Below, piece after piece: positions 1-64,000 of a stretch of DNA of 64,000 nt (positions within the stretch are counted from its first letter, which is position 1; each line of letters opens with the position of its first letter). The notes below the pieces were generated by a model. That model had not been told where the DNA came from. It did not search any database and saw only the letters and a list, made by a program, of their open reading frames with translations. Source of the stretch: an uncultured Flavonifractor sp. (GTDB taxonomy: Bacteria > Bacillota > Clostridia > Oscillospirales > Oscillospiraceae). A program made the translations under genes and the position numbers. The stretch covers positions 19,416 through 83,415 of the forward strand of contig NZ_CALWXV010000005.1 of NCBI RefSeq assembly GCF_944385615.1. Direction: 5' to 3'.

Positions 1-1
1 C

Positions 2-814
2 AACCGGACCTATGCGGTGGCCGTGGTATTGCCCAATATCATCAACTCCTTTTTCTCGGTTTTGGCCCAAAATCTCTGTCAGGCCCTGACCAAGAGAGGG
101 TATCGGATGTTTTTGTCCATTACAGATTTTGACCCGGAGGCAGAACAGCGGTATATCCATATGGCACAGCAGAACCAAGTGGATGGGATCATCGGGCTGA
201 CCTACAATCCAGAGTTGCAGGTGGCGGACAACATTCCCTTTGTCAGCTTTGACCGCTATGTGAGCCCCGATGTTCCCTGCGTGGCCTCGGACAACTTTGG
301 CGGCGGACAGCTGGCGGCCAAAAAGCTGGTGGAGCTGGGCTGTGAGCGGCTGCTGTTTCTGCGCATCGGCTCCACCGTGGCCGGCGAGTCAGACAAGCGG
401 CGCAACGGGTTTAAGTCCTTCTGCCGGGTGGCAAAGGTGGAGCACGATACCCTCTGTCTGTGCGACAGCGACGGCTATGAGCCCTTCCGGACCTTTTTGC
501 AGGCCCATATCCATCAGGGGAAGCTGGACTATGACGGCATTTTCTGCTGTACCGATGTGTTGACCTTGGAGATTCAAAAAATGCTGGGGGAGCTGGGGGT
601 CCGTGCGCCGGAGGATGTGCAGCTCATCGGCTTTGACGGCACGGCCATCCACATGGGCCGCGCGCCCGAGTGCTCCACCATCGTTCAGCCCATCCCCCTT
701 CTGGCGGAAACCTGTGTGGACATTCTCTTAAACGAGGATAAAAGCGACCTGCCCAGTCTGATCTGTCTGCCGGTGAGCTATGCCCCCGGCGGCACCACCC
801 GGGACAAAGCGTAG
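2..814 (+). CDS. LacI/PurR-family transcriptional regulator, 5' end missing
   Basis: Sugar- or nucleoside-responsive DNA-binding regulator, cut by the left window edge, so the N-terminal helix-turn-helix is not seen. The visible part starts at the hinge-to-core junction (TYAVAVVLPNIINSFF, like the family's 'VIPDISNPFF') and runs through a periplasmic-binding-protein-like effector domain. That domain includes the DGIIGL strand and the 'IGFDGT' segment near the C-terminus that matches the family IGFDD motif. About 270 residues are visible; full-length members are 330-340. It is followed after 21 bases by a co-directional envelope-protein cluster, but nothing shows that it controls that cluster. 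The effector cannot be read from sequence. Confidence 0.85.
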   Translation, partial: NRTYAVAVVLPNIINSFFSVLAQNLCQALTKRGYRMFLSITDFDPEAEQRYIHMAQQNQVDGIIGLTYNPELQVADNIPFVSFDRYVSPDVPCVASDNFGGGQLAAKKLVELGCERLLFLRIGSTVAGESDKRRNGFKSFCRVAKVEHDTLCLCDSDGYEPFRTFLQAHIHQGKLDYDGIFCCTDVLTLEIQKMLGELGVRAPEDVQLIGFDGTAIHMGRAPECSTIVQPIPLLAETCVDILLNEDKSDLPSLICLPVSYAPGGTTRDKA

Positions 815-835
815 CACTACCGAGGAGGAGGGCCT

Positions 836-1564
836 ATGGCCAGCGAGTATCTCAAATGGAAATACCGGGATGTGCGGCCGGATCAGGCGATAGAGCTGAC
901 TCCCCGGCAGAAACGGGCCAACTGGTGGTATTATCACAAATGGTATGTGCTTCTGGGGTTGGGGCTGCTTGCCGCCGCGCTCTATCTGATTGCCAGAGGC
1001 CTGGGATTTGGACAGGTAACGCCGGATTACCAGGTGGCCTATGTAGGCTCTGCCGCCCTGCCGGAGGATACCGCAGTGGCTTTAGAGGCCGCCCTGGCGG
1101 ACTTGGGGACAGACTGTAACGGGGACAGTCAGGTGGTGGTCCGCCTGAACCAATATGTGATGGGAGACAGCTCCGGCGAGGGGGCCGTGTATGCCTACGC
1201 AGGCAGCACCAGGCTGATGGCCGATCTGGAGGCCCGGGACAGCTACTTCTTCCTGCTGGAGGACCCGGCGGTCTTTCAGGAGAATTATCAGATCCTGCGC
1301 CGTCTGGACGGCAGTCTCCCAGAGGAGACAGACCAGGACTATGAAAGCTGTTATCTGCGCTGGTTGGATTGCCCCGTTCTCCAGGCGCTGCCGCTGGGGG
1401 AATACACAGAAAAAATCCTGAACCAGGAGCTCTGTGGAGACAGCCAGGAACTTCTGGCCCCGCTCTTCGTGGCACGGCGGGGCTTTTGGACCGAGCGCAC
1501 CTGTTCCTATTCCCAGGAATGTGACGCGCTTTGGGATGAAATCACAAGGGGGCGTATCCAGTGA
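836..1564 (+). CDS. membrane-anchored protein of unknown function
   Basis: I do not recognise this 242-residue protein. It has a charged cytoplasmic N-terminus (about 1-38, rich in R, K and W), one membrane helix at about 39-58 (WYVLLGLGLLAAALYLIARG), and an acidic exterior domain of about 180 residues. A strong GAGGAGG ribosome site precedes the ATG. The stop overlaps the start of the next gene by four bases, so it is probably translationally coupled to the lipoprotein gene. An extracytoplasmic sensor or scaffold role is possible, but no motif supports one. Confidence 0.7.
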   Translation: MASEYLKWKYRDVRPDQAIELTPRQKRANWWYYHKWYVLLGLGLLAAALYLIARGLGFGQVTPDYQVAYVGSAALPEDTAVALEAALADLGTDCNGDSQVVVRLNQYVMGDSSGEGAVYAYAGSTRLMADLEARDSYFFLLEDPAVFQENYQILRRLDGSLPEETDQDYESCYLRWLDCPVLQALPLGEYTEKILNQELCGDSQELLAPLFVARRGFWTERTCSYSQECDALWDEITRGRIQ

Positions 1565-2166
1565 AACGGCGGAACTATGGGCTCACAGTGCTGCTTCTGG
1601 CAGGTCTGCTGGGTCTGAGCGGATGTGCGCAGTATCCCGATCAGGCCGTGGACGGCACTTCATGGGACCCAAACTGGACCATGCTTGGGTCCGTACTGGG
1701 AGCAGAGGAGCCGGGAAACGGCTTTTCCCTGCTGGACAATTACTCGGTCCTCACGGGAGAAGACCTCTATTATGCCGCCTGGGTAGCCGGGGAACCTTCC
1801 GCCTACACCAACGAGGACGGAGAGGACGTGGAGGTCTATGACGCCCAAATCTACCTTCTCCTGGCAGGGTGCGCAGATGAAACCTACGCCCAACAAAATC
1901 TGGATACATGGATCGCCAGGGAACAGGAGACCTACACCGTGACAGAGACCTGGACCCAGACCTGTAACGGCCAGGAGTACACCATGCTGTCCTATGAATG
2001 CGGCTCGGAGACCAACCCCTACAGCCGGGGGGTATCCGCCTTTACTGTCTACGGAAACTACGCGGTCAGCGCCGAGCTGGCTTGCCGGGAGGATTTTACC
2101 GGCCAGGAACAGGACATTCTGATCCAGTTTTTGGACGGATGCCACTACAGCAGCGAGGGAATCTGA
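1561..2166 (+). CDS. predicted lipoprotein
   Basis: A 201-residue exported protein with a lipoprotein signal peptide: KRR at the N-terminus, a hydrophobic stretch (YGLTVLLLAGLLGL) and the lipobox LSGC, giving a lipidated Cys at about residue 22. The mature part is acidic and rich in Tyr, Thr and Glu, with no domain I can name. It starts with GTG inside the end of the upstream gene (GTGA overlap) and lies 13 bases before a polytopic membrane protein. The three genes look like one envelope operon of unknown function. Confidence 0.7.
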   Translation: MKRRNYGLTVLLLAGLLGLSGCAQYPDQAVDGTSWDPNWTMLGSVLGAEEPGNGFSLLDNYSVLTGEDLYYAAWVAGEPSAYTNEDGEDVEVYDAQIYLLLAGCADETYAQQNLDTWIAREQETYTVTETWTQTCNGQEYTMLSYECGSETNPYSRGVSAFTVYGNYAVSAELACREDFTGQEQDILIQFLDGCHYSSEGI

Positions 2167-2179
2167 AGGAGGAAGTTTT

Positions 2180-2944
2180 GTGGGTTTGTTTGTACACGAG
2201 GACCCGAATTATGATCCTGACGTGCGTCAGGTGGGATTCAACCGCTATAAACAGCTGCTCTCCCGGTACGCCGCCCCCTGGATCAAGCTGAATCTGCTCA
2301 CGGTGGCGGGGGCCTTCCCTCTGGCGGCCGGCATCGGGTACGCTATTTTGTCCAGCAGTATTCTTCTTCTCATCCCGTTGTCCATTCTGGGCGGGATGAT
2401 CTGGGGCCCGTTTTTGGCGGGGCTCTATGACGGAATCCTCCGGGGCCTTCGGGACGCGCCGGAACACTGGTGGGCAGCCTGGCGGAAAAGCTGGCGGCAG
2501 AATGGCCGGGAGAGCCTGCTTCCCGGGGCGGTCCTGGGTCTGCTGATTGGTATGTACACCTTTATGGCGGCCCTCTTCTGGTGGTCCCCGGCTCCCCAGA
2601 CGCCGGGCACCGTTGCCCTGTATCTGTTCTCCGGGGCGCTGTTCCTTCTGCTTAATGCCCTTTACTGGCCGCAGCTGGTCCTGTTCCGGCAGACCGCCCG
2701 GAACAGGATGAGAAACATCATCCTGTTTACCGCCAAATACGCCTGGCGGATGGTGGGAATCGCCCTCTTGCAGCTGGGCTACAGCCTGATCTATGTACTT
2801 TTGGCCCCCTGGACCGTGCTTTTGGTCCCCATTCTGGGACTGTGGTATATCATCTTTTTGTCTCAGTTCCTGATCTATGAACAGATGGATCAGGAGCTGG
2901 GCATTGAAGAAAAGTTTCGTGTGTCCTGCTCCTGTCAAAGATAG
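2180..2944 (+). CDS. polytopic membrane protein, DUF624/YesL-like
   Basis: A 254-residue integral membrane protein with about five or six hydrophobic helices. The arrangement resembles the YesL/DUF624 family often found near sugar-uptake operons and LacI-type regulators: an N-terminal helix pair, a Trp-rich amphipathic loop (HWWAAWRKSWRQNG) and then further helices. The GTG start is chosen because an AGGAGG site lies eight bases upstream. The family assignment rests on architecture and is tentative. It is the last gene of the left-edge cluster and is followed by a strong hairpin terminator. Confidence 0.6.
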   Translation: MGLFVHEDPNYDPDVRQVGFNRYKQLLSRYAAPWIKLNLLTVAGAFPLAAGIGYAILSSSILLLIPLSILGGMIWGPFLAGLYDGILRGLRDAPEHWWAAWRKSWRQNGRESLLPGAVLGLLIGMYTFMAALFWWSPAPQTPGTVALYLFSGALFLLLNALYWPQLVLFRQTARNRMRNIILFTAKYAWRMVGIALLQLGYSLIYVLLAPWTVLLVPILGLWYIIFLSQFLIYEQMDQELGIEEKFRVSCSCQR

Positions 2945-2979
2945 CCTCCCAAGAAGCATAAGAATTTCCGTATACAAAC

Positions 2980-3025
2980 AGCTACAGCCGCCTGTTGGAG
3001 TGATTTCCAACAGGCGGCTGTAGCT
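2980..3025. terminator. bidirectional hairpin terminator
   Basis: Perfect 20-base inverted repeat (2980-2999 with 3006-3025) around a six-base loop, between the plus-strand membrane gene and the convergent minus-strand anti-sigma gene. The T-run is short (TTT), so termination strength is uncertain. Confidence 0.75.
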
Positions 3026-3093
3026 TTAAACTTGAGGTGATATGAACCGCCATGGTCCCCACACATGGCAAGGCCCTGCTCTTTCCAAGCCAA

Positions 3094-4053
3094 TTACGGC
3101 TGGGTTATGTGACTGCCGTCCAGCGACACGGTATAGGTGACGCAGCTGGCGGTGCCGTCGGGACCGGGGGTGACCTGCTCCAGCTGGCACAGCCAACCGG
3201 TTCCCGCCTCATTCAGCCCGGCGCAGATCAGCCGGGATGTGGTGCCGTCGGCGGCTGTCGGCCCGGCCACCATCCCGCTTTCGTCCACTGTCAGCGTTCC
3301 GGTATCCCACCCCAGCCAGGCCGCCAGCTTCAGCAGCGCCTGGCTCTGGGTCAGGCCCTGCTCGGTGGCGGCGGCAGAGGTAAAGGCATCCACCGTGGGC
3401 TGGGATGGGTCCATGCTCCGGTCGTCCGGCGCATCACCGCTGTAGGCGCTGACCCCACCCCCTCCGGCGGGCTGAGACGGGGCAGGCTCCGGGGTGGTCT
3501 CCTCCTGAGATGCCCCGGCCGCGCTCCGGCTGCTTTGCCCGTTTTTGCTTTCGGTTTCAGCCCCCTGGTCGGCCGGCGAGACGGCGGCAATCTCCGCCTG
3601 ATTTTCCTCCGCGGGCATACTGCTGGGGGCAGCCTGCCCGCTCCCGCCGCCGGTCTGGTCCGTAAGAACCTCCGCCGCAGGCGCAACGGCATTCTGCTGG
3701 CTGCCCAACATTCCGTGTTCCCGCCACTGGTCCATGGCCCCCGCCGCCACCAGCGCCAGCACAGCCACCGCCGCCAGGGAGGCCAGGCTCCGCCAGCGCC
3801 AACGGCTCTTTTTGCTCTGGAAGGGGGTGACCTTGGCGGCGCGGATCTGGTCCATGACCCCCTCCTTCAGCCCGGCGGGGGGCTGGGCCGCCAGGGTGGG
3901 CAGCTCCCGGTGGAGCAGCGCCAGCTCATCAGAGAGGGCCCGGCACGCCGGGCATGCCGACAGATGCTCCTCCAGTTCTTTGCTCTCCTCCCGGCTCAGG
4001 GGGCCGTCCAACCGGGCGCTGATGAGTTCCAGCGCCTGGTCACAGCTCAGCAT
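3094..4053 (-). CDS. anti-sigma factor with zinc-finger domain and extracytoplasmic tail
   Basis: Membrane-anchored partner of the ECF sigma factor just upstream. The N-terminus (about 1-45) is an anti-sigma zinc-finger helix bundle with the H-x3-C-x2-C signature (HLSACPAC). One membrane helix at about 86-105 follows a basic patch (KKSRWRWR). A long, low-complexity Ser/Pro/Ala/Gln region links it to a C-terminal globular domain of about 100 residues outside the membrane. The ATG at 4053 is preceded by GGAGGG; longer upstream reading would overlap the sigma gene. Length is 319 residues. In the known family such proteins hold the sigma factor inactive until an envelope signal arrives; that role here is inferred. 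Confidence 0.82.
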   Translation of the reverse strand: MLSCDQALELISARLDGPLSREESKELEEHLSACPACRALSDELALLHRELPTLAAQPPAGLKEGVMDQIRAAKVTPFQSKKSRWRWRSLASLAAVAVLALVAAGAMDQWREHGMLGSQQNAVAPAAEVLTDQTGGGSGQAAPSSMPAEENQAEIAAVSPADQGAETESKNGQSSRSAAGASQEETTPEPAPSQPAGGGGVSAYSGDAPDDRSMDPSQPTVDAFTSAAATEQGLTQSQALLKLAAWLGWDTGTLTVDESGMVAGPTAADGTTSRLICAGLNEAGTGWLCQLEQVTPGPDGTASCVTYTVSLDGSHITQP

Positions 4054-4091
4054 ATCGTTCCCTCCTCTCCTTGCGGGGTGTTCCCCGTTGT

Positions 4092-4703
4092 TCAAGGTAT
4101 AGACGTGGGAGAATCGAAAAAGTTCCCCTGTTTTTTCAAATGGTTCCGCAGGGCCAGCCGGGCCCGGGCAATGCGGGACTTGACCGTGCCCTCCTCCAGC
4201 TCCAGCACCTGGGCAATCTCGCTGTAGGACAGCCCCTCCAGCTCCCGCAGGATGAGTACCCGCCGGTGCTCCGCCGACAGGGCGGCCAGCCCTGCCCGCA
4301 GAGCCTCCTGCCGCTCCCGGCGCTCGGCCTCCACATGGGGAGAAAAGCGCTCGTCGGGCAGCTCGGCCTGCCTGGCCTCCTCCTCGTCGTCCAGGGATAC
4401 CGTCATGGACAGGGCATTGCGCCGCTTCTCCTTCCGAAGAAAGTCGATACACACGTTGCTGGTCAGCCGGTACAGCCAGGTGGCAAAGGAGCTGTCTCCC
4501 TGGAACTTGCCCAGCCCCTTCCAGGCGTTGAGAAAGGCCTCCTGACACAGCTCGGCGGCGTCATCCGGGTTATTCGTCATCCGCAGGGCCAGATGATAGA
4601 TCCGTCCCTGATTCTGCTCCACCAGCTCGGCAAAGGCGGACTCATCCCCCTGCCGGGCCCGCTGGACCAGCTCCCATTCCGGTTTCATACCTTTCTCACC
4701 CAC
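4092..4703 (-). CDS. RNA polymerase ECF sigma factor (SigW-like)
   Basis: Group IV sigma factor of about 203 residues. Region 2 (about 20-85) has the expected [18 protein letters not shown] and [18 protein letters not shown] segments. An acidic linker with [13 protein letters not shown] joins it to region 4, whose helix-turn-helix contains [20 protein letters not shown]. The GTG at 4703 follows a GAGGAG site with tight spacing; an ATG five codons later (4688) is a possible alternative. The anti-sigma gene begins 38 bases downstream, and dusB lies 32 bases upstream on the same strand, so all three may be co-transcribed from the dusB promoter. Confidence 0.9.
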
Positions 4704-4735
4704 TTTCTCCTCAGACGGATATGCCGGCGGCGGAT

Positions 4736-5722
4736 TTACCGCACCGGCTCGTCCCTCAAATCCCGTTTGATACCCGCCGTCACCCTGTAGATATCCTCCA
4801 GGGTGGACACATGGCTGATCTGCTCTTTATAGTACCCGGCGTGGGGCACGCCCTTCAGGTACCAGGCATAGTGCTTCCGGGCCTCCAGACAGGCGATGTG
4901 CTCCCCCTTCTGGACGGCCGACAGCTCAAACTGCCGCACCGCCGTGTCGCACCGCTGGGCCAGGGGGGGCAGGGGCGGGATCTCCTCCCCCGCCAGAGCC
5001 GCCTTGGCCCGCTGAAAGAGCCAGGGGTTTCCAAAGCAGCCCCGGCCGATCATGGCCATATCCGCCCCGGTGTAGTTCAGGATACGTACCGCGTCCCGGG
5101 GCTCAAACACATCCCCGTTGGCCATCACCGGGATGGACACCGCCTCTTTTACCGCCCGAATATAGTCCCAGTTGGCGGTGCCGGAGTACATCTGGGTTTT
5201 GGTGCGGCCGTGGACGGCCACCGCCGCCACCCCGGCCTCCTCCATGGCCTTGGCAAACTCCACACAGTTGATGGAGCCCTTGTCCCAGCCCAGCCGGAAC
5301 TTCACCGTCACCGGTTTTCCGCCGGCCCCCCGGATCACCGCCTCGGCCACCCTAACCGCCAGGTCCGGGTTTTTCATCAGCCCCGAGCCGTCCCCGGAGT
5401 TGGCCACCTTGGGCACCGGACAGCCCATGTTGATGTCGATAATATCGGCCCCGGAGACCTCCGCCGCGATACCCGCCGCCTGCTCCATACAGGCCGGGTC
5501 GCTGCCGAAGATCTGGGCCGCCGCCGGGTGCTCGTCCTCCCCCAGTTTCAAAAGCGGAATGGATTTTTTATCCTGGTAGCACAGAGCCTTTGCGCTCACC
5601 ATTTCCGTGACGGTATAGCCCGCCCCCAGCTCCCGGCAGATGGTGCGGAACCCCAGGTCCGTCACTCCGGCCATAGGAGCCAGCACCAGAGCCGAATTTA
5701 TGGTAATATTGCCAATTTTCAC
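4736..5722 (-). CDS. dusB: tRNA-dihydrouridine synthase B
   Basis: FMN-dependent reductase that converts specific uridines in the tRNA D-loop to dihydrouridine. The TIM-barrel start shows [15 protein letters not shown]. The core carries [11 protein letters not shown], the substrate-binding block with the conserved Cys of the family, and the phosphate-binding segment ANGDV...[18 protein letters not shown]. At 328 residues it has the normal length. The start is GTG at 5722 behind a GGGGGA site. Firmicutes often have dusB in housekeeping operons; here it heads a transcript that continues into the sigma/anti-sigma pair. Confidence 0.95.
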
Positions 5723-5763
5723 AGTGTCCCCCGATGTGTTATAAATAGTAGCGTAACAAGCGT

Positions 5764-5792
5764 ATCATACCACAGGACAGGGGCTTCGGCAA
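5764..5792 (-). promoter_or_regulatory. sigma-A promoter for dusB
   Basis: On the minus strand, TTGCCG (5792-5787), 17 bases, TATGAT (5769-5764). This places the start of transcription about 35 bases before the dusB GTG. Confidence 0.55.
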
Positions 5793-5857
5793 GGTGCTTT
5801 CCCCCGTCCGGTCTGTATCGCTTGACAGAAATGACAATGGATAAGGAGCGTTCCAAC

Positions 5858-6016
5858 ATGGATAAGTATGTCTGCGATCTCTGCGGCTATATCTACGATC
5901 CCGCTGAGGGCGATCCCGACAACGGCGTGGCCCCCGGCACCCCCTGGGAGCAGGTTCCCGCCGACTGGGTGTGCCCCCTGTGCGGCGTGGGCAAGGACCA
6001 GTTCTCCAAGCAGTAA
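5858..6016 (+). CDS. rubredoxin
   Basis: Small iron electron carrier of 52 residues. Both CxxCG knuckles are present: C6-x2-C9-G and C39-x2-C42-G, with the conserved [14 protein letters not shown] loop and aromatic core (Y4, Y11, W30, W38). The ATG at 5858 is chosen because AAGGAG lies nine bases upstream and the length fits the family exactly. In anaerobes it usually serves peroxide/superoxide-reducing or other redox partners; none is next to it here. It is monocistronic, between a divergent dusB promoter and a strong terminator. Confidence 0.97.
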
Positions 6017-6035
6017 GGTTTTTTCCCGCTCTCTT

Positions 6036-6082
6036 CCGCCTGACCGACGGCAATGCCGCCGGTCAGGCGGCTTTTCTTTTTT
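6036..6082 (+). terminator. rubredoxin terminator
   Basis: Eleven-base stem (6036-6046 with 6060-6070) capped by an inner CGGCA/TGCCG stem and followed by TTTTCTTTTTT. Confidence 0.9.
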
Positions 6083-6310
6083 GCAGCTTTCTTTTCCTGC
6101 TCTTTCATTTCAAGCAATAAACCGTGTCTGCCCCCCTTCTCTTTTGCGCGGAGCTTCCTTACATTAAAATGTCACTCCATATTTGTCCGGCATCCGCCCT
6201 TCCGGCCGGGACAAATCCGCTTTCTTTTTTACAGGAAAAAATATATGATCTTGCATTATTTTCTGGATTTTCCCGGTTCAACCCCGCCCTGAGATTTGTT
6301 TTTCTCCCCA

Positions 6311-6340
6311 TTGACAGAACCAATGGAGCCCTCTTATAAT
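6311..6340 (+). promoter_or_regulatory. sigma-A promoter for kamB-kamC
   Basis: TTGACA (6311-6316), 18 bases, TATAAT (6335-6340): both hexamers are perfect. Transcription should start near 6347, after the upstream in-frame ATGs but before the TTG at 6395, which supports the TTG start of kamB. Between the rubredoxin terminator and this promoter (6083-6310) I see no gene, only a bulged dyad at about 6182-6212. Confidence 0.8.
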
Positions 6341-6394
6341 GGCCTCGACGAAGCAGAAAATGACCCAATTTTTCCGTGGAAGGGAGGCCCTATT

Positions 6395-7411
6395 TTGGAA
6401 CATCTGTTAGCACCGCTGGTGGGGGACGCCTCTCCCGTGACCGTCATCGGCCTGTGCAAAAACGCGGGTAAAACCACTGCCATGCGCCGCCTGATGGCCG
6501 AGCTGGGGGAGGAGCGGCTGGCACTCACCTCGGTGGGCCGGGACGGGGAACGCACCGACCTGGTCACCGGCACCGAAAAGCCTGATTTATACCTGAAAGC
6601 CGGGGATCTGTTTGCCACCGCCCGGGCCATGCTCACCCTGTGCGACGCCACCCTGGAGGTGGTGGACCTGACCGACGTCATGACCCCTCTGGGGCCGGTG
6701 GCCATCTTCCGTACCCTGTCCGACGGGTACGTCCAGCTGGCCGGTCCCTCCGCCGCCGGGCAGCTGGCCCCGCTCACCGCCCGTTTCATGGAGCTGGGAG
6801 CCCAGCGGGTGCTCATTGACGGGGCCGCCGGGCGCAAATCCCTGGCGGGGGCCGGGGTAGAGGGAGCGGCCCTGCTGTGTACTGGGGCCTCTCTGGACCG
6901 GGACATGGATCTGGTGGTGGCCGAAACCGCCCACACCTGCTGGCTGTTCGCCCGAAAAGTGCCGGAGCACCCCGGCCTGCGGGGGGCGCTGGAGGGGCTG
7001 GAGGCCCGTTTTGCCCTCTTTGAACCGGACGGCACACCCCTGGAGCTGCCCCTGGACGAGGGCGGCGGCCCCAAGTGGAACAAGCTGCCCCGCCGTCCCC
7101 TGGCGGTATGGGCGGCGGGCGGGGTCACCGATCCCCTGCTCAAGACTCTGGCCCGCCGGGGCGCCCCCACCACCCTGGTCACCGGGGACGCCACCCATGT
7201 GCTGGCAGGCCGCTCTGCTCTGGACCTGTTCCTGCGCAGCGGCGGGACCCTGGCCGTCCGGCGGGAGCTGACCATCGCCGCCGTGGCCGCCAATCCCTGG
7301 TCGGCCTATGGCTGGCACTTTGAACCGGACAAATTCATCTCCGCCCTGCGGCAGGCCATCGACCTGCCGGTGGTCAACGTGAAGGAGGATCAACATGGAA
7401 CTGACGCATGA
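6395..7411 (+). CDS. kamB: KamB-like P-loop protein of the lysine aminomutase cluster
   Basis: A 338-residue protein of unverified function found beside MutS-like KamC in clostridial and fusobacterial lysine (and ornithine) aminomutase clusters. A variant P-loop, GLCKNAGKTT, lies at about 19-28; the spacing is one residue longer than the classical GxxxxGKT. It is followed by VGRDGE and a long Ala/Leu/Gly-rich region with IDGAAGRKSL. The TTG start is preferred: GGAAGGGAGG lies seven bases upstream, and the promoter at 6311-6340 excludes the earlier in-frame ATGs. It overlaps kamC by 17 bases. A role with KamC in reactivating the B12/PLP aminomutase is a hypothesis, not shown by sequence. Confidence 0.75.
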   Translation: MEHLLAPLVGDASPVTVIGLCKNAGKTTAMRRLMAELGEERLALTSVGRDGERTDLVTGTEKPDLYLKAGDLFATARAMLTLCDATLEVVDLTDVMTPLGPVAIFRTLSDGYVQLAGPSAAGQLAPLTARFMELGAQRVLIDGAAGRKSLAGAGVEGAALLCTGASLDRDMDLVVAETAHTCWLFARKVPEHPGLRGALEGLEARFALFEPDGTPLELPLDEGGGPKWNKLPRRPLAVWAAGGVTDPLLKTLARRGAPTTLVTGDATHVLAGRSALDLFLRSGGTLAVRRELTIAAVAANPWSAYGWHFEPDKFISALRQAIDLPVVNVKEDQHGTDA

Positions 7412-8891
7412 ACTGCGGGAACACGCGGGCTTCCAGTGGGTCTTGAACCGGCTGAGCCCCATGTCTCCCTTTGGCAAGGGGGCCGCCCGGTCCCTCCGCT
7501 GGTACGGCCCCGGAGACGAGGCCGCCCTGGAGGAGGAGCTGGACAATGTCTCCCTGGCCATGGAGCTGTGGAACGCCGGAGCCACCGCTCCCCAGAAGGA
7601 CGACTGCGGCTGCGGCCCGGCGCGGCTCACCGAGGCCCAGCGGAAGGACGCCGCCGCCGCGCTGCGGGGCGTGACCCGGTGCCTGCCCCTGTTTCACGAC
7701 ATCCGGGGCTCCTTCGACCGGGACCCCGGCGCCCCCTTCGACCTGGTGGAGCTCTTTGAGATCAAGCACTTTCTGGTCACCCTGGAGCAGCTGATCCAGG
7801 CCTATGACGCCCTCCCCCCCATGGCCGGGCTGTCCTTCCCCTCCCTGGCAGAGGCCTTGGAGCTGATGGACCCAGAGGGCCGCCGCCTGCCCACCTTTGC
7901 CGTGGTCAATTCCTACCACAACGACCTGGCCCCCCTGCGGGCGGAAAAGGTCAAGCTGGAAAAGGCCATCCGCATGACCCAGGAGGAAAAGCGGGGGCCC
8001 CTGCTGGAAAAGCGCCGGGTGCTGGCGGTGGAGGAGGACAAGCTGGAGCTGGAAGTCCGCCGGATGCTCACCGGCAAGCTGATGGCCTTCAAGCAGGCCT
8101 TCCTGGACAACATGGACGCCCTAGGCCGGTTGGACCTCATCGTGGCCAAAGCCAAGCTGGCCCTGCGCTATCACTGCGTCCGCCCCACCCTCAGCACGGA
8201 CAAGTCCATCACCCTCCACGACGTGCGCCACCCCCAGGTGGAGGAGGATCTGGCCCAGCGGGGAGAGCAGTTCACCCCCCTGGACCTGGAACTGAAACCG
8301 GGCTGCACCGTCATCACCGGGGCCAACATGGGCGGCAAGACGGTGTCCCTTCGCTCCACGGTGCTCTCCCTGCTGCTCTGTCAGTGCGGCTTTTTCGTCT
8401 TTGCCCAGTCCGCCGCCCTGCCCCTGTTCCACCGGGTAGCCCTCATCCTGGCCGACAGCGGACCGGGGGCGGGCGGCCTGTCCTCCTTCGGCAAGGAGGT
8501 CCACCTGCTGGACAACCTGCTGCGGGAGACCCAGGACCAGTTCTTCTTTGTGGCCCTGGACGAGTTTGCCCGGGGCACCAATCCTCAGGAGGGGGCCGCT
8601 CTGGCCCGGGCCCTGGTCCGCCACCTGGGCGGTCTGGACTGCGTGGCCCTCATGACCACCCACTACGACGGGGTCTCCGACGTGGCGGGGGCCCACTACC
8701 AGGTGGCCGGTCTGGTACGGGACATCCAGGGAGACGAGGGGGACGATCCCCGCAAGCGCATCGCCCGGCGGATGGACTACCGGCTCCTGCCCGCGCCCCC
8801 CGGCGCCCCCTGTCCCCGGGACGCGCTGCGGGTGTGCCGCCTGCTCAAGCTGGACGACACCCTCATGGAGCTGTTCCAGGCCGATCTGTGA
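7395..8891 (+). CDS. kamC: KamC, MutS-related ATPase of the lysine aminomutase cluster
   Basis: A 498-residue MutS-family ATPase without the N-terminal mismatch-binding domain. It keeps a helical lever/clamp-like middle (about 150-260, with long charged helices) and the MutS ATPase domain: Walker A GANMGGKT at 309-316, the ADSGPGAGGLSSFGKE signature, Walker B FVALDEFARGTNP with D389/E390, and the TTHYDG histidine loop. CGCG-type cysteines occur near residue 74. It starts inside the end of kamB behind AAGGAGG. Because it lies with kamB beside the B12-dependent aminomutase genes, a chaperone or reactivase role is more likely than DNA repair; this is inference. A strong terminator separates it from kce. 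Confidence 0.85.
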   Translation: MELTHELREHAGFQWVLNRLSPMSPFGKGAARSLRWYGPGDEAALEEELDNVSLAMELWNAGATAPQKDDCGCGPARLTEAQRKDAAAALRGVTRCLPLFHDIRGSFDRDPGAPFDLVELFEIKHFLVTLEQLIQAYDALPPMAGLSFPSLAEALELMDPEGRRLPTFAVVNSYHNDLAPLRAEKVKLEKAIRMTQEEKRGPLLEKRRVLAVEEDKLELEVRRMLTGKLMAFKQAFLDNMDALGRLDLIVAKAKLALRYHCVRPTLSTDKSITLHDVRHPQVEEDLAQRGEQFTPLDLELKPGCTVITGANMGGKTVSLRSTVLSLLLCQCGFFVFAQSAALPLFHRVALILADSGPGAGGLSSFGKEVHLLDNLLRETQDQFFFVALDEFARGTNPQEGAALARALVRHLGGLDCVALMTTHYDGVSDVAGAHYQVAGLVRDIQGDEGDDPRKRIARRMDYRLLPAPPGAPCPRDALRVCRLLKLDDTLMELFQADL

Positions 8892-8900
8892 TCTCCCAGA

Positions 8901-8933
8901 GGCCCGGCAGGGCAAAACCTGCCGGGCCCTTTT
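8901..8933 (+). terminator. kamBC terminator
   Basis: Perfect 11-base stem (8901-8911 with 8918-8928), six-base loop, then CTTTT. It separates kamB-kamC from the riboswitch-controlled kce operon. From 8934 to 9038 I see only an AT-rich upstream region with a small TACCGG/CCGGTA dyad at 8944-8962. Confidence 0.9.
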
Positions 8934-9038
8934 GCACCCGCCATACCGGTTACCGTCCGGTAATTACTGTCCCGCTGTAGTGTACAAAAGTCCCTATCCC
9001 AGAGAAAAATTTTGTCGGCCTAAATTTTTAAAAAATAG

Positions 9039-9067
9039 TTGACAAACGAAAGTGCCTGCGGTATAGT
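9039..9067 (+). promoter_or_regulatory. sigma-A promoter of the kce operon
   Basis: TTGACA (9039-9044), 17 bases, TATAGT (9062-9067), preceded by an A/T-rich stretch like an UP element. The start of transcription should be near 9074, giving a leader of about 310 bases before the kce ATG. Confidence 0.88.
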
Positions 9068-9091
9068 GAATTTGTCAAAAGTGAATAATAC

Positions 9092-9267
9092 GCATGGATA
9101 GAGGCGCGGAGCGCAAGGTAGCAAAGCAATGACAAGGGCAGGCGAGTCCGATGTGCTTTGTGAATGTCCGCTCCGCCGAAGGGGGACGTGAATCGTACAG
9201 CCCTCCCCCTGAGCCGCGGGCCCAGCGCTCACGGATTGTCATGAGTCACATGAAGCGCTATTTGTGT
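9092..9267 (+). promoter_or_regulatory. lysine riboswitch aptamer (L box)
   Basis: RNA aptamer for L-lysine. The five-helix junction signatures are readable: GATAGAGG at 9098-9104, P2 strands CGGAGCG (9107-9113) with CGCTCCG (9169-9175), the hallmark CGCCGAAG at 9174-9181, P3 GGGGG (9181-9185) with CCCCC (9205-9209), and P4 TGAGC (9210-9214) with GCTCA (9227-9231). P1 is 9092-9101 paired with 9258-9267, ten pairs of which four are G-U wobbles. It lies between the operon promoter and kce, so it controls lysine catabolism rather than synthesis or uptake. The switching logic is described in the next entries. Confidence 0.88.
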
Positions 9268-9327
9268 CTGAACGAGAGTAACCCTCCCGCGGACATGAGT
9301 AGTGTTTTTTTGTTCATGAAGCGCTAT
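9249..9327 (+). repeat. 13-base direct repeat in the riboswitch expression platform
   Basis: CATGAAGCGCTAT occurs at 9249-9261 and again at 9315-9327. Copy 1 provides the 3' strand of aptamer P1; copy 2 overlaps the 5' arm of the final terminator. Because the copies are identical, the intervening segment (9297-9308) can pair with either one. This makes the repeat the likely strand-exchange element of the switch. Confidence 0.8.
9256..9311 (+). terminator. candidate lysine-free hairpin/terminator 1 of the kce leader
   Basis: Bases 9256-9270 can pair with 9290-9304 in 15 consecutive pairs (five wobbles), immediately followed by seven Ts (9305-9311). Its 5' arm is the same strand used by P1, so this helix and the lysine-bound aptamer exclude each other. 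It can act as a terminator by itself, or as an anti-antiterminator that keeps 9297-9308 away from repeat copy 2. Confidence 0.7.
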
Positions 9328-9372
9328 CCCGCCGGAAGGTATATTTCCTACCGGCGGGATAGCTTATTTTTT
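9323..9372 (+). terminator. terminator 2 of the lysine riboswitch, directly before kce
   Basis: Perfect 13-base stem GCTATCCCGCCGG (9323-9335) with 9351-9363, followed by TTATTTTTT, ending just before the kce ribosome site (AGGAGG at 9375-9380). An alternative hairpin pairs 9299-9308 with 9318-9327 (ten pairs, several wobble) and would disrupt the 5' arm, acting as an antiterminator. That pairing is free to form only when P1 holds repeat copy 1, the lysine-bound state. Confidence 0.88.
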
Positions 9373-9386
9373 CGAGGAGGCGTGTC

Positions 9387-10205
9387 ATGGAAAAGCTTAT
9401 CATTACCGCGGCCATCTGCGGCGCAGAGGTCACCAAGGCCCATAATCCCGCTGTCCCCTACACCGTGGAGGAAATGGTCCGCGAGGCCAAGAGCGCCTTC
9501 GACGCCGGCGCTGCCGTCATCCACGTCCACGTCCGGGAGGACGACGGCACCCCCACCCAGGACCGGGAGCGGTTCCGGGTGATTCTGGACGCCATCAAGG
9601 AGGCTTGCCCCGGCGTGATCCTCATCCCCTCCACCGGCGGCGCCACCGGCATGACCCCGGAGGAGCGGCTCCAGCCCACCGAGCTGTGCCCTGAGATGGC
9701 CACCTTGGACTGCGGCACCTGCAACTTCGGCGACGATATCTTCGTCAACGACATGCCCACCATGCGTGCCTTCGGCCAGCGGATGCTGGAAAACCACATC
9801 AAGCCCGAGTATGAGTGCTTTGAGATCGGCCACCTGGACACCATCGTGAACATGGCCAACAAGGGCCTGGTCCCCGGCGCTCCCATGCAGTTCAACTTCG
9901 TGCTGGGCGTGTCGGGCTGCACCCCCGCCACTGTGGGCAATCTGGACTATCTGGTCAAGCAGATCCCCGCCGGGTCCACCTGGACCGTCACCGGCATCGG
10001 CCGGGGCGCCTGGCCCATGGTGGCCGCCGGTATCGTGATGGGCGGCAATGTCCGGGTGGGCTTTGAGGACAACATCTACCTGGAAAAGGGCCATAAGGCC
10101 GCCTCCAACGGCGAGCTGGTGGCCAAGGTGGTCCGCCTGGCCAAGGAGCTGGGCCGCGAGATCGCCACCCCCGACGAGGCCCGGAAGATCCTCTCCCTGG
10201 CCTAA
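9387..10205 (+). CDS. kce: 3-keto-5-aminohexanoate cleavage enzyme
   Basis: Zinc-dependent BKACE-family enzyme (formerly DUF849) that condenses 3-keto-5-aminohexanoate with acetyl-CoA and releases acetoacetate and 3-aminobutyryl-CoA. The metal ligands of the family are in place: H46 and H48 in VIHVHVRED and a Glu at about 227 in GFEDN. E14 and the STGGATGM and GIGRGAWPM substrate-loop motifs are also present. Length is 272 residues, normal for Kce. Family members act on other beta-keto acids, but the kdd, kamA, kamD and kamE neighbours fix the substrate with high probability. It is the first gene after the lysine riboswitch and uses strongly biased, C-ending codons. Confidence 0.95.
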   Translation: MEKLIITAAICGAEVTKAHNPAVPYTVEEMVREAKSAFDAGAAVIHVHVREDDGTPTQDRERFRVILDAIKEACPGVILIPSTGGATGMTPEERLQPTELCPEMATLDCGTCNFGDDIFVNDMPTMRAFGQRMLENHIKPEYECFEIGHLDTIVNMANKGLVPGAPMQFNFVLGVSGCTPATVGNLDYLVKQIPAGSTWTVTGIGRGAWPMVAAGIVMGGNVRVGFEDNIYLEKGHKAASNGELVAKVVRLAKELGREIATPDEARKILSLA

Positions 10206-10225
10206 GTAATTCGTTTGTTTTTACT

Positions 10226-10255
10226 TATCTCCCCAACCATATATCTCCCCAACCA
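10226..10255 (+). repeat. short tandem repeat before kdd
   Basis: TATCTCCCCAACCA occurs twice with a 16-base period (10226-10239 and 10242-10255) in the kce-kdd spacer. Related CCCCAACC octamers recur at about 11354 and 11473 in the kdd-kamA spacer. Function unknown. Confidence 0.6.
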
Positions 10256-10282
10256 AACAACATGAAACAGGAGGAACGTTCT

Positions 10283-11323
10283 ATGCAGAAAAAAGGCAAT
10301 AAATACGGCACTCACCGCGTCATCGAGCCCCAGGGGCTGCTGACCCAGGCCGCCAAGAAGATCGACAATACCATGGAGTGCTACTCCAATGAGATTCTGT
10401 GCGACGTGTCCGCGCTGAATATCGACTCCGCCTCCTTCACTCAGATCTATGAGGCCTGTGAGAAGGACCTGGCCCGTACCGAGCAGATGATTCTGGACAT
10501 CGTCAACGAGCGGGGCAAGATGCAGAACCCCGTCACCGGCTCCGGCGGTATGTTCATCGGCACCGTCCGCGAGATCGGCGAGGACCTGCAGGGCAAGATC
10601 GACCTGAAGGTGGGCGACAAGATCGCCTCCCTGGTATCCCTGTCCCTGACTCCCCTGAAGATCAACAAGATCAAGGCCATCCATCCTGAGATCGACCGTG
10701 TGGACGTGGAGGCTCAGGCCATCCTGTTTGAGTCCGGCCTGTACGCCAAGCTGCCCGACGACATGAGCGAGGAGCTGGCTCTGGCCGCTCTGGACGTGGC
10801 TGGCGCTCCCGCTCAGACTGCCAAGCTGGTCCGTCCCGGCGACTCCGTCCTCATTCTGGGCGGCGCGGGCAAGGGCGGCATGATGTGCTGCTACGAGGCC
10901 ATGAAGCGCGTCGGCCCCACCGGCAACGTGGTCGCCCTGGTCATCTGCCAGGAGGACGCCGATCTGCTCAAGAGCATGAACCTGTGCCACCACGCCATCG
11001 TGGGCTCCGCCACCAACCCCGTGGAGGTGCTGGAGAAGTCCCTGGCCGTCAACGGCGGCAAGGAGTACGACGTGTCCATCCTCATCGTCAACGTGCCCGC
11101 CTGCGAGATGGCCGCCATTCTGCCCGTCCATGACAACGGCGTGGTGTACTTCTTCTCCATGGCCACCGATTTCGCCAAGGCCGCCCTGGGCGCCGAGGGC
11201 TGCGGCAAGGACGTCACCATGATCGTGGGCAACGGCTACACCAAGGACCACGCCGAGATCACCCTGTCCGAGCTGAGAGAGAATCCCCAGCTCAAGGCTT
11301 ACTTCGAGAAGAAGTACCTGTAA
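10283..11323 (+). CDS. kdd: L-erythro-3,5-diaminohexanoate dehydrogenase
   Basis: NAD-dependent oxidative deaminase that converts 3,5-diaminohexanoate to 3-keto-5-aminohexanoate, the substrate of Kce. The N-terminal part binds substrate. A medium-chain-dehydrogenase-like Rossmann fold starts at about 187, with the nucleotide loop GGAGKGG at 193-199. The start at 10283 is preferred over an ATG seven codons upstream because AGGAGG lies just before it, and 346 residues is the usual Kdd length. It follows kce by 77 bases that contain a small tandem repeat. Confidence 0.95.
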   Translation: MQKKGNKYGTHRVIEPQGLLTQAAKKIDNTMECYSNEILCDVSALNIDSASFTQIYEACEKDLARTEQMILDIVNERGKMQNPVTGSGGMFIGTVREIGEDLQGKIDLKVGDKIASLVSLSLTPLKINKIKAIHPEIDRVDVEAQAILFESGLYAKLPDDMSEELALAALDVAGAPAQTAKLVRPGDSVLILGGAGKGGMMCCYEAMKRVGPTGNVVALVICQEDADLLKSMNLCHHAIVGSATNPVEVLEKSLAVNGGKEYDVSILIVNVPACEMAAILPVHDNGVVYFFSMATDFAKAALGAEGCGKDVTMIVGNGYTKDHAEITLSELRENPQLKAYFEKKYL

Positions 11324-11552
11324 GCGTTTCACCTGACAAAACCTTCAGACCATCCCCAACCTACCCTGTAACTTACCTGTCCCCATCGACAGATGAGCTG
11401 ATTGACGCATTCCCTCCGCGGCCGGCGTTTCCGGTCCCCGGTGCTGCGGGAGAAATCCTCCTCCCCAACCCTTTCTCCCGGTTCCGACCCTCCGGTTTCC
11501 CCCGCCTGCGGATGATGCGTCCCCACACTGTTTTAGAAAGGATGACCTTGTT

Positions 11553-12806
11553 ATGGTAGAGTCCCGCCGTAAGATCCTGTTTCCCAACGTGACCGACGAA
11601 GAGTGGAACGACTGGCACTGGCAAGTCAAAAACCGCGTTGAGACCCTGGAGGACCTGAAAAAATATGTGGACCTGACCCCCGAGGAAGAGGAAGGCGTCA
11701 AGGCCTGTCTGGGCACCCTCCGCATGGCCATCACCCCCTACTACCTGTCCCTGATCCAGCCCGGCGATCCCCATGACCCCGTCCGGCTCCAGGCCGTTCC
11801 CACCGCCAAGGAGCTGCACCAGTCTTCCGCCGATCTGCTGGACCCCCTGCACGAGGATGAGGACTCCCCGGCTCCCGGTCTGACCCACCGCTATCCCGAC
11901 CGCTGCCTGCTGCTCATCACCGACCAGTGCTCCATGTACTGCCGTCACTGCACCCGCCGCCGCTTCGCCGGCCAGAACGACGCCGGCCTGCCCGTGGATC
12001 AGGTGGATCAGGCCATCGAGTACATCCGCAACACCCCCCAGATCCGCGACGTGCTCCTCTCCGGCGGCGACGCCCTGCTGGTCAGCGACGAGCGGCTGGA
12101 GTACATCATCGCCAAGCTGCGTGAGATCCCCCACGTGGAGATCGTCCGCATCGGCTCCCGCACCCCGGTGGTGCTGCCCCAGCGCATCACTCCCGAGCTG
12201 TGCAACATGCTGAAGAAGTATCATCCCATTTGGCTGAACACCCACTTCAACCACCCCAACGAGATCACCCCCGAGGCTGCCGCCGCCTGCGCCCGTCTGG
12301 CCGACGCCGGTATCCCCCTGGGCAACCAGTCCGTGCTGCTGGCCGGCATCAATGACTGCGTCTACACCATGAAGAAGCTGGTCAACGAGCTGGTCAAGAT
12401 CCGGGTGCGTCCCTACTACATCTATCAGTGCGACCTGTCCATGGGCCTGGAGCACTTCCGTACCCCCGTCAGCAAGGGCATCGAGATCATTGAGGGCCTG
12501 CGTGGCCACACCTCCGGCTACTGCGTGCCCACCTTCGTGGTGGACGCCCCCGGCGGCGGCGGCAAGACCCCCGTTATGCCCCAGTACGTCATCTCCCAGA
12601 CCCCCAAGAAGGTCATCCTCCGCAACTACGAGGGCGTTATCACCACCTACACCGAGCCCGAGCACTACACCGACTGCCAGTGCGACTACTGCACCGGCAA
12701 GAAGAAGAAGGAGCTCATGGGCGTGGCCGGTCTGGAGCGGGGTCAGGCTCTGTCCATGGAGCCCGCCGGGCTGGAGCGGCATAAGCGCTCCCACCACGAG
12801 GAGTAA
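11553..12806 (+). CDS. kamA: L-lysine 2,3-aminomutase
   Basis: Radical-SAM, PLP-dependent enzyme that converts L-lysine to L-beta-lysine, the first step of the fermentation. The iron-sulfur cluster motif is C126-x3-C130-x2-C133 (CSMYCRHC). The PLP lysine is K338 in PGGGGKTPV, one residue from K337 of the Clostridium subterminale enzyme. The C-terminal zinc/dimer region with CQCDYC is present. Length 417 residues matches the family. The preceding 229-base spacer is C-rich and G-poor with no clear gene or hairpin, so this gene may depend on read-through from the riboswitch promoter. Confidence 0.97.
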   Translation: MVESRRKILFPNVTDEEWNDWHWQVKNRVETLEDLKKYVDLTPEEEEGVKACLGTLRMAITPYYLSLIQPGDPHDPVRLQAVPTAKELHQSSADLLDPLHEDEDSPAPGLTHRYPDRCLLLITDQCSMYCRHCTRRRFAGQNDAGLPVDQVDQAIEYIRNTPQIRDVLLSGGDALLVSDERLEYIIAKLREIPHVEIVRIGSRTPVVLPQRITPELCNMLKKYHPIWLNTHFNHPNEITPEAAAACARLADAGIPLGNQSVLLAGINDCVYTMKKLVNELVKIRVRPYYIYQCDLSMGLEHFRTPVSKGIEIIEGLRGHTSGYCVPTFVVDAPGGGGKTPVMPQYVISQTPKKVILRNYEGVITTYTEPEHYTDCQCDYCTGKKKKELMGVAGLERGQALSMEPAGLERHKRSHHEE

Positions 12807-12816
12807 TCAAAATCCA

Positions 12817-12850
12817 CAGCGGACCGCCGCAGATTTGGGGCGGTCCGCTG
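12817..12850 (+). terminator. intercistronic hairpin between kamA and kamD
   Basis: Perfect 12-base inverted repeat (12817-12828 with 12839-12850) around a ten-base loop, then a C-run and GTTTT. It could be a leaky terminator or an mRNA processing/stability element that sets the KamA to KamDE ratio. Confidence 0.6.
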
Positions 12851-12886
12851 CCCCCCGTTTTAAGTTACAGAGAATGGAAGTGATTT

Positions 12887-14455
12887 ATGTTGGAATCCAA
12901 GCTGAACCTTGATTTTAAGCTGGTCGAACAGGCCCGCGCCCACGCCTCCCGGGTGGCGGACGACACCCAGCGTTTCATCGACGGCTGCACCACCGTGGCC
13001 GTGGAGCGCACCATCTGCCGCCTGCTGGGCATCGACGGGGTGGACAGCGCCGATGTCCCCCTGCCCAACGTGGTGGTAGAGCACCTGATGGACAAGGGCG
13101 CGCTGCCCCAGGGCGCCGCCTTCTGGATCGGCAACGCCATGGTGGAGACCGGTAAGACTCCCCAGGCCATCGCCGAGGATATCGCCAGCGACAAGCTGGA
13201 CCTGACCGCTCTGCCCACCCACAGCGAGGCCGAGATCCACGCGGCTCTGGACCCCATCGTGGAGGAGAGCCTGGCCAAGATCCGCGCCCGCCGCAAACGC
13301 CGGGAGGACTTCATCGCCAGCCACGGCGGTGAGAAGCAGGGCCCCTGGATCTACCTGATCGTGGCCACCGGCAACATCTATGAGGACGTGGTGCAGGCCA
13401 CCGCCGCCGCCCGCCAGGGCGCCGACGTCATCGCCGTTATCCGCACCACCGGCCAGTCCCTGCTGGACTACGTGCCCTACGGCGCCACCACCGAGGGCTT
13501 CGGCGGCACCTACGCCACCCAGGAGAACTTCCGCCTGATGCGTGAGGCCATGGACAAGGTGGGCGAGGAGCTGGGCCGCTACATCCGGGTGTGTAACTAC
13601 TGCTCCGGCCTGTGTATGCCCGAAATTGCCGCTATGGGCGCTTTTGAGGGTCTGGACGTGATGCTCAACGACGCTCTGTACGGCATCCTCTTCCGGGACA
13701 TCAATATGCAGCGCACTCTGGTGGACCAGTCCTTCTCCCGGGCTATCAACGCCTATGCCGGCGTGGTCATCAACACCGGCGAGGACAACTATCTGACCAC
13801 CGCCGACGCGGTGGAGGAAGCCCACACCGTGCTGGCCTCCCAGTTCCTTAACGAGGCCTTTGCCTTGCGGGCCGGCCTACCCGAGGAGCAGATGGGCCTT
13901 GGCCATGCCTTCGAGATCGACCCCGACGTGGAGAACGGTTTCCTTTATGAGCTGGCCCAGGCCGAAATGGCCCGTGAGATCTTCCCCAACGCCCCCCTGA
14001 AGTATATGCCCCCCACCAAGTTCATGACGGGCAACATCTTCCGGGGCCAGGTACAGGACGCCCTGTTCAACATGGTGACCATCCTTACCAACCAGAAGAT
14101 CCACCTGCTGGGCATGATGACCGAGGCCATCCACACCCCCTTCCTGTCCGACCGTTTCCTGGCCATCCAGAACGCCCAGTATATCTTCCGCACCATGCAC
14201 GACCTGGGCAGCGAGATTGTCTTCAAGGATGGCGGCATCATGCAGAACCGGGCGGCCGACGTGCTCCACAAGGCCACCGATCTGCTGGGCCAGATCGAGC
14301 AGCTGGGCATTTTCGAGACCCTGGAGCGGGGCATCTTTGCCGACATCAAGCGTCCCCGGGACGGCGGCAAGGGCCTGGACGGCGTGGTAAGCAAGGCCGC
14401 CGGGTACTTCAACCCCTTCCTTGAGCCCATGATGAAAGGGGGTGTCGGCAAATGA
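12887..14455 (+). CDS. kamD: beta-lysine 5,6-aminomutase alpha subunit
   Basis: Large catalytic subunit of the adenosylcobalamin/PLP-dependent enzyme that moves the terminal amino group of beta-lysine to carbon 5, giving 3,5-diaminohexanoate. The 522-residue protein has the family's TIM-barrel segments, including IRTTGQSLLDYVPYG, and the PLP/B12 contact loops around RLMREAMDKVGEELGRYIRV. It forms a complex with KamE; the two genes overlap by four bases (ATGA), which favours equal synthesis. The ribosome site (GGAAGTG) is weaker than those of its neighbours. Confidence 0.96.
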   Translation: MLESKLNLDFKLVEQARAHASRVADDTQRFIDGCTTVAVERTICRLLGIDGVDSADVPLPNVVVEHLMDKGALPQGAAFWIGNAMVETGKTPQAIAEDIASDKLDLTALPTHSEAEIHAALDPIVEESLAKIRARRKRREDFIASHGGEKQGPWIYLIVATGNIYEDVVQATAAARQGADVIAVIRTTGQSLLDYVPYGATTEGFGGTYATQENFRLMREAMDKVGEELGRYIRVCNYCSGLCMPEIAAMGAFEGLDVMLNDALYGILFRDINMQRTLVDQSFSRAINAYAGVVINTGEDNYLTTADAVEEAHTVLASQFLNEAFALRAGLPEEQMGLGHAFEIDPDVENGFLYELAQAEMAREIFPNAPLKYMPPTKFMTGNIFRGQVQDALFNMVTILTNQKIHLLGMMTEAIHTPFLSDRFLAIQNAQYIFRTMHDLGSEIVFKDGGIMQNRAADVLHKATDLLGQIEQLGIFETLERGIFADIKRPRDGGKGLDGVVSKAAGYFNPFLEPMMKGGVGK

Positions 14456-15240
14456 GTTCCGGACTGTATCAGATTCGTGACAAAGATTTGGACACCACGC
14501 TGGACCTGACCCGGCTGAAACCCTACGGCGACACCATGAACGACGGCAAGGTGCAGCTCTCCTTCACCCTGCCTGTCAAGGACGACGACAAGGGCGCGGC
14601 GGCGGCCGTGCTGATGGCTCAGAAGATGGGTCTGGCCGACCCCAATGTGGCCCTCCGCCAGAAGCTGGACGAGAGCTTTACCTTCTATGTGGTGTATGGC
14701 TCCCTGACCCACTCCATCAACTACAACGAGATCGTGGTGCAGACCGTGGCCGATGAGGCCATGGGCATGGACGAGACCGACGAGTTCCTGAAGGAGCGGC
14801 TGGGCCGCAAGCTGGTGGTGGTAGGCGCTTCCACCGGCACCGACGCCCATACCGTGGGCATCGACGCCATCATGAACCGGAAGGGCTTTGCCGGTCACTA
14901 CGGCCTGGAGCGCTATGAGATGATTGAGGCCTATAACCTTGGCTCTCAGGTGCCCAATGAGGAGTTCCTCCGCAAGGCTGCCGAGGTCAACGCCGATGTG
15001 TTGCTGGTCTCTCAGACCGTTACCCAGAAGGACGTCCACATCCAGAACCTGACCGAGCTCATCGAGCTGGCCGAGGCCGAGGGCGTCCGTGAGAAATACA
15101 TCTTCTGCTGCGGCGGCGCCCGCATTACCCACGCCCTGGCCAAGGAGCTGGGCTATGACGCCGGCTTTGGCGCCGGTACCTACGCCGATGACGTGGCTAC
15201 CTTCTGCGCCAAGGAAATGGTCCGCCGTCTGGGCAAATAA
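14452..15240 (+). CDS. kamE: beta-lysine 5,6-aminomutase beta subunit, B12-binding
   Basis: Small subunit carrying the cobalamin Rossmann domain. The base-off/His-on motif D-x-H-x2-G is present as DAHTVG with H133, and the Schiff-base lysine is K144 (IMNRKGF). These are the same positions known as His133 and Lys144 in the Clostridium sticklandii enzyme. The later GGARITHALAKELGYDAGFG segment closes the B12 pocket. Length is 262 residues. Last gene of the lysine operon; a hairpin follows after 50 bases. Confidence 0.96.
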   Translation: MSSGLYQIRDKDLDTTLDLTRLKPYGDTMNDGKVQLSFTLPVKDDDKGAAAAVLMAQKMGLADPNVALRQKLDESFTFYVVYGSLTHSINYNEIVVQTVADEAMGMDETDEFLKERLGRKLVVVGASTGTDAHTVGIDAIMNRKGFAGHYGLERYEMIEAYNLGSQVPNEEFLRKAAEVNADVLLVSQTVTQKDVHIQNLTELIELAEAEGVREKYIFCCGGARITHALAKELGYDAGFGAGTYADDVATFCAKEMVRRLGK

Positions 15241-15289
15241 CCTCTGATTTTTCCTTTTCTCCTCTTTTTCCCCTCTTTTTCTCTGTAGG

Positions 15290-15321
15290 ACAACGGGGTC
15301 CCTGACTGGGGGCCCCGTTGT
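15290..15321 (+). terminator. hairpin after kamE
   Basis: Twelve-base stem with one wobble (15290-15301 with 15310-15321) after a pyrimidine-rich stretch. The following T-run is weak (TTCCT), so it may act with the next hairpin. Confidence 0.7.
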
Positions 15322-15330
15322 TCCTATGTA

Positions 15331-15380
15331 AGAAGCACAAAACGCCGGGGCGGTTGATAGCCAACCGCCCCGGCGCTTCT
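15331..15380. terminator. bidirectional terminator between kamE and the HAD gene
   Basis: Strong G+C stem (15343-15356 with 15361-15374), extended by AGAAGC/GCTTCT after a small bulge. An A-rich left flank supplies a U-run for the minus-strand HAD transcript. Confidence 0.75.
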
Positions 15381-15398
15381 GTTCTTACATCTGTTCTT

Positions 15399-16058
15399 TT
15401 ATTTCAGCCCCAGCCAGGCCTTCAGCGCCCACAGGTCCTCCGCCATATAGTCTACCGGCAGGCCGCTGGCTGCAAAATCCTGCCGGGTGGTGGTGCCGTT
15501 GAGGACGGCGCAGAAATGGGTCCCCGCCCGGTGGGCGGTCTCACAGTCGATGAGGGTATCGCCGCAGAACAGCACCTGCTCCGGCTTCAGCCCCTGGGCC
15601 GCCACCGCCGCCAGCAGCCCCTGAGGGTCCGGCTTGGGCCGGTCCACCAGATCACCGCCGGTGAGGGACACCAGATAGGGCAGCACCCCTCTGGCCTCCA
15701 GCACCGCCCGCAGCGTGTCGGTGCGCTTGGTGCTTACCACTCCCGCCGGGATTTCCGCCGCCTTCAGGGCGGAGAGCAGCTCCGCCGCCCCAGGAAAGAG
15801 CTTGGTCACCTCCACCTGGAGCGGGGCGGCCTTTTCAGTGTACAGCCGCCGGAACTCCGCCCGTCGCTCCGGCTGGTCGTCTCCGGTAAGGGCGGTGTAT
15901 CCGTCCTCCAGGGTCAGGCCTACGGTATGGCGCACCTGCTCCCGCTGGGGCAGGGGCAGCCCCATTTTGTCAAAGCCGTACCGGAAGCCGGTGACAATGG
16001 CCTCAGTGGCATCCCCCAATGTATAGTCAAAATCAAAAAATACCCCGTGAAACTCCAT
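15399..16058 (-). CDS. HAD-family phosphatase (Gph/PpaX-like)
   Basis: Cytoplasmic haloacid-dehalogenase-type phosphohydrolase of 219 residues. Motif I is FDFDYTLGD (D9, D11), motif II is VVSTKRT, and motifs III/IV are RPKPDPQGL and FCGDTLIDCETAHRAG. The helical cap at about 15-80 makes it similar to phosphoglycolate phosphatase or pyrophosphatase PpaX, but the substrate cannot be told. The ATG at 16058 is chosen for its GGGAGG site. It is 13 bases after rpoN on the same strand and probably shares its transcript. Confidence 0.88.
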   Translation of the reverse strand: MEFHGVFFDFDYTLGDATEAIVTGFRYGFDKMGLPLPQREQVRHTVGLTLEDGYTALTGDDQPERRAEFRRLYTEKAAPLQVEVTKLFPGAAELLSALKAAEIPAGVVSTKRTDTLRAVLEARGVLPYLVSLTGGDLVDRPKPDPQGLLAAVAAQGLKPEQVLFCGDTLIDCETAHRAGTHFCAVLNGTTTRQDFAASGLPVDYMAEDLWALKAWLGLK

Positions 16059-16071
16059 GTTTCCTCCCAAT

Positions 16072-17442
16072 TCATTCGTATTGCTTTCGCCCCGTGGTGC
16101 TGGGGATGTGCAGCTCGTCCCGGTACTTGGCCACGGTACGCCGGGAGAGAGGACAGCCCTGGGCGGTCATCATCTGACACAGCTTCTGGTCGGACAGGGG
16201 CTTTTTCTTGTCCTCTCCGGCGATGAGCTTTTTCAACAGCGCCTTGGCCGCGTCCGGGGATGCGGCCTCCTCTCCCCCGCTTCCCGTCCCCAGGCTGCGG
16301 GAAAAGAAATAGCTCAGGGGATAGACCCCCATGGAGCACTGAATATACTTGTCCTTTACCGCCCGGCTCACTGTGGACTCGTGGACGCCGATGCGTCCCG
16401 CCACGTCGGCCAAGGACATGGGCACCAGATGGCCCGGCCCCTGCCGGAAAAAGGCCTCCTGCAACTCCAGAATACAGCCCGCGCAGGACATGAGGGTAGA
16501 GCGGCGCTGTTCGATGGCGTGGACCATCCACTTGGCCTGTTTCACCTTGCCGGTCAGATAGTCCTTGACCTGCTGGTCGTCGCTCTCCTTTAGTAAGCGG
16601 GTATAATATCCGCTGATGCCCAGATGGGGAAAATAGTAATCGTTGGTCAGCAGCTCAAAGTGGTCGGGAAAGCTGACCACAATGATATCCGGGTTGATGT
16701 AGGTCAGATTTTCCCGTGCGGCAAAGCCGGTGCCCGGCCGGGGATTCAGGCTACGGATGCGCTCACAGGCGGCCCGCACCTCCTCCGGCGCGGCCTTCAG
16801 CTCCCGGGCAATGAGGCCGTAGCGGCTTTTGGACAGAGCGTCCAGCTGACTGTCCACAATACGGACCGCCAGCCAGTCCACCGGAGCGCGGCGGAGCAGC
16901 TGTAAGCGCAGGCACTCGGACAAGTCCCGGGCTCCCACTCCGGCGGGCTCCAAGGACTGCACCGCCGCCAGCGCCCGCTCCAGCACCTCCATGGAACAGC
17001 CGTAGTCGGCGGCCAGGATTTCCATAGGCTCGTCCAGCCAGCCATTGGCATTGAGGCTCTCCACCAGAAAGGCTCCCGCCTCCGCCACCTCCGGGGGCAG
17101 CTCCAGCGTCTTCAGCTGGGAGAGCACATAATAATAAAGGTTGTCCTCTTGGTCCTCCAGGGTGCCGTAGTTGCCCAGCCGGTCGTCCTGCTCCTCGGTA
17201 TCCTGCTGGTGGTAATAGCGGTTCTGGGGATCGGTGGACTCCAGCCACTCCAGCTTCCGATGGAGCTGATCGCTCTCGTCCGCCCGGTCGTAGCGCTCCT
17301 CCGGCTCCAGCACCGGGTTTTCCTGTACGGCCTCCTCTATATACTCCAGCAGCTCCTGAGACCCCATTTGCAGGATCTCCATAGACTGCATCATCTGGGG
17401 AGAGAGGGTCTGGGTCTGCTTTTGCGTCAGATTCAGTTCCAA
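16072..17442 (-). CDS. rpoN: RNA polymerase sigma-54 factor
   Basis: Alternative sigma factor that needs an AAA+ activator. Region I is Gln/Leu-rich at the N-terminus (MELNLTQKQTQTLSPQMMQS). The core-binding domain spans about 80-290, followed by a helix-turn-helix (VHESTVSRAVKDKYIQ). The diagnostic RpoN box is near the end as SRRTVAKYRDEL (about 433-444). The TTG at 17442 is used as start: AGGGAGG lies eight bases upstream and the protein then begins exactly at region I, giving 456 residues. No sigma-54 activator gene is in the window. Confidence 0.93.
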   Translation of the reverse strand: MELNLTQKQTQTLSPQMMQSMEILQMGSQELLEYIEEAVQENPVLEPEERYDRADESDQLHRKLEWLESTDPQNRYYHQQDTEEQDDRLGNYGTLEDQEDNLYYYVLSQLKTLELPPEVAEAGAFLVESLNANGWLDEPMEILAADYGCSMEVLERALAAVQSLEPAGVGARDLSECLRLQLLRRAPVDWLAVRIVDSQLDALSKSRYGLIARELKAAPEEVRAACERIRSLNPRPGTGFAARENLTYINPDIIVVSFPDHFELLTNDYYFPHLGISGYYTRLLKESDDQQVKDYLTGKVKQAKWMVHAIEQRRSTLMSCAGCILELQEAFFRQGPGHLVPMSLADVAGRIGVHESTVSRAVKDKYIQCSMGVYPLSYFFSRSLGTGSGGEEAASPDAAKALLKKLIAGEDKKKPLSDQKLCQMMTAQGCPLSRRTVAKYRDELHIPSTTGRKQYE

Positions 17443-17540
17443 GGCAGCTTCCTCCCTTCGCCCATATTCGCGGTTTCCCGGAAGAAAGTATACCATGGAC
17501 GCCCCCTCTATTTCAACCGTTCACCCTATAGAAAAACGTC

Positions 17541-17858
17541 TCACTCCGGGAGCTTCAGCAGCTGCTCGGCTCCATAGCGCAGGCAGCGGCACAGACGCCG
17601 CTCTCCCCGCTTGATGGTGCGGGAAACGGTGGATTTATCCACCCCCATCAGCTCGGCGATCTGGCGCATATTGAGCCGCTTATGATAGTAGAGCTCCATA
17701 CACTCCCGCTGCCGGGGGGTCACATCCTCCCGCAGCGCCAGCATCACATTGCGGCGGAGCCTGCCCATCTGCTCGGAGTTGCTCTCTGCCATGTCCCGGA
17801 CATAGACCGCCATATCGGCGGCAAAGTCCCTGCCTCTTCTATACCGTGTACCGGACAT
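17541..17858 (-). CDS. small sigma-70 region-4-like HTH protein
   Basis: A 105-residue protein whose second half is a helix-turn-helix of the sigma region-4 type (LTPRQ-like start TPRQRECMELYYHKR, then MRQIAELMGVDKSTVSRTIKRGERRL). It lacks a region-2 core-binding domain, so it is a DNA-binding regulator rather than a full sigma factor. The N-terminal half is basic and helical. It lies 98 bases upstream of rpoN and overlaps the preceding small gene by 20 bases. Similar orphan proteins are common in clostridia; target unknown. Confidence 0.75.
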   Translation of the reverse strand: MSGTRYRRGRDFAADMAVYVRDMAESNSEQMGRLRRNVMLALREDVTPRQRECMELYYHKRLNMRQIAELMGVDKSTVSRTIKRGERRLCRCLRYGAEQLLKLPE

Positions 17859-18072
17859 TGCAGTGATACCCCCTGTCATAGTAGCGTTCACACAGCACGG
17901 CCAGGTCCCTGGACTCCCGCCAAATGGTCTCCAGCCGCCGGATGCGCTCCTCCAGCAGCCTCCGGCTGTGGACGTCGGTCTCTCCCAGCCGCTGGTGCTC
18001 CAGCAGCCGCACCCTCTGCCGCAGGGTCTCCGCGCCTGCCCGGTATTGTACTGATAACTCCTGTAGTGTCAT
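17839..18072 (-). CDS. small coiled-coil protein of unknown function
   Basis: A 77-residue, highly charged protein predicted to be mostly helical with a heptad-like pattern (RQRVRLLEHQRLGE, RRLLEERIRRLETIW), ending in CERYYDRGYHCN. The ATG follows a GGGGAAGAGG site. It overlaps the downstream HTH gene by 20 bases, so coupled translation with that regulator is likely. I do not recognise a family. Confidence 0.6.
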   Translation of the reverse strand: MTLQELSVQYRAGAETLRQRVRLLEHQRLGETDVHSRRLLEERIRRLETIWRESRDLAVLCERYYDRGYHCNVRYTV

Positions 18073-18235
18073 GCCTCTTCCCCTTTTCTCTATCTATATA
18101 CTCTGCCCGGCAGTGGGCGCACAGCTCACGCTCCTCACCGTAAAGTTCCAGACCGCACTGGCTGCACCACCCTGCCGGAGGGACCCGCTGCACGTCCCGC
18201 AGCGGGTCTGTCCACACCTGTGGCCGGATACCCAT
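17888..18235 (-). CDS. possible zinc-ribbon protein overlapping the coiled-coil gene
   Basis: Reading frame of 115 residues with a convincing zinc ribbon, WCSQCGLELYGEERELCAHC, at about 28-47. The start is ATG at 18235 behind GGAGGGGG. Its C-terminal half runs out of frame over the neighbouring coiled-coil gene for about 185 bases and turns Gly/Ala/Pro-rich there, typical of a frame shadow. Either the true protein ends in a long overlap, or a frameshift has removed a stop near 18072. The zinc-ribbon half looks real; the tail is doubtful. Confidence 0.4.
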   Translation of the reverse strand: MGIRPQVWTDPLRDVQRVPPAGWCSQCGLELYGEERELCAHCRAEYIDREKGKRHDTTGVISTIPGRRGDPAAEGAAAGAPAAGRDRRPQPEAAGGAHPAAGDHLAGVQGPGRAV

Positions 18236-18273
18236 TCCCCCTCCAAAAATTTTTGAAAAAATCGTTTTTTCCC

Positions 18274-18302
18274 TTGACAAATCCCCCTTCGTCTGTTAGA
18301 AT
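18274..18302 (+). promoter_or_regulatory. sigma-A promoter of the tRNA pair
   Basis: TTGACA (18274-18279), 17 bases, TAGAAT (18297-18302), 26 bases before the first tRNA. Confidence 0.85.
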
Positions 18303-18328
18303 AACATTCGCTGTGGACGAGCTGGTTT

Positions 18329-18404
18329 GCTGGTGTAGCTCAGTTGGTAGAGCAGTTGATTTGTAATCAACCGGTCGGGGGTTCGAGTCCGTCCACCAGC
18401 TCCA
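18329..18404 (+). tRNA. tRNA-Thr (UGU)
   Basis: Complete cloverleaf of 76 bases with encoded CCA. Acceptor GCTGGTG pairs with CACCAGC, the D-arm has AGCTCAGTTGGTAGAGC, the T-loop has GGTTCGAGTCC, and the anticodon loop TTTGTAA gives anticodon TGT, reading ACA. Confidence 0.97.
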
Positions 18405-18416
18405 ACAAGTTCATAT

Positions 18417-18501
18417 GGAGGAGTTCCCGAGTGGCCAAAGGGGGCAGACTGTAAATCTGTTGCGATTCGCTTCGGTGGTTCGAATCCACCCTCCTCCACC
18501 A
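18417..18501 (+). tRNA. tRNA-Tyr (GUA)
   Basis: Class II tRNA of 85 bases with a long variable arm and encoded CCA. Acceptor GGAGGAG pairs with CTCCTCC, and the anticodon loop CTGTAAA gives anticodon GTA. Twelve bases separate it from tRNA-Thr, so both come from one precursor. Confidence 0.97.
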
Positions 18502-18503
18502 AA

Positions 18504-18532
18504 ACGTCCTGCCGATAGGCGGGGCGTTTTTT
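18504..18532 (+). terminator. tRNA operon terminator
   Basis: Ten-pair stem (18504-18513 with 18518-18527, two wobbles), GATA loop, then a T6 run. Confidence 0.9.
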
Positions 18533-18606
18533 ATTGGAGTTATATGTAATTTTTTGTAATTTTAAGTCATGCCTTTTTGCCACTGTCATCCCATCCTCCA
18601 GCCGTC

Positions 18607-18636
18607 ACTGTCCCGCCAAAAGGCGGGGCAGTTTTT
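18607..18636 (+). terminator. second hairpin terminator after the tRNAs
   Basis: Perfect 11-base stem (18607-18617 with 18622-18632) with an AAAA loop and TTTTT. From 18533 to 18698 there is otherwise no gene; this may be a back-up terminator protecting the repressor promoter. Confidence 0.8.
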
Positions 18637-18698
18637 GTATCCCACCGCTCCCCCTCGCTGTCCGCTTCCCTCCTTTCCGCGGCGGTGCTTCTTTGAAA

Positions 18699-18833
18699 TC
18701 TCCAAACGGTGATAAATTCATCCACATTTGGAACTTTCGTTCTATCGCACAGCTATAATAACACCAAACGGAGATAGAAGTCAATCATTTTTTGTCGAAT
18801 GATGTTGCGTTTGGTGATAAAATGTGGTAGAAT
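18699..18833 (+). promoter_or_regulatory. promoter and three operator-like repeats of the XRE/S24 repressor
   Basis: Three related 14-base sites of the form TCTCC-N4-GGTGA: 18699-18712 (TCTCCAAACGGTGA), 18761-18774 in reverse orientation (TCTCCGTTTGGTGT when read on the minus strand), and 18804-18817 (GTTGCGTTTGGTGA, weaker left half). The third overlaps the -35 of a promoter TTGCGT (18805-18810), 17 bases, TAGAAT (18828-18833). The layout predicts autorepression. A TATAAT at 18755-18760 abuts the second site. Confidence 0.7.
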
Positions 18834-18865
18834 AGACCCACAAATGGGACAGGAGGGAGTACGGT

Positions 18866-19495
18866 ATGGAGCAGGAGAGCACCTTTGGCGCCCGTCTGCG
18901 CAGCCTGATGGAAGAGTCCGGTTTCAGCTATGAACAGCTTGGGGACCGGCTGAATATGAATCCTCAGACCCTGAACCGCTATGTATTGGGACAGCGAGAG
19001 CCCAAAATCGGTACCGCTGCCGCCATCGCCCGCGCTCTGGGGGTGGACCCGCTGTGGCTGCAGGGGTTTAACGTGCCCCGCCAGCCCCCTTCCGCCGCCC
19101 GGCGGGAGCCGGTGGTCCCCATTTTGGGCGTGATCCGGGCGGGAATGCCCATTCTGGCCAGCGAGCAAATCGAGGGCTACGCCGTGGCCAACGTGCCCGA
19201 CCCGGAAGAGCACTTCTATCTCCGGGTCACCGGCGACAGCATGATCAACGCCGGCATCCGGGACGGAGATCTGGTGCTGATCCGGCGGCAATCCACGGCG
19301 GAAAACGGCCAGATCGTGGCCTGCCTGGTGGATGGGCAGGACGCCACCCTGAAGCGGTTCCGCTGTCAGAAGGGGATGGTCATTCTTCAGCCGGAAAATC
19401 CCTATTATGAACCTAAGATCATTCCCTTGCAGGACTTTGAGCAGGGGTTGGCCCGTATCGTCGGCGTGGCAGTCAAGCTGGTACGGGAGCTGTAA
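18866..19495 (+). CDS. XRE-family repressor with LexA-like S24 peptidase domain
   Basis: Transcriptional repressor of 209 residues. The N-terminus (about 8-65) is a Cro/CI-type helix-turn-helix (FSYEQLGDRLNMNPQTLNRYVLGQREP). The C-terminal half is an S24 latent protease: an Ala92-Gly93 cleavage pair in VIRAGMPI, Ser125 in GDSMINAGI and Lys163 in ATLKRF, with Ser-Lys spacing close to LexA's 37. It can therefore be expected to self-cleave, perhaps on RecA activation. No phage genes lie nearby, so its regulon may be only itself and the two genes downstream, which follow at 13- and 14-base gaps. Confidence 0.92.
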   Translation: MEQESTFGARLRSLMEESGFSYEQLGDRLNMNPQTLNRYVLGQREPKIGTAAAIARALGVDPLWLQGFNVPRQPPSAARREPVVPILGVIRAGMPILASEQIEGYAVANVPDPEEHFYLRVTGDSMINAGIRDGDLVLIRRQSTAENGQIVACLVDGQDATLKRFRCQKGMVILQPENPYYEPKIIPLQDFEQGLARIVGVAVKLVREL

Positions 19496-19508
19496 GGAGG
19501 AATCTGAC

Positions 19509-19868
19509 ATGCTGACAGACGATTGGATGCTGCGGCAGATCGATGGTCTGGCCCGCTCTCTGGCCAAGCTGGTGCTGAACAAGGATTCCACCGACTACCT
19601 GCCCACCGGCGAGGCGGAGGACTCAGCTCTGGACGCCCTGCATTTCCAACTGGTGGAGCGGATCGCTGCTGGAGACGTGGGGGGCGCTGAGGACCTGCTC
19701 TTTCAGGAGAGCGACTGGTCCGACCTGCGCTATCTGGAGGTGGCGGTGGATTTCTATACCCGCCTCAACGGCCTGACCGATCAGCAGCTGGAGGAGGCCG
19801 GCTTTGACCGGGAGGAACTCCAGGAGGGGTTACAGGAGCTGGCCGGGCGCTTCGGCGTGATTTTATAA
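19509..19868 (+). CDS. DUF6483-like protein
   Basis: A 119-residue acidic helical protein that resembles the DUF6483 family: MLTDDWMLRQIDGLARSLAK start, then a region of paired helices like a TPR hairpin. The ATG at 19509 follows AAGGAGG. It lies directly behind the LexA-like repressor and before the cupin, so all three are probably one transcript under the repressor's control. Function unknown. Confidence 0.7.
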   Translation: MLTDDWMLRQIDGLARSLAKLVLNKDSTDYLPTGEAEDSALDALHFQLVERIAAGDVGGAEDLLFQESDWSDLRYLEVAVDFYTRLNGLTDQQLEEAGFDREELQEGLQELAGRFGVIL

Positions 19869-19882
19869 GGAGGAGCACTGTT

Positions 19883-20215
19883 ATGAAACTCTGTTTCGAT
19901 CAGATGGAAGAGACCGCTATGCCCCAATTCAAGGGCGGTGAAAAGATTACCTACAGCCGTTTTCTGGCCGATGGCCACAACCGCATCATGCGCAACCGGC
20001 TGGAGCCCGGCGCCACCATCGGCCTGCACACCCACACCGGAAACAGCGAGATTCTGTACATCCTCTCCGGCAGCGGGAAGGCTGTCTGTGACGGCGTGGA
20101 GGAGCACCTTGGCCCCGGCGACTGTCACTACTGCCCGGAGGGCCATGCCCACACTCTGATGAACGACGGAACGGAAGATTTGCTCTTTTTCGCGGTAGTG
20201 CCCCAGCATAGCTAA
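19883..20215 (+). CDS. cupin-domain protein
   Basis: Single-domain cupin of 110 residues. Motif 1 (GLHTHTGNSEILYILSGSG) has the metal-binding His residues and Glu, and motif 2 (GDCHYCPEGHAHTL) has the second His. These small beta-barrels bind a divalent metal and act as isomerases, dioxygenases or sugar/metabolite sensors; the substrate is not evident. The GGAGGAG site is strong and the gap to the DUF6483-like gene is 14 bases. Confidence 0.9.
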   Translation: MKLCFDQMEETAMPQFKGGEKITYSRFLADGHNRIMRNRLEPGATIGLHTHTGNSEILYILSGSGKAVCDGVEEHLGPGDCHYCPEGHAHTLMNDGTEDLLFFAVVPQHS

Positions 20216-20228
20216 CGTTTGGCATAAT

Positions 20229-20277
20229 AAAACGCTCTGTTTTATCTCAGTGAAATAAAACAGAGCGTTTTGTTTTT
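20229..20277. terminator. bidirectional terminator between cupin and minus-strand operon
   Basis: Perfect 17-base stem (20229-20245 with 20255-20271) with A- and T-runs on both flanks. It touches the stop codon of the convergent small gene at 20277. Confidence 0.9.
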
Positions 20278-20501
20278 TAATAAAATTCCGGCAGATGGTC
20301 CACACCATATTTCCGCTGAAAGGCCTCCAGGTCTTTTTGTGTGCGGATACAGCACTCAGAGCGAAACTGGCCGGTGTGGAGGTTGCGCAGGCCGCCCTCC
20401 CGCTCGCCGGTGCAGATGCTGCGGCGGACGGCAGGGGTCCAGTTGGCCCGGTCATACTCCACCGGAGCCTCCTCTTTTTTGCGGCGGAACAGGGCCCTCA
20501 C
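20277..20501 (-). CDS. small hypothetical protein coupled to guanine deaminase
   Basis: A 74-residue protein with basic N-terminus (MRALFRRKKEE) and three cysteines in SICTGEREGG and SECCIRTQKD, ending LEAFQRKYGVDHLPEFY. Its GTG start overlaps the stop of the deaminase gene (GTGA), which argues for translational coupling. I do not recognise a family; a small partner or aspartyl-dehydrogenase-like fragment cannot be shown. Confidence 0.6.
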   Translation of the reverse strand: MRALFRRKKEEAPVEYDRANWTPAVRRSICTGEREGGLRNLHTGQFRSECCIRTQKDLEAFQRKYGVDHLPEFY

Positions 20502-21778
20502 CCCCTGGTGCTATTTGGGAAAGGCTGGGGAACCAGCGCCCCAGCGCAGTAACGGGCGGCAATGCTCCGGTCGTCCCCATCGCAGAGGAACTGCTCCAGC
20601 TGTTCAAAGGGGGTGCGCTCCACCAGGGCGTCCAATTCCGTGGGACGGAGCACCAGGGCGTCAAATTCGTAGCCAGGCAAAAAGGCCCCCACATCCCCGA
20701 AAAACGCGCCTGCTCCCCGGGTGGCCAGATAGAAGGCCTCCGCCAGAGAGAGGGGGGACTGGTCGGGGTGGGTCATCCAGTTCAGCTTGGAGGTCTGTAC
20801 CGTGGCGGTGACCGTGCGGGTCATGGCGGCGGTGTGGCCTCCCGCCACATCGCTGGCGGCACAGCACCGAAGCCCCTGGGACAGGTTTTGCCGCAGAGGC
20901 ATGACGCCGCTGGACAGATTGACGTTGGACAGCGCGCAATGGGCCAGCATGGTGCCCCTGTCCTTCAGCAGGGCCTTCTCCCCCTCAGAGAGATAAATGG
21001 CGTGGGCCATGATGGTCTTGTCCTGCCGCAGCAGGCCGAAGCAGTCGTATACCTGAGTATAGGTGGGAATGTCCGGGTGAAGCTGGGATACCCATGCTAC
21101 TTCACTGGGATTTTCTGATAGATGAGACTGAACGGGCAGGTCGTATTTTTCTGCCAACCCGCCCAGGCCTTCCATCAGCCGCGCCGTGGTGGAGGGGACA
21201 AACCGTGGGGTGAGGATAAAGCCGGTATGCTTAAGCTCCTCCCGGCTGCGGCAAATCAGCTCCTCCGTGTCCGCCAGGGAGGCGTCGGTGTCCTCCCGGA
21301 GGTCGTCGGGCGCATTGCGGTCCATATTCACCTTGCCGATCAAGCCCCGCAGGCCGGACTGCTCGGTCAGCTCCATCAGGCGCCAGGCCGCCTCCTTATG
21401 GATGGTGGCAAAGGCGGAAAAGCGCATGGTACCCACCGCCCACAGCTTGTTCAGGAAAGCTTTCCAGGCTCTGTCGGCAAAGACCGGGTCGGCAAAGCGG
21501 GCCTCCGCCGGGAAGGTGTAGGTCTCCAGCCAGGGCAGCAGCTGCTTGTCGTAGCCGATCCCCCGGTTGACGATCTGTGGGGCGTGGATGTGCAAATCGG
21601 TAAAGGCAGGAATAATGAGAGCGTCCCCCCAGTCGGTCACCGGCTGGTTCTCATACTGAGGGGGCAGCGTATCATACAGCCCCGCCACCTGCCGGCCCTC
21701 GGTGACCAAATAGGCGTTGGGGCGGATCTCCAGTTCCCCCAGGGCGGGCGTGTGAAGAAAGGTTCCTTTCAGGATCAT
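20498..21778 (-). CDS. guaD: guanine deaminase / amidohydrolase
   Basis: Zinc amidohydrolase that deaminates guanine to xanthine. The metal motif is DLHIHAP (H63, H65), then QSHLSENPSE (third His), TIMAHAIYLSE (fourth) and the metal Asp in SDVAGGHT. The RFxxS-like segment CALSNVNLSSG also matches the guanine-deaminase branch. Length 426 residues is normal. Fourth in the chain DUF815-TraB-guaD-small protein, all minus strand with short gaps. Related aminohydrolases for other purine-like substrates are the main alternative. Confidence 0.88.
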   Translation of the reverse strand: MILKGTFLHTPALGELEIRPNAYLVTEGRQVAGLYDTLPPQYENQPVTDWGDALIIPAFTDLHIHAPQIVNRGIGYDKQLLPWLETYTFPAEARFADPVFADRAWKAFLNKLWAVGTMRFSAFATIHKEAAWRLMELTEQSGLRGLIGKVNMDRNAPDDLREDTDASLADTEELICRSREELKHTGFILTPRFVPSTTARLMEGLGGLAEKYDLPVQSHLSENPSEVAWVSQLHPDIPTYTQVYDCFGLLRQDKTIMAHAIYLSEGEKALLKDRGTMLAHCALSNVNLSSGVMPLRQNLSQGLRCCAASDVAGGHTAAMTRTVTATVQTSKLNWMTHPDQSPLSLAEAFYLATRGAGAFFGDVGAFLPGYEFDALVLRPTELDALVERTPFEQLEQFLCDGDDRSIAARYCAGALVPQPFPNSTRG

Positions 21779-21797
21779 AAGATGCTCCTTTCCGGGG

Positions 21798-23162
21798 TCA
21801 GGGAACCAACTCTACAGTATAACCCAACTCCTGCAAACCGCTGACGATTCCGCCGGGGTCCACCATGTGGCCTGCGCCCACCGCCATAAAATAGGTGTGG
21901 CTGCCCTCAGTCTCCAGATAGTTGGCGGCAGCCTGGATCATGCCCGGGTCCCGCTCGGTAAAGAGCTTGGAGTTGAGCTCGTCGTCGCTGTTGATGATGG
22001 CCGTCTTGTTATAGACTTTTCCAAAGGCCTCCGGGTCCCGGTCTTTCCAGGCGGCGAACATGCCGGAGATCATCTCCTCCTGGGCCTGGAGATAGGCCTC
22101 GTCGGCAGGAGCAGCGGTGGTGCCAGACAGCACCCCCTCCAAGACGGTGAGGGAAGAATTCAGATAGGCCTGCTGATATTCGGTGGACAGACCGTCAAAG
22201 ATGCCGCCCTGGAAAGCGTAGGTCTCTACCGCGCCGATAGCCTTGCCAGAGTTGACTGCTGCGGCGTTGATGTAGCTGTCGATGGCCATGGCGTTGGCCC
22301 CCGTAGTGTCATTCTGGAGGGAGAGGGTGGAGAAGGTGGAGGCCAGAGCCCAGGGCTTGTAGAGGTCCAGATCGTTGGACCCCATGCCCAGGGTGGCGGC
22401 CATGGTCTGCACCCGCTGATAGAGCTCGGGGCTGATGTGGTCGGCCAGGGTAGTGCCGTCGCTGTAGGTCTGGAGGCTCTGGAGCAGGGCTATCCCCTCC
22501 TGATCGTTCAGGTCCAGCTCAAAGATGACCTCCTCGGAAGCCTGAAGGGCCTCCCGCACCGACTTGTGGAGGGGATAGACATTGTCCCGGTCCAGATGGA
22601 TGGTACCCAGCAGATACAAGGTATTCTCCCCGTTGGTGGCCTTCCATAAAAGGCCCTTGGAACCGGCGTCTTGTTCATCATAGACCGCCAGAATCAGCCG
22701 GTTGGCCATGACCATGGCCTCCTGATAGGTACAGGTCCGGTCCAGAGCCAGAGCGCTGCCGGAGCCTCCCTGGACCACTCCCAGGCTGGTCAGAAAGGCC
22801 TGAGCTCCCTCCTCCACCCCGGGCAGGTCATAGGCCGCGGCCTCCTGGTAAAGGGCGTTCATCACGCCGCCCCTGGTGGTGTCCACCACCAGGCCCACGG
22901 TGTCCGCCGTCCGCTGGTCCAGCTCCAGCAGGGCCAGCTTATTTGCTACCACATCGGTCATGGCTTCCAGCTGTTCCAAGGTAACCGGGTCCTGGATGTA
23001 GGAGGCATAGTCATCGTCCACCAGGCCCAGGGCGTAGCTGTCAGCCAGCTGGTCTACCGCCCAGAGGGCTGGCTGCTGGGGCTGAGCCGCCAGGGCGGGC
23101 AGGGAGAGCAGGGCGGCGGAAAGCGTACCCGCCAGAATTTTTTTGACAAGATGCAGTTTCAT
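21798..23162 (-). CDS. secreted TraB/GumN-family protein with SLH-like N-terminus
   Basis: Exported protein of 454 residues with a Sec signal (KKILAGTLSAALLSLPALAAQ, cleaved after AAA/ALA at about 26). Residues 30-80 resemble an S-layer-homology repeat (WAVDQLADSYALGLV...TLEQLEAM), which may tie it to the cell wall. The TraB/GumN domain follows from about 170, with LLGTIHLDRDNVYPL and the second motif GAGHMVDPGGIVSGL. The two GxxH motifs are thought to form a metal-dependent protease site in this family. It sits between guaD and the DUF815 ATPase in one operon. Substrate unknown. Confidence 0.85.
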   Translation of the reverse strand: MKLHLVKKILAGTLSAALLSLPALAAQPQQPALWAVDQLADSYALGLVDDDYASYIQDPVTLEQLEAMTDVVANKLALLELDQRTADTVGLVVDTTRGGVMNALYQEAAAYDLPGVEEGAQAFLTSLGVVQGGSGSALALDRTCTYQEAMVMANRLILAVYDEQDAGSKGLLWKATNGENTLYLLGTIHLDRDNVYPLHKSVREALQASEEVIFELDLNDQEGIALLQSLQTYSDGTTLADHISPELYQRVQTMAATLGMGSNDLDLYKPWALASTFSTLSLQNDTTGANAMAIDSYINAAAVNSGKAIGAVETYAFQGGIFDGLSTEYQQAYLNSSLTVLEGVLSGTTAAPADEAYLQAQEEMISGMFAAWKDRDPEAFGKVYNKTAIINSDDELNSKLFTERDPGMIQAAANYLETEGSHTYFMAVGAGHMVDPGGIVSGLQELGYTVELVP

Positions 23163-23198
23163 AATAAAACTCCTTTCCTTTCTGGGACAGGGAACCGT

Positions 23199-24401
23199 TT
23201 ATGCCAGGCTGAGGCTGGCTATGTATTGTTTGGCCGTTCTGGGCGTTCTTCCGGGGTGCCGCATTTCCCAGCGGTCGGCCCCGGTACGCAGGGCCTGCCG
23301 GTCCATGGTGATCCCGGACTGGGCGGCCATTTGCTCCACCAGGTCCAAAAAGTCCGCCTTGTTGAGGGCCAGATAGGGAATGCGCAGGCCGAACCGCTCG
23401 GCCAAAGAGGTCTTTTCCTGGATGGTCTCGCTGGCGTCCACCTCGTCCCCCGCCCGGTCAGAGAAGGTCTGCCGCACCAGATGGCGGCGGTTGGAGGTGG
23501 CATAGATGGCCACGTTGGCCGGGCGGCGCTCCAGGCCGCCCTCCAGGATAGTTTTCATGACGGAATAGGTGGTATCGTCCTGATCGAAGGCCAGATCATC
23601 GATGAACAGAATGAACTTGAGCCGCCGCCCGCTTAGGGTGCGGATCAGCCGGGGCATATCGGCCAGCCCCTCCTTTTGTACCTCGATGAGCCGCAAATCC
23701 TCAAAGCCGGGCCGGGAAAGCAGGCTCTTGACCGTGGCCGACTTGCCGGTGCCGCTGTCTCCAAAGAGAAGTACATTGTTGACATGGTGGCCCTCCAGCA
23801 GGGCCTGGGTGTTGGCAATGACCTGGTCCCGCTGGAGCTCATAGCCCAGCATCTCGTCGGGGCCGGGACAGTCGGGCTCCTCCACCGGGAAGAGCTCCCC
23901 GTCCTCCCACAAAAAGGCCCGGCTGCGGGCAAAGAGGCCGGAGCCGTGGGTGCGGTAGAACTGGGTCAGGGATGCAAAGGTGAAGGGGCATCCGGCGGGC
24001 CAGCGGGGCAGGCCCTCCAGCACCGGCAGCAGGGCGGGAGGGGCCCCTTCCCCCATGGCGGAGATGAGCTGGCCGCAGTCCAGCTCACACAGCAGGGTAA
24101 ACAGGGCCGTGTCCCGGCGGGCAGCCTCCTCCAGTGCGGGGTCGGAGCCCCCCTGCTCGGCCAGCAGGGCATAGGGGGATTTGGTATAGCGCAGCTGGTC
24201 GTGGAGCCAGTCCCCCAGTCCGGCGTACCCGCCGGAGCGCAGGGTGTAGAAAAGTTTTGCATATTCCTCGGCGGCGCCGGCGCTGTCCTTTTGGGACAGC
24301 TTGTCCAGCAGCGCGCGCACGGTTTGTAACTGCGTTGTTTCTGTGATATGGCGGTAAGCGGCAACGCCACCCAGGGCAAAGCGCAGGGTTTCAAAGGACA
24401 T
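23199..24401 (-). CDS. DUF815 AAA-type ATPase
   Basis: ATP-binding protein of 400 residues. The N-terminal 170 residues are helical. The ATPase part has Walker A GDSGTGKSATVKSLL at about 210, Walker B FILFIDDLAFD, a sensor-1-like YATSNRRHLV segment and a C-terminal helical lid. The family (DUF815) is widespread and uncharacterised. ATG at 24401 follows AAGGAGG. First gene of the minus-strand operon, with its own consensus promoter at 24429-24457. Confidence 0.9.
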   Translation of the reverse strand: MSFETLRFALGGVAAYRHITETTQLQTVRALLDKLSQKDSAGAAEEYAKLFYTLRSGGYAGLGDWLHDQLRYTKSPYALLAEQGGSDPALEEAARRDTALFTLLCELDCGQLISAMGEGAPPALLPVLEGLPRWPAGCPFTFASLTQFYRTHGSGLFARSRAFLWEDGELFPVEEPDCPGPDEMLGYELQRDQVIANTQALLEGHHVNNVLLFGDSGTGKSATVKSLLSRPGFEDLRLIEVQKEGLADMPRLIRTLSGRRLKFILFIDDLAFDQDDTTYSVMKTILEGGLERRPANVAIYATSNRRHLVRQTFSDRAGDEVDASETIQEKTSLAERFGLRIPYLALNKADFLDLVEQMAAQSGITMDRQALRTGADRWEMRHPGRTPRTAKQYIASLSLA

Positions 24402-24428
24402 GGGATAATCCTCCTTACTGATAGTTTC

Positions 24429-24457
24429 ATTGTATATGTTATAACTCTGCCTGTCAA
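24429..24457 (-). promoter_or_regulatory. sigma-A promoter for the DUF815-TraB-guaD operon
   Basis: On the minus strand, TTGACA (24457-24452), 17 bases, TACAAT (24434-24429). Confidence 0.82.
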
Positions 24458-24466
24458 TCCAAAGGC

Positions 24467-24495
24467 TTGACTTGCGCCCCGGTTTTCCGTATCCT
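24467..24495 (+). promoter_or_regulatory. sigma-A promoter for the class II aldolase gene
   Basis: TTGACT (24467-24472), 17 bases, TATCCT (24490-24495). Its -35 lies only ten bases from the -35 of the divergent promoter, so the two may interfere. Confidence 0.65.
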
Positions 24496-24532
24496 TGAGG
24501 CATCGCTTTGTTTGAGAAAGGATGTGTTGCAG

Positions 24533-25177
24533 ATGCTGTTGCGGGAGCAGCGGGAGCTGGTGGTGGAGTACGGCAAAAAGCTGGTGACCACCGGCCTCAC
24601 CGATGGTACCTTCGGCAATCTCAGCGTCTTTCACCGGGAGAGCGGCCTGATGGCCATCAGCCCCTCCGGCATGGACTATTTTGCCACCACCCCCGCCGAC
24701 GTGGTGGTCACCGATCTGGAGGGGAATATTGTGGAGGGAGACCGGAAGCCCTCCAGCGAGCTGGACCTCCACCGGCTGTTTTACCAGCGCCGCCCCGACG
24801 TCAACGGGGTGGTCCACACCCACTCCACCTTTGCCACTGTGCTGGCCTGCCTGGGCTGGTCTATTGAGCCGGTCCACTATCTGGTGGCCTACGCCGGACG
24901 GCAGGTGCCCTGTATCCCCTACTACCCCTTCGGCTCTCTGGAGCTGGCCGAGGCGGCCTGGGAGGGGATGAAGACCGACTATAACGCCTGTCTGCTGGGC
25001 AACCACGGCCTGTTGTCGGTGGGAGGCAGCCTGTCCTTTGCCTTTGACGCCGCCCAGCAGCTGGAGTTTCTGGCCAAAGTGTATTACCACACCAGGCTGG
25101 CCGGCGGCGGCGTGCAGCTGACGCCGGAGCAGCTGGACGCGGTGCTGGGCAAGTTCCAGAGCTACCGGCAGGCGTAG
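24533..25177 (+). CDS. fucA: class II aldolase (L-fuculose-phosphate aldolase-like)
   Basis: Zinc-dependent aldolase of 214 residues, family of FucA, AraD and RhaD. The glycine loop TDGTFGNLS, catalytic Glu76 in SSELDLH, zinc ligands H95 and H97 in VVHTHSTFA and the later His in VYYHTRLAG are present. The substrate is probably a deoxy-sugar phosphate, but related enzymes act on other phosphates or methylthioribulose phosphate, and no fucose genes are nearby. The ATG at 24533 is used with AAAGGA ten bases upstream. A YheO-like regulator follows after 70 bases with its own promoter. Confidence 0.85.
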   Translation: MLLREQRELVVEYGKKLVTTGLTDGTFGNLSVFHRESGLMAISPSGMDYFATTPADVVVTDLEGNIVEGDRKPSSELDLHRLFYQRRPDVNGVVHTHSTFATVLACLGWSIEPVHYLVAYAGRQVPCIPYYPFGSLELAEAAWEGMKTDYNACLLGNHGLLSVGGSLSFAFDAAQQLEFLAKVYYHTRLAGGGVQLTPEQLDAVLGKFQSYRQA

Positions 25178-25182
25178 AAGCC

Positions 25183-25211
25183 TTGCATTTTCCCTTTGTT
25201 CAGAGTACAAT
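25183..25211 (+). promoter_or_regulatory. sigma-A promoter for the YheO-like regulator/dipeptidase pair
   Basis: TTGCAT (25183-25188), 17 bases, TACAAT (25206-25211), starting five bases after the aldolase stop. Confidence 0.7.
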
Positions 25212-25247
25212 CTGGACTGGAAACCAAACTTAAGAGGAAGTGAACCA

Positions 25248-25919
25248 ATGGATCGGGAGGAAGCCTTTGAATTTCTGGACCGCACCGCCCGGGGGATCGC
25301 GGAGATGTTCGGCTCCACCTGCGAAACTCTGGTCCACGACATGGGGGACCCCCGGCACCCCATTTTGTCCATCTACAACGGCCACGTCTCCGGGCGGACG
25401 GTGGGCTCCACCATGGACATTCTGGGCACCGCCAGGGAGCTGGACCGGGACGCTCTGGTCACCGACTTTGTCAACCTCTACGCCACCACCCCCTCGGGCC
25501 AGCAGATCAAGAGCAGCACCTTCCACCTCATCGGGGAGGACTTCAATCTGGCCCTGGGCATCAATTTTGATTACAGCTCTCTGGTGTACGCCAACCGTAT
25601 TCTGGTGGATCTGATGAGCGCCGAGGCCGATCTGCAAAGCGCCATGTGGCACGGCGGGGAGGGCCAGCTCACCCAGATCTTTGAGGAATGTCTGGCGGCG
25701 GTGGGCAAGCCGGTGAACGCCCTCACCAAGCGGGACCGGATGAAGATCATCGCCCTGCTGGACCAGAAGAACGCCTTTTCCTTCCGCAAGTCGGTGCCCT
25801 TTGTGGCCAAGCGGCTCCAAGTGTCCCGGTACACGGTGTACAAATACCTGGGGGAGCTGACCGGCGCCGCCGGCGAGGAGGAACAACCAAAGGAGGACGA
25901 AACCCATGTATCAGGATAA
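25248..25919 (+). CDS. YheO/DauR-like PAS-HTH regulator 1
   Basis: Transcriptional regulator of 223 residues with the YheO architecture: an N-terminal PAS-like sensor (about 10-120; CETLVHDMGDPRHPILSIYNGHVSGR, STFHLIGEDFNLALGINFDYS) and a C-terminal HTH (about 165-212; RVSRYTVYKYL-type recognition helix VSRYTVYKYLGEL). Characterised relatives such as DauR control D-amino-acid catabolism. It overlaps the dipeptidase start by 14 bases, so the two are one transcript. A paralogue sits on the other side of the dipeptidase in opposite orientation. Confidence 0.88.
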   Translation: MDREEAFEFLDRTARGIAEMFGSTCETLVHDMGDPRHPILSIYNGHVSGRTVGSTMDILGTARELDRDALVTDFVNLYATTPSGQQIKSSTFHLIGEDFNLALGINFDYSSLVYANRILVDLMSAEADLQSAMWHGGEGQLTQIFEECLAAVGKPVNALTKRDRMKIIALLDQKNAFSFRKSVPFVAKRLQVSRYTVYKYLGELTGAAGEEEQPKEDETHVSG

Positions 25920-27312
25920 AATCAACGCCTATTTTGACGATCCGGCCCGCCGGCAGCAGCTGGTGGAGGCCATTTCCCGGCTGGTGCGCATCCGCAGCGT
26001 CCGGGAGGAGGCCCAGCCCGGTATGCCCTTCGGCCCCGGCCCTGCTGCTGCTCTGGCGGAAGGGCTGCGCCTGGCCCAGGAACTGGGTTTTAGCACCAAA
26101 AACTATGACAACTATGTGGGAGCCGTGGACTTCAACGACCAGGAGACCCAGCTCCATATCCTGTGCCACCTGGACGTGGTGGGAGAGGGCACCGGCTGGA
26201 CGGTGACCCAGCCCTATGAGCCCATCGAGGTGGACGGGATGCTGTACGGCCGGGGCACCGACGACGACAAGGGCCCGGTGGCCGCCGTACTGCTGGCCAT
26301 GCAGGCCGTCAAGGACCTGGGGGTACCCCTGAAGAAAAACGTCCGGCTGCTGCTGGGCACCGACGAGGAAAGCGGCTCGGAGGATATCGCCTACTACTAC
26401 AGCAAGGAGCCCTACGCTCCCTGCACCTTCTCCCCCGACGGAGAATTCCCCGTCATCAATCTGGAGAAGGGCAGCTATAAGCCGGTGTTCACCAAGACCT
26501 GGGCGACGGAGAGCGCCACCCCCCGGGTGAAGGAGCTCCACGGCGGCTTCCGCATCAACGTACTGCCCCCCGAGGCTCAGTGCGTGGTGGCAGGCCTGTC
26601 GGCGGAGGCGGCCCAACCCTACTGTGACAAGGCCGCCGCTGAGACCGGCGTCACCTATGTGCTCACCCAGCAGGGGGACGACCTGCATATCCTGTGCAAG
26701 GGCAAGGGGGCCCACGCCTCCACCCCGGAGGAGGGCATCAACGCCATCACCGGCCTGATCCATCTGCTGTGCACCCTGCCCCTGGCCAAGGTGGGCTCCA
26801 CCGCCGCCCTCCACGCTCTGAACGCCCTCTTCCCCCACGGGGACTGCACCGGCAAGGCCCTGGGCATTGCCCAGGCCGATGAGCTGTCCGGCCCCCTCAC
26901 CGTGGCCTTCTCTCTGCTGGAGCTGAACGACACCGGCCTGTCCGGCCAGTTTGACAGCCGGGTGCCGGTGTGCGCCACCGAGGCCAACTGCAAGGACGTG
27001 ACCGAGGCCTCCTTTGCCAAGTTTGGCTTTACCGCCCAGGGCGGTATGCAGGCCCCCCACCACACCCCCGCCGACACCCCCCTGGTCAAGACCCTGCTCA
27101 AGTGCTACGAGCAGTACACCGGCAACAAGGGGGAGTGTCTGGCCATCGGCGGCGGCACCTATGTCCATGAGATCCCCGGCGGCGTGGCCTTCGGCTGCGC
27201 CATGCCCGGCTTCAACGGCAACATGCACGGCGCCGACGAGCACACCTGCATCGCCGACCAGCTCACCGCCGCCAAAATCTTCGCCCAGGCCATCATCGAC
27301 CTGTGCGGCTGA
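25906..27312 (+). CDS. M20 family dipeptidase (PepV/Sapep-like)
   Basis: Cytoplasmic metallo-dipeptidase of 468 residues. The M20 metal motifs are visible: LHILCHLDVV (His and catalytic Asp), YGRGTDDDKG (bridging Asp), GTDEESGSED (catalytic Glu-Glu) and the final HGADEHTCI His. A lid domain is inserted at about 190-350. The Sapep/PepV branch releases amino acids from dipeptides and needs Mn or Zn. Co-transcribed with a YheO-like regulator and near RidA and an amino-acid symporter, it fits peptide and amino-acid fermentation. Confidence 0.92.
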   Translation: MYQDKINAYFDDPARRQQLVEAISRLVRIRSVREEAQPGMPFGPGPAAALAEGLRLAQELGFSTKNYDNYVGAVDFNDQETQLHILCHLDVVGEGTGWTVTQPYEPIEVDGMLYGRGTDDDKGPVAAVLLAMQAVKDLGVPLKKNVRLLLGTDEESGSEDIAYYYSKEPYAPCTFSPDGEFPVINLEKGSYKPVFTKTWATESATPRVKELHGGFRINVLPPEAQCVVAGLSAEAAQPYCDKAAAETGVTYVLTQQGDDLHILCKGKGAHASTPEEGINAITGLIHLLCTLPLAKVGSTAALHALNALFPHGDCTGKALGIAQADELSGPLTVAFSLLELNDTGLSGQFDSRVPVCATEANCKDVTEASFAKFGFTAQGGMQAPHHTPADTPLVKTLLKCYEQYTGNKGECLAIGGGTYVHEIPGGVAFGCAMPGFNGNMHGADEHTCIADQLTAAKIFAQAIIDLCG

Positions 27313-27321
27313 CGCTCAAAC

Positions 27322-27363
27322 AAAAAGCGCCGTGGAATCCAGAATGATTCCACGGCGCTTTTT
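27322..27363. terminator. bidirectional terminator after the dipeptidase
   Basis: Perfect 18-base stem (27322-27339 with 27346-27363) starting with A5 and ending with T5, shared with the convergent regulator gene. Confidence 0.92.
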
Positions 27364-27369
27364 CTCTAT

Positions 27370-28083
27370 TCAATCGTCCAGCCCGGCAGGACCCGCGCTC
27401 TCCTTCCGTACCTGGGCCAGGTAGCGGTAAACGGTGGCCTGGGAGCATCCCAGAGCGTCCGCCACCTCCTTGACCGCCCCTTTCAGTAAAAAGATGCCCT
27501 GAGGCTCCAGGGCGGCCACGATTCCCAGCCGCTCGTCGGCGTCCAGCTGATCGGCGGTCAGGTCCATGCGCTTCAGCTCCCGGGCCACAGCGTCTCCCGC
27601 CACCTCCCGGATGGAGTTGTGAAACCGCTCAGTAGAGGGGGCGTCCTGTCGGGCATGGGTCCTCTGGCCCGCGTCAAACTGGAAGCTGGTCTCCACCATG
27701 CTGTCCCGGTGGCAGAGCTGGAGCACCTGCTGGATGACCGCCTCATAGCGGCTGTCGTCAAAATTGACGCACAGCATACCCACCAGCTCCTCACCATCCT
27801 TGATAAAAAAGGTGGAGGAGCGCAGGGCCTTTCCCGAAGCCGATACGCCGGGATAGTGGAGCATGTACTCCATGCGGTCATAGCTTTGGTCTTTCAGCAC
27901 CTTCAGCGCCACATTGGTCAGGGGGGCCCCCACCTCCCGGCCGCTGATGTGGTTGTTGGCAATGGCAATAATGGAATGGTCCTTGTTGGTCAGATCGTGG
28001 AGGGCTACCTCATAATCCGGCCCCAGGACCCGGCCCAAAAATTCAGTCAGTCTGATATAATGGGAAAGCAGCGGGTTGCCCAT
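27370..28083 (-). CDS. YheO/DauR-like PAS-HTH regulator 2
   Basis: Paralogue of the regulator at 25248, 237 residues. It has the PAS-like domain (YEVALHDLTNKDHSIIAIANNHISGRE, RSSTFFIKDGEELVGMLCVNFDDSRY) and C-terminal HTH (VADALGCSQATVYRYLAQV). The ATG at 28083 follows AGAGGTG; an upstream in-frame start would overlap the promoter. It is divergent from ridA across a 215-base region with a palindrome over its own -35 and another over the ridA -10, so it may regulate itself and ridA. Confidence 0.88.
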   Translation of the reverse strand: MGNPLLSHYIRLTEFLGRVLGPDYEVALHDLTNKDHSIIAIANNHISGREVGAPLTNVALKVLKDQSYDRMEYMLHYPGVSASGKALRSSTFFIKDGEELVGMLCVNFDDSRYEAVIQQVLQLCHRDSMVETSFQFDAGQRTHARQDAPSTERFHNSIREVAGDAVARELKRMDLTADQLDADERLGIVAALEPQGIFLLKGAVKEVADALGCSQATVYRYLAQVRKESAGPAGLDD

Positions 28084-28128
28084 ACGCTCACCTCTCATCT
28101 GGTTGAGTGTATCGCGGAGGATAGAGAC

Positions 28129-28160
28129 AGTATAGCGGATTTCCACCGGTTTGGCAAACC
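28129..28160 (-). promoter_or_regulatory. promoter of YheO-like regulator 2 with overlapping palindrome
   Basis: On the minus strand, TTGCCA (28157-28152), 17 bases, TATACT (28134-28129). A 13-base palindrome GGTTTGGCAAACC at 28148-28160 covers the -35 and is a candidate operator. Confidence 0.7.
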
Positions 28161-28238
28161 AAAATGATAAATTTTTCTCACAATGTTAAAGAAGAAGGGG
28201 TATGAAACCGGATATTACGGTATGGCGATGGAAAATGA

Positions 28239-28271
28239 TTGACATTTTGGATTTGTGGTGATAAATTTATC
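28239..28271 (+). promoter_or_regulatory. promoter of ridA with palindrome at -10
   Basis: TTGACA (28239-28244), 17 bases, TAAATT (28262-28267). The palindrome GATAAATTTATC (28260-28271) covers the -10 and may be an operator. Confidence 0.72.
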
Positions 28272-28298
28272 TCAGAATTTGAAGGGAGGCAACCCCAC

Positions 28299-28676
28299 AT
28301 GAAGAACATTGTCAACACCAATCAGGCTCCTGCCGCCATCGGCCCCTACGCCCAGGCTGTGGCCATTGACGGGCTCATCATCACCTCCGGCCAGCTGCCC
28401 ATCAATCCCGCCACCGGCGCGTTCCCCGAGGGCATTGCCGAGCAGACCCGTCAGTCCCTCACCAACGTGAAGGCCATTCTGGCCGAGGCCGGTGTGAGCA
28501 TGGACCAGGTCATCAAGACCACCGTGTTCCTCAGCGATATGAACAACTTTGGCGCCATGAACGAGGTGTACGCCACCTTCTTCAGCGAGGGCAACTATCC
28601 CGCCCGTTCCGCCGTAGAAGTGGCCCGTCTGCCCAAGGACGCTCTGGTGGAGATCGAGGTCATTGCCGTCAAGTAA
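28299..28676 (+). CDS. ridA: RidA family reactive enamine/imine deaminase
   Basis: Trimeric YjgF/RidA protein of 125 residues that hydrolyses reactive enamine/imine intermediates made by PLP dehydratases and amino-acid oxidases. The signature NYPARSAVEVARLPKDALVEIEVIAVK-like C-terminus has the catalytic Arg in PARSAVEV and the terminal Glu-Val-Ile-Ala. The N-terminal AIGPYAQAV and SGQLPINPATG motifs are present. Serine dehydratase genes lie 10 kb away. GGGAGG precedes the ATG. The NSS symporter follows but a terminator lies between. Confidence 0.95.
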   Translation: MKNIVNTNQAPAAIGPYAQAVAIDGLIITSGQLPINPATGAFPEGIAEQTRQSLTNVKAILAEAGVSMDQVIKTTVFLSDMNNFGAMNEVYATFFSEGNYPARSAVEVARLPKDALVEIEVIAVK

Positions 28677-28793
28677 TTGGGACCCGGAAGGTGTCCTTGC
28701 TCTGCGTTCCTTCCGCGCCTTTCTGAAACCCTGAACGGCACTCAATTTGACGCCGCTGCATCGCGGGGAAGTATGCAGAGTAAATGCAATGGA

Positions 28794-28834
28794 GGCGCCC
28801 ACGAGCTCACCAGACAGTTCGTTGGGCGCCTTTT
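28794..28834 (+). terminator. terminator between ridA and the symporter gene
   Basis: Stem 28794-28807 with 28816-28830 (14 pairs, one bulged T, one wobble), then TTTT. The 115 bases before it hold no gene or motif I can name. Its position 40 bases before the symporter ATG allows either a ridA terminator or an attenuator for the symporter. Confidence 0.75.
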
Positions 28835-28874
28835 CTTGAATCATTCAATCTTTTGAGAGGAAGGAGGGGCTGCC

Positions 28875-30284
28875 ATGTCAAGTTTTGACCCCGAGCTCAA
28901 CAATGCCAGGGACGGATTCAGCAGCAAGCTGGGCTTTATCCTGGCCTGTATCGGCTCCGCGGTGGGTATGGCCAACATCTGGCGCTTCCCCTATATGGTT
29001 GCCACGTACGGCGGCATGACCTTTTTGCTTCCGTACTTCTTGTTTGTAATCCTCATCGGCGCCTCCGGCGTCATGGAGGAATTTGCCCTGGGCCGCTGGG
29101 GCGGCGCGGGCCCCGTGGGCTCCTTCGGCAAGGCCACCCAGGAGCGGATGGGCAAGCGGACGGTGGGAGAGGCCATCGGCGTTCTGCCGGTCATCGGCTC
29201 CATGGGCCTGGCTATCGGCTACTCGGTGGTCATGGGCTGGATCTTCAAGTATGCCAAAATGAGCCTCACCGGCCAGCTGTTTGCCCTGGGACAGGACCCG
29301 GCCGCCATCGGCGGCACCTTTGGAGCGGCCGCCCCCGAGGCCAAAACGCTGGGAGAGGCCGTCCAGATGATGCTCCAAAACGGTATTTTCGGCATCGGCA
29401 ACGGCGTTTGGATCATTGTGGCCGTTCTGGTGTCCGCCGTTATCATGGCTCTGGGGGTGGCCGGGGGCATCGAGCGGGCCTGCCGGGTCATGATCCCCCT
29501 GCTGTTCGTTCTGTTCCTGCTGCTGGCGGTGTATATCGCTACCCTGCCCGGCGCGGGGGAAGGCTACCGCTTCATCTTTACTCTGGAACCCCAGGGACTG
29601 CTGGACTGGAAGCTGTGGATCTACGCTTTTGGACAGGCTTTTTTCTCCCTGTCGGTGGCGGGCAACGGCTCGGTCATCTACGGCTCCTACCTGAGCAAGA
29701 AGGTGGAGCTCTCCTCCTCTGCCCGCAATGTGGCGGTATTTGACACCCTGGCCGCTCTGGTGGCTATGTTTGTCATCATCCCCGCCATGGCCACCACGGG
29801 CAGCGAGCTGACCGACAAGGGCCCCGGCCTGATGTTTGTGGCTCTGCCCGGCGTATTCAACGGCATGGGAGGGATCGGCTGGGCCATCAGCGCCTTCTTC
29901 TTCGTTGCCGTTTTGTTTGCGGGCACCACCTCCATCATCAACCTGTACGAGACCCCTGTGGCCTTTTTGCAGGAGAAGGGGAAGCTGGGCCGCCTGCCCT
30001 CTGTGCTGGTGGTCCACGCCATCGGTTTGGTGGTGGCTCTGCTCATCCAGCCCTGGACCTCCCAGTGGATGGACATGGTGTCCATCTATATCTGTCCCTT
30101 CGGGGCGGCCCTGGCCGGGATCATGTTCTTCTGGGTCATGAAGAAACAGACCGCCCTGGATGCCGTCAATCAGGGCGCCCATAAGCCCATCGGCGGCTGG
30201 TTCCACCCCTTTGGCAAGTGGGTTTATGTGCCGCTGTGCATTGTGGCCCTGGTGGCCGGCGCCGCTCTGGGCGGCATCGGCTGA
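28875..30284 (+). CDS. neurotransmitter:sodium symporter (NSS) family transporter
   Basis: Sodium-coupled amino-acid importer of the LeuT fold, 469 residues with about 11-12 membrane helices. TM1 carries the unwound substrate/sodium segment (FILACIGSAVGMANIWRFPYM-like, GSAVGMANIWRFPY). TM6 and TM8 have the AFGQAFFSLSVAGN and FFFVAVLFAGTTSIINLYE segments. Bacterial members carry Leu, Trp, Tyr, Ala or Gly. Its place between RidA and the gal genes gives no substrate. AAGGAGG lies just upstream. Confidence 0.92.
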   Translation: MSSFDPELNNARDGFSSKLGFILACIGSAVGMANIWRFPYMVATYGGMTFLLPYFLFVILIGASGVMEEFALGRWGGAGPVGSFGKATQERMGKRTVGEAIGVLPVIGSMGLAIGYSVVMGWIFKYAKMSLTGQLFALGQDPAAIGGTFGAAAPEAKTLGEAVQMMLQNGIFGIGNGVWIIVAVLVSAVIMALGVAGGIERACRVMIPLLFVLFLLLAVYIATLPGAGEGYRFIFTLEPQGLLDWKLWIYAFGQAFFSLSVAGNGSVIYGSYLSKKVELSSSARNVAVFDTLAALVAMFVIIPAMATTGSELTDKGPGLMFVALPGVFNGMGGIGWAISAFFFVAVLFAGTTSIINLYETPVAFLQEKGKLGRLPSVLVVHAIGLVVALLIQPWTSQWMDMVSIYICPFGAALAGIMFFWVMKKQTALDAVNQGAHKPIGGWFHPFGKWVYVPLCIVALVAGAALGGIG

Positions 30285-30309
30285 TGAGCCGCCCAAATCC
30301 AACCAATGA

Positions 30310-30354
30310 CAAGGGTCTGCTGCAAACGTGTGCAGCAGGCCCTTGCTGTTTTTT
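30310..30354 (+). terminator. symporter terminator
   Basis: Fifteen-pair stem (30310-30324 with 30331-30345, one wobble), six-base loop, then CTGTTTTTT. Confidence 0.9.
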
Positions 30355-30410
30355 CCTCCTACAAGACCAGGGTAAGGGGTGTAAAATTTATCCGGGATGG
30401 CCCGGCTATA

Positions 30411-30439
30411 TTGGCAGGAAAAACGAAATGTGGTATGAT
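30411..30439 (+). promoter_or_regulatory. sigma-A promoter of galKTM
   Basis: TTGGCA (30411-30416), 17 bases, TATGAT (30434-30439). The leader of about 110 bases has a G+C hairpin (about 30503-30533) just before the galK ribosome site. Confidence 0.75.
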
Positions 30440-30553
30440 TAAAAAAATGCCCGCCGCGCATGGGGTGGGGATCGTACTCGGTGGAAAACTGAGAAAAAAT
30501 TGGGGGCGCCGCCCACAGATTGCGGTGCGCCCATGAGGGAAAGGGGAACCGTC

Positions 30554-31849
30554 ATGACAGAGATATCCGCGCTGCTTCAGGCACTGGAGGAAGGAAAGCT
30601 GGACCAGACGCTAAGCACCCTGAGCTGCCGGGGGGAGGCGGGACTGCCCGCCGCCCGGGCCAGAGTGGCCGCGTTGACCGAGGGCTATCGCAAGGCGTTT
30701 GGAAAGGGGGCGGAGGCCCAGGCCGCCATTTTGTCCGCACCGGGCCGCACCGAGATCTGCGGCAACCACACCGATCACCAGCGTGGCCGGGTGCTGGCTG
30801 CGGCGGTGAATCTGGACTTTCTGGCCTGCGCCGCCCCCAACGGCACCAACACCATCCGCTTCCAGTCGGAGGGCTGGCCTATGGTGGAGGTGACCCTGGA
30901 CGGAGACGGCCCCCGGGACGGGGAAAAGGAGAGCACCTATGCCCTGGTGCGGGGCATGGCCGACCGGGTGGCCCAGCTGGGCTATTCGGTGGGGGGCTTT
31001 GACGCCTATGCCGTCTCCGACGTGCTGCCCGGTTCCGGTCTGTCCTCTTCGGCGGCCTGTGAGGTGCTGCTGGGGGTCATCCTCAACCACCTGTTCTGTC
31101 AGGACAAGCTGGACCCGGTGGCCATTGCCCAGATGGGCCAGTACGCCGAAAACGTCTACTTCGGCAAGCCCAGCGGTCTGATGGACCAGATGGCCTCCTC
31201 GGTGGGCGGCGCCGTGGCCATCGACTTCGGCGACCCGGACAAGCCGCTCATCCGCCCCATGAAGGTGGACCTGAACGCTCAGGGCTACGCTCTGTGCATC
31301 ATCGACTCCGGGGCCGACCACGCCGACCTGACCGCCGAGTATGCCGCCATTCCCCAGGAGATGAAGGCGGTGGCCGCCTTCTTTGGCAAAGAGGTACTCC
31401 ATGAGGTGGCCGAAGAGGAGGTCTTTGCCAATATCCCCGCCCTGCGCAAGGAAGTGGGCGACCGGGCGGTGCTGCGGGCCCTCCACTTCTATGCCGACGA
31501 CAAGCGGGTGGCGCAGGAGGCCGACGCCCTGGAGCAGGGAGACTTTGACGCCTTCCTGGCCCTGGTCAAGGAGTCGGGCCAGTCCTCCTGGATGTACTTA
31601 CAGAACATCGCCCCCGCCGGTGCGGTACGGGAGCAGGCCATGGCGGTGGCCCTGGCGGCGGCCCAGCGGGCTCTGAACGGCAGAGGGGCCTTCCGGGTCC
31701 ACGGCGGCGGCTTTGCCGGTACCATTCAGGCTTTTGTGCCCCTGGACGGGCTGGAGGCCTTCCGCAGCCAGGTAGAGGCCGTGCTGGGCCAGGGGGCCTG
31801 TCATGTGCTGTCCATCCGCCCGGTGGGCGGCGCGGTGGTTTGGCCGTAA
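30554..31849 (+). CDS. galK: galactokinase
   Basis: GHMP-family kinase that phosphorylates galactose at C1, first enzyme of the Leloir pathway. The substrate-binding signature reads PGRTEICGNHTDHQRG, the ATP loop is LPGSGLSSSAACEV, and motif 3 is RVHGGGFAGTIQAFVP. Length 431 residues is slightly longer than E. coli GalK (382), owing to about 45 extra N-terminal residues typical of this clostridial form. The ATG at 30554 is chosen for its AAAGGGG site. Followed by galT after 20 bases. Confidence 0.94.
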   Translation: MTEISALLQALEEGKLDQTLSTLSCRGEAGLPAARARVAALTEGYRKAFGKGAEAQAAILSAPGRTEICGNHTDHQRGRVLAAAVNLDFLACAAPNGTNTIRFQSEGWPMVEVTLDGDGPRDGEKESTYALVRGMADRVAQLGYSVGGFDAYAVSDVLPGSGLSSSAACEVLLGVILNHLFCQDKLDPVAIAQMGQYAENVYFGKPSGLMDQMASSVGGAVAIDFGDPDKPLIRPMKVDLNAQGYALCIIDSGADHADLTAEYAAIPQEMKAVAAFFGKEVLHEVAEEEVFANIPALRKEVGDRAVLRALHFYADDKRVAQEADALEQGDFDAFLALVKESGQSSWMYLQNIAPAGAVREQAMAVALAAAQRALNGRGAFRVHGGGFAGTIQAFVPLDGLEAFRSQVEAVLGQGACHVLSIRPVGGAVVWP

Positions 31850-31869
31850 GGGATAAGGAGGAAAACATC

Positions 31870-33366
31870 ATGGAACGCAATGAAGCCATTTTTCAGCTGG
31901 TAACCTATGCCCTGCGCAAGGAATTGATTCAGCCCTGTGAGGAGCTCTGGGCAGTCAACACCCTGCTGGCCGCTTTGAAGCTGGACAGCTATACCCCGCC
32001 GGAGGGGGAAGCCCCGGCGGACATCGACCTGCCCGCTGTGTTGGACGCCCTGACCGACGACGCCTATGCCCGGGGTGTGCTGGAGGAAAACTCCATCGTC
32101 TACCGGGATCTGTTTGACACCGGCCTGATGGGGGCCCTCACCCCCCGGCCCGCCCAGGTCATTGCGCAATTCCAGGCCCTGCGGCAGGAGGACCCCAAGA
32201 AGGCCACCGACTGGTACTATCAGTTCAGCCAGGATACCAACTACATCCGCCGGGACCGGATCGCCAAGGACGTGCAGTGGAAGGCCCCCACCGAGTACGG
32301 CGAGCTGGACATCACCATCAACCTGTCCAAGCCGGAGAAGGACCCCAAGGCCATTGCCGCCGCCCGCAACCTGCCCGCCTCCGCCTATCCCCGGTGCCAG
32401 CTGTGCGCGGAGAACGAGGGATACGCCGGCCGGGTCAACCACCCCGCCCGGCAGAACCACCGCATCGTCCCCATCACCATCAACGACTCCCCCTGGTTCT
32501 TGCAGTACTCCCCCTACGTCTACTACAATGAGCACTGCATCTGTCTCAACAGCGTCCACACCCCCATGAAGATCGACAAGGCCTGCTTCGGCAAGCTGCT
32601 GGACTTTGTGGGGCAGTTCCCCCACTACTTTGTGGGCTCCAACGCTGACCTGCCCATCGTGGGCGGCTCCATCCTGGCCCACGACCACTTCCAGGGCGGC
32701 CGGTACACCTTCGCCATGGAAAAGGCCCCGGTGGAGACCCCCGTCACCTTCCCCGGCTATGAGGATGTACAGGCGGGCATCGTCAAGTGGCCCATGTCGG
32801 TGGTGCGTATCACCTGCGCCGACCCCCAGCGGCTCATTGACCTGGCCGACCATATCCTGACCCTGTGGCGGAGTTATACCGACGAGAGCGCCTTCATCTA
32901 CGCCGAGACCGACGGCGAACCCCACAACACCATCACCCCCATCGCCCGCCGCCGGGGGGAGGACTACGAGCTGGACCTGGTGCTGCGCAACAATATCACC
33001 ACCAAGGAGCACCCCCTGGGCGTCTATCACCCCCACGCCGAGCTCCACCACATCAAGAAGGAGAACATTGGCCTCATCGAGGTCATGGGTCTGGCCGTTC
33101 TCCCCGCCCGGCTCAAGACCGAGCTGGCGGCGGTGGCCGACAAGCTGTCCGCCGGAGCGGACCTGCGGGCCGATCCTCTCACCGCCGCCCACGCCGATTG
33201 GGCCGAGGGGTTCCAGGGCAAATACGACATCACCAAAGACAACGCGCTGGATGTGGTCTATAAGGAGACCGGCCTGGTCTTTGCCAAGGTGCTGGAGCAC
33301 GCCGGCGTGTATGCCCGCACGCCGGAGGGGAAGGAAGCCTTCCTGCGGTTCTTGAGAAAGGTGTGA
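31870..33366 (+). CDS. galT: UDP-glucose-hexose-1-phosphate uridylyltransferase (class II GalT)
   Basis: Exchanges UMP between UDP-glucose and galactose-1-phosphate. The 498-residue length and the motifs YPRCQLCAENEGYAGRVNHP and LAHDHFQGGRYTF identify the Firmicutes class II enzyme rather than the shorter HxHxH class. AAGGAGG precedes the ATG. GalM begins three bases after its stop. No UDP-galactose 4-epimerase (galE) is in this operon, so it must be supplied from elsewhere. Confidence 0.95.
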   Translation: MERNEAIFQLVTYALRKELIQPCEELWAVNTLLAALKLDSYTPPEGEAPADIDLPAVLDALTDDAYARGVLEENSIVYRDLFDTGLMGALTPRPAQVIAQFQALRQEDPKKATDWYYQFSQDTNYIRRDRIAKDVQWKAPTEYGELDITINLSKPEKDPKAIAAARNLPASAYPRCQLCAENEGYAGRVNHPARQNHRIVPITINDSPWFLQYSPYVYYNEHCICLNSVHTPMKIDKACFGKLLDFVGQFPHYFVGSNADLPIVGGSILAHDHFQGGRYTFAMEKAPVETPVTFPGYEDVQAGIVKWPMSVVRITCADPQRLIDLADHILTLWRSYTDESAFIYAETDGEPHNTITPIARRRGEDYELDLVLRNNITTKEHPLGVYHPHAELHHIKKENIGLIEVMGLAVLPARLKTELAAVADKLSAGADLRADPLTAAHADWAEGFQGKYDITKDNALDVVYKETGLVFAKVLEHAGVYARTPEGKEAFLRFLRKV

Positions 33367-33369
33367 CCC

Positions 33370-34401
33370 ATGGCAAAGTGGACAAAAGAACCCTTTGGCG
33401 TCACCGCCAGCGGAAAGGAAGTGGAGCAGTGGACCGCCCAGGCAGGTAACTACACCGCCAAGGTCCTCACCTACGGCGGTATCCTCCGCAGCTTTCAGGT
33501 GGAGGACCGGGACGTGGTGCTGGGATGCGACACTCTGGCGGCCTATGAGAAGCAGGACAAGTATTTCGGCGCTCTGGTGGGCCGGGTGGCCAATCGCATT
33601 GGCGGAGCGGCCTTCGACCTGAACGGGGTCCACTATCCGCTGGCGGTCAACAACGGCCCCAACTGCCTCCACGGCGGCATCCACGGCTTCCACCAGGCGG
33701 TGTGGCAGGCACAGGTGCGGGAGGACAAGCTGGTGCTCTCTCTCACCAGTCCCGACGGAGAGGAGGGCTTCCCCGGTATCCTCCAGGTACAGGTCAGCTA
33801 CGATCTGACCGCTGACGGGGCCCTTACCCTGGATTACTGGGCCAAAAGCGATCAGGATACCCTGTGTAATCTGACCAACCACAGCTATTTCAACCTGATG
33901 GGCCACGCCTACGGCTCCCTGGAGGGCCAGCGGGTACAGGTCTATGCCAGCGCCATCACCGAGAATGACCCCGACAGCACCCCCACCGGCGCACTGCTGG
34001 CGGTGGACGGCACCCCCTTTGATCTGCGGATCCCCCGGGAGTTTTTGCAGGGGCTGGCTATGGAGCACCCCCAGCTCACCCTGGGCAACGGCTACGACCA
34101 CAATTTTGTGCTGCGGACCCAGCCGGTGTCCCCTCTGGGGCTGGCGGCCCGGGTCACCGGCGGCGGCCTGTGTCTGGAGTGCTACACCACCCAGCCCGGT
34201 CTTCAGCTCTACACCGCCAACTATCTGGACGGAGAGCCCGGCAAGGACGGGGCGGTATATGGGCCTCGTTCGGCCTTCTGCCTGGAGACCCAGGGGTGGC
34301 CCGACGCCATCCACCACAGCGCCTTCCCCAGCCCCATCCTGCGGGCGGGCGAGGAGTACCGCCACACCACCGTTTACCGGCTGGCCACCCTGTCCGGCTA
34401 A
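33370..34401 (+). CDS. galM: aldose 1-epimerase (mutarotase)
   Basis: Interconverts alpha and beta anomers of galactose, feeding galactokinase. The 343-residue beta-sandwich has the catalytic His in LTNHSYFNLMGH and the catalytic Glu in AFCLETQGWPDA, plus the GGHGFH-type substrate loop (LHGGIHGFH). Third gene of the gal operon with an AAAGG site formed by the end of galT; a strong terminator follows. Confidence 0.95.
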   Translation: MAKWTKEPFGVTASGKEVEQWTAQAGNYTAKVLTYGGILRSFQVEDRDVVLGCDTLAAYEKQDKYFGALVGRVANRIGGAAFDLNGVHYPLAVNNGPNCLHGGIHGFHQAVWQAQVREDKLVLSLTSPDGEEGFPGILQVQVSYDLTADGALTLDYWAKSDQDTLCNLTNHSYFNLMGHAYGSLEGQRVQVYASAITENDPDSTPTGALLAVDGTPFDLRIPREFLQGLAMEHPQLTLGNGYDHNFVLRTQPVSPLGLAARVTGGGLCLECYTTQPGLQLYTANYLDGEPGKDGAVYGPRSAFCLETQGWPDAIHHSAFPSPILRAGEEYRHTTVYRLATLSG

Positions 34402-34418
34402 ACAGCCCTATCCTACAC

Positions 34419-34455
34419 AAAAGCCTGACCTGCCGCACGGCAGGTCAGGCTTTTT
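34419..34455. terminator. bidirectional terminator after galM
   Basis: Perfect 16-base stem (34419-34434 with 34439-34454) flanked by A and T runs. Confidence 0.92.
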
Positions 34456-34459
34456 CTGT

Positions 34460-35413
34460 TCAAAGAGTATTGGTGTCCAGCAGGTTCTCCCGCTCCCGGT
34501 CCATCTGGGCCAAGCGCTCGTCCAGATCCTGCCGGGCGGCGGTGAGGGAGCGCAAGGCGGCGGTCAGCTTCATCCGGGCCTCCGATATCCCATACTGGGC
34601 CTTTTTGATGCTGGACTGGACATACCAGTCGGAGAAAATGTCGTCAAAAAAGTAGTCGGCAAAGGTGGCGAACTCCCCAATCTGGATGCTGGGCACCTCC
34701 AGACGGCCCACGTCGGCCAGTTCAGTACGGAAGTCGGACAAAGCCCGCTGGGCGGCCCGGATGCTGGACTGGGCGCTGTCCAGCCGGTCGTGCTTGGCCA
34801 TAGTGGCGACGAGCCCACCCCCCAGCATATCCCAGGTCCCCCAGCTCCGGGCGCTGTCCAGATCGTCCTGGACATGGCCCAACAGGCGCTTGGCGTTTTC
34901 TCCGGCGGAGATGGCCTCCCTCAGCTCCTTTTGCTGGTGGAGCAGCTCTGTCTGTTCCCGGTCCAGCGCCACCAGCCGCTCTCCCCGGGGGCCTCCCATG
35001 GATTTGACCAGCTGAGCCTTCTCTTCCCACAGGTCCTCCAGCTGGCTGGGGGCGGAGAGCAGGCCCTCCCGCTCCCGGATCAGATCGCTTAACTTGCGCT
35101 CCAGATAGTCCAGATCAGACCGGGCCTGTTCATACTGGCATTTGGCGGCCATGGCCTCCCTTCGCTCCTGGTCCAGCCGCTCCTCCTTGTCCCCGGTGAG
35201 GGAGAGCAGCAGAGCCCGCAGTCCTCCCTTTTCCAGCTTGTCCACATCGTCCTGCTCCTTGCGGAAGATGGCGGCGGTCTCCTCCACCTTGGCCTGCCGC
35301 TCTCCCCGCTGGCGGTAGAGCTCTTCAATCTGGGCGGCCAGCTGCTTCCGGCGGGCCTCGGCGGCGGTAAGCCGCGCGATGGCCTGGTCGATCTCCTGTA
35401 GGCGCTCTCTCAT
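34460..35413 (-). CDS. coiled-coil protein of unknown function
   Basis: A 317-residue soluble protein made almost entirely of long charged helices (heptads through about 1-75, 100-140 and 150-200), with one Gly-rich break (GTWDMLGGGLVATMAKHDRLD) and a more globular segment FATFADYFFDDIFSDWYVQSS near 245. No membrane segment or signal. The ATG at 35413 has a GGGGAGG site. It is a lone minus-strand gene between gal and tex. The Gly-containing break resembles that of proteins binding membranes or cytoskeletal partners, but I cannot assign a function. Confidence 0.75.
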   Translation of the reverse strand: MRERLQEIDQAIARLTAAEARRKQLAAQIEELYRQRGERQAKVEETAAIFRKEQDDVDKLEKGGLRALLLSLTGDKEERLDQERREAMAAKCQYEQARSDLDYLERKLSDLIREREGLLSAPSQLEDLWEEKAQLVKSMGGPRGERLVALDREQTELLHQQKELREAISAGENAKRLLGHVQDDLDSARSWGTWDMLGGGLVATMAKHDRLDSAQSSIRAAQRALSDFRTELADVGRLEVPSIQIGEFATFADYFFDDIFSDWYVQSSIKKAQYGISEARMKLTAALRSLTAARQDLDERLAQMDRERENLLDTNTL

Positions 35414-35537
35414 TCTATCCTCCCCTTTCTCCCTTGATTTTACACAGACCGCTTCCATTGGGCAAGGAAAACCGCTGGACTTGCCAGTAAAAACCGGGTA
35501 AAATATGGGTTACAACGCTTTTACAAAGGAGAGGCCT

Positions 35538-37709
35538 ATGGACGCCATCATTCAGATACTGGCCCGGGAACTGGGCCAAAAGGAAACCTACATTCAAAAC
35601 GTGGTGGAGCTCATCGACGAGGGCAACACCATTCCCTTTATCGCCCGCTACCGCAAAGAGCTCCACGGAGCCATGGACGACACCACCCTGCGCACCCTGG
35701 CCGACCGGCTGCAATACCTGCGCAACCTGGACAAGCGGCGGGCGGAGGTCAAGGCCGCCATTGAAAACCAGGGCAAGCTGACCGAGGAGCTGTCCGCCGC
35801 CATTGACGCAGCTGCCACCCTGGCGGAGGTGGAGGACCTGTACCGTCCTTACAAGCAGAAGCGGCGCACCCGGGCCACCATGGCAAAGGAAAAGGGACTG
35901 GAGCCCCTGGCCGACCTGCTCTTTGCCCAGGCCATGGACGACCCCGCCCCGGAACAGGCCGCCCAGGACTACATCGACCCCGAGAAGGGGGTGGAGACGA
36001 CGGAAGCCGCCCTCCAGGGGGCCAGCGATATCATTGCCGAGCAGATCTCCGACGACGCCAATATCCGCAAGCTGCTGCGGGAGCTGGTGTGGAAAAAGGG
36101 CTGTCTGGTGTCCGCCGCCGCGGCCAAGGAGCCGGAGGACACGGTGTACCGGCTGTATTACGACTTCAAAGCCCCTCTGAACCGGGTCCAGGGCCATCAG
36201 GTGCTGGCCATCAACCGGGGCGAGCGGGAAGAGGTGCTGAAAGTAGGGGTGGATATGGACCGGGAAGCCGCCCTGATCCCCGTCCGGCGGCAGGTGCTCC
36301 GCCCCGGCGCCCCCGCCATGGCCTTTGTACGCGCCGCCGCCGAGGATGCCTATGACCGGCTGATCTGGCCCTCGGTGGAGCGGGAAATGCGCAATCTCCT
36401 CACCGAGCAGGCCGACGAGGGGGCTATCAAGATGTTCGGCCTCAACCTCAAGCCCCTGCTGATGCAGCCGCCGGTAAAGGGCTTTGTCACCATGGGCCTG
36501 GACCCGGGCTACCGCAACGGCTGCAAAGTGGCGGTGGTGGACGGCACCGGCAAGGTGCTGGACACGGCGGTGGTCTATCCCACCTTCAGCGAGAAGAAAA
36601 AGCAGGAGGCCATTGAAATACTGGCCGGGCTCATCCGTAAGCACGGGGTGGCCCATATCGCCATCGGCAACGGCACCGCCAGCCGGGAGACCGAACAGAT
36701 GACGGTGGAGCTCATCAAGCAGCTGGGGGGCGGGGTGAGCTATATGATCGTCAACGAGGCGGGGGCCAGCGTCTATTCCGCCTCCAAGCTGGCGGCGGAG
36801 GAGTTCCCCGACTACGACGTGAACCTGCGAAGCGCCGTATCCATTGCCCGGCGGCTTCAGGACCCCCTGGCCGAGCTGGTAAAGATCGACCCCAAGTCCA
36901 TCGGCGTGGGCCAGTACCAGCACGACATGCCCCAGGCCCGGCTGGACGAGACGTTGGAGGGCGTGGTGGAGGACTGCGTCAACGCGGTGGGTGTGGACCT
37001 GAACACCGCCTCCGCTCCCCTTTTGTCCTATGTGGCGGGTCTGAACAACACCACCGCCAAAAACATCGTCAAGTACCGGGAGGAAAACGGCGTCTTTACC
37101 ACCCGCAAGGGAGTTCTGAAGGTGCCCAAGCTGGGGCCCAAGGCCTTTGAGCAGTGCGCTGGATTTCTGCGGGTGCCTGAGAGCAAGAACGTGCTGGACC
37201 ACACCGGAGTCCACCCGGAGAGCTATGAGGCGGCCCAGAAGCTGCTGGAGCTGTGCGGCTACACCCTGAAAGATGTGGCGGCGGGCGGCCTTTCGGAGCT
37301 GGGAGAGCGGGTGGAGCACTATGGCCCGGAGCAGGCGGCTCAGGCCTGCGGCGTGGGCCTGCCCACCCTGCGGGATATTGTAAAGGAGCTGCTCAAGCCC
37401 GGCCGGGACCCCCGGGACGAGCTGCCCAAGCCCATCCTGCGCACCGATGTGATGGAGATGAAGGACCTGAAGTCGGGGATGGAGCTGACCGGCACCGTGC
37501 GCAACGTCATCGACTTTGGGGTGTTTGTGGACATCGGGGTCCACCAGGACGGGCTGGTCCACATCTCTCAGCTGTCCAGCCGCCGGGTGCGCCACCCCAG
37601 CGAGGTATGCGCCGTGGGGGATATCGTCACCGTCTGGGTGCTGGAGGTGGACGAAAAGAAGAAGCGCATCGGCCTGACCATGAAAAAGCCGAAGGAGGGG
37701 ACGGTATGA
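35538..37709 (+). CDS. tex: Tex family RNA-binding transcription accessory protein
   Basis: Nucleic-acid-binding protein of 723 residues with the full Tex order: N-terminal helical/HTH region (IPFIARYRKELHGAMDD), YqgF/RNase-H-like domain from about 320 (GLDPGYRNGCKVAVVDGTG), helix-hairpin-helix repeats (about 490-560, LNNTTAKNIVKYREENG) and a C-terminal S1 domain (about 640-710, GTVRNVIDFGVFVDIGVHQDG). ATG at 35538 follows AAGGAGAGG. The stop overlaps the next ATG by four bases. Confidence 0.96.
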   Translation: MDAIIQILARELGQKETYIQNVVELIDEGNTIPFIARYRKELHGAMDDTTLRTLADRLQYLRNLDKRRAEVKAAIENQGKLTEELSAAIDAAATLAEVEDLYRPYKQKRRTRATMAKEKGLEPLADLLFAQAMDDPAPEQAAQDYIDPEKGVETTEAALQGASDIIAEQISDDANIRKLLRELVWKKGCLVSAAAAKEPEDTVYRLYYDFKAPLNRVQGHQVLAINRGEREEVLKVGVDMDREAALIPVRRQVLRPGAPAMAFVRAAAEDAYDRLIWPSVEREMRNLLTEQADEGAIKMFGLNLKPLLMQPPVKGFVTMGLDPGYRNGCKVAVVDGTGKVLDTAVVYPTFSEKKKQEAIEILAGLIRKHGVAHIAIGNGTASRETEQMTVELIKQLGGGVSYMIVNEAGASVYSASKLAAEEFPDYDVNLRSAVSIARRLQDPLAELVKIDPKSIGVGQYQHDMPQARLDETLEGVVEDCVNAVGVDLNTASAPLLSYVAGLNNTTAKNIVKYREENGVFTTRKGVLKVPKLGPKAFEQCAGFLRVPESKNVLDHTGVHPESYEAAQKLLELCGYTLKDVAAGGLSELGERVEHYGPEQAAQACGVGLPTLRDIVKELLKPGRDPRDELPKPILRTDVMEMKDLKSGMELTGTVRNVIDFGVFVDIGVHQDGLVHISQLSSRRVRHPSEVCAVGDIVTVWVLEVDEKKKRIGLTMKKPKEGTV

Positions 37710-38083
37710 TCCTCAGCTTTGAAGCGGCGGGCGACCTGCTGGACCAGATGGCGGAGGAGTTCCCCGAGGCATTTTACCGGGACCTGAACGGCGGCATCTC
37801 CCTGCTGCCCCAGGCCAAGGAGGACCCGGAGGGCACGCTGGAGGACCTCTATATCATGGGAGAGTACCACAACGACATGATGGGCCGGTACATCAACCTC
37901 TATTACGGCTCCTTCGCCGCTCTGGCGGAGCGGGAGGACTGGACCGAGGAGGACTGGGAGGACGAGCTGTACACCACCCTCTCCCATGAGTTCACCCACC
38001 ATGTGGAGGGTCTGGCTGGCGAGCGCGGCCTGGAGATCAAGGACGAGCTGGAGATGGAGGAATACCGCAGAGAGCAAACCTGA
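37706..38083 (+). CDS. small zincin-type metallopeptidase
   Basis: A 125-residue protein of the zincin_1 type (DUF1025). HExxH is H94-E95-F96-T97-H98 (SHEFTHHVEGL), following a conserved YYGSF strand. The family's third metal ligand comes shortly after (ELEMEEY region). Translationally coupled to tex through an ATGA overlap. Substrate unknown; the pairing with tex may only reflect shared expression. Confidence 0.85.
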   Translation: MILSFEAAGDLLDQMAEEFPEAFYRDLNGGISLLPQAKEDPEGTLEDLYIMGEYHNDMMGRYINLYYGSFAALAEREDWTEEDWEDELYTTLSHEFTHHVEGLAGERGLEIKDELEMEEYRREQT

Positions 38084-38098
38084 CAAAACCGGATCTAT

Positions 38099-38157
38099 AA
38101 AAAGCCGCCCCGGAGAGACACATGAAATGTGTTCTTCTCCAGGGCGGCTTGTTTTTT
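38099..38157. terminator. bidirectional terminator between the zincin gene and sdaAA
   Basis: Composite hairpin: AAGCCGCCC/GGGCGGCTT outer stem (38102-38110 with 38142-38150), GGAGA/TCTCC middle and ACACAT/ATGTGT inner stem, then GTTTTTT. Confidence 0.9.
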
Positions 38158-38160
38158 GAT

Positions 38161-39030
38161 TTATGGACAGCACCCGCAGCGCTGGCAGGCGGAGGGAGCG
38201 GTGGCACAGCCTCCCAGGGCGGTCTCCCGCAGCTCGGCGGGAATTCGGCGGCCTACCCGGTACATGGCGGACAGCATCTCGTCAAAGGGAATGAGCTGCC
38301 AGACGCCGCTGAGGGCGATCTCCGCGGCGATGAGGGCGTTTGCCACACCCGCGGCATTGCGGTTTTGACAGGGGTATTCCACCAGCCCGCCCACCGGGTC
38401 GCACACCAGGCCCAGCATATTCATGAGCACGGTGGAGGCGGCGCTGAGGCACTGTTCCGGCTCCCCGCCCATCAGCTCCACCGCAGCGGAGGCGGCCATG
38501 GCGGCGGCAACGCCCACCTCAGCCTGGCAGCCGCCCACCGCGCCCGCCACCGTGGCGTTGCGCATGGCCAGATACCCGATGGCCCCGGCGTTGAATAGCC
38601 CGTCGATCAGCCGCTCGTCCGAGATGTGGAAGATCTCCTGTAAAGCCAGCAGCAGACCGGGCACCACGCCGGAAGAACCGGCGGTGGGAGCGGCTACAAT
38701 GAGGCCCATGGAGGCGTTGACCTCCAGCACAGCCATGGCGTAGGTGATGGCCTTTTGAAGCACCGGCCCGCAGATGTCCTCCTTCTGGGCTGCATGGGCG
38801 GTCAGACGCTTTGCCTCGCCGCCGATGAGCCCACCCATGGACCGGACCGGATGCTCTAGAGGAATGGTGGCCGACTGGCGCATGATCTCCAGCACCCTTG
38901 TCATGCGCCGGGTGACCGTCTCCACCGTGGTCTCCCCCAGCACACACTCCCGGCGGCGCATGATCTCAGAGATGGAACAGCCCTCCTGCTGGCACAGAGC
39001 CAGCAGTTCATTGGCATTTTTGAAGTTCAT
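38161..39030 (-). CDS. sdaAA: L-serine ammonia-lyase, alpha subunit
   Basis: Iron-sulfur subunit of the anaerobe-type two-subunit L-serine dehydratase, converting serine to pyruvate and ammonia. The cluster cysteines are in DICGPV, LVCDPVGGLVEYPC, and the glycine-rich active-site run AAPTAGSSGVVPG is present. The tail ends with CQRCGCC, a Cys-rich end. Length 289 residues. It starts 12 bases after sdaAB on the same strand with AAGGAGG. The enzyme makes enamine intermediates that RidA would handle. Confidence 0.95.
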   Translation of the reverse strand: MNFKNANELLALCQQEGCSISEIMRRRECVLGETTVETVTRRMTRVLEIMRQSATIPLEHPVRSMGGLIGGEAKRLTAHAAQKEDICGPVLQKAITYAMAVLEVNASMGLIVAAPTAGSSGVVPGLLLALQEIFHISDERLIDGLFNAGAIGYLAMRNATVAGAVGGCQAEVGVAAAMAASAAVELMGGEPEQCLSAASTVLMNMLGLVCDPVGGLVEYPCQNRNAAGVANALIAAEIALSGVWQLIPFDEMLSAMYRVGRRIPAELRETALGGCATAPSACQRCGCCP

Positions 39031-39042
39031 GACAGCGCCTCC

Positions 39043-39714
39043 TTACGACTGGACGATCATCACGTCCCGGACATGGGGATTGGTTTTCAGCTCTCCGGCA
39101 ATGCCCTCGGGCAGGGTGCCGTCCGACTCAATGATACTGTACGCCGTATCCCCCTTGCCCTCCCGGAACAGGCGCATGAAGGCGATGTTGACGTTGTGGT
39201 CGCTGAGGACCTTGGTGATATGGGCCACCACCCCGGGCTTGTCCTGATGGACCGCGATGACCGAGGCGTATTCCCCGGTAAAATCCACGTGGACGCCGTT
39301 GATCCGCACAATACGCACCTTTCCGCCGCCCAGAGACTCCCCCCGCACAGTCATACGCTGCCCGGCGGCGTTTTCCATACGGATATCCACCGTATTGGGG
39401 TGGACCTCTGTCTTCGTCTCGTCAGGGGTGAAGGAGAAGGCCAGCCCCCGCTCCTCAGCAATCCGGAAGGAGTCCCGGATGGACAGATCATCGGTAGGAA
39501 AACCCATGATCCCGCCCAGCAGGGCCCGGTCGGTACCGTGTCCACGATAGGTCTTGGCGAAGGAGCCGTAGAGGGTAAAATCCACCTGTTTCAGCGGCGG
39601 GGCCAGCAGCTTGTGGGCCAGGTTGGCGATGACCACCGCTCCGGCGGTGTGGGAGCTGGAGGGGCCAATCATATTGGGGCCCAGTACGTCAAACACGCTG
39701 ATAAACGACATCAA
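39043..39714 (-). CDS. sdaAB: L-serine ammonia-lyase, beta subunit
   Basis: Partner subunit of 223 residues. The N-terminal catalytic-support domain has VLGPNMIGPSSSHTAGA and the conserved GHGTDRALLGGIMGF. The C-terminal ACT domain (about 148-220, VIAVHQDKPGVVAHITKVLSDHNVNI) probably senses serine. Start at ATG-ATG 39714 behind AAGGAGTG. Upstream lies a 300-base region full of hairpins. Confidence 0.95.
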   Translation of the reverse strand: MMSFISVFDVLGPNMIGPSSSHTAGAVVIANLAHKLLAPPLKQVDFTLYGSFAKTYRGHGTDRALLGGIMGFPTDDLSIRDSFRIAEERGLAFSFTPDETKTEVHPNTVDIRMENAAGQRMTVRGESLGGGKVRIVRINGVHVDFTGEYASVIAVHQDKPGVVAHITKVLSDHNVNIAFMRLFREGKGDTAYSIIESDGTLPEGIAGELKTNPHVRDVMIVQS

Positions 39715-39752
39715 ATCACTCCTTGCGGCGGAAATGTGGGCAGCAATACAGA

Positions 39753-40000
39753 AACGGCCGCCGAACGGCGGCCGTTAGCTTCTCAAACAAGCCTCGCAGA
39801 GTTCCGCCGCCCGCAGGCGGCGGAATCAAATCAGAATCCGTCCTTTCCGGGGACATGCGCCTCGGAAAGGACACTTCTCATGACGAATGGGGTGACAATT
39901 TCGCAAGAAATCGAGCCCCATCCGTCATGCAGCCCTTTGTCGAAAAAGACCTACAGTCTTTTTCGACAGTTTCAAACGGCCGCCAAACGGCGGCCGTTTG
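39753..40000. repeat. non-coding block of six consecutive inverted repeats
   Basis: The 303-base gap between sdaAB and pyk holds no gene but six back-to-back hairpins. They are 39753-39762/39767-39776; 39802-39811/39816-39825; 39840-39849/39863-39872; 39880-39892/39916-39928 (one mismatch, with an inner ATTTC/GAAAT hairpin); 39938-39950/39956-39968; and 39973-39984/39989-40000. The first and last share CGGCCGCC/GGCGGCCG arms, as if they bounded one element. The last one or two may terminate pyk. The block could be a REP/BIME-like or MITE-like element. Confidence 0.75.
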
Positions 40001-40017
40001 AGATTAAAAGAAAGCTC

Positions 40018-41451
40018 TTACAGGGGCTCGCTCACCACTTCAGCCTTGATGAGGTTGGTGGTACCGGACTTGCCCAGAGGCACGCCGGCGGTGATAACCA
40101 CGGTCTCGCCGGGCTTGACCAGACCCTCTTTCCGGGCCACGTCCACAGCCATGGAGAACATCCGGTCGGTGGAATCCACCTCGCCGGACAGCAGGGGCTT
40201 CACGCCCCAGGAGATGGCCAGCTGACGGCGGGTAGACTCGGTCTGACACAGAGCCACGATGGGGCAGGCGGGACGGAAGCGGGAGATCATCTTGGCGGTA
40301 TAGCCGGACTTGGTGGCGGCCAGGATGGCGGAGGCCTCCAGGTCCATGGCGGTCAGGCAGCAGGAGTGGGTGATAGCGTCGTTGATGCCGGTGATGTCGG
40401 GCAGCAGGTTGCGCTCCCGGAAGCGGTTCCAGTAGCGGATAGAGGTCTCGGCGGAGGTCACCACGTCCACCATGGTCTGGAGGGCGTTGATGGGATACTT
40501 GCCGGAGGCGGTCTCGCCGGAGAGCATCACGCAGGAGGTACCGTCAAACACGGCGTTGGCCACGTCGGACACCTCGGCACGGGTGGGCCGGGGATTGCGG
40601 ATCATGGAGTCCAGCATCTGGGTGGCGGTGATGACGGGCTTGCCCTGACGGATGGTGGCCTTAATCATTCTCTTCTGAAGGATGGGCACCTCGTGAGCGG
40701 GGATCTCCACGCCCAGGTCGCCGCGGGCCACCATGACGCCGTCGGCGGCGGCAATGATGGCGTCCAGGTTGTCCACACCCTCACGGTTCTCGATCTTGGC
40801 GATGATGCGGATATTCTCGCCGCCCTCGTGCTTGCGCAGCTCGGCGCGGATGTCCTCCACGTCGCTGGCCTTGCGGACGAAAGAAGCCGCGATGAAGTCA
40901 AAGTCGTTCTCGGCGGCAAACTTCAAATCGTCCTTATCCTTCTCGGTGAGGGAGGGCAGCATGATGCTCACGTTGGGGATGTTGATGGACTTATTATTGG
41001 ACAGGGGGCCGCCGTTCTCCACGGTGCAGCGGATGTTGTGGCCTTCCACCTTCTCCACCAGCAGCTCGATCAGGCCGTCATCCACCAGGATGCGGCAGCC
41101 GGGACCCACTTCCTCATGCAGGTTCAGATAAGTGACGGACACCTGCGTCTCATTACCCTCCACCTCGTCGGTGCTCAGGGTAAAGGCCTGGCCCTTCTCC
41201 AGGGTCACGGGACCGTTGACAAAGGACTTGATACGGATCTCAGGCCCCTTGGTATCCAGAATGGTGGCCACCGGACGGCCCAGGGTGTCCCGGACGGACT
41301 TCAGCATGGTCAGCCGGGCCAGCTGCTCGGCATGGCTGCCGTGGGAGAAGTTGAAGCGGGCGGCGTCCATACCAGACAGAATGAGCTGGCGGATGGTCTC
41401 CTCATTGTCCACAGCGGGACCCAGGGTGCAGATGATTTTAGTCTTTCTCAT
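40018..41451 (-). CDS. pyk: pyruvate kinase
   Basis: Glycolytic enzyme converting phosphoenolpyruvate and ADP to pyruvate and ATP; 477 residues. Visible are the N-terminal KIICTLGPAVDN, substrate Arg in AARFNFSHG, the catalytic IIAKIENREGVDNLD, MVARGDLGVEIP, and TATQMLDSMIRNPRPTRAEVSDVANAV. It ends with the allosteric C-domain and lacks the extra PEP-utiliser-like C-terminal domain found in Bacillus. GGAGG lies six bases before the ATG. Confidence 0.97.
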   Translation of the reverse strand: MRKTKIICTLGPAVDNEETIRQLILSGMDAARFNFSHGSHAEQLARLTMLKSVRDTLGRPVATILDTKGPEIRIKSFVNGPVTLEKGQAFTLSTDEVEGNETQVSVTYLNLHEEVGPGCRILVDDGLIELLVEKVEGHNIRCTVENGGPLSNNKSINIPNVSIMLPSLTEKDKDDLKFAAENDFDFIAASFVRKASDVEDIRAELRKHEGGENIRIIAKIENREGVDNLDAIIAAADGVMVARGDLGVEIPAHEVPILQKRMIKATIRQGKPVITATQMLDSMIRNPRPTRAEVSDVANAVFDGTSCVMLSGETASGKYPINALQTMVDVVTSAETSIRYWNRFRERNLLPDITGINDAITHSCCLTAMDLEASAILAATKSGYTAKMISRFRPACPIVALCQTESTRRQLAISWGVKPLLSGEVDSTDRMFSMAVDVARKEGLVKPGETVVITAGVPLGKSGTTNLIKAEVVSEPL

Positions 41452-41610
41452 TTCCTACCTCCATAACAGGCACTTAAAAATAGAACTCTAAAAAATCCGG
41501 GATTATCATACACCAATCCGCCGGTTTTGCATAGAGGGAATTTTCATTTTACCCACTTTCCGGAGTTTTCCATCCCATTTTTCAAGAAAATATTCAGAAA
41601 AAGCTCTAAA

Positions 41611-41644
41611 AAAAGGCTGTTCCATAACTTTGGAACAGCCTTTT
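41611..41644 (-). terminator. terminator of the O-acylation/MFS operon
   Basis: Perfect 14-base stem (41611-41624 with 41631-41644) with a six-base loop; on the minus strand it is followed by a T8 run. The rest of 41452-41729 is AT-rich with no gene seen. Confidence 0.9.
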
Positions 41645-41729
41645 CCTCAAATTTTTTCTCCTTCTTCCGCCTTTTTCTCCGGAAAAAAACGCAAAAAATA
41701 CCAAAAGTTTGACCAGTAAACGCCCGCTT

Positions 41730-42953
41730 TCAGCTGGCCCGGCGGCTATGCCGCCCCAGCCGCAAGGCGGCCAGACAGAGGGCGGCGCCGGCACAGCCGG
41801 AGATAATACAGGCCGCCAGCATCAGATTGGCGCCTCCCAGATCCAGCGTCCATCCGGCCAGCACGCCGCCCATCATACCGCCCAGGCCGTTGGAGGCCAC
41901 CATCATGACTGTCTGGCCCCGCACACGGTCGGCCTGGGGCACCGACTCGTTGACAAAGTACACCGACGCCGGGGTGAAGAGACCGTACCCCAGCACCTGG
42001 ATGGGCTGGACCAGCAGCACCCCCAGACAGCTGGTGGTGAGCAGCAGCAGCACCCCCTTCAGCGTACCAAAGACCATGCTCAGCAACAGCAGCTTCCCGC
42101 TGCCCAGCCGCCGGAGCAGCGGCTGAAAGAAGAAGGCGGTGGGCAGCTCAAAGGCCCCCATGAGAAACAGGGCCACCCCCAGGTCGGCCTCGCTGCCCCC
42201 CCGGCTGGTCACAATGTTCACCAAAAAGTTGGACAGGGGCATGATGCCGGTCAGCCCCAGGAACACGCCCGCCAGCATCAGGGTGAACTGGGGATTGCTC
42301 CGCAGCAGGGACAGGGCGGACTGGGGCTTAGCTCCCTCCTCCCCCAATCGGCGGGCGTTCCCCCGAAAGGCCGGGTAGGTGGCCACCAGCAGGATCTCTA
42401 CCACCACCAAGGTCAGGTGGGTGACCAGAGTGCTCTCCATCCCCAACCGGCCCGCCTGAAAGCCCAGCAGGACGCACACCACCGCGTAGGCCAGGGAGCC
42501 CACCCCCCGGCCCAGACTGTAGCGGATGGGCTTTCCCTCATTGATAAACTGCACCGCCATGGCGTCCATGAGGGGATAGGAGGACACCTCCAGCCCGCCG
42601 ATGACCACCCACACCAGGGTGGTCTCCCACAGGCCCATGCCCGGGGAAAGCCAGTACCAGGCCCCCGCCGCCACCGACAGCACCAGGGACAGGGTGACGA
42701 TACGCTTCAGGGGCAGATCGGGATGCCGGTCGGCAAAGCCGCCCAGCAGGGGCTGGCACACAATGCCCGCCAGACAGCGCACCGCCGTCATCAGTCCCGC
42801 CTGGCTGTTGGTAAAGCCCCGCTCCAGCAGCAGGGCGGTCTGGTAGGCCACAATGGCGGCAAACATGGCCCAGAAGCCCGCCTGCATGGCGATGTAGTGA
42901 TAGTCCAGCCGCCGCAGGGAGGGCTGTTTTTCCAGTCGCTCCACACCGTTCAC
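41730..42953 (-). CDS. MFS transporter, LacY/NHS-like
   Basis: Major-facilitator membrane protein of 407 residues with 12 predicted helices. The A-loop motif between TM2 and TM3 reads GGFADRHPDLPLKR. The arrangement resembles the MFS_1-like/nucleoside:H+ symporter group (short N-terminus, YHYIAMQAGFWAMF first helix). The start overlaps the stop of the DHHW gene by four bases, so it is the last member of the acylation operon. Substrate unknown; export or uptake of the acylation substrate is conceivable. Confidence 0.82.
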   Translation of the reverse strand: MNGVERLEKQPSLRRLDYHYIAMQAGFWAMFAAIVAYQTALLLERGFTNSQAGLMTAVRCLAGIVCQPLLGGFADRHPDLPLKRIVTLSLVLSVAAGAWYWLSPGMGLWETTLVWVVIGGLEVSSYPLMDAMAVQFINEGKPIRYSLGRGVGSLAYAVVCVLLGFQAGRLGMESTLVTHLTLVVVEILLVATYPAFRGNARRLGEEGAKPQSALSLLRSNPQFTLMLAGVFLGLTGIMPLSNFLVNIVTSRGGSEADLGVALFLMGAFELPTAFFFQPLLRRLGSGKLLLLSMVFGTLKGVLLLLTTSCLGVLLVQPIQVLGYGLFTPASVYFVNESVPQADRVRGQTVMMVASNGLGGMMGGVLAGWTLDLGGANLMLAACIISGCAGAALCLAALRLGRHSRRAS

Positions 42954-44158
42954 TCCGTTTTACAAAATTCAAACATATTGTCCAGCTTCGTGGTACTGGC
43001 CGTATAGAGGGTGATGACCAGATCCGGGTCCAGCGTCCGGATGGTCTCTGTCAGATCCCCGGAGAAGGAGCGCAGGTCGATGGTGGTCAGCTCCGAGCAG
43101 GACAGGGCCAGGAAGGGGGCCAGGGCGCAGGAAAAGGACTCCCGCAGCAGCACCACCTTGGGCCCGTTGGGGTTTTTGTGGTTGGTCATGGTGGCCAGGC
43201 CGTAATCCCCGCCGGAGTAATAGGTGTAGGGATTGCCGCCAAACCAGTCCCACTCCTCCACCCGCTCAGGGAAGCACACCGAATGCTGGAACGGACCGGT
43301 GCGCTCAAAGCCCCCAGACTGGCTGGCATAGGTCAGGTTTGTCTCAAACTTCGGGGTATAGATGGTAAAATCGTCCACCCCGGCATAGAGAGAGCCCACC
43401 CGCTTGCCCTGACTGCCCAGGAAGTAGTCCTCCAGCACTGTCTTGTTCCAGTTGGCCGGGTCGGTAAAGCGGCTTGGGGTGACAAAGCCGTAGCGGTCAT
43501 CCATCAGCTTGGCCAGGTGCTGCCAGGCAAAAAAGGCGGCCTCCGGTTTCCAGTGGTGGTCGGTACTGAAAAACCAGCTGGAATAGATGCCGTTGCTCTC
43601 AAAGAGAGGGCGCAGGTCAAAGTAGTCCACGCCCAGCCACTTCAGCTCCGCCAGATAGGCGTCACAATAGGCGTTGCCGTTGTCCTCCAGGCCCTTGGGC
43701 AGCAGCTCCGCCCCCCGCTGGATTTTCTGAGGGGCGGCCACATAGAGGAAGGGAATATCGGACGCTTCCAGCGCGTCGGCAAATTCCGCCGTTTTCCGGG
43801 CCCGGGCGATCACATCCTCCCCCGGCTGGGACTGGGTCCCCAGATTCACAAAATTCAGCGCACCGGTGGACAGCTTGGCCACCGAGTTATCCTCCACCAT
43901 ATCCTGGATCACCCGCCGGCCGGACAGCATCTGCACCCCGCCGTAGAGCTGGATAAACAGGTGGTCCCGGTCCAGGTCCTCATTGACGGCGGACTCGGCC
44001 TGGTCCAGAAAGGCGGGCACGTCCTTGTCCTGCGCAACGTTTTTGAGCAGGGCCTCAAAGCTGCCCTCCCGGCCAAGGAAGGACGTGGCCAGCAGGACAA
44101 AGCCCCCCGCCAGCAGCAGGAGAAAGAGCAGGGCGGTTATGGTATAGCGATGTTTCAT
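42950..44158 (-). CDS. DHHW-motif extracytoplasmic protein (AlgX/AlgJ-like)
   Basis: A 402-residue protein with one N-terminal membrane anchor (about 6-26) and an outside SGNH-like domain containing the family's eponymous motif in FSTDHHWKPEAAF. Such proteins work with an MBOAT partner to transfer acetyl groups to extracellular polysaccharide. The MBOAT gene lies 13 bases upstream. ATG at 44158. The target glycan is unknown. Confidence 0.87.
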   Translation of the reverse strand: MKHRYTITALLFLLLLAGGFVLLATSFLGREGSFEALLKNVAQDKDVPAFLDQAESAVNEDLDRDHLFIQLYGGVQMLSGRRVIQDMVEDNSVAKLSTGALNFVNLGTQSQPGEDVIARARKTAEFADALEASDIPFLYVAAPQKIQRGAELLPKGLEDNGNAYCDAYLAELKWLGVDYFDLRPLFESNGIYSSWFFSTDHHWKPEAAFFAWQHLAKLMDDRYGFVTPSRFTDPANWNKTVLEDYFLGSQGKRVGSLYAGVDDFTIYTPKFETNLTYASQSGGFERTGPFQHSVCFPERVEEWDWFGGNPYTYYSGGDYGLATMTNHKNPNGPKVVLLRESFSCALAPFLALSCSELTTIDLRSFSGDLTETIRTLDPDLVITLYTASTTKLDNMFEFCKTE

Positions 44159-44171
44159 GGCGCCCTCCCGA

Positions 44172-45581
44172 TCAGAAGTTGAAGTAGATAAAGGGATTGT
44201 AGGTTCCCTTGATGATGAAGCTGGCCGACACCAGGAAGATGGCCGCCGCCAGCAGCCCATATCCCACCGCCAGCAGTACGCTTCGGCATCGGTTGGTCCG
44301 CTCCCGCAGGCAGGCCGCCACCGGCGCGGCAAACAGGGCCCCGGCCAGCAGAACCGTCCAGTTTTCCCGCAGGTACAGCCCTGTCTCGCTGCTCCACAGC
44401 CCGGCGCCCAGGCCAAACATGGCCTTCAGCACCTGAGCCGCCGCCCCCAGGCTGTCCGCCCGGAACAGGACCCAGGCGAAATTCACCATCAGGAAGGTAA
44501 ACAGCCACTGGCACACCGCTGGCCAGCCCCGGCCCAGATGGCCATACTTTTCCAGCATCAGCAGCACAAAATAGAACAGGCCCCACACGATAAAGGTCCA
44601 GTTGGCCCCGTGCCAGATTCCGGTGAGCAGCCACACCACAAAGAGGTTGCGGATGTGCTTTCCCTTGGAGTTTACCCGGCTGCCCCCCAGGGGGAAGTAC
44701 ACATAGTCCCGGAACCAGGTGGACAGGGAGATGTGCCACCGCCGCCAGAACTCGGTGACCGAGCGGGAGATATAGGGATAATTGAAGTTCTCCAAAAAGT
44801 GAAAGCCGAACATCTTGCCCAGTCCGATCGCCATGTCGGAGTAGCCGGAGAAGTCATAATAGATCTGCAAGGTATAGCACAGGGACCCCAGCCAGGCAAA
44901 GCCGGTGGTGAGCTGGCCCATCCCGCCCAGCTGGAAGGCCCGGTCGGCCACCAGGGCCAGCTGATTGGCCAGCAGCACCTTCTTCCCCAGGCCCACCACA
45001 AACCGGGCGCAGCCGGAAGAAAAATCCTCCCAGTTCTCCTTCCGGTGGTCGATCTGGTCGGCTACCGTCTCATATTTGACGATGGGACCGGCAATGAGCT
45101 GGGGGAAAAAGGAGATGTACAGCCCCACCTTCAGGGGGCTGCGCTGTACCTGTCCATGGCCCCGCTGAATATCCAGCACATAGCTCAGGGCCTGGAAGGT
45201 AAAAAAGGAAATGCCGATGGGCAGCTCAATCCCGGGGATGACGAAGTGCGCCCCCAGGTCATTCAGAATACCCAACGTAAAGGTCAAATATTTAAATACA
45301 AACAGGATTCCCAGATTGACCACCAGAGCCAGTATCACCGGCATCCGGGCAGAGTGATTGTGCCGCTGATTGTGGTCCACCCACAGGCCGAAGCCGTAGT
45401 TGACCACAATGGAGCCCATCATCACCAGTACAAACCAGGGCTCGCCCCAGGCGTAAAACCCCAGGGAGGCCAGCAGCACAAATACGTTCTGTCCCTGCCG
45501 GAATCGGCCCAGGGGCAGATAGTAAATCAGCAGCACCAGGGGCAGAAAGAGAAACAGGAAGATGGAACTGGAAAAAAGCAC
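44172..45581 (-). CDS. MBOAT-family O-acyltransferase (AlgI/DltB-like)
   Basis: Polytopic membrane acyltransferase of 469 residues. The MBOAT core motifs are present: IGISFFTFQALSYVLD, FPQLIAGPIVKY, YYDFSGYSDMAIG, SVTEFWRRWHISLSTWFRDYVYFPLGG and the catalytic His in LLTGIWHGANWTF. It moves an acyl group (usually acetyl) across the membrane for the DHHW protein. GTG start at 45581 behind AAAGGAGG. Between an acyltransferase-3 gene and the DHHW gene. Confidence 0.95.
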   Translation of the reverse strand: MLFSSSIFLFLFLPLVLLIYYLPLGRFRQGQNVFVLLASLGFYAWGEPWFVLVMMGSIVVNYGFGLWVDHNQRHNHSARMPVILALVVNLGILFVFKYLTFTLGILNDLGAHFVIPGIELPIGISFFTFQALSYVLDIQRGHGQVQRSPLKVGLYISFFPQLIAGPIVKYETVADQIDHRKENWEDFSSGCARFVVGLGKKVLLANQLALVADRAFQLGGMGQLTTGFAWLGSLCYTLQIYYDFSGYSDMAIGLGKMFGFHFLENFNYPYISRSVTEFWRRWHISLSTWFRDYVYFPLGGSRVNSKGKHIRNLFVVWLLTGIWHGANWTFIVWGLFYFVLLMLEKYGHLGRGWPAVCQWLFTFLMVNFAWVLFRADSLGAAAQVLKAMFGLGAGLWSSETGLYLRENWTVLLAGALFAAPVAACLRERTNRCRSVLLAVGYGLLAAAIFLVSASFIIKGTYNPFIYFNF

Positions 45582-45594
45582 TCAGTTGCCTCCT

Positions 45595-46653
45595 TTAGGT
45601 CAGGTAACGTCCCACCAGGGGGAGCTTGGAGATGAGCCAGGCCACTACAAAGGAGCAGGCAAAGACCGCCGCCGTGAGCAGGGGCAACGCCAAAAGGGGG
45701 GTGATGGACAGCACGGAGATATTCAGCTGGTCCAGCGCCATCAGACAGAACACATGGACCAGATACACGCCGAAGGACACCTTTGCCACCCCGGACACCC
45801 ATTGGCGCTCTTTCTCCCGGGCTCCCAATATGCGGCGGAAAAACACAAAGACCGCCACGCTCATCAGCACCACATTGGCGCTGTCATAATTGTACAGGGT
45901 CTGGATCAGCTGGCCCCGCTGCTGGGACAGCCAAGCGGTGCCCCCCACAGTGGCCGCCGCTCCCAGTACGCCCAAAACATAGATCAGTAACTCGGCCGCC
46001 CGGTTCAAAGGGAAGGTCTTCAGATAGTAGCCCAGCACATAGTATCCCACATAGCCCAATACCAGGTGCAGATCCAGGTTATCCACCCACAGGCTCACCG
46101 TCTGGCTGGGGCGCAGCCGCAGCAGGGTGGGCAGCAGACTGGCAAAGAGGAAGGCCAACAGCAAAAACCAGTGAAACTCCGCCCGACCGGCTCCCCGGAC
46201 AAACGCCCGCAGGATGGGCGTGACCAGATAGAGGCCCACGATCATGTACAAAAACCACAGGTGGAAGTGGGTCTTGCCCAGCAGCACCTGATAGAGGGCT
46301 GTCTTGACGGCGGCCCAGCTCAGACCGGTAGCCAGCGCCTGGGTGACCAGGGCGTAGGCCGTCCCCCACACCGCCAGAGCGATGAGGATCCGCAGGATAT
46401 GGCCGAAAACCAGCTTGGAGGGGGGCAAGCTGTGCTCGGGGTCCAGCAGAAACATGCCCGAGAGCATGATAAACACCGGCACGCACCAGTGGGTCAGTCC
46501 GTCATAGGCGTTCAGGATGTGAAACTCCGCCGAGCCCACCGCCACATTGCCCAGCCGGGAGCCTGCCAGATGGACCACGATGACCGCCAGCATGGCCACC
46601 ACACGCAGCAGATCGGCATAGGCCACACGCCCTCCGGTCGCGGTCTTGCTCAT
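45595..46653 (-). CDS. acyltransferase family 3 membrane protein
   Basis: A 352-residue integral membrane acyltransferase of the OafA/WecH type, about ten helices. The N-terminal RVAYADLLRVVAMLAVIVVHL carries the family's active-site His. ATG at 46653 is used because GGGGAGG is seven bases upstream; an overlapping GTG at 46659 is the alternative. With the MBOAT and DHHW genes downstream it suggests two parallel acylation activities on surface glycan or wall polymer. Confidence 0.88.
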   Translation of the reverse strand: MSKTATGGRVAYADLLRVVAMLAVIVVHLAGSRLGNVAVGSAEFHILNAYDGLTHWCVPVFIMLSGMFLLDPEHSLPPSKLVFGHILRILIALAVWGTAYALVTQALATGLSWAAVKTALYQVLLGKTHFHLWFLYMIVGLYLVTPILRAFVRGAGRAEFHWFLLLAFLFASLLPTLLRLRPSQTVSLWVDNLDLHLVLGYVGYYVLGYYLKTFPLNRAAELLIYVLGVLGAAATVGGTAWLSQQRGQLIQTLYNYDSANVVLMSVAVFVFFRRILGAREKERQWVSGVAKVSFGVYLVHVFCLMALDQLNISVLSITPLLALPLLTAAVFACSFVVAWLISKLPLVGRYLT

Positions 46654-46655
46654 TG

Positions 46656-47024
46656 TCACGCCTCCCCGGGCACGATCTCGATCCAGTAGCCGTCGGGATC
46701 TTCGATGAAGTAGATGCCCATATCCGGGTTTTCAAAGCAGACGCATCCCATGGCCTTGTGGCGCTCCAGCAGCTGGTCAAAGCGGTCGGTGAGGAAGGCC
46801 AGGTGGAACTCCTGCTCCCCCAGGTCGTAGGGCTCGGTCCGGTCCCGCAGCCAGGTCAGCTCCAGCCGGAAGCCGGTCTCCCCGTCCCCCAGATACACCA
46901 GCTTGAAGGAGCCGTCAGCGGCAGTCTTCTCGGCCACCGGCTTGAGCTCCAGCGCCTTCTGGTAAAAATCCAGCGAACGGTCCAGGTCCAGCACATTGAA
47001 GTTAAAATGATTGAATTGCAGCAT
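46656..47024 (-). CDS. glyoxalase/VOC-family protein (lactoylglutathione lyase-like)
   Basis: A 122-residue vicinal-oxygen-chelate protein. The first half begins FNHFNFNVLDLDRSLDFYQKAL (metal His at 5) and the second has EFHLAFLTDRFDQLLERH (second metal His) and a C-terminal YFIEDPDGYWIEIVPG with the metal Glu. It is the GloA type that isomerises methylglyoxal-thiol adducts. It ends just before the acyltransferase-3 gene; functional link unclear. Confidence 0.9.
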   Translation of the reverse strand: MLQFNHFNFNVLDLDRSLDFYQKALELKPVAEKTAADGSFKLVYLGDGETGFRLELTWLRDRTEPYDLGEQEFHLAFLTDRFDQLLERHKAMGCVCFENPDMGIYFIEDPDGYWIEIVPGEA

Positions 47025-47130
47025 ATTGGTTTCCTTTCTTTCCGTCCCGTATCCCCGCTTCCACCAGCCCGGCCGGTGGAAGGGCAGTCCGGCCGTCTAT
47101 CTCTATAGACGCCGCCGGTCCGCCTTTGGT

Positions 47131-48420
47131 TTAGGAGGGATCCTCATTGGCCTTTTTATCGATGAATTCAGGCCGCAGTTTACTATATACGATTTTTTGC
47201 TCGCTGTACAGCCCATAATAGCCCGACAGCATATAGGACACCGCCACACACACCGCGAACAGGCACAGGCTCTGGCCGGTGAACATCCCCAGACTGTCCC
47301 CGGCAAAAAGCTCCAGGGACAGCAGCAGAGAGGTAATGGGGCAGTTGGTCACTCCGCAGAACACACACACCATGCCCAGCCCCGCGCCGAAGGAGGAATG
47401 GAGCCCCAGCAGAGGGGCCACGGTGCAGCCGAAGGTAGCCCCGGTAAAAAACACCGGCACGATCTCGCCCCCCTTAAAGCCCGCTCCCAGGGTGATGGTG
47501 GTAAAGAGCATTTTGAAGAAAAAAGCCTCCGGTCGGGCCTGTCCGCTGATGGCGGCGTGGATGAGCGCCTCCCCGGCGCCGTTATAGTCGTATGTACCGG
47601 GATTCCACAGCCAGACCAAGTAGGTCAGGCCGATGACCAGAGCCCCGCCCACCGCCGCCCGCACCAGATGGTTGGGCAGATATTTGTCGTACAGCCTGGG
47701 CGCGGCGTGCATGAGCCGGCAGAAAAAGATGGACAGCAGGGCAAAGAGGATGCCCATGCCGATGACCTGCAACAGGGTAAAAGGGCTCAGGTTGGGGATG
47801 CCCTCCAGGGTAAACGCGGTAGGGGGTACCTGAAACTGTTGGGCCACCCACAGCCCCACGATGGAGGAGAGGATACAGGGCACAATGGCAGCATAGTAGA
47901 GCACCCCCACGCTGGTGACCTCCATGGCAAACATGGCAGCGGTCAGAGGAGTGCCGAAGAGGGCGGAAAAGGCCGCCGACATGCCGCACATGGTAATGAT
48001 CCGGCTGTCCTTGTCGTCCAGGCGCATCCACCGCCCCACCGTGGAGGAGATGGAGCCGCCGATCTGCAAAATGGCTCCCTCCCGGCCGGAAGAGCCGCCC
48101 ACCAGATGGGTGATAACGGTGGACACAAAGACCAGCGGCGCGGTACGCAGCCGCAGGGGCTTGTTTTCCCGCACTGCCGCCAGCACAAAGTTGGTACCCC
48201 GGTCCCCCTCCATACTGCACGCCCGGTAGAGCAGCACAATAGCCAAGCCGCCCAGGGGGAGCAGCCACAGCAGCCAGGGGTTGGCATGGCGCAGGTTGGT
48301 GACGGCGGAAAAGGCGTGGTAAAAGGCGGAGGCCACACCTCCGCACAGCAGGCCGCTGACGCCCGCGAAGATCAGCCATTTAACAAAGGTGGCCGGGTGC
48401 TCCAGCCACCGGCGTCCCAT
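47131..48420 (-). CDS. ClC-family anion channel/antiporter
   Basis: Membrane protein of 429 residues with the ClC fold. The second selectivity motif is GSSGREGAILQIGG (GREGP-type) and the third is GAGFKGGEIVPVFFTGATFG. The first motif (GSGIP) is degenerate here (SMEGDRGTN). No CBS domains follow. These features fit the short bacterial ClC branch, some members of which export fluoride; chloride versus fluoride cannot be decided. ATG at 48420 is preferred for its GGGAG spacing. A palindrome (47058-47065/47075-47082) lies after its stop. Confidence 0.88.
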   Translation of the reverse strand: MGRRWLEHPATFVKWLIFAGVSGLLCGGVASAFYHAFSAVTNLRHANPWLLWLLPLGGLAIVLLYRACSMEGDRGTNFVLAAVRENKPLRLRTAPLVFVSTVITHLVGGSSGREGAILQIGGSISSTVGRWMRLDDKDSRIITMCGMSAAFSALFGTPLTAAMFAMEVTSVGVLYYAAIVPCILSSIVGLWVAQQFQVPPTAFTLEGIPNLSPFTLLQVIGMGILFALLSIFFCRLMHAAPRLYDKYLPNHLVRAAVGGALVIGLTYLVWLWNPGTYDYNGAGEALIHAAISGQARPEAFFFKMLFTTITLGAGFKGGEIVPVFFTGATFGCTVAPLLGLHSSFGAGLGMVCVFCGVTNCPITSLLLSLELFAGDSLGMFTGQSLCLFAVCVAVSYMLSGYYGLYSEQKIVYSKLRPEFIDKKANEDPS

Positions 48421-48612
48421 CGGTTCTCCCATCTCTCTCACACTCCGGCGGCTCCCTATCCGGGAGCCGTTACTGTGGCGGGCCCGCCGCCCGCCCTGGG
48501 TTTCAGCCCCCATTATAACACGGATACCAACTTTTTTCCTTATCCTTATAGATTTTTTTCAATAGTGTGTTATACTAGTTCCATTATCTATACATCCAAG
48601 GAGGAGTTTGTT

Positions 48613-49956
48613 TTGTCACCCATATGGCCTCAGTTATTCCTTCAGGTTATACTTATTGCCATCAACGCCTATTTTGCCGCTACCGAGATCGCTGTGCTCT
48701 CCTTAAATGAAGGCTTTATCCGGAAGCAGGCGGAGGGCGGCGACCGCAAGGCCGCCAAACTGCTGCGAATCATTGAGGTCCCCACCAGCTTTCTCTCCAC
48801 CATTCAAATCGGCATTACCCTGGCCGGTTTCCTGGGTTCCGCCTTTGCTGCCGACAATCTGTCCGAGCCCCTCACCCAATGGGTAATATCCGTTTTTGAC
48901 CTGACTGGGCCTGTCGTCGGCACGGTGAACACCTTGTCTGTCATTGTGGTCACCGTCATTCTCTCCTTCTTTACGCTGGTCTTCGGTGAACTGGTTCCCA
49001 AGCGGGTGGCCATGAAGAAGAGTGAAGAAGTGGCCCGATTTTCCTGTGGCGTGGTCAGTCTTCTGGCTGCGGTGATGCAGCCTCTCATCTGGCTGCTCAC
49101 GGTTTCCACCAACGGCATTCTGTGGCTGTTCCGCATCAACCCCAACGAGGACGACGATGAGGTGTCCGAAGAGGGCCTGCGGATGCTCATTGACCTGAGC
49201 GAGGAAAAGGGCGCCATTGAGACCGAAGAGAAGGAAATGATCGAAAACATCTTCGAGTTCAACAACATGACCGCCGCCGATGTGATGGTCCACCGCACCG
49301 ACATGGTCATGCTGTGGGCGGAGGATACGCCGGAGGCGATCGAACAGACCATTGAGGCGTCCGGCCTGTCCCGTTTCCCGGTATACGAGGAGGACGCCGA
49401 CGACATCATCGGCATCCTCAGCACCCGGGAGTGGCTCATCAACGCCCGCAAGCCCCAGCCTAAGCCCCTGCGGGAGCTGCTGCGTCCCCCCTATTTTGTC
49501 CCCCAGTCGGTGCACACCGACCTTTTGTTCCGGGATATGCAGAGCAGGAAGGTCCATCTGTCCATTGTGGTGGATGAATATGGCGGCACCGCCGGTCTGG
49601 TGACCATGGAGGACCTGCTGGAGGAGATTGTGGGCAACATCTACGACGAGTTTGACCCCCAGGAGGATCAGGAGATCATCTCTGTGGGGGAGGATCGCTG
49701 GCGGGTGGCGGGCTCGGTGGAGCTGGAGGAGCTGTCCGAGGCCCTGGGGGTGGAATTTCCCGAAGAGGAAGAGGCCGACACCCTGGGGGGGCTGGTATAC
49801 GCCCAGCTCTCGGTCATCCCCGAAGACGGCAGCCACCCCGAGGTGGAGGTGTACGGCCTGCATATCCGGGTGGAAGAACTGTCCGAGCGCCGGGTGGAGT
49901 GGGCCACCGTCACCAAGCTCCAGCCCGCTCCGGAGCAGGAGCCCGACCCGGCCTGA
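48613..49956 (+). CDS. CorC/HlyC-family membrane protein with CBS domains
   Basis: Polytopic CNNM-type transporter of 447 residues, linked in other bacteria to magnesium efflux. The CNNM domain (about 1-190) has the ILIAINAYFAATEIAVLSL and FGELVPKRVAMKKSE motifs. A CBS pair follows (about 210-330, MVHRTDMVMLWAED, SRFPVYEEDADDIIGIL) and then a CorC/HlyC domain (about 350-430). TTG at 48613 is the start: AAGGAGGAG lies eight bases upstream and no ATG fits. Transcribed divergently from the ClC gene. Confidence 0.93.
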   Translation: MSPIWPQLFLQVILIAINAYFAATEIAVLSLNEGFIRKQAEGGDRKAAKLLRIIEVPTSFLSTIQIGITLAGFLGSAFAADNLSEPLTQWVISVFDLTGPVVGTVNTLSVIVVTVILSFFTLVFGELVPKRVAMKKSEEVARFSCGVVSLLAAVMQPLIWLLTVSTNGILWLFRINPNEDDDEVSEEGLRMLIDLSEEKGAIETEEKEMIENIFEFNNMTAADVMVHRTDMVMLWAEDTPEAIEQTIEASGLSRFPVYEEDADDIIGILSTREWLINARKPQPKPLRELLRPPYFVPQSVHTDLLFRDMQSRKVHLSIVVDEYGGTAGLVTMEDLLEEIVGNIYDEFDPQEDQEIISVGEDRWRVAGSVELEELSEALGVEFPEEEEADTLGGLVYAQLSVIPEDGSHPEVEVYGLHIRVEELSERRVEWATVTKLQPAPEQEPDPA

Positions 49957-49971
49957 ATCATCGGTCCATCC

Positions 49972-50002
49972 AACGGGACGCCTGGAGGCGTCCCGTTTTT
50001 TC
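49972..50002 (+). terminator. terminator after the CorC-like gene
   Basis: Perfect 11-base stem (49972-49982 with 49987-49997), four-base loop and a T-run. Confidence 0.92.
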
Positions 50003-50075
50003 GACGTCTTCTGTGACAAAACCCCAGTCCCGCTCGTTTCTTAAGTGAACGCTTTTGAAAACAGGGGGAACGCCT

Positions 50076-50558
50076 ATGGATAAAACTAGTTTCACCGCCG
50101 CGGTGGAGCGCTATCAGGACATGGTCTACCGGGTGGCGCTCCACGTTCTGGCCAGTCCCCAGGACGCGGACGATGCAGTACAGGAGGTTTTTCTCCGGCT
50201 ATATACCGCCCAAAAACCGTTCCAAGGGGAGGAGCACCTGCGGCGGTGGCTGCTGCGGGTAACGGTCAACTACTGCCGGGACCTGCTGCACAGCCCCTGG
50301 CGGAAACGCCGGGCCTCCCTGGATGAAGCGCCGCCTCAGCCGGTATTTCAGGCGCCGGAGGAGGAGGCCCTCTATCAGACCGTCATGGCCCTGCCGGAGA
50401 TCTACCGCATTGTACTGGTGCTGTATTACTATGAGGAGCTATCGGTCCGGGAAATCGGTGCGCTGCTGAAACTGGAAACCTCGGCGGTGACCACCCGGCT
50501 CTCCCGGGCACGGGCCAAGCTGAAGGAACAGTTGGGGGAGGTGTGGCAGGATGACTAA
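50076..50558 (+). CDS. RNA polymerase ECF sigma factor 2
   Basis: Group IV sigma of 160 residues, shorter than the one at 4092. Region 2 is YQDMVYRVALHVLASPQDADDAVQEVFLRLYT, with LRRWLLRVTVNYCRDLLH, and region 4 is YEELSVREIGALLKLETSAVTTRLSRARAKLK. ATG at 50076 follows AGGGGG. It overlaps the anti-sigma gene by eight bases. The upstream sequence (about 50010-50040, TGACAAAACC followed by CGTTTC) loosely resembles an ECF autopromoter, which I rate as weak. Confidence 0.92.
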   Translation: MDKTSFTAAVERYQDMVYRVALHVLASPQDADDAVQEVFLRLYTAQKPFQGEEHLRRWLLRVTVNYCRDLLHSPWRKRRASLDEAPPQPVFQAPEEEALYQTVMALPEIYRIVLVLYYYEELSVREIGALLKLETSAVTTRLSRARAKLKEQLGEVWQDD

Positions 50559-52128
50559 CCGGGAATTTTATCAGAAGACCTTCTCCCAGGTCCACAGTTC
50601 TTCCACCATCCGCTGGGAGGACTTTGAACAAAAGCGGAAGCCCCCAAAAAGGCGGGTACGGCGGCTGTGGCTGCTGGCCGCCGCCGTGGCCCTGCTGGCC
50701 GTTTTGTCCGCCGGCGCGGTGGCAGCCAACCTGCTGGGCATCCGGGACCTGCTGCTGCCCCAGGCCCAGTCCGCCCCCCTGCCCGGTGAGAGCGGCACCC
50801 CGGCTCCCTGCCAGACCGGGCAGAAGGCCCTGCTCAGTCTGTCCGGCTACATTGACTCACCGGAGAGTCAGGCACTGGCGGAGTGGAACGATTTTCTGAC
50901 CTGCTACGACCCGGACGGCAGCATCGCCAACATCGTGGGTAACCACATGGACCAGCGTCTGTCCAAATACACCTGTTACAGCGTTTACACTCAGGAGATG
51001 GCCGACAAGCTGGAGGACATTGCCGCCCGCTACGGTCTGACCCTCCACACCTGGAACCATGTGGTGGAGGACCAGGATGAATGGATCTCCCTGCTGGGGG
51101 ATTTTCTGGGAGACAATACCGCCTACTCCGGCCAGGTCTATGAGGATGGCACCTTTCACTACGACGGATACCTGAACACCAGCGGATATGGGGAGCTGAA
51201 CTACCAGTTCCGCCGCAGCGTCAAGGGCACCCTCAATGACGTGTACCTGAATGTGGGAAACCTGTTTTCCTATACAGAATGGCACTACCACACCGCCGAA
51301 GGCCAGGAGGTCACCCTGGACCTGGGCCCGGACAAGGGGCTGGTGCTGGCCGACCTAGGAGATTCCTTCCTTCTGATCAACGTGTTGTCCGGTACAGAGC
51401 AGGGCGTAACCCGGCAGGACCTGGAGGAGCTGGCAGACAGCTTTGACCTCTCCCTGCTCACCCCCGCCCGGCCGCCGGATCCGTCTCTTTGGGAAATAGT
51501 TCCGCAGGAAACCGCCCCTCAAAAGGCCGGTCAGTCCGGCCTTACCCTGCCCGCCCCATGTAAAACAGTGCTGTTGGAGGACGGCGCCTTTTATGACACC
51601 GATGGCAAAAACCACACCACCCTGTCCCAATTTCTCCAGGACAACGCCCCCCAGGGAGCGCAGTTGGCGGTGGATACTTTCACGGTCATCGACCTGGACC
51701 AGAACGGCACGGCAGAAGTAATCCTTTGCCTGCGTCTGGATACAGGCGCCTACCATGGTTGGGAGGTGCTGCGGCAGGGGGGCGACGGTGGCATTTACGG
51801 CTACACTTTGGAGGAACAGGAGCTTCTGGACCTGAAGACAGATGGCAGCTATTCTTATTCCTATGATACCTCCCAGGGATTTGGCTTCATGTTTTTTGCG
51901 GATCAGGATGCCGCAGGCCGTTCCAGCTATGACTGGGGCACCGCTCCCCTCGGCTCCGTGGATACCACCACGGACGAAACCGGAACCCAACGCACCGACT
52001 ACTATCTGGACTATCAGCCTGTCACCCGGACGGAATATGAATCCGCGTTCTCCATTCAGTGGAACAAGGACGACGCCTCCTGGTATCCCTTCACACTGGA
52101 GGAGCTAAACCGCTTTTTACCGGAGTGA
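50551..52128 (+). CDS. membrane protein, probable anti-sigma factor for ECF sigma 2
   Basis: A 525-residue protein with a 40-residue cytoplasmic N-terminus (MTNREFYQKTFSQVHSSSTI), one membrane helix at about 42-62 (LWLLAAAVALLAVLSAGAVA) and a large outside region. That region has an acidic, Tyr- and Asp-rich composition with an EF-hand-like VIDLDQNGTAEVIL near 385. The arrangement and the eight-base overlap with the sigma gene suggest a transmembrane anti-sigma factor. There is no zinc-finger Cys/His cluster, unlike the pair at 3-4.7 kb. Confidence 0.75.
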   Translation: MTNREFYQKTFSQVHSSSTIRWEDFEQKRKPPKRRVRRLWLLAAAVALLAVLSAGAVAANLLGIRDLLLPQAQSAPLPGESGTPAPCQTGQKALLSLSGYIDSPESQALAEWNDFLTCYDPDGSIANIVGNHMDQRLSKYTCYSVYTQEMADKLEDIAARYGLTLHTWNHVVEDQDEWISLLGDFLGDNTAYSGQVYEDGTFHYDGYLNTSGYGELNYQFRRSVKGTLNDVYLNVGNLFSYTEWHYHTAEGQEVTLDLGPDKGLVLADLGDSFLLINVLSGTEQGVTRQDLEELADSFDLSLLTPARPPDPSLWEIVPQETAPQKAGQSGLTLPAPCKTVLLEDGAFYDTDGKNHTTLSQFLQDNAPQGAQLAVDTFTVIDLDQNGTAEVILCLRLDTGAYHGWEVLRQGGDGGIYGYTLEEQELLDLKTDGSYSYSYDTSQGFGFMFFADQDAAGRSSYDWGTAPLGSVDTTTDETGTQRTDYYLDYQPVTRTEYESAFSIQWNKDDASWYPFTLEELNRFLPE

Positions 52129-52187
52129 CGTTGGGCTTCCCGGCTAAATATACCAAAAACTCACTTTTCTTTTGGTCACAATGTCTC

Positions 52188-52216
52188 TTGAACCGCCTCT
52201 TTTATCGTGCTAAACT
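52188..52216 (+). promoter_or_regulatory. sigma-A promoter for the YczE-like gene
   Basis: TTGAAC (52188-52193), 17 bases, TAAACT (52211-52216). A CTAAA/TTTAG dyad sits at the start-site region (52210-52224). Confidence 0.6.
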
Positions 52217-52256
52217 ATTTTTAGTGCTAAAAAATGATTTTTTGGAGGCGAGCTAC

Positions 52257-52937
52257 ATGTCTCATTCCGGTCTGCTCCGGCGGTACCTCGTATTCTTTGC
52301 AGGCGTTTTGTGCTCGGCACTGGGCATTTCGCTGATTACCCTGGCCGGAATGGGGACTTCGGCAGTATCCAGTCTGGCCTATGTGCTCACCTATGTGTTC
52401 CCCGGCGTCTCTCTGGGCACCTTTACCTTCCTCGTAAACTGCGTCATGCTGGGCGGGCAGATCTTGGTGCTCCGCCGGAAGTTCCAGCTCATCCAGCTGC
52501 TCCAGATCCCCGCCACATTTGTGTTCTCCTTCTGTATTGATCTGTGGATGTCCCTGCTGCCCGGTCTGGTGCCCCAGTCCTACGCGGGGCATTGGGTGGT
52601 GCTGCTGCTGGGCTGTACCAGCCTGGGCTTCGGCGTGGCGCTGGAGGTCATCCCCAATGTACTTATCCTGCCCTGCGAGGGCTTTGTCCGGGTATGTAGC
52701 CAGGAGTTCGGCTGGGATTTCGGCAAGACCAAGACCGGCTACGACCTGACCATGGTGGCCGCCGCCACCCTGCTCTCTCTGCTGGATCTGGGGGCCATTT
52801 ACGGCCTGCGGGAGGGCACCGTGGTGTGCGCCCTGACGGTGGGCTTTATCTCCCGGTTCTTCTGCAAGCGGCTGGCCTTCCTGGTCAAAAAGCCCGAACA
52901 GCCCCAGCTGTCCCACGTGGATGTTCCGGCGGCCTGA
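52257..52937 (+). CDS. YczE/YitT-like membrane protein (DUF6198 type)
   Basis: Integral membrane protein of 226 residues with five or six helices. The first helix has LRRYLVFFAGVLCSALGISLITLAGMGTS-type sequence, a hallmark of YczE-like proteins (ALGISL, GMGTSAVSSL). Later come FGVALEVIPNVLILPCEGFVR and a cytoplasmic basic end. ATG at 52257 is preferred: GGAGG is eight bases upstream. Function of the family is unknown; monocistronic with its own promoter and terminator. Confidence 0.82.
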   Translation: MSHSGLLRRYLVFFAGVLCSALGISLITLAGMGTSAVSSLAYVLTYVFPGVSLGTFTFLVNCVMLGGQILVLRRKFQLIQLLQIPATFVFSFCIDLWMSLLPGLVPQSYAGHWVVLLLGCTSLGFGVALEVIPNVLILPCEGFVRVCSQEFGWDFGKTKTGYDLTMVAAATLLSLLDLGAIYGLREGTVVCALTVGFISRFFCKRLAFLVKKPEQPQLSHVDVPAA

Positions 52938-52950
52938 TCTCACATTCAGA

Positions 52951-52988
52951 AAAAAACTGCTGCAAGCGGTGGCTTGCAGCAGTTTTTT
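52951..52988. terminator. bidirectional terminator
   Basis: Perfect 17-base stem (52951-52967 with 52972-52988) with A6 and T6 flanks, between the YczE-like gene and the convergent FAD dehydrogenase gene. Confidence 0.93.
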
Positions 52989-53002
52989 GTTTCTAAAGGG
53001 AT

Positions 53003-54397
53003 TTACCCCAGCCGGCTCAGAATCACCTGAGCCGCCTTCACGCCGGAAGCGCCCGCCTGAGCCAGGCCGCGGGTGATACCCGCGCCGTCGCCCACGGCGA
53101 AGAAGCCGGGCAGAGAGGTCTCCAGCTCGCCGGACAGGGCCAGCCGGGCGGAGTAGAACTTCACCTCCGCGCCGTAGAGCAGAGTGTCATAGTTGGCGGT
53201 ACCGGGGGCGATCTTGTCCAGCTGATAGATCATCTCAATGATATCGTCCAGCTGCCGCTTGGGCAGGGCCAGAGACAGGTCGCCGGGCACGGCGGCGGTG
53301 AGGGTGGGCCGGACAAAGGACTTGCCCAGCCGGTGCTCATTGGTACGGATACCGCTGACCAGATCGCCAAAACGCTGGACCAGCACCCCGCCCGCCAGCA
53401 TGTTGGACAGAGAGGCGATGTGCTTGCCGTAGCGGTAGGGCTCGTTAAAGGGCTGGGTAAACCGGTTGGACACCAGCAGAGCGAAGTTGGTATTCTCACT
53501 CTGGAGAGCCGGGTCGGAATAGGAGTGGCCGTTGACGGTGTTGATGCCCTCCACGCTCTCGGCCACCACATGGCCGTAGGGGTTCATGCAGAAGGTGCGC
53601 ACCGGGTCGCCGTACTGCTTGGTGCGGTAGACCAGCTTGGACTCATACACCACGTCGGTGATGTGCTCAAACACTTTTGCGGGCAGCTCCACCCGCACGC
53701 CGATATCCACCTGGTTGTTGATGAGCTGAATCCCCAAGTCCTTGCACTGGTTGGAGAACCACTCCGCGCCGGAGCGGCCGGGACCGGCGATAAGCCAGGT
53801 ACAGTCGATCTCGTCCCCCTTCTCGGTGATGAGCCGGTAGCCTTCCCCCTTCAGGTCCTCGATCTTGGCAACGGCGGTGTGGAAGCGGAATTCCACCCCC
53901 TTGCGGCACTCCTCATAAATGCTCTGGAGAATCTTCAGGTTGTTCTCCGTACCCAGGTGCTTGCACCGGGCCTGAAGCAGATGGAGATCGTGCTCCAAGG
54001 CCTTTTTCTCCAATTCCCGGGCCGCCGGGGTGTCGGTGGAAAAGACCTTGTCGGTGGCCCCATGCTTTACGTTGATGGAATCCACATAGTCAATGAGGCG
54101 CATGACCTCTTCCTTGGGCATGAAGTCGGTAAGCCAGCCGCCAAAAGCGGTGGTGAAGTTATACTTACCGTCGGAAAAGGCGCCGGCGCCGCCAAAGCCG
54201 CACATGGTGCCGCATACCTTGCAGTGGATACACTCCTTCACCTTCCCCGCCACAATGGGGCAGCTGCGGGTGTAGATGTCGGCCCCCTGATCCAGGGCCA
54301 CCACCTTCAGGCCGGGGTTGCGGTGCATCAGCTCATACCCGGCAAAAATACCGGCCTCTCCGCAGCCGAGAATGGCAACGTCATACCGTGTGTTCAT
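53003..54397 (-). CDS. FAD-dependent dehydrogenase (uncharacterised NAD(P)/FAD oxidoreductase)
   Basis: Cytoplasmic flavoprotein of 464 residues. The dinucleotide loop is ILGCGEAGIFAGYEL (about 9-23). A Cys-rich stretch follows (CIHCKVCGTMCGFGGAGAF), which may bind a metal or do redox chemistry. The C-terminal FAD motif is FFAVGDGAGITRGLAQAGASG. It belongs to the broad family of 'uncharacterised FAD-dependent dehydrogenases'; substrate unknown. Monocistronic on the minus strand. Confidence 0.87.
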   Translation of the reverse strand: MNTRYDVAILGCGEAGIFAGYELMHRNPGLKVVALDQGADIYTRSCPIVAGKVKECIHCKVCGTMCGFGGAGAFSDGKYNFTTAFGGWLTDFMPKEEVMRLIDYVDSINVKHGATDKVFSTDTPAARELEKKALEHDLHLLQARCKHLGTENNLKILQSIYEECRKGVEFRFHTAVAKIEDLKGEGYRLITEKGDEIDCTWLIAGPGRSGAEWFSNQCKDLGIQLINNQVDIGVRVELPAKVFEHITDVVYESKLVYRTKQYGDPVRTFCMNPYGHVVAESVEGINTVNGHSYSDPALQSENTNFALLVSNRFTQPFNEPYRYGKHIASLSNMLAGGVLVQRFGDLVSGIRTNEHRLGKSFVRPTLTAAVPGDLSLALPKRQLDDIIEMIYQLDKIAPGTANYDTLLYGAEVKFYSARLALSGELETSLPGFFAVGDGAGITRGLAQAGASGVKAAQVILSRLG

Positions 54398-54555
54398 GTG
54401 CGATCTCTCACTTTACGTCATATTTGGACGGCCCTGTGCAGGCCATTCCACTCTGATATTATACCAAAGAGTCCCTTTTTTGACAACGCTGTTGCTCCCG
54501 CCAGGCTAAAAAATTTTTAGGTTTTCCCGTCAGATTTTGGGCGCTCTAAGAGTTT

Positions 54556-55560
54556 TTATGTATCGGGACGATAGACTTCCACTTCCACCCCGGTATAATA
54601 CCACTTTAAAATCTCCTCATAGCCTTTGCCCTCCTTGGCCATGGCGTTGGCCCCGTACTGGCTCATACCCACTCCATGGCCGTAGCCGGTGACCGAAAAG
54701 GTCACCCCGTCCGCTCCGGCGGTCACGGTAAAGCTGGTGGAGCGGAGAGAAAACAGGGTGCGCAGGTCCTGCCCGCTGACCGTCACACCCCCCACATCCA
54801 CACTGCTCACCCCGCCGGCGGAGTTGGACACCGTGTTGGAAAACCATCCGGCAGGGTCCCCGGACAGATCGGCTTCGGGGTATTTGGCCAGCAGAGTGGT
54901 CTTGAACTCCTCCAGCAGCACGGTGACGGTGGAGTGATAGTTGGGTACCTCCTCCCCCTCAGGGCTGTCCACCCCAGTGAGATAGGGCACCGCGTTGCCC
55001 CATACCTCCACCGCATCCACCGTCCGCCCGTCGGCCGAGGAGAAAAAGACGGCCTGGATGGGCTTGCCGCCGTAGAGCACCGCCACCCCGTCGGTCTCTG
55101 CCACAGCCGATGCGATCTTGTCGGTGTAGGCCTGGGCGTTGTCCCCCCAGCTGGCCGCCGCCTCTTCCTTGGTGCGGTAGGCCTGACAGCAGGTCACGTC
55201 GGTGCATACGTCTGTCTCCGGATGTTTGGAAGTGGTACGCTCCATTTTGGCGTCGGTATAGGTGCGGGCCGCCACCGCCTGGGCTTTCAGAGCCTCTGGC
55301 TCAAAAGCGGCGGGCATCTCGGCAGCCACCACCCCCCACAGATAGTCGTCCAGAGCCATGGTCTCCACCTGGCCGTCAGCCCGTTGGACCTTGACCTGCC
55401 GCCCGCTGTCCAGTGAGGCCTCCGGGGTGACCACCGTGCGGTCGATGGGCAGGTTGCCGCTCTCCACAGGAAGCTGGCTCTCGCCCTGGGGCACCAGCAG
55501 CAGCGGCAGCAGGAAGAGGGCCAGCAGCAGAGCCAGGGCGGTGACCGCCACCTGTCGCAT
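54556..55560 (-). CDS. spoIID: SpoIID/LytB-family peptidoglycan lytic transglycosylase
   Basis: Membrane-anchored wall enzyme of 334 residues that in sporulating Firmicutes thins peptidoglycan during engulfment. There is one N-terminal anchor (about 3-24). The catalytic-site block is VVAAEMPAAFEPEALKAQAVAARTY (Glu in AAEMP). A CTDVTCCQAY pair is present. The signature GHGVGMSQYGANAMA ends the domain. ATG at 55560 follows GGAGG. No other sporulation gene is adjacent, so sporulation itself cannot be concluded. Confidence 0.93.
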   Translation of the reverse strand: MRQVAVTALALLLALFLLPLLLVPQGESQLPVESGNLPIDRTVVTPEASLDSGRQVKVQRADGQVETMALDDYLWGVVAAEMPAAFEPEALKAQAVAARTYTDAKMERTTSKHPETDVCTDVTCCQAYRTKEEAAASWGDNAQAYTDKIASAVAETDGVAVLYGGKPIQAVFFSSADGRTVDAVEVWGNAVPYLTGVDSPEGEEVPNYHSTVTVLLEEFKTTLLAKYPEADLSGDPAGWFSNTVSNSAGGVSSVDVGGVTVSGQDLRTLFSLRSTSFTVTAGADGVTFSVTGYGHGVGMSQYGANAMAKEGKGYEEILKWYYTGVEVEVYRPDT

Positions 55561-55628
55561 TTCAACCACCTCCTTTTTGCAAGTTGTATTTTATGGTATT
55601 TCAAGTTCTCCATCCGTCATTTTGAATA

Positions 55629-55657
55629 TTGACTGTTTTTCCAAATGGTTGTACAAT
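55629..55657 (+). promoter_or_regulatory. sigma-A promoter for citrate synthase
   Basis: TTGACT (55629-55634), 17 bases, TACAAT (55652-55657), in the 134-base region shared with divergent spoIID. Confidence 0.78.
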
Positions 55658-55694
55658 ACCGTGTAAAAGTATTTGGGCAAAGGAGAGGCTGAAA

Positions 55695-57062
55695 ATGCAA
55701 AACCCGGAGAAGGACACGTCCATGGACTTCATACAGAGTCTATGTGAGGAATACCGCAAATATAACCAGATCGATCCCGCTTACTATGAGCGCTACCGGG
55801 TGAAGCGGGGCCTGCGCAACGCCGACGGCACCGGCGTTATGGCCGGAGTCACCCAGATCGGCAACGTGCTGGGTTACTATCTCCAGGACGGCGAGCGGTT
55901 TCCCGCCCCCGGCAAGCTGATCTACCGGGGCATCGACGTGGATGAGCTGGTCAACGGCTTTGTGCGGGAAAACCGCTTCGGCTTTGAGGAGACCGCCTAT
56001 CTGCTCCTTTTTGGCACCCTGCCCACCCGGGAGCAGCTGGCCGCCTTTCAGCAGATGCTCAGCGACAGCCACACCCTGCCCCACATGTTTACCGAGGATA
56101 TGATCATCAAGGCCCCCAGCCCCGACGTGATGAACAAGCTGGCCCGGTCGGTGCTGGCTCTGTACTCCTATGATGACAACCCGGACGATATGTCTCTGCC
56201 CAACCAGCTGCGGCAGGCAGTGCAGCTCATGGCCCGGGTGCCCGTCATTGTGGCCCATGCCTTCGCTGTCAAGCGCCACTACTATGACAACGAATCCCTC
56301 TACCTCCACCGGCCTCAGCCGGGGCTGAGCGTGGCGGAGAACTTCCTCTACTCCGTCCGCCACGACAATCAGTTCACCGAGCAGGAGGCCCGGCTGCTGG
56401 ACCTGTGCCTGGTGCTCCACGCCGAGCACGGCGGCGGCAACAACTCCGCCTTTGCCTGCCGGGTACTGTCCTCCTCGGGCACCGATACCTATTCCGCCAT
56501 CGCCGCGGCGGTTGGCTCCCTGAAGGGTCCCCGCCACGGCGGCGCCAACAAAAAGGTCATGGAGATGTTCGGCTACATCGAGGACGAGGTGAAGGACTGG
56601 AAGGACGAGGACGAGGTCCGCTCCTTCCTGGGCAAGCTGCTACGGAAGGAGGCCGGCGACAAGTCGGGCCTCATCTACGGTATGGGCCACGCCATCTACA
56701 CCCTGTCCGATCCCCGGGCCGTCATTCTCAAGCGGTTTGCCAAACAGCTGGCGGAGACCAAGGGGATGCTGGACGAGTTTGAGCTCTACGAGACGGTGGA
56801 GCGGCTCACCCCCGAGGTACTGCTGTCGGTAAAGGGGGAGGACAAGGTGGTGTGCGCCAACGTGGACCTGTTCTCCGGCATGGTGTATAAGATGATGGGG
56901 ATTCCTCAGGAGCTGTACACCCCCCTGTTTGCCGTGGCCCGTATCGTGGGCTGGTGTGCCCACCGCATTGAGGAGGTCTATCAGCCGGGCAACCGCATCA
57001 TCCGCCCGGCCTATAAGGCGGTGGCCCCCATGCGGCCCTTTGTCCCCCTGGACCAGCGGTAA
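55695..57062 (+). CDS. citrate/2-methylcitrate synthase
   Basis: Condenses acetyl-CoA with oxaloacetate (or propionyl-CoA in the methylcitrate branch). At 455 residues it is the long clostridial form with about 60 extra N-terminal residues before LIYRGIDVDELV. The catalytic His/His/Asp set lies in LHAEHGGGNNSAFACR, IYGMGHAIYTLSDPRA and the AN-VDLFSGMVYKMMG region. It is monocistronic with a strong promoter. It would feed glutamate synthesis through a partial TCA arm; which acyl-CoA it prefers cannot be read. Confidence 0.93.
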   Translation: MQNPEKDTSMDFIQSLCEEYRKYNQIDPAYYERYRVKRGLRNADGTGVMAGVTQIGNVLGYYLQDGERFPAPGKLIYRGIDVDELVNGFVRENRFGFEETAYLLLFGTLPTREQLAAFQQMLSDSHTLPHMFTEDMIIKAPSPDVMNKLARSVLALYSYDDNPDDMSLPNQLRQAVQLMARVPVIVAHAFAVKRHYYDNESLYLHRPQPGLSVAENFLYSVRHDNQFTEQEARLLDLCLVLHAEHGGGNNSAFACRVLSSSGTDTYSAIAAAVGSLKGPRHGGANKKVMEMFGYIEDEVKDWKDEDEVRSFLGKLLRKEAGDKSGLIYGMGHAIYTLSDPRAVILKRFAKQLAETKGMLDEFELYETVERLTPEVLLSVKGEDKVVCANVDLFSGMVYKMMGIPQELYTPLFAVARIVGWCAHRIEEVYQPGNRIIRPAYKAVAPMRPFVPLDQR

Positions 57063-57069
57063 GATTCCA

Positions 57070-57117
57070 AGATCAAAAAAGAGACGCTGCATACGCAGCG
57101 TCTCTTTTTTGATCTTG
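57070..57117. terminator. bidirectional terminator after citrate synthase
   Basis: Perfect 22-base stem (57070-57091 with 57096-57117), four-base loop, internal A6 and T6 runs; serves metG as well. Between it and the metG stop there is nothing visible. Confidence 0.93.
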
Positions 57118-57173
57118 TATTGAATGACTTGTAGGGTTCGCGCTCTCAGGCGCAAATCAGCTCTTTTGCGGCC

Positions 57174-59144
57174 TCAGCACAGCCCGTAACCGGCGGGCAC
57201 CTTGTCGTCCAGCATAATAAGGTGGAGCTTCTCGGAGCCGTCGGGCTCCTCCTTGACGGCGGAGATCAACATGCCATTGGACATGATCCCCATCATCTTC
57301 CGGGGCTTCAGGTTGGTGCAGGCCACCACCGTCTTGCCCACCAGCTCCTCGGGCTCATAGTACTCATGGATGCCGGAGAGGATCTGGCGGGGGATTCCCT
57401 CGCCGCAGTCCAGCGTAAAGCGGAGCAGCTTGGAGGACTTGGGCACCGCCTCGCAGGCCAGGATCTTGGCGGTCACAAACTTCACCTTGTTGAACTCGTC
57501 AATGGTAATATACTCCGGCTCGGCAGGTACCTCGGCCTTGGGAGCCTCAGCCTCCACCGGCTTTTTGTGCATCTCTTCCAATTCCTTCAGCTCCTTTTCC
57601 ATGTCAATGCGGGGGAAGAGTCCATTCCCCTTCTGAACAGGGGCGTCCACCGGCAGCAGGCCCCACTCCTTGGCGGACGCCCAGGTCCGCAGCTCCTCCC
57701 CAGCGCCGATCTGCTCAAAGATCTTCTGGCAGGTGTCGGGCATAAAGGGGGTGAGCAGCACCGCCGAAATGCGCACGCACTCCAGCAGGTTATAGAGCAC
57801 CCGGGCCAGGCGGGGCTTCTGGGCCTCGTCCTTGGCCAGCAGCCAGGGCTTATTTTCGTCGATATACTTGTTGGCCCGACCGATGAGCTTGAAGATCTCC
57901 ATCAGGGCGTTCTGGAAGGCGTAGTGCTCCATCTGCTCCTCATAGAGGTCCCGCAGGCCGCGGGCCAGATCCATGAGCTCGCCGTCCATAGCGGGGTCGG
58001 CGTCGGCGCAGCCGGGCAGATTTTGCCCAAAATACTTGCCCACCATGGCGGTGGTACGGCTCACCAGATTACCCAGGTCGTTGGCCAGATCGGTATTGAT
58101 GCGGCCGATCAGGGCCTCATTGGAGAAATTGCCGTCGGTGCCGAAGGGGAACTCCCGCAGCAGGAAGTAGCGCAGGGCGTCCACGCCGTAGCGCTCGGCC
58201 AGCAGATAGGGGTCCACCACATTGCCCTTGGACTTGCTCATCTTGCCGCCGTCCAGCAGCAGCCAGCCGTGGCCGAACACCTTCTTGGGCAGGGGCAGGT
58301 CCATGCTCATGAGCATGGCGGGCCAGATGATGGAGTGGAACCGGACGATCTCCTTGCCGATGAAATGGACGTCGGCGGGCCAGAACTTGTCAAAGTCGTG
58401 ATACTTGTCGTTCATAAAGCCCAGGGCGGTTGTGTAGTTGAAGAGGGCGTCGATCCACACATAGACCACATGGCCGGGATCAAAGTCCACCGGGATGCCC
58501 CACTTAAAGGAGGTGCGGGAAACGCACAGGTCCTCCAGGCCGGGCTTGATGAAGTTGTTCACCATCTCATTGACCCGGGAGCGGGGCTCCAAAAAGTCGG
58601 TGTCCTCCAGCAGGTGCTGGACCCGGTCGGCATACTTGGACAGGCGGAAGAAGTAGGCCTCCTCCTGAGCGTCCTGAACGGGACGGCCGCAGTCAGGGCA
58701 CTTGCCGTCCACCAGCTGGGTCTCGGTCCAGAAGGCCTCGCAGTCCTTGCAGTACTTGCCCTGATAGGTACCCTTGTAGATGTCGCCCTTGTCGTACATG
58801 GCCTTGAAAATCTTCTGGATAGCGGCCACATGGTAATCGTCGGTGGTGCGGATGAACCGGTCGTTGGAAATGTTCATCAGCTTCCACAGGTCCCGAACGC
58901 CCCGGGGCCCGTCCACGATGTTGTCCACATACTGCTGGGGGGTGACCCCGGCGGCCTTGGCCTTGTCCTCGATCTTCTGACCGTGCTCGTCGGTGCCGGT
59001 GAGGAACATCACGTCGCAGCCGGTGAGGCGCTTGTAGCGGGCCATGGCGTCGGTGGCCACCGTGCTGTAGGCATGGCCGATGTGGAGCTTATCCGAGGGG
59101 TAATAGATGGGGGTGGTGATATAAAATTTCTTTTTCTCAGGCAT
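57174..59144 (-). CDS. metG: methionyl-tRNA synthetase
   Basis: Class I aminoacyl-tRNA synthetase of 656 residues. The HIGH motif appears as KLHIGHAYST (about 19-28), the zinc/knuckle has CKDC...CPDCGRP, and the KMSKS loop is exact in GGKMSKSKGNVV. The anticodon-binding helical domain follows, and a C-terminal tRNA-binding (Arc1p/Trbp111-like) domain starts at about 550 (VKFVTAKILACEAVPKSSKLL). ATG at 59144 behind GGAGGG; it overlaps the membrane-protein gene upstream by eight bases. Confidence 0.97.
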   Translation of the reverse strand: MPEKKKFYITTPIYYPSDKLHIGHAYSTVATDAMARYKRLTGCDVMFLTGTDEHGQKIEDKAKAAGVTPQQYVDNIVDGPRGVRDLWKLMNISNDRFIRTTDDYHVAAIQKIFKAMYDKGDIYKGTYQGKYCKDCEAFWTETQLVDGKCPDCGRPVQDAQEEAYFFRLSKYADRVQHLLEDTDFLEPRSRVNEMVNNFIKPGLEDLCVSRTSFKWGIPVDFDPGHVVYVWIDALFNYTTALGFMNDKYHDFDKFWPADVHFIGKEIVRFHSIIWPAMLMSMDLPLPKKVFGHGWLLLDGGKMSKSKGNVVDPYLLAERYGVDALRYFLLREFPFGTDGNFSNEALIGRINTDLANDLGNLVSRTTAMVGKYFGQNLPGCADADPAMDGELMDLARGLRDLYEEQMEHYAFQNALMEIFKLIGRANKYIDENKPWLLAKDEAQKPRLARVLYNLLECVRISAVLLTPFMPDTCQKIFEQIGAGEELRTWASAKEWGLLPVDAPVQKGNGLFPRIDMEKELKELEEMHKKPVEAEAPKAEVPAEPEYITIDEFNKVKFVTAKILACEAVPKSSKLLRFTLDCGEGIPRQILSGIHEYYEPEELVGKTVVACTNLKPRKMMGIMSNGMLISAVKEEPDGSEKLHLIMLDDKVPAGYGLC

Positions 59145-59958
59145 CAGAAGATCCCTCCGTATCGTTCTCGTCCGGCTCCGCCGCGGGGAGCGGCCGGGCG
59201 GCATTGTACAGCAGCAAGGCGCTGGAGGTCAGCAGATAGACAATGGAAAAGGCATACAGGGCCAGGGTGCCCCAGTCGTGCTGGTCGGCCAGAGTGGTAA
59301 GGGAAAAATACACCCCCAGCAGGGAGAACAGCACCATGGGGCCGCACTTGCCCTTCTCAAAGGAAAACCCGGCCATGAAGTAGAGGCCCAGCAGGCTGGC
59401 GATGATGGCAAACAGCTCATACACATAGTCCAGCTGCACCGGGTCCCCCGCCCGCACCTGATAGGCGGCGATGAGCCACACGCAGAAGGCAAAGGCGGGG
59501 ATCAGCAGGGGAACGCTGTATTTGCCGCCCCCCTCCCCTTTGAAGTTGCTCCGCACGGTGTCCATAACGCACAGGCCGGAGGCCACCGCCATGGCAGCCA
59601 CGATGATACGGGTATAGAGCAGGTTGGTGCCCTGCATGAACTCATAGACCATCAGGCCCCCGGCTCCAATGAGCAGAAAGCCAGAGAGCACCCCCACCGT
59701 GGCGTACAGGGTGTTGTTTTTGGCGGAAAAGGCCTGGTCATAGCCCTGGAACTTGGGGTATTTCGCCGTCAGGCTGAGGACCGCCAGCAAAGCCACCATC
59801 ACCACGGAGAAGGCAATGAGGGCATAGGTGGCGGGGGCGCCGGCAATGGGCAGGCCGGTGTCCGCCTCAAAGGCGGTGGTCAGCTCCCAGTGCCGCAGGG
59901 CAAAACCCACCGCCCCGCCCGCCACGGCCACGGCGGGCAGAAGGATCTCTTTTCGCAT
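59137..59958 (-). CDS. polytopic membrane protein upstream of metG
   Basis: I do not recognise a named family. The 273-residue protein has seven or eight hydrophobic helices and a short acidic C-terminal tail (AAEPDENDTEGSSDA). AAAGGAT precedes the ATG. The eight-base overlap with metG shows one transcript, but no functional tie follows from that. Similar unnamed membrane proteins beside metG occur in related gut clostridia, as I recall without being able to check. Confidence 0.7.
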   Translation of the reverse strand: MRKEILLPAVAVAGGAVGFALRHWELTTAFEADTGLPIAGAPATYALIAFSVVMVALLAVLSLTAKYPKFQGYDQAFSAKNNTLYATVGVLSGFLLIGAGGLMVYEFMQGTNLLYTRIIVAAMAVASGLCVMDTVRSNFKGEGGGKYSVPLLIPAFAFCVWLIAAYQVRAGDPVQLDYVYELFAIIASLLGLYFMAGFSFEKGKCGPMVLFSLLGVYFSLTTLADQHDWGTLALYAFSIVYLLTSSALLLYNAARPLPAAEPDENDTEGSSDA

Positions 59959-60067
59959 AGTCAGTATCCTTTCCGGATGGAAATGTTACAAGTAATGATT
60001 ATAGCACAGTTTTGCCCCAATGACACCCTTTTCTTTCGGGGAACGGTGTCGGAACAGTGCAATCACC

Positions 60068-61663
60068 TTACTCCGCCTTCTGGCTCTCCAGATACTCGTC
60101 ATAGGTCATCTTCCGGTCAATGAGCTGGCCGTCCGAGGTAAAGTCGAACACCCGGTTACACACGGTCTGGATGAGCTGATGGTCGTGGGAGGCCACCAGC
60201 ACATTGCACTTGACGGCCTCCAGGCCGTTGTTCAGGGCGGCGATGGACTCCAGGTCCAGATGGTTGGTGGGCTGGTCCAGCAGCAGCACGTTGGCCCCCG
60301 ACAGCATCATGCGGGAGAGCATGCACCGCACCTTCTCGCCGCCGGAGAGTACCTTCACCGGCTTGTACACCTCGTCGCCGGAGAAGAGCATCCGGCCCAA
60401 AAAGCCCCGGAGGTAAGCCTCGTGGGGATCGGTGGACCACTGGCGCAGCCACTCCACCAGGTTGTCGTCGCAGTCCTTGAAGAACTCGGTGTTGTCCTTG
60501 GGGAAGTAGGAGAAGGTGGCGGTCTGGCCCCACTTCACGGTGCCCTCGTCGGGCTCCATCTCCCCGGCCAGGATCTTGAACAGGGCGGTGTGGGCGTTCT
60601 CGTTGTCCCCCACAAAGGCGATCTTGTCCCCGTGGCCCACGATGAAGGACACCTTGTCCAGCACCTTCACCCCGTCGATGGTCTTGGACACATCGGTGAC
60701 AAAGAGGATGTCCTTGCCCACCTCCCGGTCGGGAGAGAAGGCCACCCAGGGATATCGGCGGGAGGAGGCGGGGATCTCCTCCAGAGTGATCTTTTCCAGC
60801 AGCTTCCGCCGGGCGGTGGCCTGCTTGGACTTGGACTTGTTGGCGGAGAAGCGGGAGATAAACTCCTTCAGCTCCTGGGCCTTCTCCTCGTTCTTCTTGT
60901 TCTGGTTCTTCATCAGGTTCTGCATGAGCTGGGAGGCGTCATACCAGAAATCGTAGTTGCCCACGTAGAGCTTGATTTTGTTGTAGTCGATATCCACAAT
61001 GTGGGTACAGATGGTGTTGAGGAAGTGCCGGTCATGGGACACCACGATGACGGTGCCCTCAAAGTCCAGCAAAAAGTCCTCCAGCCAGTTGACAGCGTTG
61101 ATGTCCAGGTTGTTGGTGGGCTCGTCCAGCAGCAGGATGTCCGGGTTGCCGAACAGAGCCTGGGCCAGCAGCACCTTCACCTTCAGCCGGGCGTCCAGGG
61201 TCTCCATGGAGGTCTGGTGGAACTCGGTGCCTACACCCAGGCCCTGAAGGATGCGGGAGGCGTCGCTCTCGGCCTCCCAGCCGCCCAGCTCGGCAAACTC
61301 CTCTTCCAGCTCGCAGGCCCGGATGCCGTCCTCCTCGGTCATTTCTTCCTTTTCATAGAGGGCATCCTTCTCCTTGCCGATGTCGTACAGCCGCTGGTTG
61401 CCCATGATGACGGTATCCATCACGTTATAGGCGTTGTAGGCGTTCTGGTCCTGCTTGAGCACCGACATGCGGGTCTTGGGCAGGATGGACACCTCGCCGG
61501 AGGTGGGCTCCAGATCGCCGGAGAGGATCTTCAGAAAGGTGGACTTGCCTGCGCCATTGGCGCCGATGATGCCGTAGCAGTTGCCCTTTACAAACTGCAA
61601 ATCCACATGGGAAAAGAGGGGCTGGCCGCTGTAGGCCAGGGTCAGGTCGGAAACAGTGATCAT
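60068..61663 (-). CDS. ABC-F protein, YbiT-like, with one degenerate ATP site
   Basis: Soluble tandem-ATPase of 531 residues in the ABC-F family, which acts on ribosomes in translation or resistance. NBD1 has intact Walker A GANGAGKST (34-42) and Walker B ILLLDEPT (E181), but its signature is lost (SMETLDARLK at 152). The linker (about 240-300) has the charged coiled coil with RFSANKSKSKQATARRKLLEKI. NBD2 has an intact signature LSGGEK (439) but Walker A is GDNENAHTA (352, no Lys) and Walker B reads LLLDQPT, with Gln for the catalytic Glu. So composite site 1 is whole and site 2 degenerate. AAAGGAG precedes the ATG. Confidence 0.92.
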   Translation of the reverse strand: MITVSDLTLAYSGQPLFSHVDLQFVKGNCYGIIGANGAGKSTFLKILSGDLEPTSGEVSILPKTRMSVLKQDQNAYNAYNVMDTVIMGNQRLYDIGKEKDALYEKEEMTEEDGIRACELEEEFAELGGWEAESDASRILQGLGVGTEFHQTSMETLDARLKVKVLLAQALFGNPDILLLDEPTNNLDINAVNWLEDFLLDFEGTVIVVSHDRHFLNTICTHIVDIDYNKIKLYVGNYDFWYDASQLMQNLMKNQNKKNEEKAQELKEFISRFSANKSKSKQATARRKLLEKITLEEIPASSRRYPWVAFSPDREVGKDILFVTDVSKTIDGVKVLDKVSFIVGHGDKIAFVGDNENAHTALFKILAGEMEPDEGTVKWGQTATFSYFPKDNTEFFKDCDDNLVEWLRQWSTDPHEAYLRGFLGRMLFSGDEVYKPVKVLSGGEKVRCMLSRMMLSGANVLLLDQPTNHLDLESIAALNNGLEAVKCNVLVASHDHQLIQTVCNRVFDFTSDGQLIDRKMTYDEYLESQKAE

Positions 61664-61844
61664 GTCGTACTCCTTTTGTCAATGGCCGGGACAGGCCCGG
61701 AAAATCTTCGCGATTTTACAGTATACCATAGAAAAAGGAAAAAACAAACCCGAACCAGAAAAAAATGCAGCCCGCCGGAGGGTCCTTGCGTTCTCTCCGG
61801 CAGGCTGGTATGATACCGGTATCCCTTTTGAACGGAGATGACCT

Positions 61845-62669
61845 ATGGTGAGCCTGTTTTGCTGCCCTCTGTGCGCCGCCCCGCTGGAGCGGAACCAGAG
61901 CGCCTATACCTGCCCCAACGGCCACTGTTTTGACGTGGCCCGGGAGGGATATGTCCACCTGCTCCCCGCCAACCGGAAGCACTCCAAAGCCCCCGGCGAC
62001 GACAAGGGTATGGTGACCGCCCGCAACCGCTTTCTGTCCAAGGACTACTATGCCCCCCTGCGTCAGGCCCTGTGTGCTCTGGCCCTGGACCACACCGGAG
62101 GGTCGGCGGCGGTGCTGGACTCAGGCTGCGGCGAGGGCTATTACACCGCCGGTATCTACGCCGCCCTCACCGGGGCGGGCCGGACGGTGGCGCTGGTGGG
62201 CATCGACCTGTCCAAGCCCTCGGTGCGGCTGGCCGCCAAGCGGGTACCTGCTGGAGAGTTTGCCGTGGCCTCGGCCTACCACCTGCCGGTGGCAGGCCGC
62301 AGCGTGGACCTGCTGCTCAACTGCTTCTCTCCCCTGGCTTTGGAGGAATTCCGGCGGGTGCTCCGCCCCGGCGGCACTTTCCTCTATGTAGTGCCCGCCG
62401 CCAGCCACCTGTGGGAGCTGAAACAGGTGCTCTACGACCGTCCCTATCCCAATCAGGAACAGGAGATCCCCTATGAGGGCTTTGCCTATGAAACGGTGGT
62501 GCCGGTGGATACCCGGCTGGAGGTGGCGGGGGAGGACCTGCCCGACCTGTTCCAGATGACCCCCTACTACTGGAAGACCCCCAAGGAGGGGGCCCAGCGG
62601 CTGGCGGCGCTGGAGGGTCTGACGGTGCAGGCCTCCTTCCGCATCCATGTGTTCCGGCGGGAGGGGTAA
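61845..62669 (+). CDS. rlmA: 23S rRNA (guanine-N1)-methyltransferase RlmA
   Basis: SAM-dependent methylase of 274 residues that modifies a guanine in helix 35 of 23S rRNA. The N-terminal zinc knuckle is C7-x2-C10 (CPLC) with CPNGHCFDVA, followed by the conserved REGYVHLLPANRKHSKAPGDDKGMV. The SAM loop is LDSGCGEGYYT. A C-terminal MTPYYW segment (QMTPYYWKTPKEG) is typical. GGAGATGACCT precedes the ATG. Some family members confer tylosin or mycinamicin resistance (RlmA-II); this cannot be told apart here. Confidence 0.93.
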   Translation: MVSLFCCPLCAAPLERNQSAYTCPNGHCFDVAREGYVHLLPANRKHSKAPGDDKGMVTARNRFLSKDYYAPLRQALCALALDHTGGSAAVLDSGCGEGYYTAGIYAALTGAGRTVALVGIDLSKPSVRLAAKRVPAGEFAVASAYHLPVAGRSVDLLLNCFSPLALEEFRRVLRPGGTFLYVVPAASHLWELKQVLYDRPYPNQEQEIPYEGFAYETVVPVDTRLEVAGEDLPDLFQMTPYYWKTPKEGAQRLAALEGLTVQASFRIHVFRREG

Positions 62670-62672
62670 GTC

Positions 62673-63278
62673 CTACAGCTGTTCCAGCACCCCCCGGATG
62701 ATCTGGGCGTGGGTCTCCGCCTCCTCCGCCGACTCGTGGAAGAGCGCCTCCAGGCAGGGGTCGGCGGTACCGGCGGCGGCCGCCCGGTAACAGGCCGCCC
62801 CCCGCTGCTGGGCCTGAAACTGCTCCCGCAAAGCGGCCTGGACCGGCTGGAGGGCCGGCGCACTCCCCCGATCCACAGGCCAGTACCGCACCCCGGAGAT
62901 GAGAAAATAGGCGGTGCTCAGCCGTTTGGCCCGCCGCCGTTTTTCCGCAGCCAGCGCCGAGAGCATCCGCCCTCCGCTCCCCGGTACCCGCCGGGCCATG
63001 GCCTGACAGCACCGGTGAGCCGCCAGCTCCTGGTCGATGTACTGCTGGAGCTGGGGACCATGGACCGCCGAGGCCGGGCCCAGACAGGTGATCTCCTCCT
63101 CCCCCGTCTCCACTTCCCTGTCCACCGCTGGAACGGCGGAGGTCACCACCGCCGGCAGGGGCCGTTCCTCCGGCAGCGCCACCTCAAAGGGACAATCCTG
63201 CCGCGCCTCCGGCATGACCCGTTTCCACACCCGTTCAAAAACCTCCCGGCTGCAGCCGGGCAGCAATTCCTGTTGCAT
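62673..63278 (-). CDS. ferritin-like-domain protein
   Basis: A 201-residue protein. The start (LLPGCSREVFERVWKRVMPE) and the later helices QLQQYIDQELAAHRCCQAMARR, AAEKRRRAKRLSTAYFLISGVRYW and ESAEEAETHAQIIRGVLEQL resemble a four-helix ferritin-like bundle, with acidic and His residues where a metal could bind. Such clostridial proteins are of unknown function. Convergent with rlmA, leaving a three-base gap. Confidence in the family is moderate. Confidence 0.7.
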   Translation of the reverse strand: MQQELLPGCSREVFERVWKRVMPEARQDCPFEVALPEERPLPAVVTSAVPAVDREVETGEEEITCLGPASAVHGPQLQQYIDQELAAHRCCQAMARRVPGSGGRMLSALAAEKRRRAKRLSTAYFLISGVRYWPVDRGSAPALQPVQAALREQFQAQQRGAACYRAAAAGTADPCLEALFHESAEEAETHAQIIRGVLEQL

Positions 63279-63352
63279 ATGTACTGCCTCCCCATTCGGT
63301 ATAGATTCCCTCTATCCTATGCCGTCCAGGTAAGATTTGCCCCGCTCAGGGT

Positions 63353-63381
63353 TGTATTTTTCGCCCTTCCGTGATAAAATA
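63353..63381 (+). promoter_or_regulatory. sigma-A promoter for sufC
   Basis: TTGTAT (63353-63358), 17 bases, TAAAAT (63376-63381). No cis-element for an iron-sulfur regulator is obvious. Confidence 0.7.
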
Positions 63382-63422
63382 GTTATTCATGGAATCAACC
63401 ACACACAAAGGAGAGACCGTTT

Positions 63423-64000
63423 ATGCTGGAGATCAATCATCTCAGCTATCAGGTGGAGGGAGAGGAAGGCCAGGAGCTGGGCATCCTCAACGACGTCTCC
63501 CTCTCCGTCAAGGACCACCAATTCGTGGTCATCACCGGCCCCAACGGCGGCGGCAAGACCACGCTGGCTAAGGCCATCATGGGCCTGGTCCAGCCCACCG
63601 GCGGTTCCATCCGCTGGAACGGCACCGATATCACCAACCTGGATATCACCGGACGGGCCCGGCTGGGCATCAGCTATGGCTTCCAGCAGCCCCCCCGGTT
63701 CAAGGGCCTGAAGGTAAAAGACCTGCTGGCCTTGGCCGCCGGCAGCGAACAGCTGACCCGGGAGGAGGGGTGCCAGTACCTGACCAAGGTGGGTCTGTGC
63801 GCCGGGGACTATATCGACCGGGAGGTGGACGCCTCCCTGTCCGGCGGCGAGGTCAAACGCATCGAGATCGCCACCATCCTGGCCCGGAAAACCGGCCTGA
63901 TGATCTTTGACGAGCCGGAGGCCGGCATCGACCTGTGGTCCTTCGCCAAGCTCACCGAGACCTTCAAGCTCATCCACCAGAAGCGGGAGGCCACCCTCAT
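63423..64000 (+). CDS. sufC: SufC-like Fe-S assembly ATPase, 3' end beyond the window
   Basis: ABC-type ATPase of the SufBCD iron-sulfur scaffold. The 192 visible residues include Walker A GPNGGGKTT (39-47), Q-loop GFQQPPRFKGLKVKDLL, signature LSGGEVKRIE and Walker B LMIFDEPEAGID; the PEAGID ending is typical of SufC (which has 'DEIDSGLD' in E. coli, 'DEPEAGIDLW' in clostridia). ATG at 63423 follows AAAGGAG. sufB/sufD are expected just past the right edge. Confidence 0.9.
   Translation, partial: MLEINHLSYQVEGEEGQELGILNDVSLSVKDHQFVVITGPNGGGKTTLAKAIMGLVQPTGGSIRWNGTDITNLDITGRARLGISYGFQQPPRFKGLKVKDLLALAAGSEQLTREEGCQYLTKVGLCAGDYIDREVDASLSGGEVKRIEIATILARKTGLMIFDEPEAGIDLWSFAKLTETFKLIHQKREATL

Follow-up and report, generated by a model that had tools for sequence, protein, structure and literature searches.

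A candidate lysine-ON riboswitch with a repeated aptamer 3' end and two terminators upstream of kce-kdd-kamADE in an uncultured Flavonifractor species

The lysine degradation operon and its leader

The window, by which is meant the whole stretch of 64,000 nucleotides analysed here, encodes on its forward strand the enzymes of the kce-kdd-kamADE operon, each of which exceeds the curated cut-off of its NCBIfam family (Table 1); the closest named kce genes are from Flavonifractor, with 98% identity. The genes kamB and kamC are located upstream of the riboswitch leader that precedes kce, and a GC-rich hairpin followed by a short T-run at 8901-8933, recognized by eye 3' of kamC, would set kamBC apart from the lysine-controlled operon. 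On the 3' side of the operon, on the opposite (-) strand, lies the rpoN gene for sigma-54 (16072-17496).

The leader combines a sigma-70 type promoter, the only match returned by the promoter search (versus a mean of 0.4 in shuffled sequences), with a lysine riboswitch aptamer that scores above the gathering threshold of its Rfam model. An initial annotation, made from the letters of the sequence without database searches, had placed a lysine aptamer between a consensus promoter and kce-kdd-kamADE; the Rfam match, the promoter and the NCBIfam names of the downstream genes bear this out and link the aptamer to lysine metabolism. The principal helices described there are also found: P1 (9092-9101/9258-9267) forms ten of ten pairs, and the helix that follows it (9256-9270/9290-9304) forms fifteen of fifteen before a run of seven T. 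This second helix is the stem of terminator 1, for which -25.8 kcal/mol is computed over 9252-9308; terminator 2 has an outer stem of 13 bp and reaches -31.8 kcal/mol. A simple scan of 8850-9450, with a rule of an unbroken stem and a loop of 3-8 nt, returned no terminator, because terminator 1 has a large loop and terminator 2 a mismatch in its stem, so that neither fits the rule.

What the initial annotation overlooked is that the segment able to pair with 9299-9308 is part of something longer. The sequence CATGAAGCGCTAT occurs twice in the leader as a direct repeat, at 9249-9261 and at 9315-9327, and the second site therefore has the P5 3' strand, J5/1 and the start of the P1 3' strand. The pairing of strand A with the second copy (9096-9101/9324-9329) consists of six standard pairs without a wobble. 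Because the 3' end of the aptamer is thus repeated inside terminator 2, one aptamer could close on either copy and so gate two serial terminators. Two full aptamers in tandem were also considered and were ruled out, as the window contains a single RF00168 match and the whole-genome search gives a single one at this place.

Table 1. Positions of the promoter, the leader elements and the operon genes in the window
Feature	Position	Strand	Details
Sigma-70 type promoter, TTGACA-17-TATAGT	9039-9067	+	11/12 match to consensus
Lysine riboswitch aptamer (RF00168), first closure	9091-9268	+	64.4 bits, E 1.6e-14, gathering threshold 30
Strand A (P1 5' strand)	9092-9101	+	9096-9101 (GGATAG) can also pair with 9324-9329
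P5 5' strand	9239-9245	+	5 pairs with 9249-9253 or 7 pairs with 9313-9319
Copy B	9249-9267	+	P5 3' strand 9249-9253, J5/1 AGCG 9254-9257, P1 3' strand 9258-9267
Terminator 1	9256-9311	+	9256-9270/9290-9304 (15 pairs), T7 9305-9311; 5' arm includes the P1 3' strand of copy B
Strand C (terminator 1 3' arm)	9290-9308	+	9299-9308 can also pair with 9318-9327
Copy B' (alternative aptamer 3' end)	9313-9329	+	P5' 3' strand 9313-9319, copy of J5/1 AGCG 9320-9323, P1' 3' strand CTATCC 9324-9329
Terminator 2	9323-9372	+	9323-9335/9351-9363, then TTATTTTTT; 5' arm includes the P1' 3' strand of copy B'
kce, 3-keto-5-aminohexanoate cleavage enzyme (operon gene 1)	9387-10205	+	NCBIfam NF052387, 416.7 bits, cut-off 382
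kdd, 3,5-diaminohexanoate dehydrogenase	10262-11323	+	NCBIfam
kamA, lysine 2,3-aminomutase	11553-12806	+	NCBIfam
kamD, lysine 5,6-aminomutase alpha	12887-14455	+	NCBIfam
kamE, lysine 5,6-aminomutase beta	14452-15240	+	NCBIfam

Lysine leaders at other kce loci

Seventeen of 60 genomes sampled from the genus, that of the window included, possess kce over the cut-off. All 16 kce-bearing relatives have an RF00168 match over the gathering threshold (15 of these aptamers were listed by cmscan, and that of L017, unlisted there, was found in the whole-genome search), which argues that the leader is not a product of chance; such a leader is absent from L029, a second kce of one relative. Alignment of the 17 leaders shows conservation of the promoter (TTGACA with TATAGT or a TATAGT-like -10 element in 17/17), the P1 5' strand, both copies, strand C and the T-run, and the terminator 1 counterparts of the genus pass the terminator test. 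The 13-mer of copy B' is identical in all 17 leaders, and copy 1 of it is intact throughout the genus except for one base in L003. The pairing of 9299-9308 with 9318-9327 that the initial annotation had proposed is complete in the window and kept in the relatives, with ten of ten pairs in 15 of the 17 leaders and nine of ten in the other 2. Positions 9313-9317 are used neither by terminator 2, which begins at 9323, nor by this pairing of strand C, yet their CATG is constant in 17/17.

Among 391 genomes drawn from across the class, kce exceeds the cut-off in 31, the window's own among them; 4 of the other 30 have an RF00168 match close upstream of kce, and a regular expression adds L209. The folds of L034, L036 (56.1 bits in the whole-genome search, yet unlisted by cmscan) and L209, read by eye, build the 5' arm of a single terminator from the P1 3' strand, and in the distant kal-kce leaders L033 and L035 strand C can, again by eye, pair with the 5' arm of a separate terminator; all of these layouts predict ON control. 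A wider set of 197 kce loci yielded 157 aptamers by regular expression rather than by Rfam (the expression missed L034, which Rfam finds), of which L096 and L116 were dropped as false; of the 155 that remained, 121 were distinct and 120 were tested, L061 being left out. A loose terminator test passed 145 of the 155 kce leaders but also many weak hairpins among the controls, and a strict test was therefore adopted. Of the 120 distinct kce-linked leaders, 104 passed this test, their P1 3' strand falling within the 5' arm of an intrinsic terminator. A control set of 33 lysine riboswitches from elsewhere, made up of 32 class-wide RF00168 matches not near kce together with L001, gave 4 such cases and one leader that could not be placed; among single-copy kce leaders, the P1 3' strand is found in the only terminator seen in 56 of 66 distinct cases. 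The architecture thus supports the original proposal that the kce leader of the window is a lysine ON switch, and the same sign would be expected in the cell.

The control L001 is a second lysine riboswitch of the window's own genome (G000:C14:43849-44023, 80.2 bits), located before a gene that by translation is asd-like; there the terminator has a 5' arm complementary to the P1 3' strand, an OFF design, and one of the longer folds contains this pairing. The four controls that passed are L147, L148, L131 (-13.8 kcal/mol) and L143 (-8.0 kcal/mol), the last two being weaker. L148 (G325:C6:170510-170688) is an ON-type lysine leader, with its P1 3' strand in a T6 terminator, 5' of a putative ORF that is possibly lysine-induced. 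L147 (G325:C4) and L034 (G267:C7) are ON-type leaders before similar aminotransferase-like genes (translations read by eye), which perhaps encode an unassigned step of lysine fermentation. The regular expression found no aptamer at 40 of the 197 kce loci, a few of which have little upstream DNA (for example, L065 and L196); 29 of the 40 are titled Bacteroidales or related (for example, L077-L079, L087 and L099-L107). In this sample the lysine switch before kce looks confined to Clostridia.

A second copy of the P5 3' strand, J5/1 and the P1 3' strand is present downstream in 70 leaders, 42 of them distinct; L061, L227 and L234 joined this set by eye, and L047 and L230 are not counted in it. 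A simpler motif was matched by 18 of 45 kce leaders versus 4.6 expected from shuffles, although some of the 18 (L057, L062) look like chance, and it gave three weak matches in the 33 controls. Under a slightly looser T-run rule, terminator 1 passes in 40 of the 42 distinct duplicated leaders and terminator 2 in 32, with no clear terminator 2 in 10. Nine duplicated leaders were checked by searching their genomes with RF00168; by coordinates, all nine have a match at the kce leader that exceeds the cut-off. L047 and L230 have a decayed second copy (GGAGGGTTGTCC) with terminator 1 and its T-run still in place, possibly a loss in progress; L046 is the reverse case, in which the second copy and terminator 2 are present and the first hairpin has no T-run (CCCCCTTATG comes next). 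On a FastTree phylogeny of kce from 125 loci (61 duplicated, 62 single and 2 decayed, with one long branch, loci without a full kce being left out), the single or duplicated label changes 11-12 times, at least 6 of them on starred branches, implying that the layout was gained or lost repeatedly or travelled with operons.

Counted over loci, which share ancestry and include some genomes that entered through two tools, B' pairs with the P5 5' strand of its own leader at 194 of 217 positions, versus 163.9 +- 4.8 when copies are dealt among loci (P about 5e-5; 31 combinations), and the first copies do so at 178 of 217. At the loop-side positions 6-7 of P5, B' pairs in 42 of 62 cases, versus 29.2 +- 3.6 when dealt (P 3.5e-4); across 39 combinations it pairs at 57 of 78 of these positions and B at 34 of 78, and of the 22 cases at positions 2-5 in which the two copies differ, B' remains paired in 20. 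In the 31 composites 87.8% of cells are paired, versus 33-55% when the strands are offset by 1-3 columns; both sides are changed in 48 cells, versus 20.6 in shuffled sets (0/500 as high), and pair 5 of P5' appears as GC 14 times, CG 12, GU 3, UG 1 and other 1. The measures least inflated by relatedness are the pairs changed on both sides (6 versus 4.8 shuffled, 72/500 as high) and the further pair types (23 versus 20.5 shuffled, 33/500 as high), neither of which is clearly raised. In a tree-aware test, in which independent changes are few, pair 5 of P5' behaves as expected in 3/3 independent pairs (p 0.25), and for positions 6 and 7 clear support for P5' pairing was not found among the results listed. 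Beyond the genus, folding gives a mixed picture: in RNA that ends just after B', P1' and P5' together reach 0.5 in only 17 of the 42 distinct leaders and P5' alone in 27, and P1 on B reaches 0.5 in none of the 42.

Folding order, proposed mechanism and alternatives

The 17 genus leaders were folded with ViennaRNA, the energies of which include no lysine and no tertiary contacts. In every leader the order is the same: with strand C still to be transcribed, the aptamer closed on B lies 0.1-1.0 kcal/mol from the ensemble; once the T-run is complete, terminator 1 is favoured over it by 7.1-14.2 kcal/mol; and before the 3' arm of terminator 2 is made, the aptamer closed on B' together with the terminator 1 hairpin lies 0.1-1.9 kcal/mol from the ensemble. 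At full length the OFF fold beats the aptamer on B' by a mean of 9.7 kcal/mol (-3.1 to 17.9) and the pairing of C with B' by a mean of 19.3 kcal/mol (1.7 to 31.5), the minimum of both ranges coming from L014, for which the script apparently misplaced terminator 2. Prediction of the OFF fold also joins the P1 5' strand (9093-9104) to 9305-9319, which covers the terminator 1 T-run and the CATG of B', and this pairing may sequester strand A without lysine. Direct paths computed for the window give a barrier of 3.4 kcal/mol (net -16.8) from the aptamer on B to the aptamer on B' when B' is just out, and one of 16.6 kcal/mol when the path begins 11 nt later; from the aptamer on B' to terminator 2 the barrier is 3.4 kcal/mol (net -9.4). 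Without ligand all modelled routes descend to OFF. Since the OFF fold wins at full length, lysine would have to act kinetically.

We propose that the leader is probably a transcription riboswitch turned ON by lysine, with a single aptamer 5' domain for which B and B' are alternative closing strands, each located in the 5' arm of its own terminator. While terminator 1 is being made, an aptamer that has bound lysine on B would keep the 5' arm and block termination; without lysine, terminator 1 would form and transcripts would stop. Once the polymerase has moved past, the terminator 1 hairpin could form harmlessly and free the aptamer for B', with re-closure using P1', P5' and the copied J5/1 and with the terminator 1 hairpin extending P5. 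At this second check, bound lysine would hold the 5' arm of terminator 2, presumably by raising the barrier between the aptamer on B' and that terminator, so that kce-kdd-kamADE would be read; an unbound aptamer would let terminator 2 form. The hand-off is the least certain step, as lysine lingering on B could let terminator 2 form and give an OFF output. The broader reading, to which we give slightly better than an even chance, is that a single sensor is read twice in each pass of transcription, being handed from terminator 1 to terminator 2 by means of two interchangeable 3' strands, and that Clostridia have gained or lost this layout on several occasions.

The initial annotation reached the ON sign by another route, a switch of four strands in which lysine holds P1 on B, the freed strand C pairs with 9318-9327 and terminator 2 is blocked; B' would then resemble B because both pair with C. 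Conservation of the pairing between C and B' in the genus is in keeping with this route, and L033 and L035 look to be built in this way, with a strand C complementary to the 5' arm of a separate terminator. It also covers the moment when lysine remains on B, and the pairing may help the proposed mechanism at that point. As the main block on terminator 2 in the window we consider it unlikely: in all 17 leaders this state is 11.3-16.9 kcal/mol less stable than the ensemble at the point before terminator 2 is made, and in the window terminator 2 displaces the pairing of C with B' across a barrier of 4.1 kcal/mol (net -7.1) with the aptamer on B throughout, so that lysine on B would neither lock that pairing nor raise its barrier. 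It further leaves unexplained the CAT of the P5 3' strand in B' and the P5 pairing in other lineages.

The initial annotation had also cautioned that pairing of 9096-9101 with 9324-9329 would favour the opposite sign. All six pairs are present, but they belong to a second way of closing the aptamer, of which they make up one side: with 9239-9245/9313-9319 and the J5/1 copy, they re-close the aptamer on B' and hold the 5' arm of terminator 2, and thus the sign need not flip. An OFF switch with an odd target would have lysine trap the aptamer on B, leaving B' free to form terminator 2, and would have the wobble-free pairing of A with B' act as a plain antiterminator without lysine. The aptamer on B combined with terminator 2, at 8.2-16.2 kcal/mol above the OFF fold, averages only about 3 kcal/mol above the aptamer on B', and a slow off-rate of lysine would favour such a switch. 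Nevertheless it is improbable, for it requires a terminator 1 that does not work, in conflict with the terminator 1 that passes in nearly all distinct duplicated leaders; the single-copy kce relatives are built for ON; and lysine degradation would be shut off when lysine is plentiful. Likewise improbable is the idea that only terminator 1 is controlled by lysine, with B' a relic of duplication and terminator 2 a constitutive attenuator or a stabiliser of the RNA. This would agree with the one such terminator of single-copy leaders, the decay of B' in L047 and L230, and the distinct duplicated leaders that have no clear terminator 2; a relic would hardly be invariant across 13 nt in all 17 genus leaders or mostly keep its pairing with P5 where it is unlike B.

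If the proposed mechanism of one aptamer serving two terminators is correct, basal expression would be cut roughly by the product of two terminations and the response would be sharper, without a second aptamer, and duplicating some 17 nt would tighten the switch at little cost. The layout makes the change of closing strand by an aptamer during transcription directly testable.

Relation to known riboswitches

In lysC-type lysine leaders an antiterminator is broken by lysine, which gives OFF control. The B. subtilis lysC-type L box belongs to the same aptamer family (RF00168) as the leader of the window. Unlike the lysC type, the window's P1 3' strand sits inside the terminator itself, predicting ON, and its start is repeated in, rather than complementary to, the 5' arm of terminator 2. 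In the adenine riboswitch of pbuE (ydhL) the P1 3' strand held by the ligand is the 5' arm of the terminator, and the ligand switches expression ON. The leaders of the window and the genus resemble it in this use of the P1 3' strand; pbuE/ydhL has one closure and one terminator, whereas the window leader has two 3' strands and two terminators.

Passages of PMC5584792 describe the lysine riboswitches found upstream of kal/kce in C. sticklandii, F. nucleatum and Thermoanaerobacter as positively regulating, and these riboswitches share with the window leader the ligand, the target pathway and the asserted positive sign. Because positive control of lysine catabolism is already asserted there, the catabolic link and the sign alone are not new; the expression platform and the second copy of the 3' end described here do not figure in those passages, and the window leader supplies a concrete platform through which the asserted positive control of lysine fermentation could work. 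According to a passage of PMC9337991, another riboswitch pair, for Na+ and c-di-AMP, precedes a lysine 2,3-aminomutase gene. A literature search for one aptamer with two terminators found no description in the sources within its reach, which excluded most subscription papers.

Riboswitches are usually described as consisting of one aptamer and one platform, or of whole units in tandem, according to passages of a review of tandem riboswitches that counts 14 double lysine riboswitches (PMC9481103), and passages of PMC12452182 define tandem riboswitches by two aptamers; the window leader has one complete aptamer. Partially tandem T-boxes, mentioned in a passage of PMC7583486, likewise involve partial duplication of a leader switch, and they read tRNA instead. 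The pseudo-cooperative tandem riboswitches treated in passages of PMC9481103 have two serial checkpoints for one ligand, as is proposed here, but each checkpoint there has its own aptamer and platform, whereas in the window leader both would share one aptamer 5' domain.
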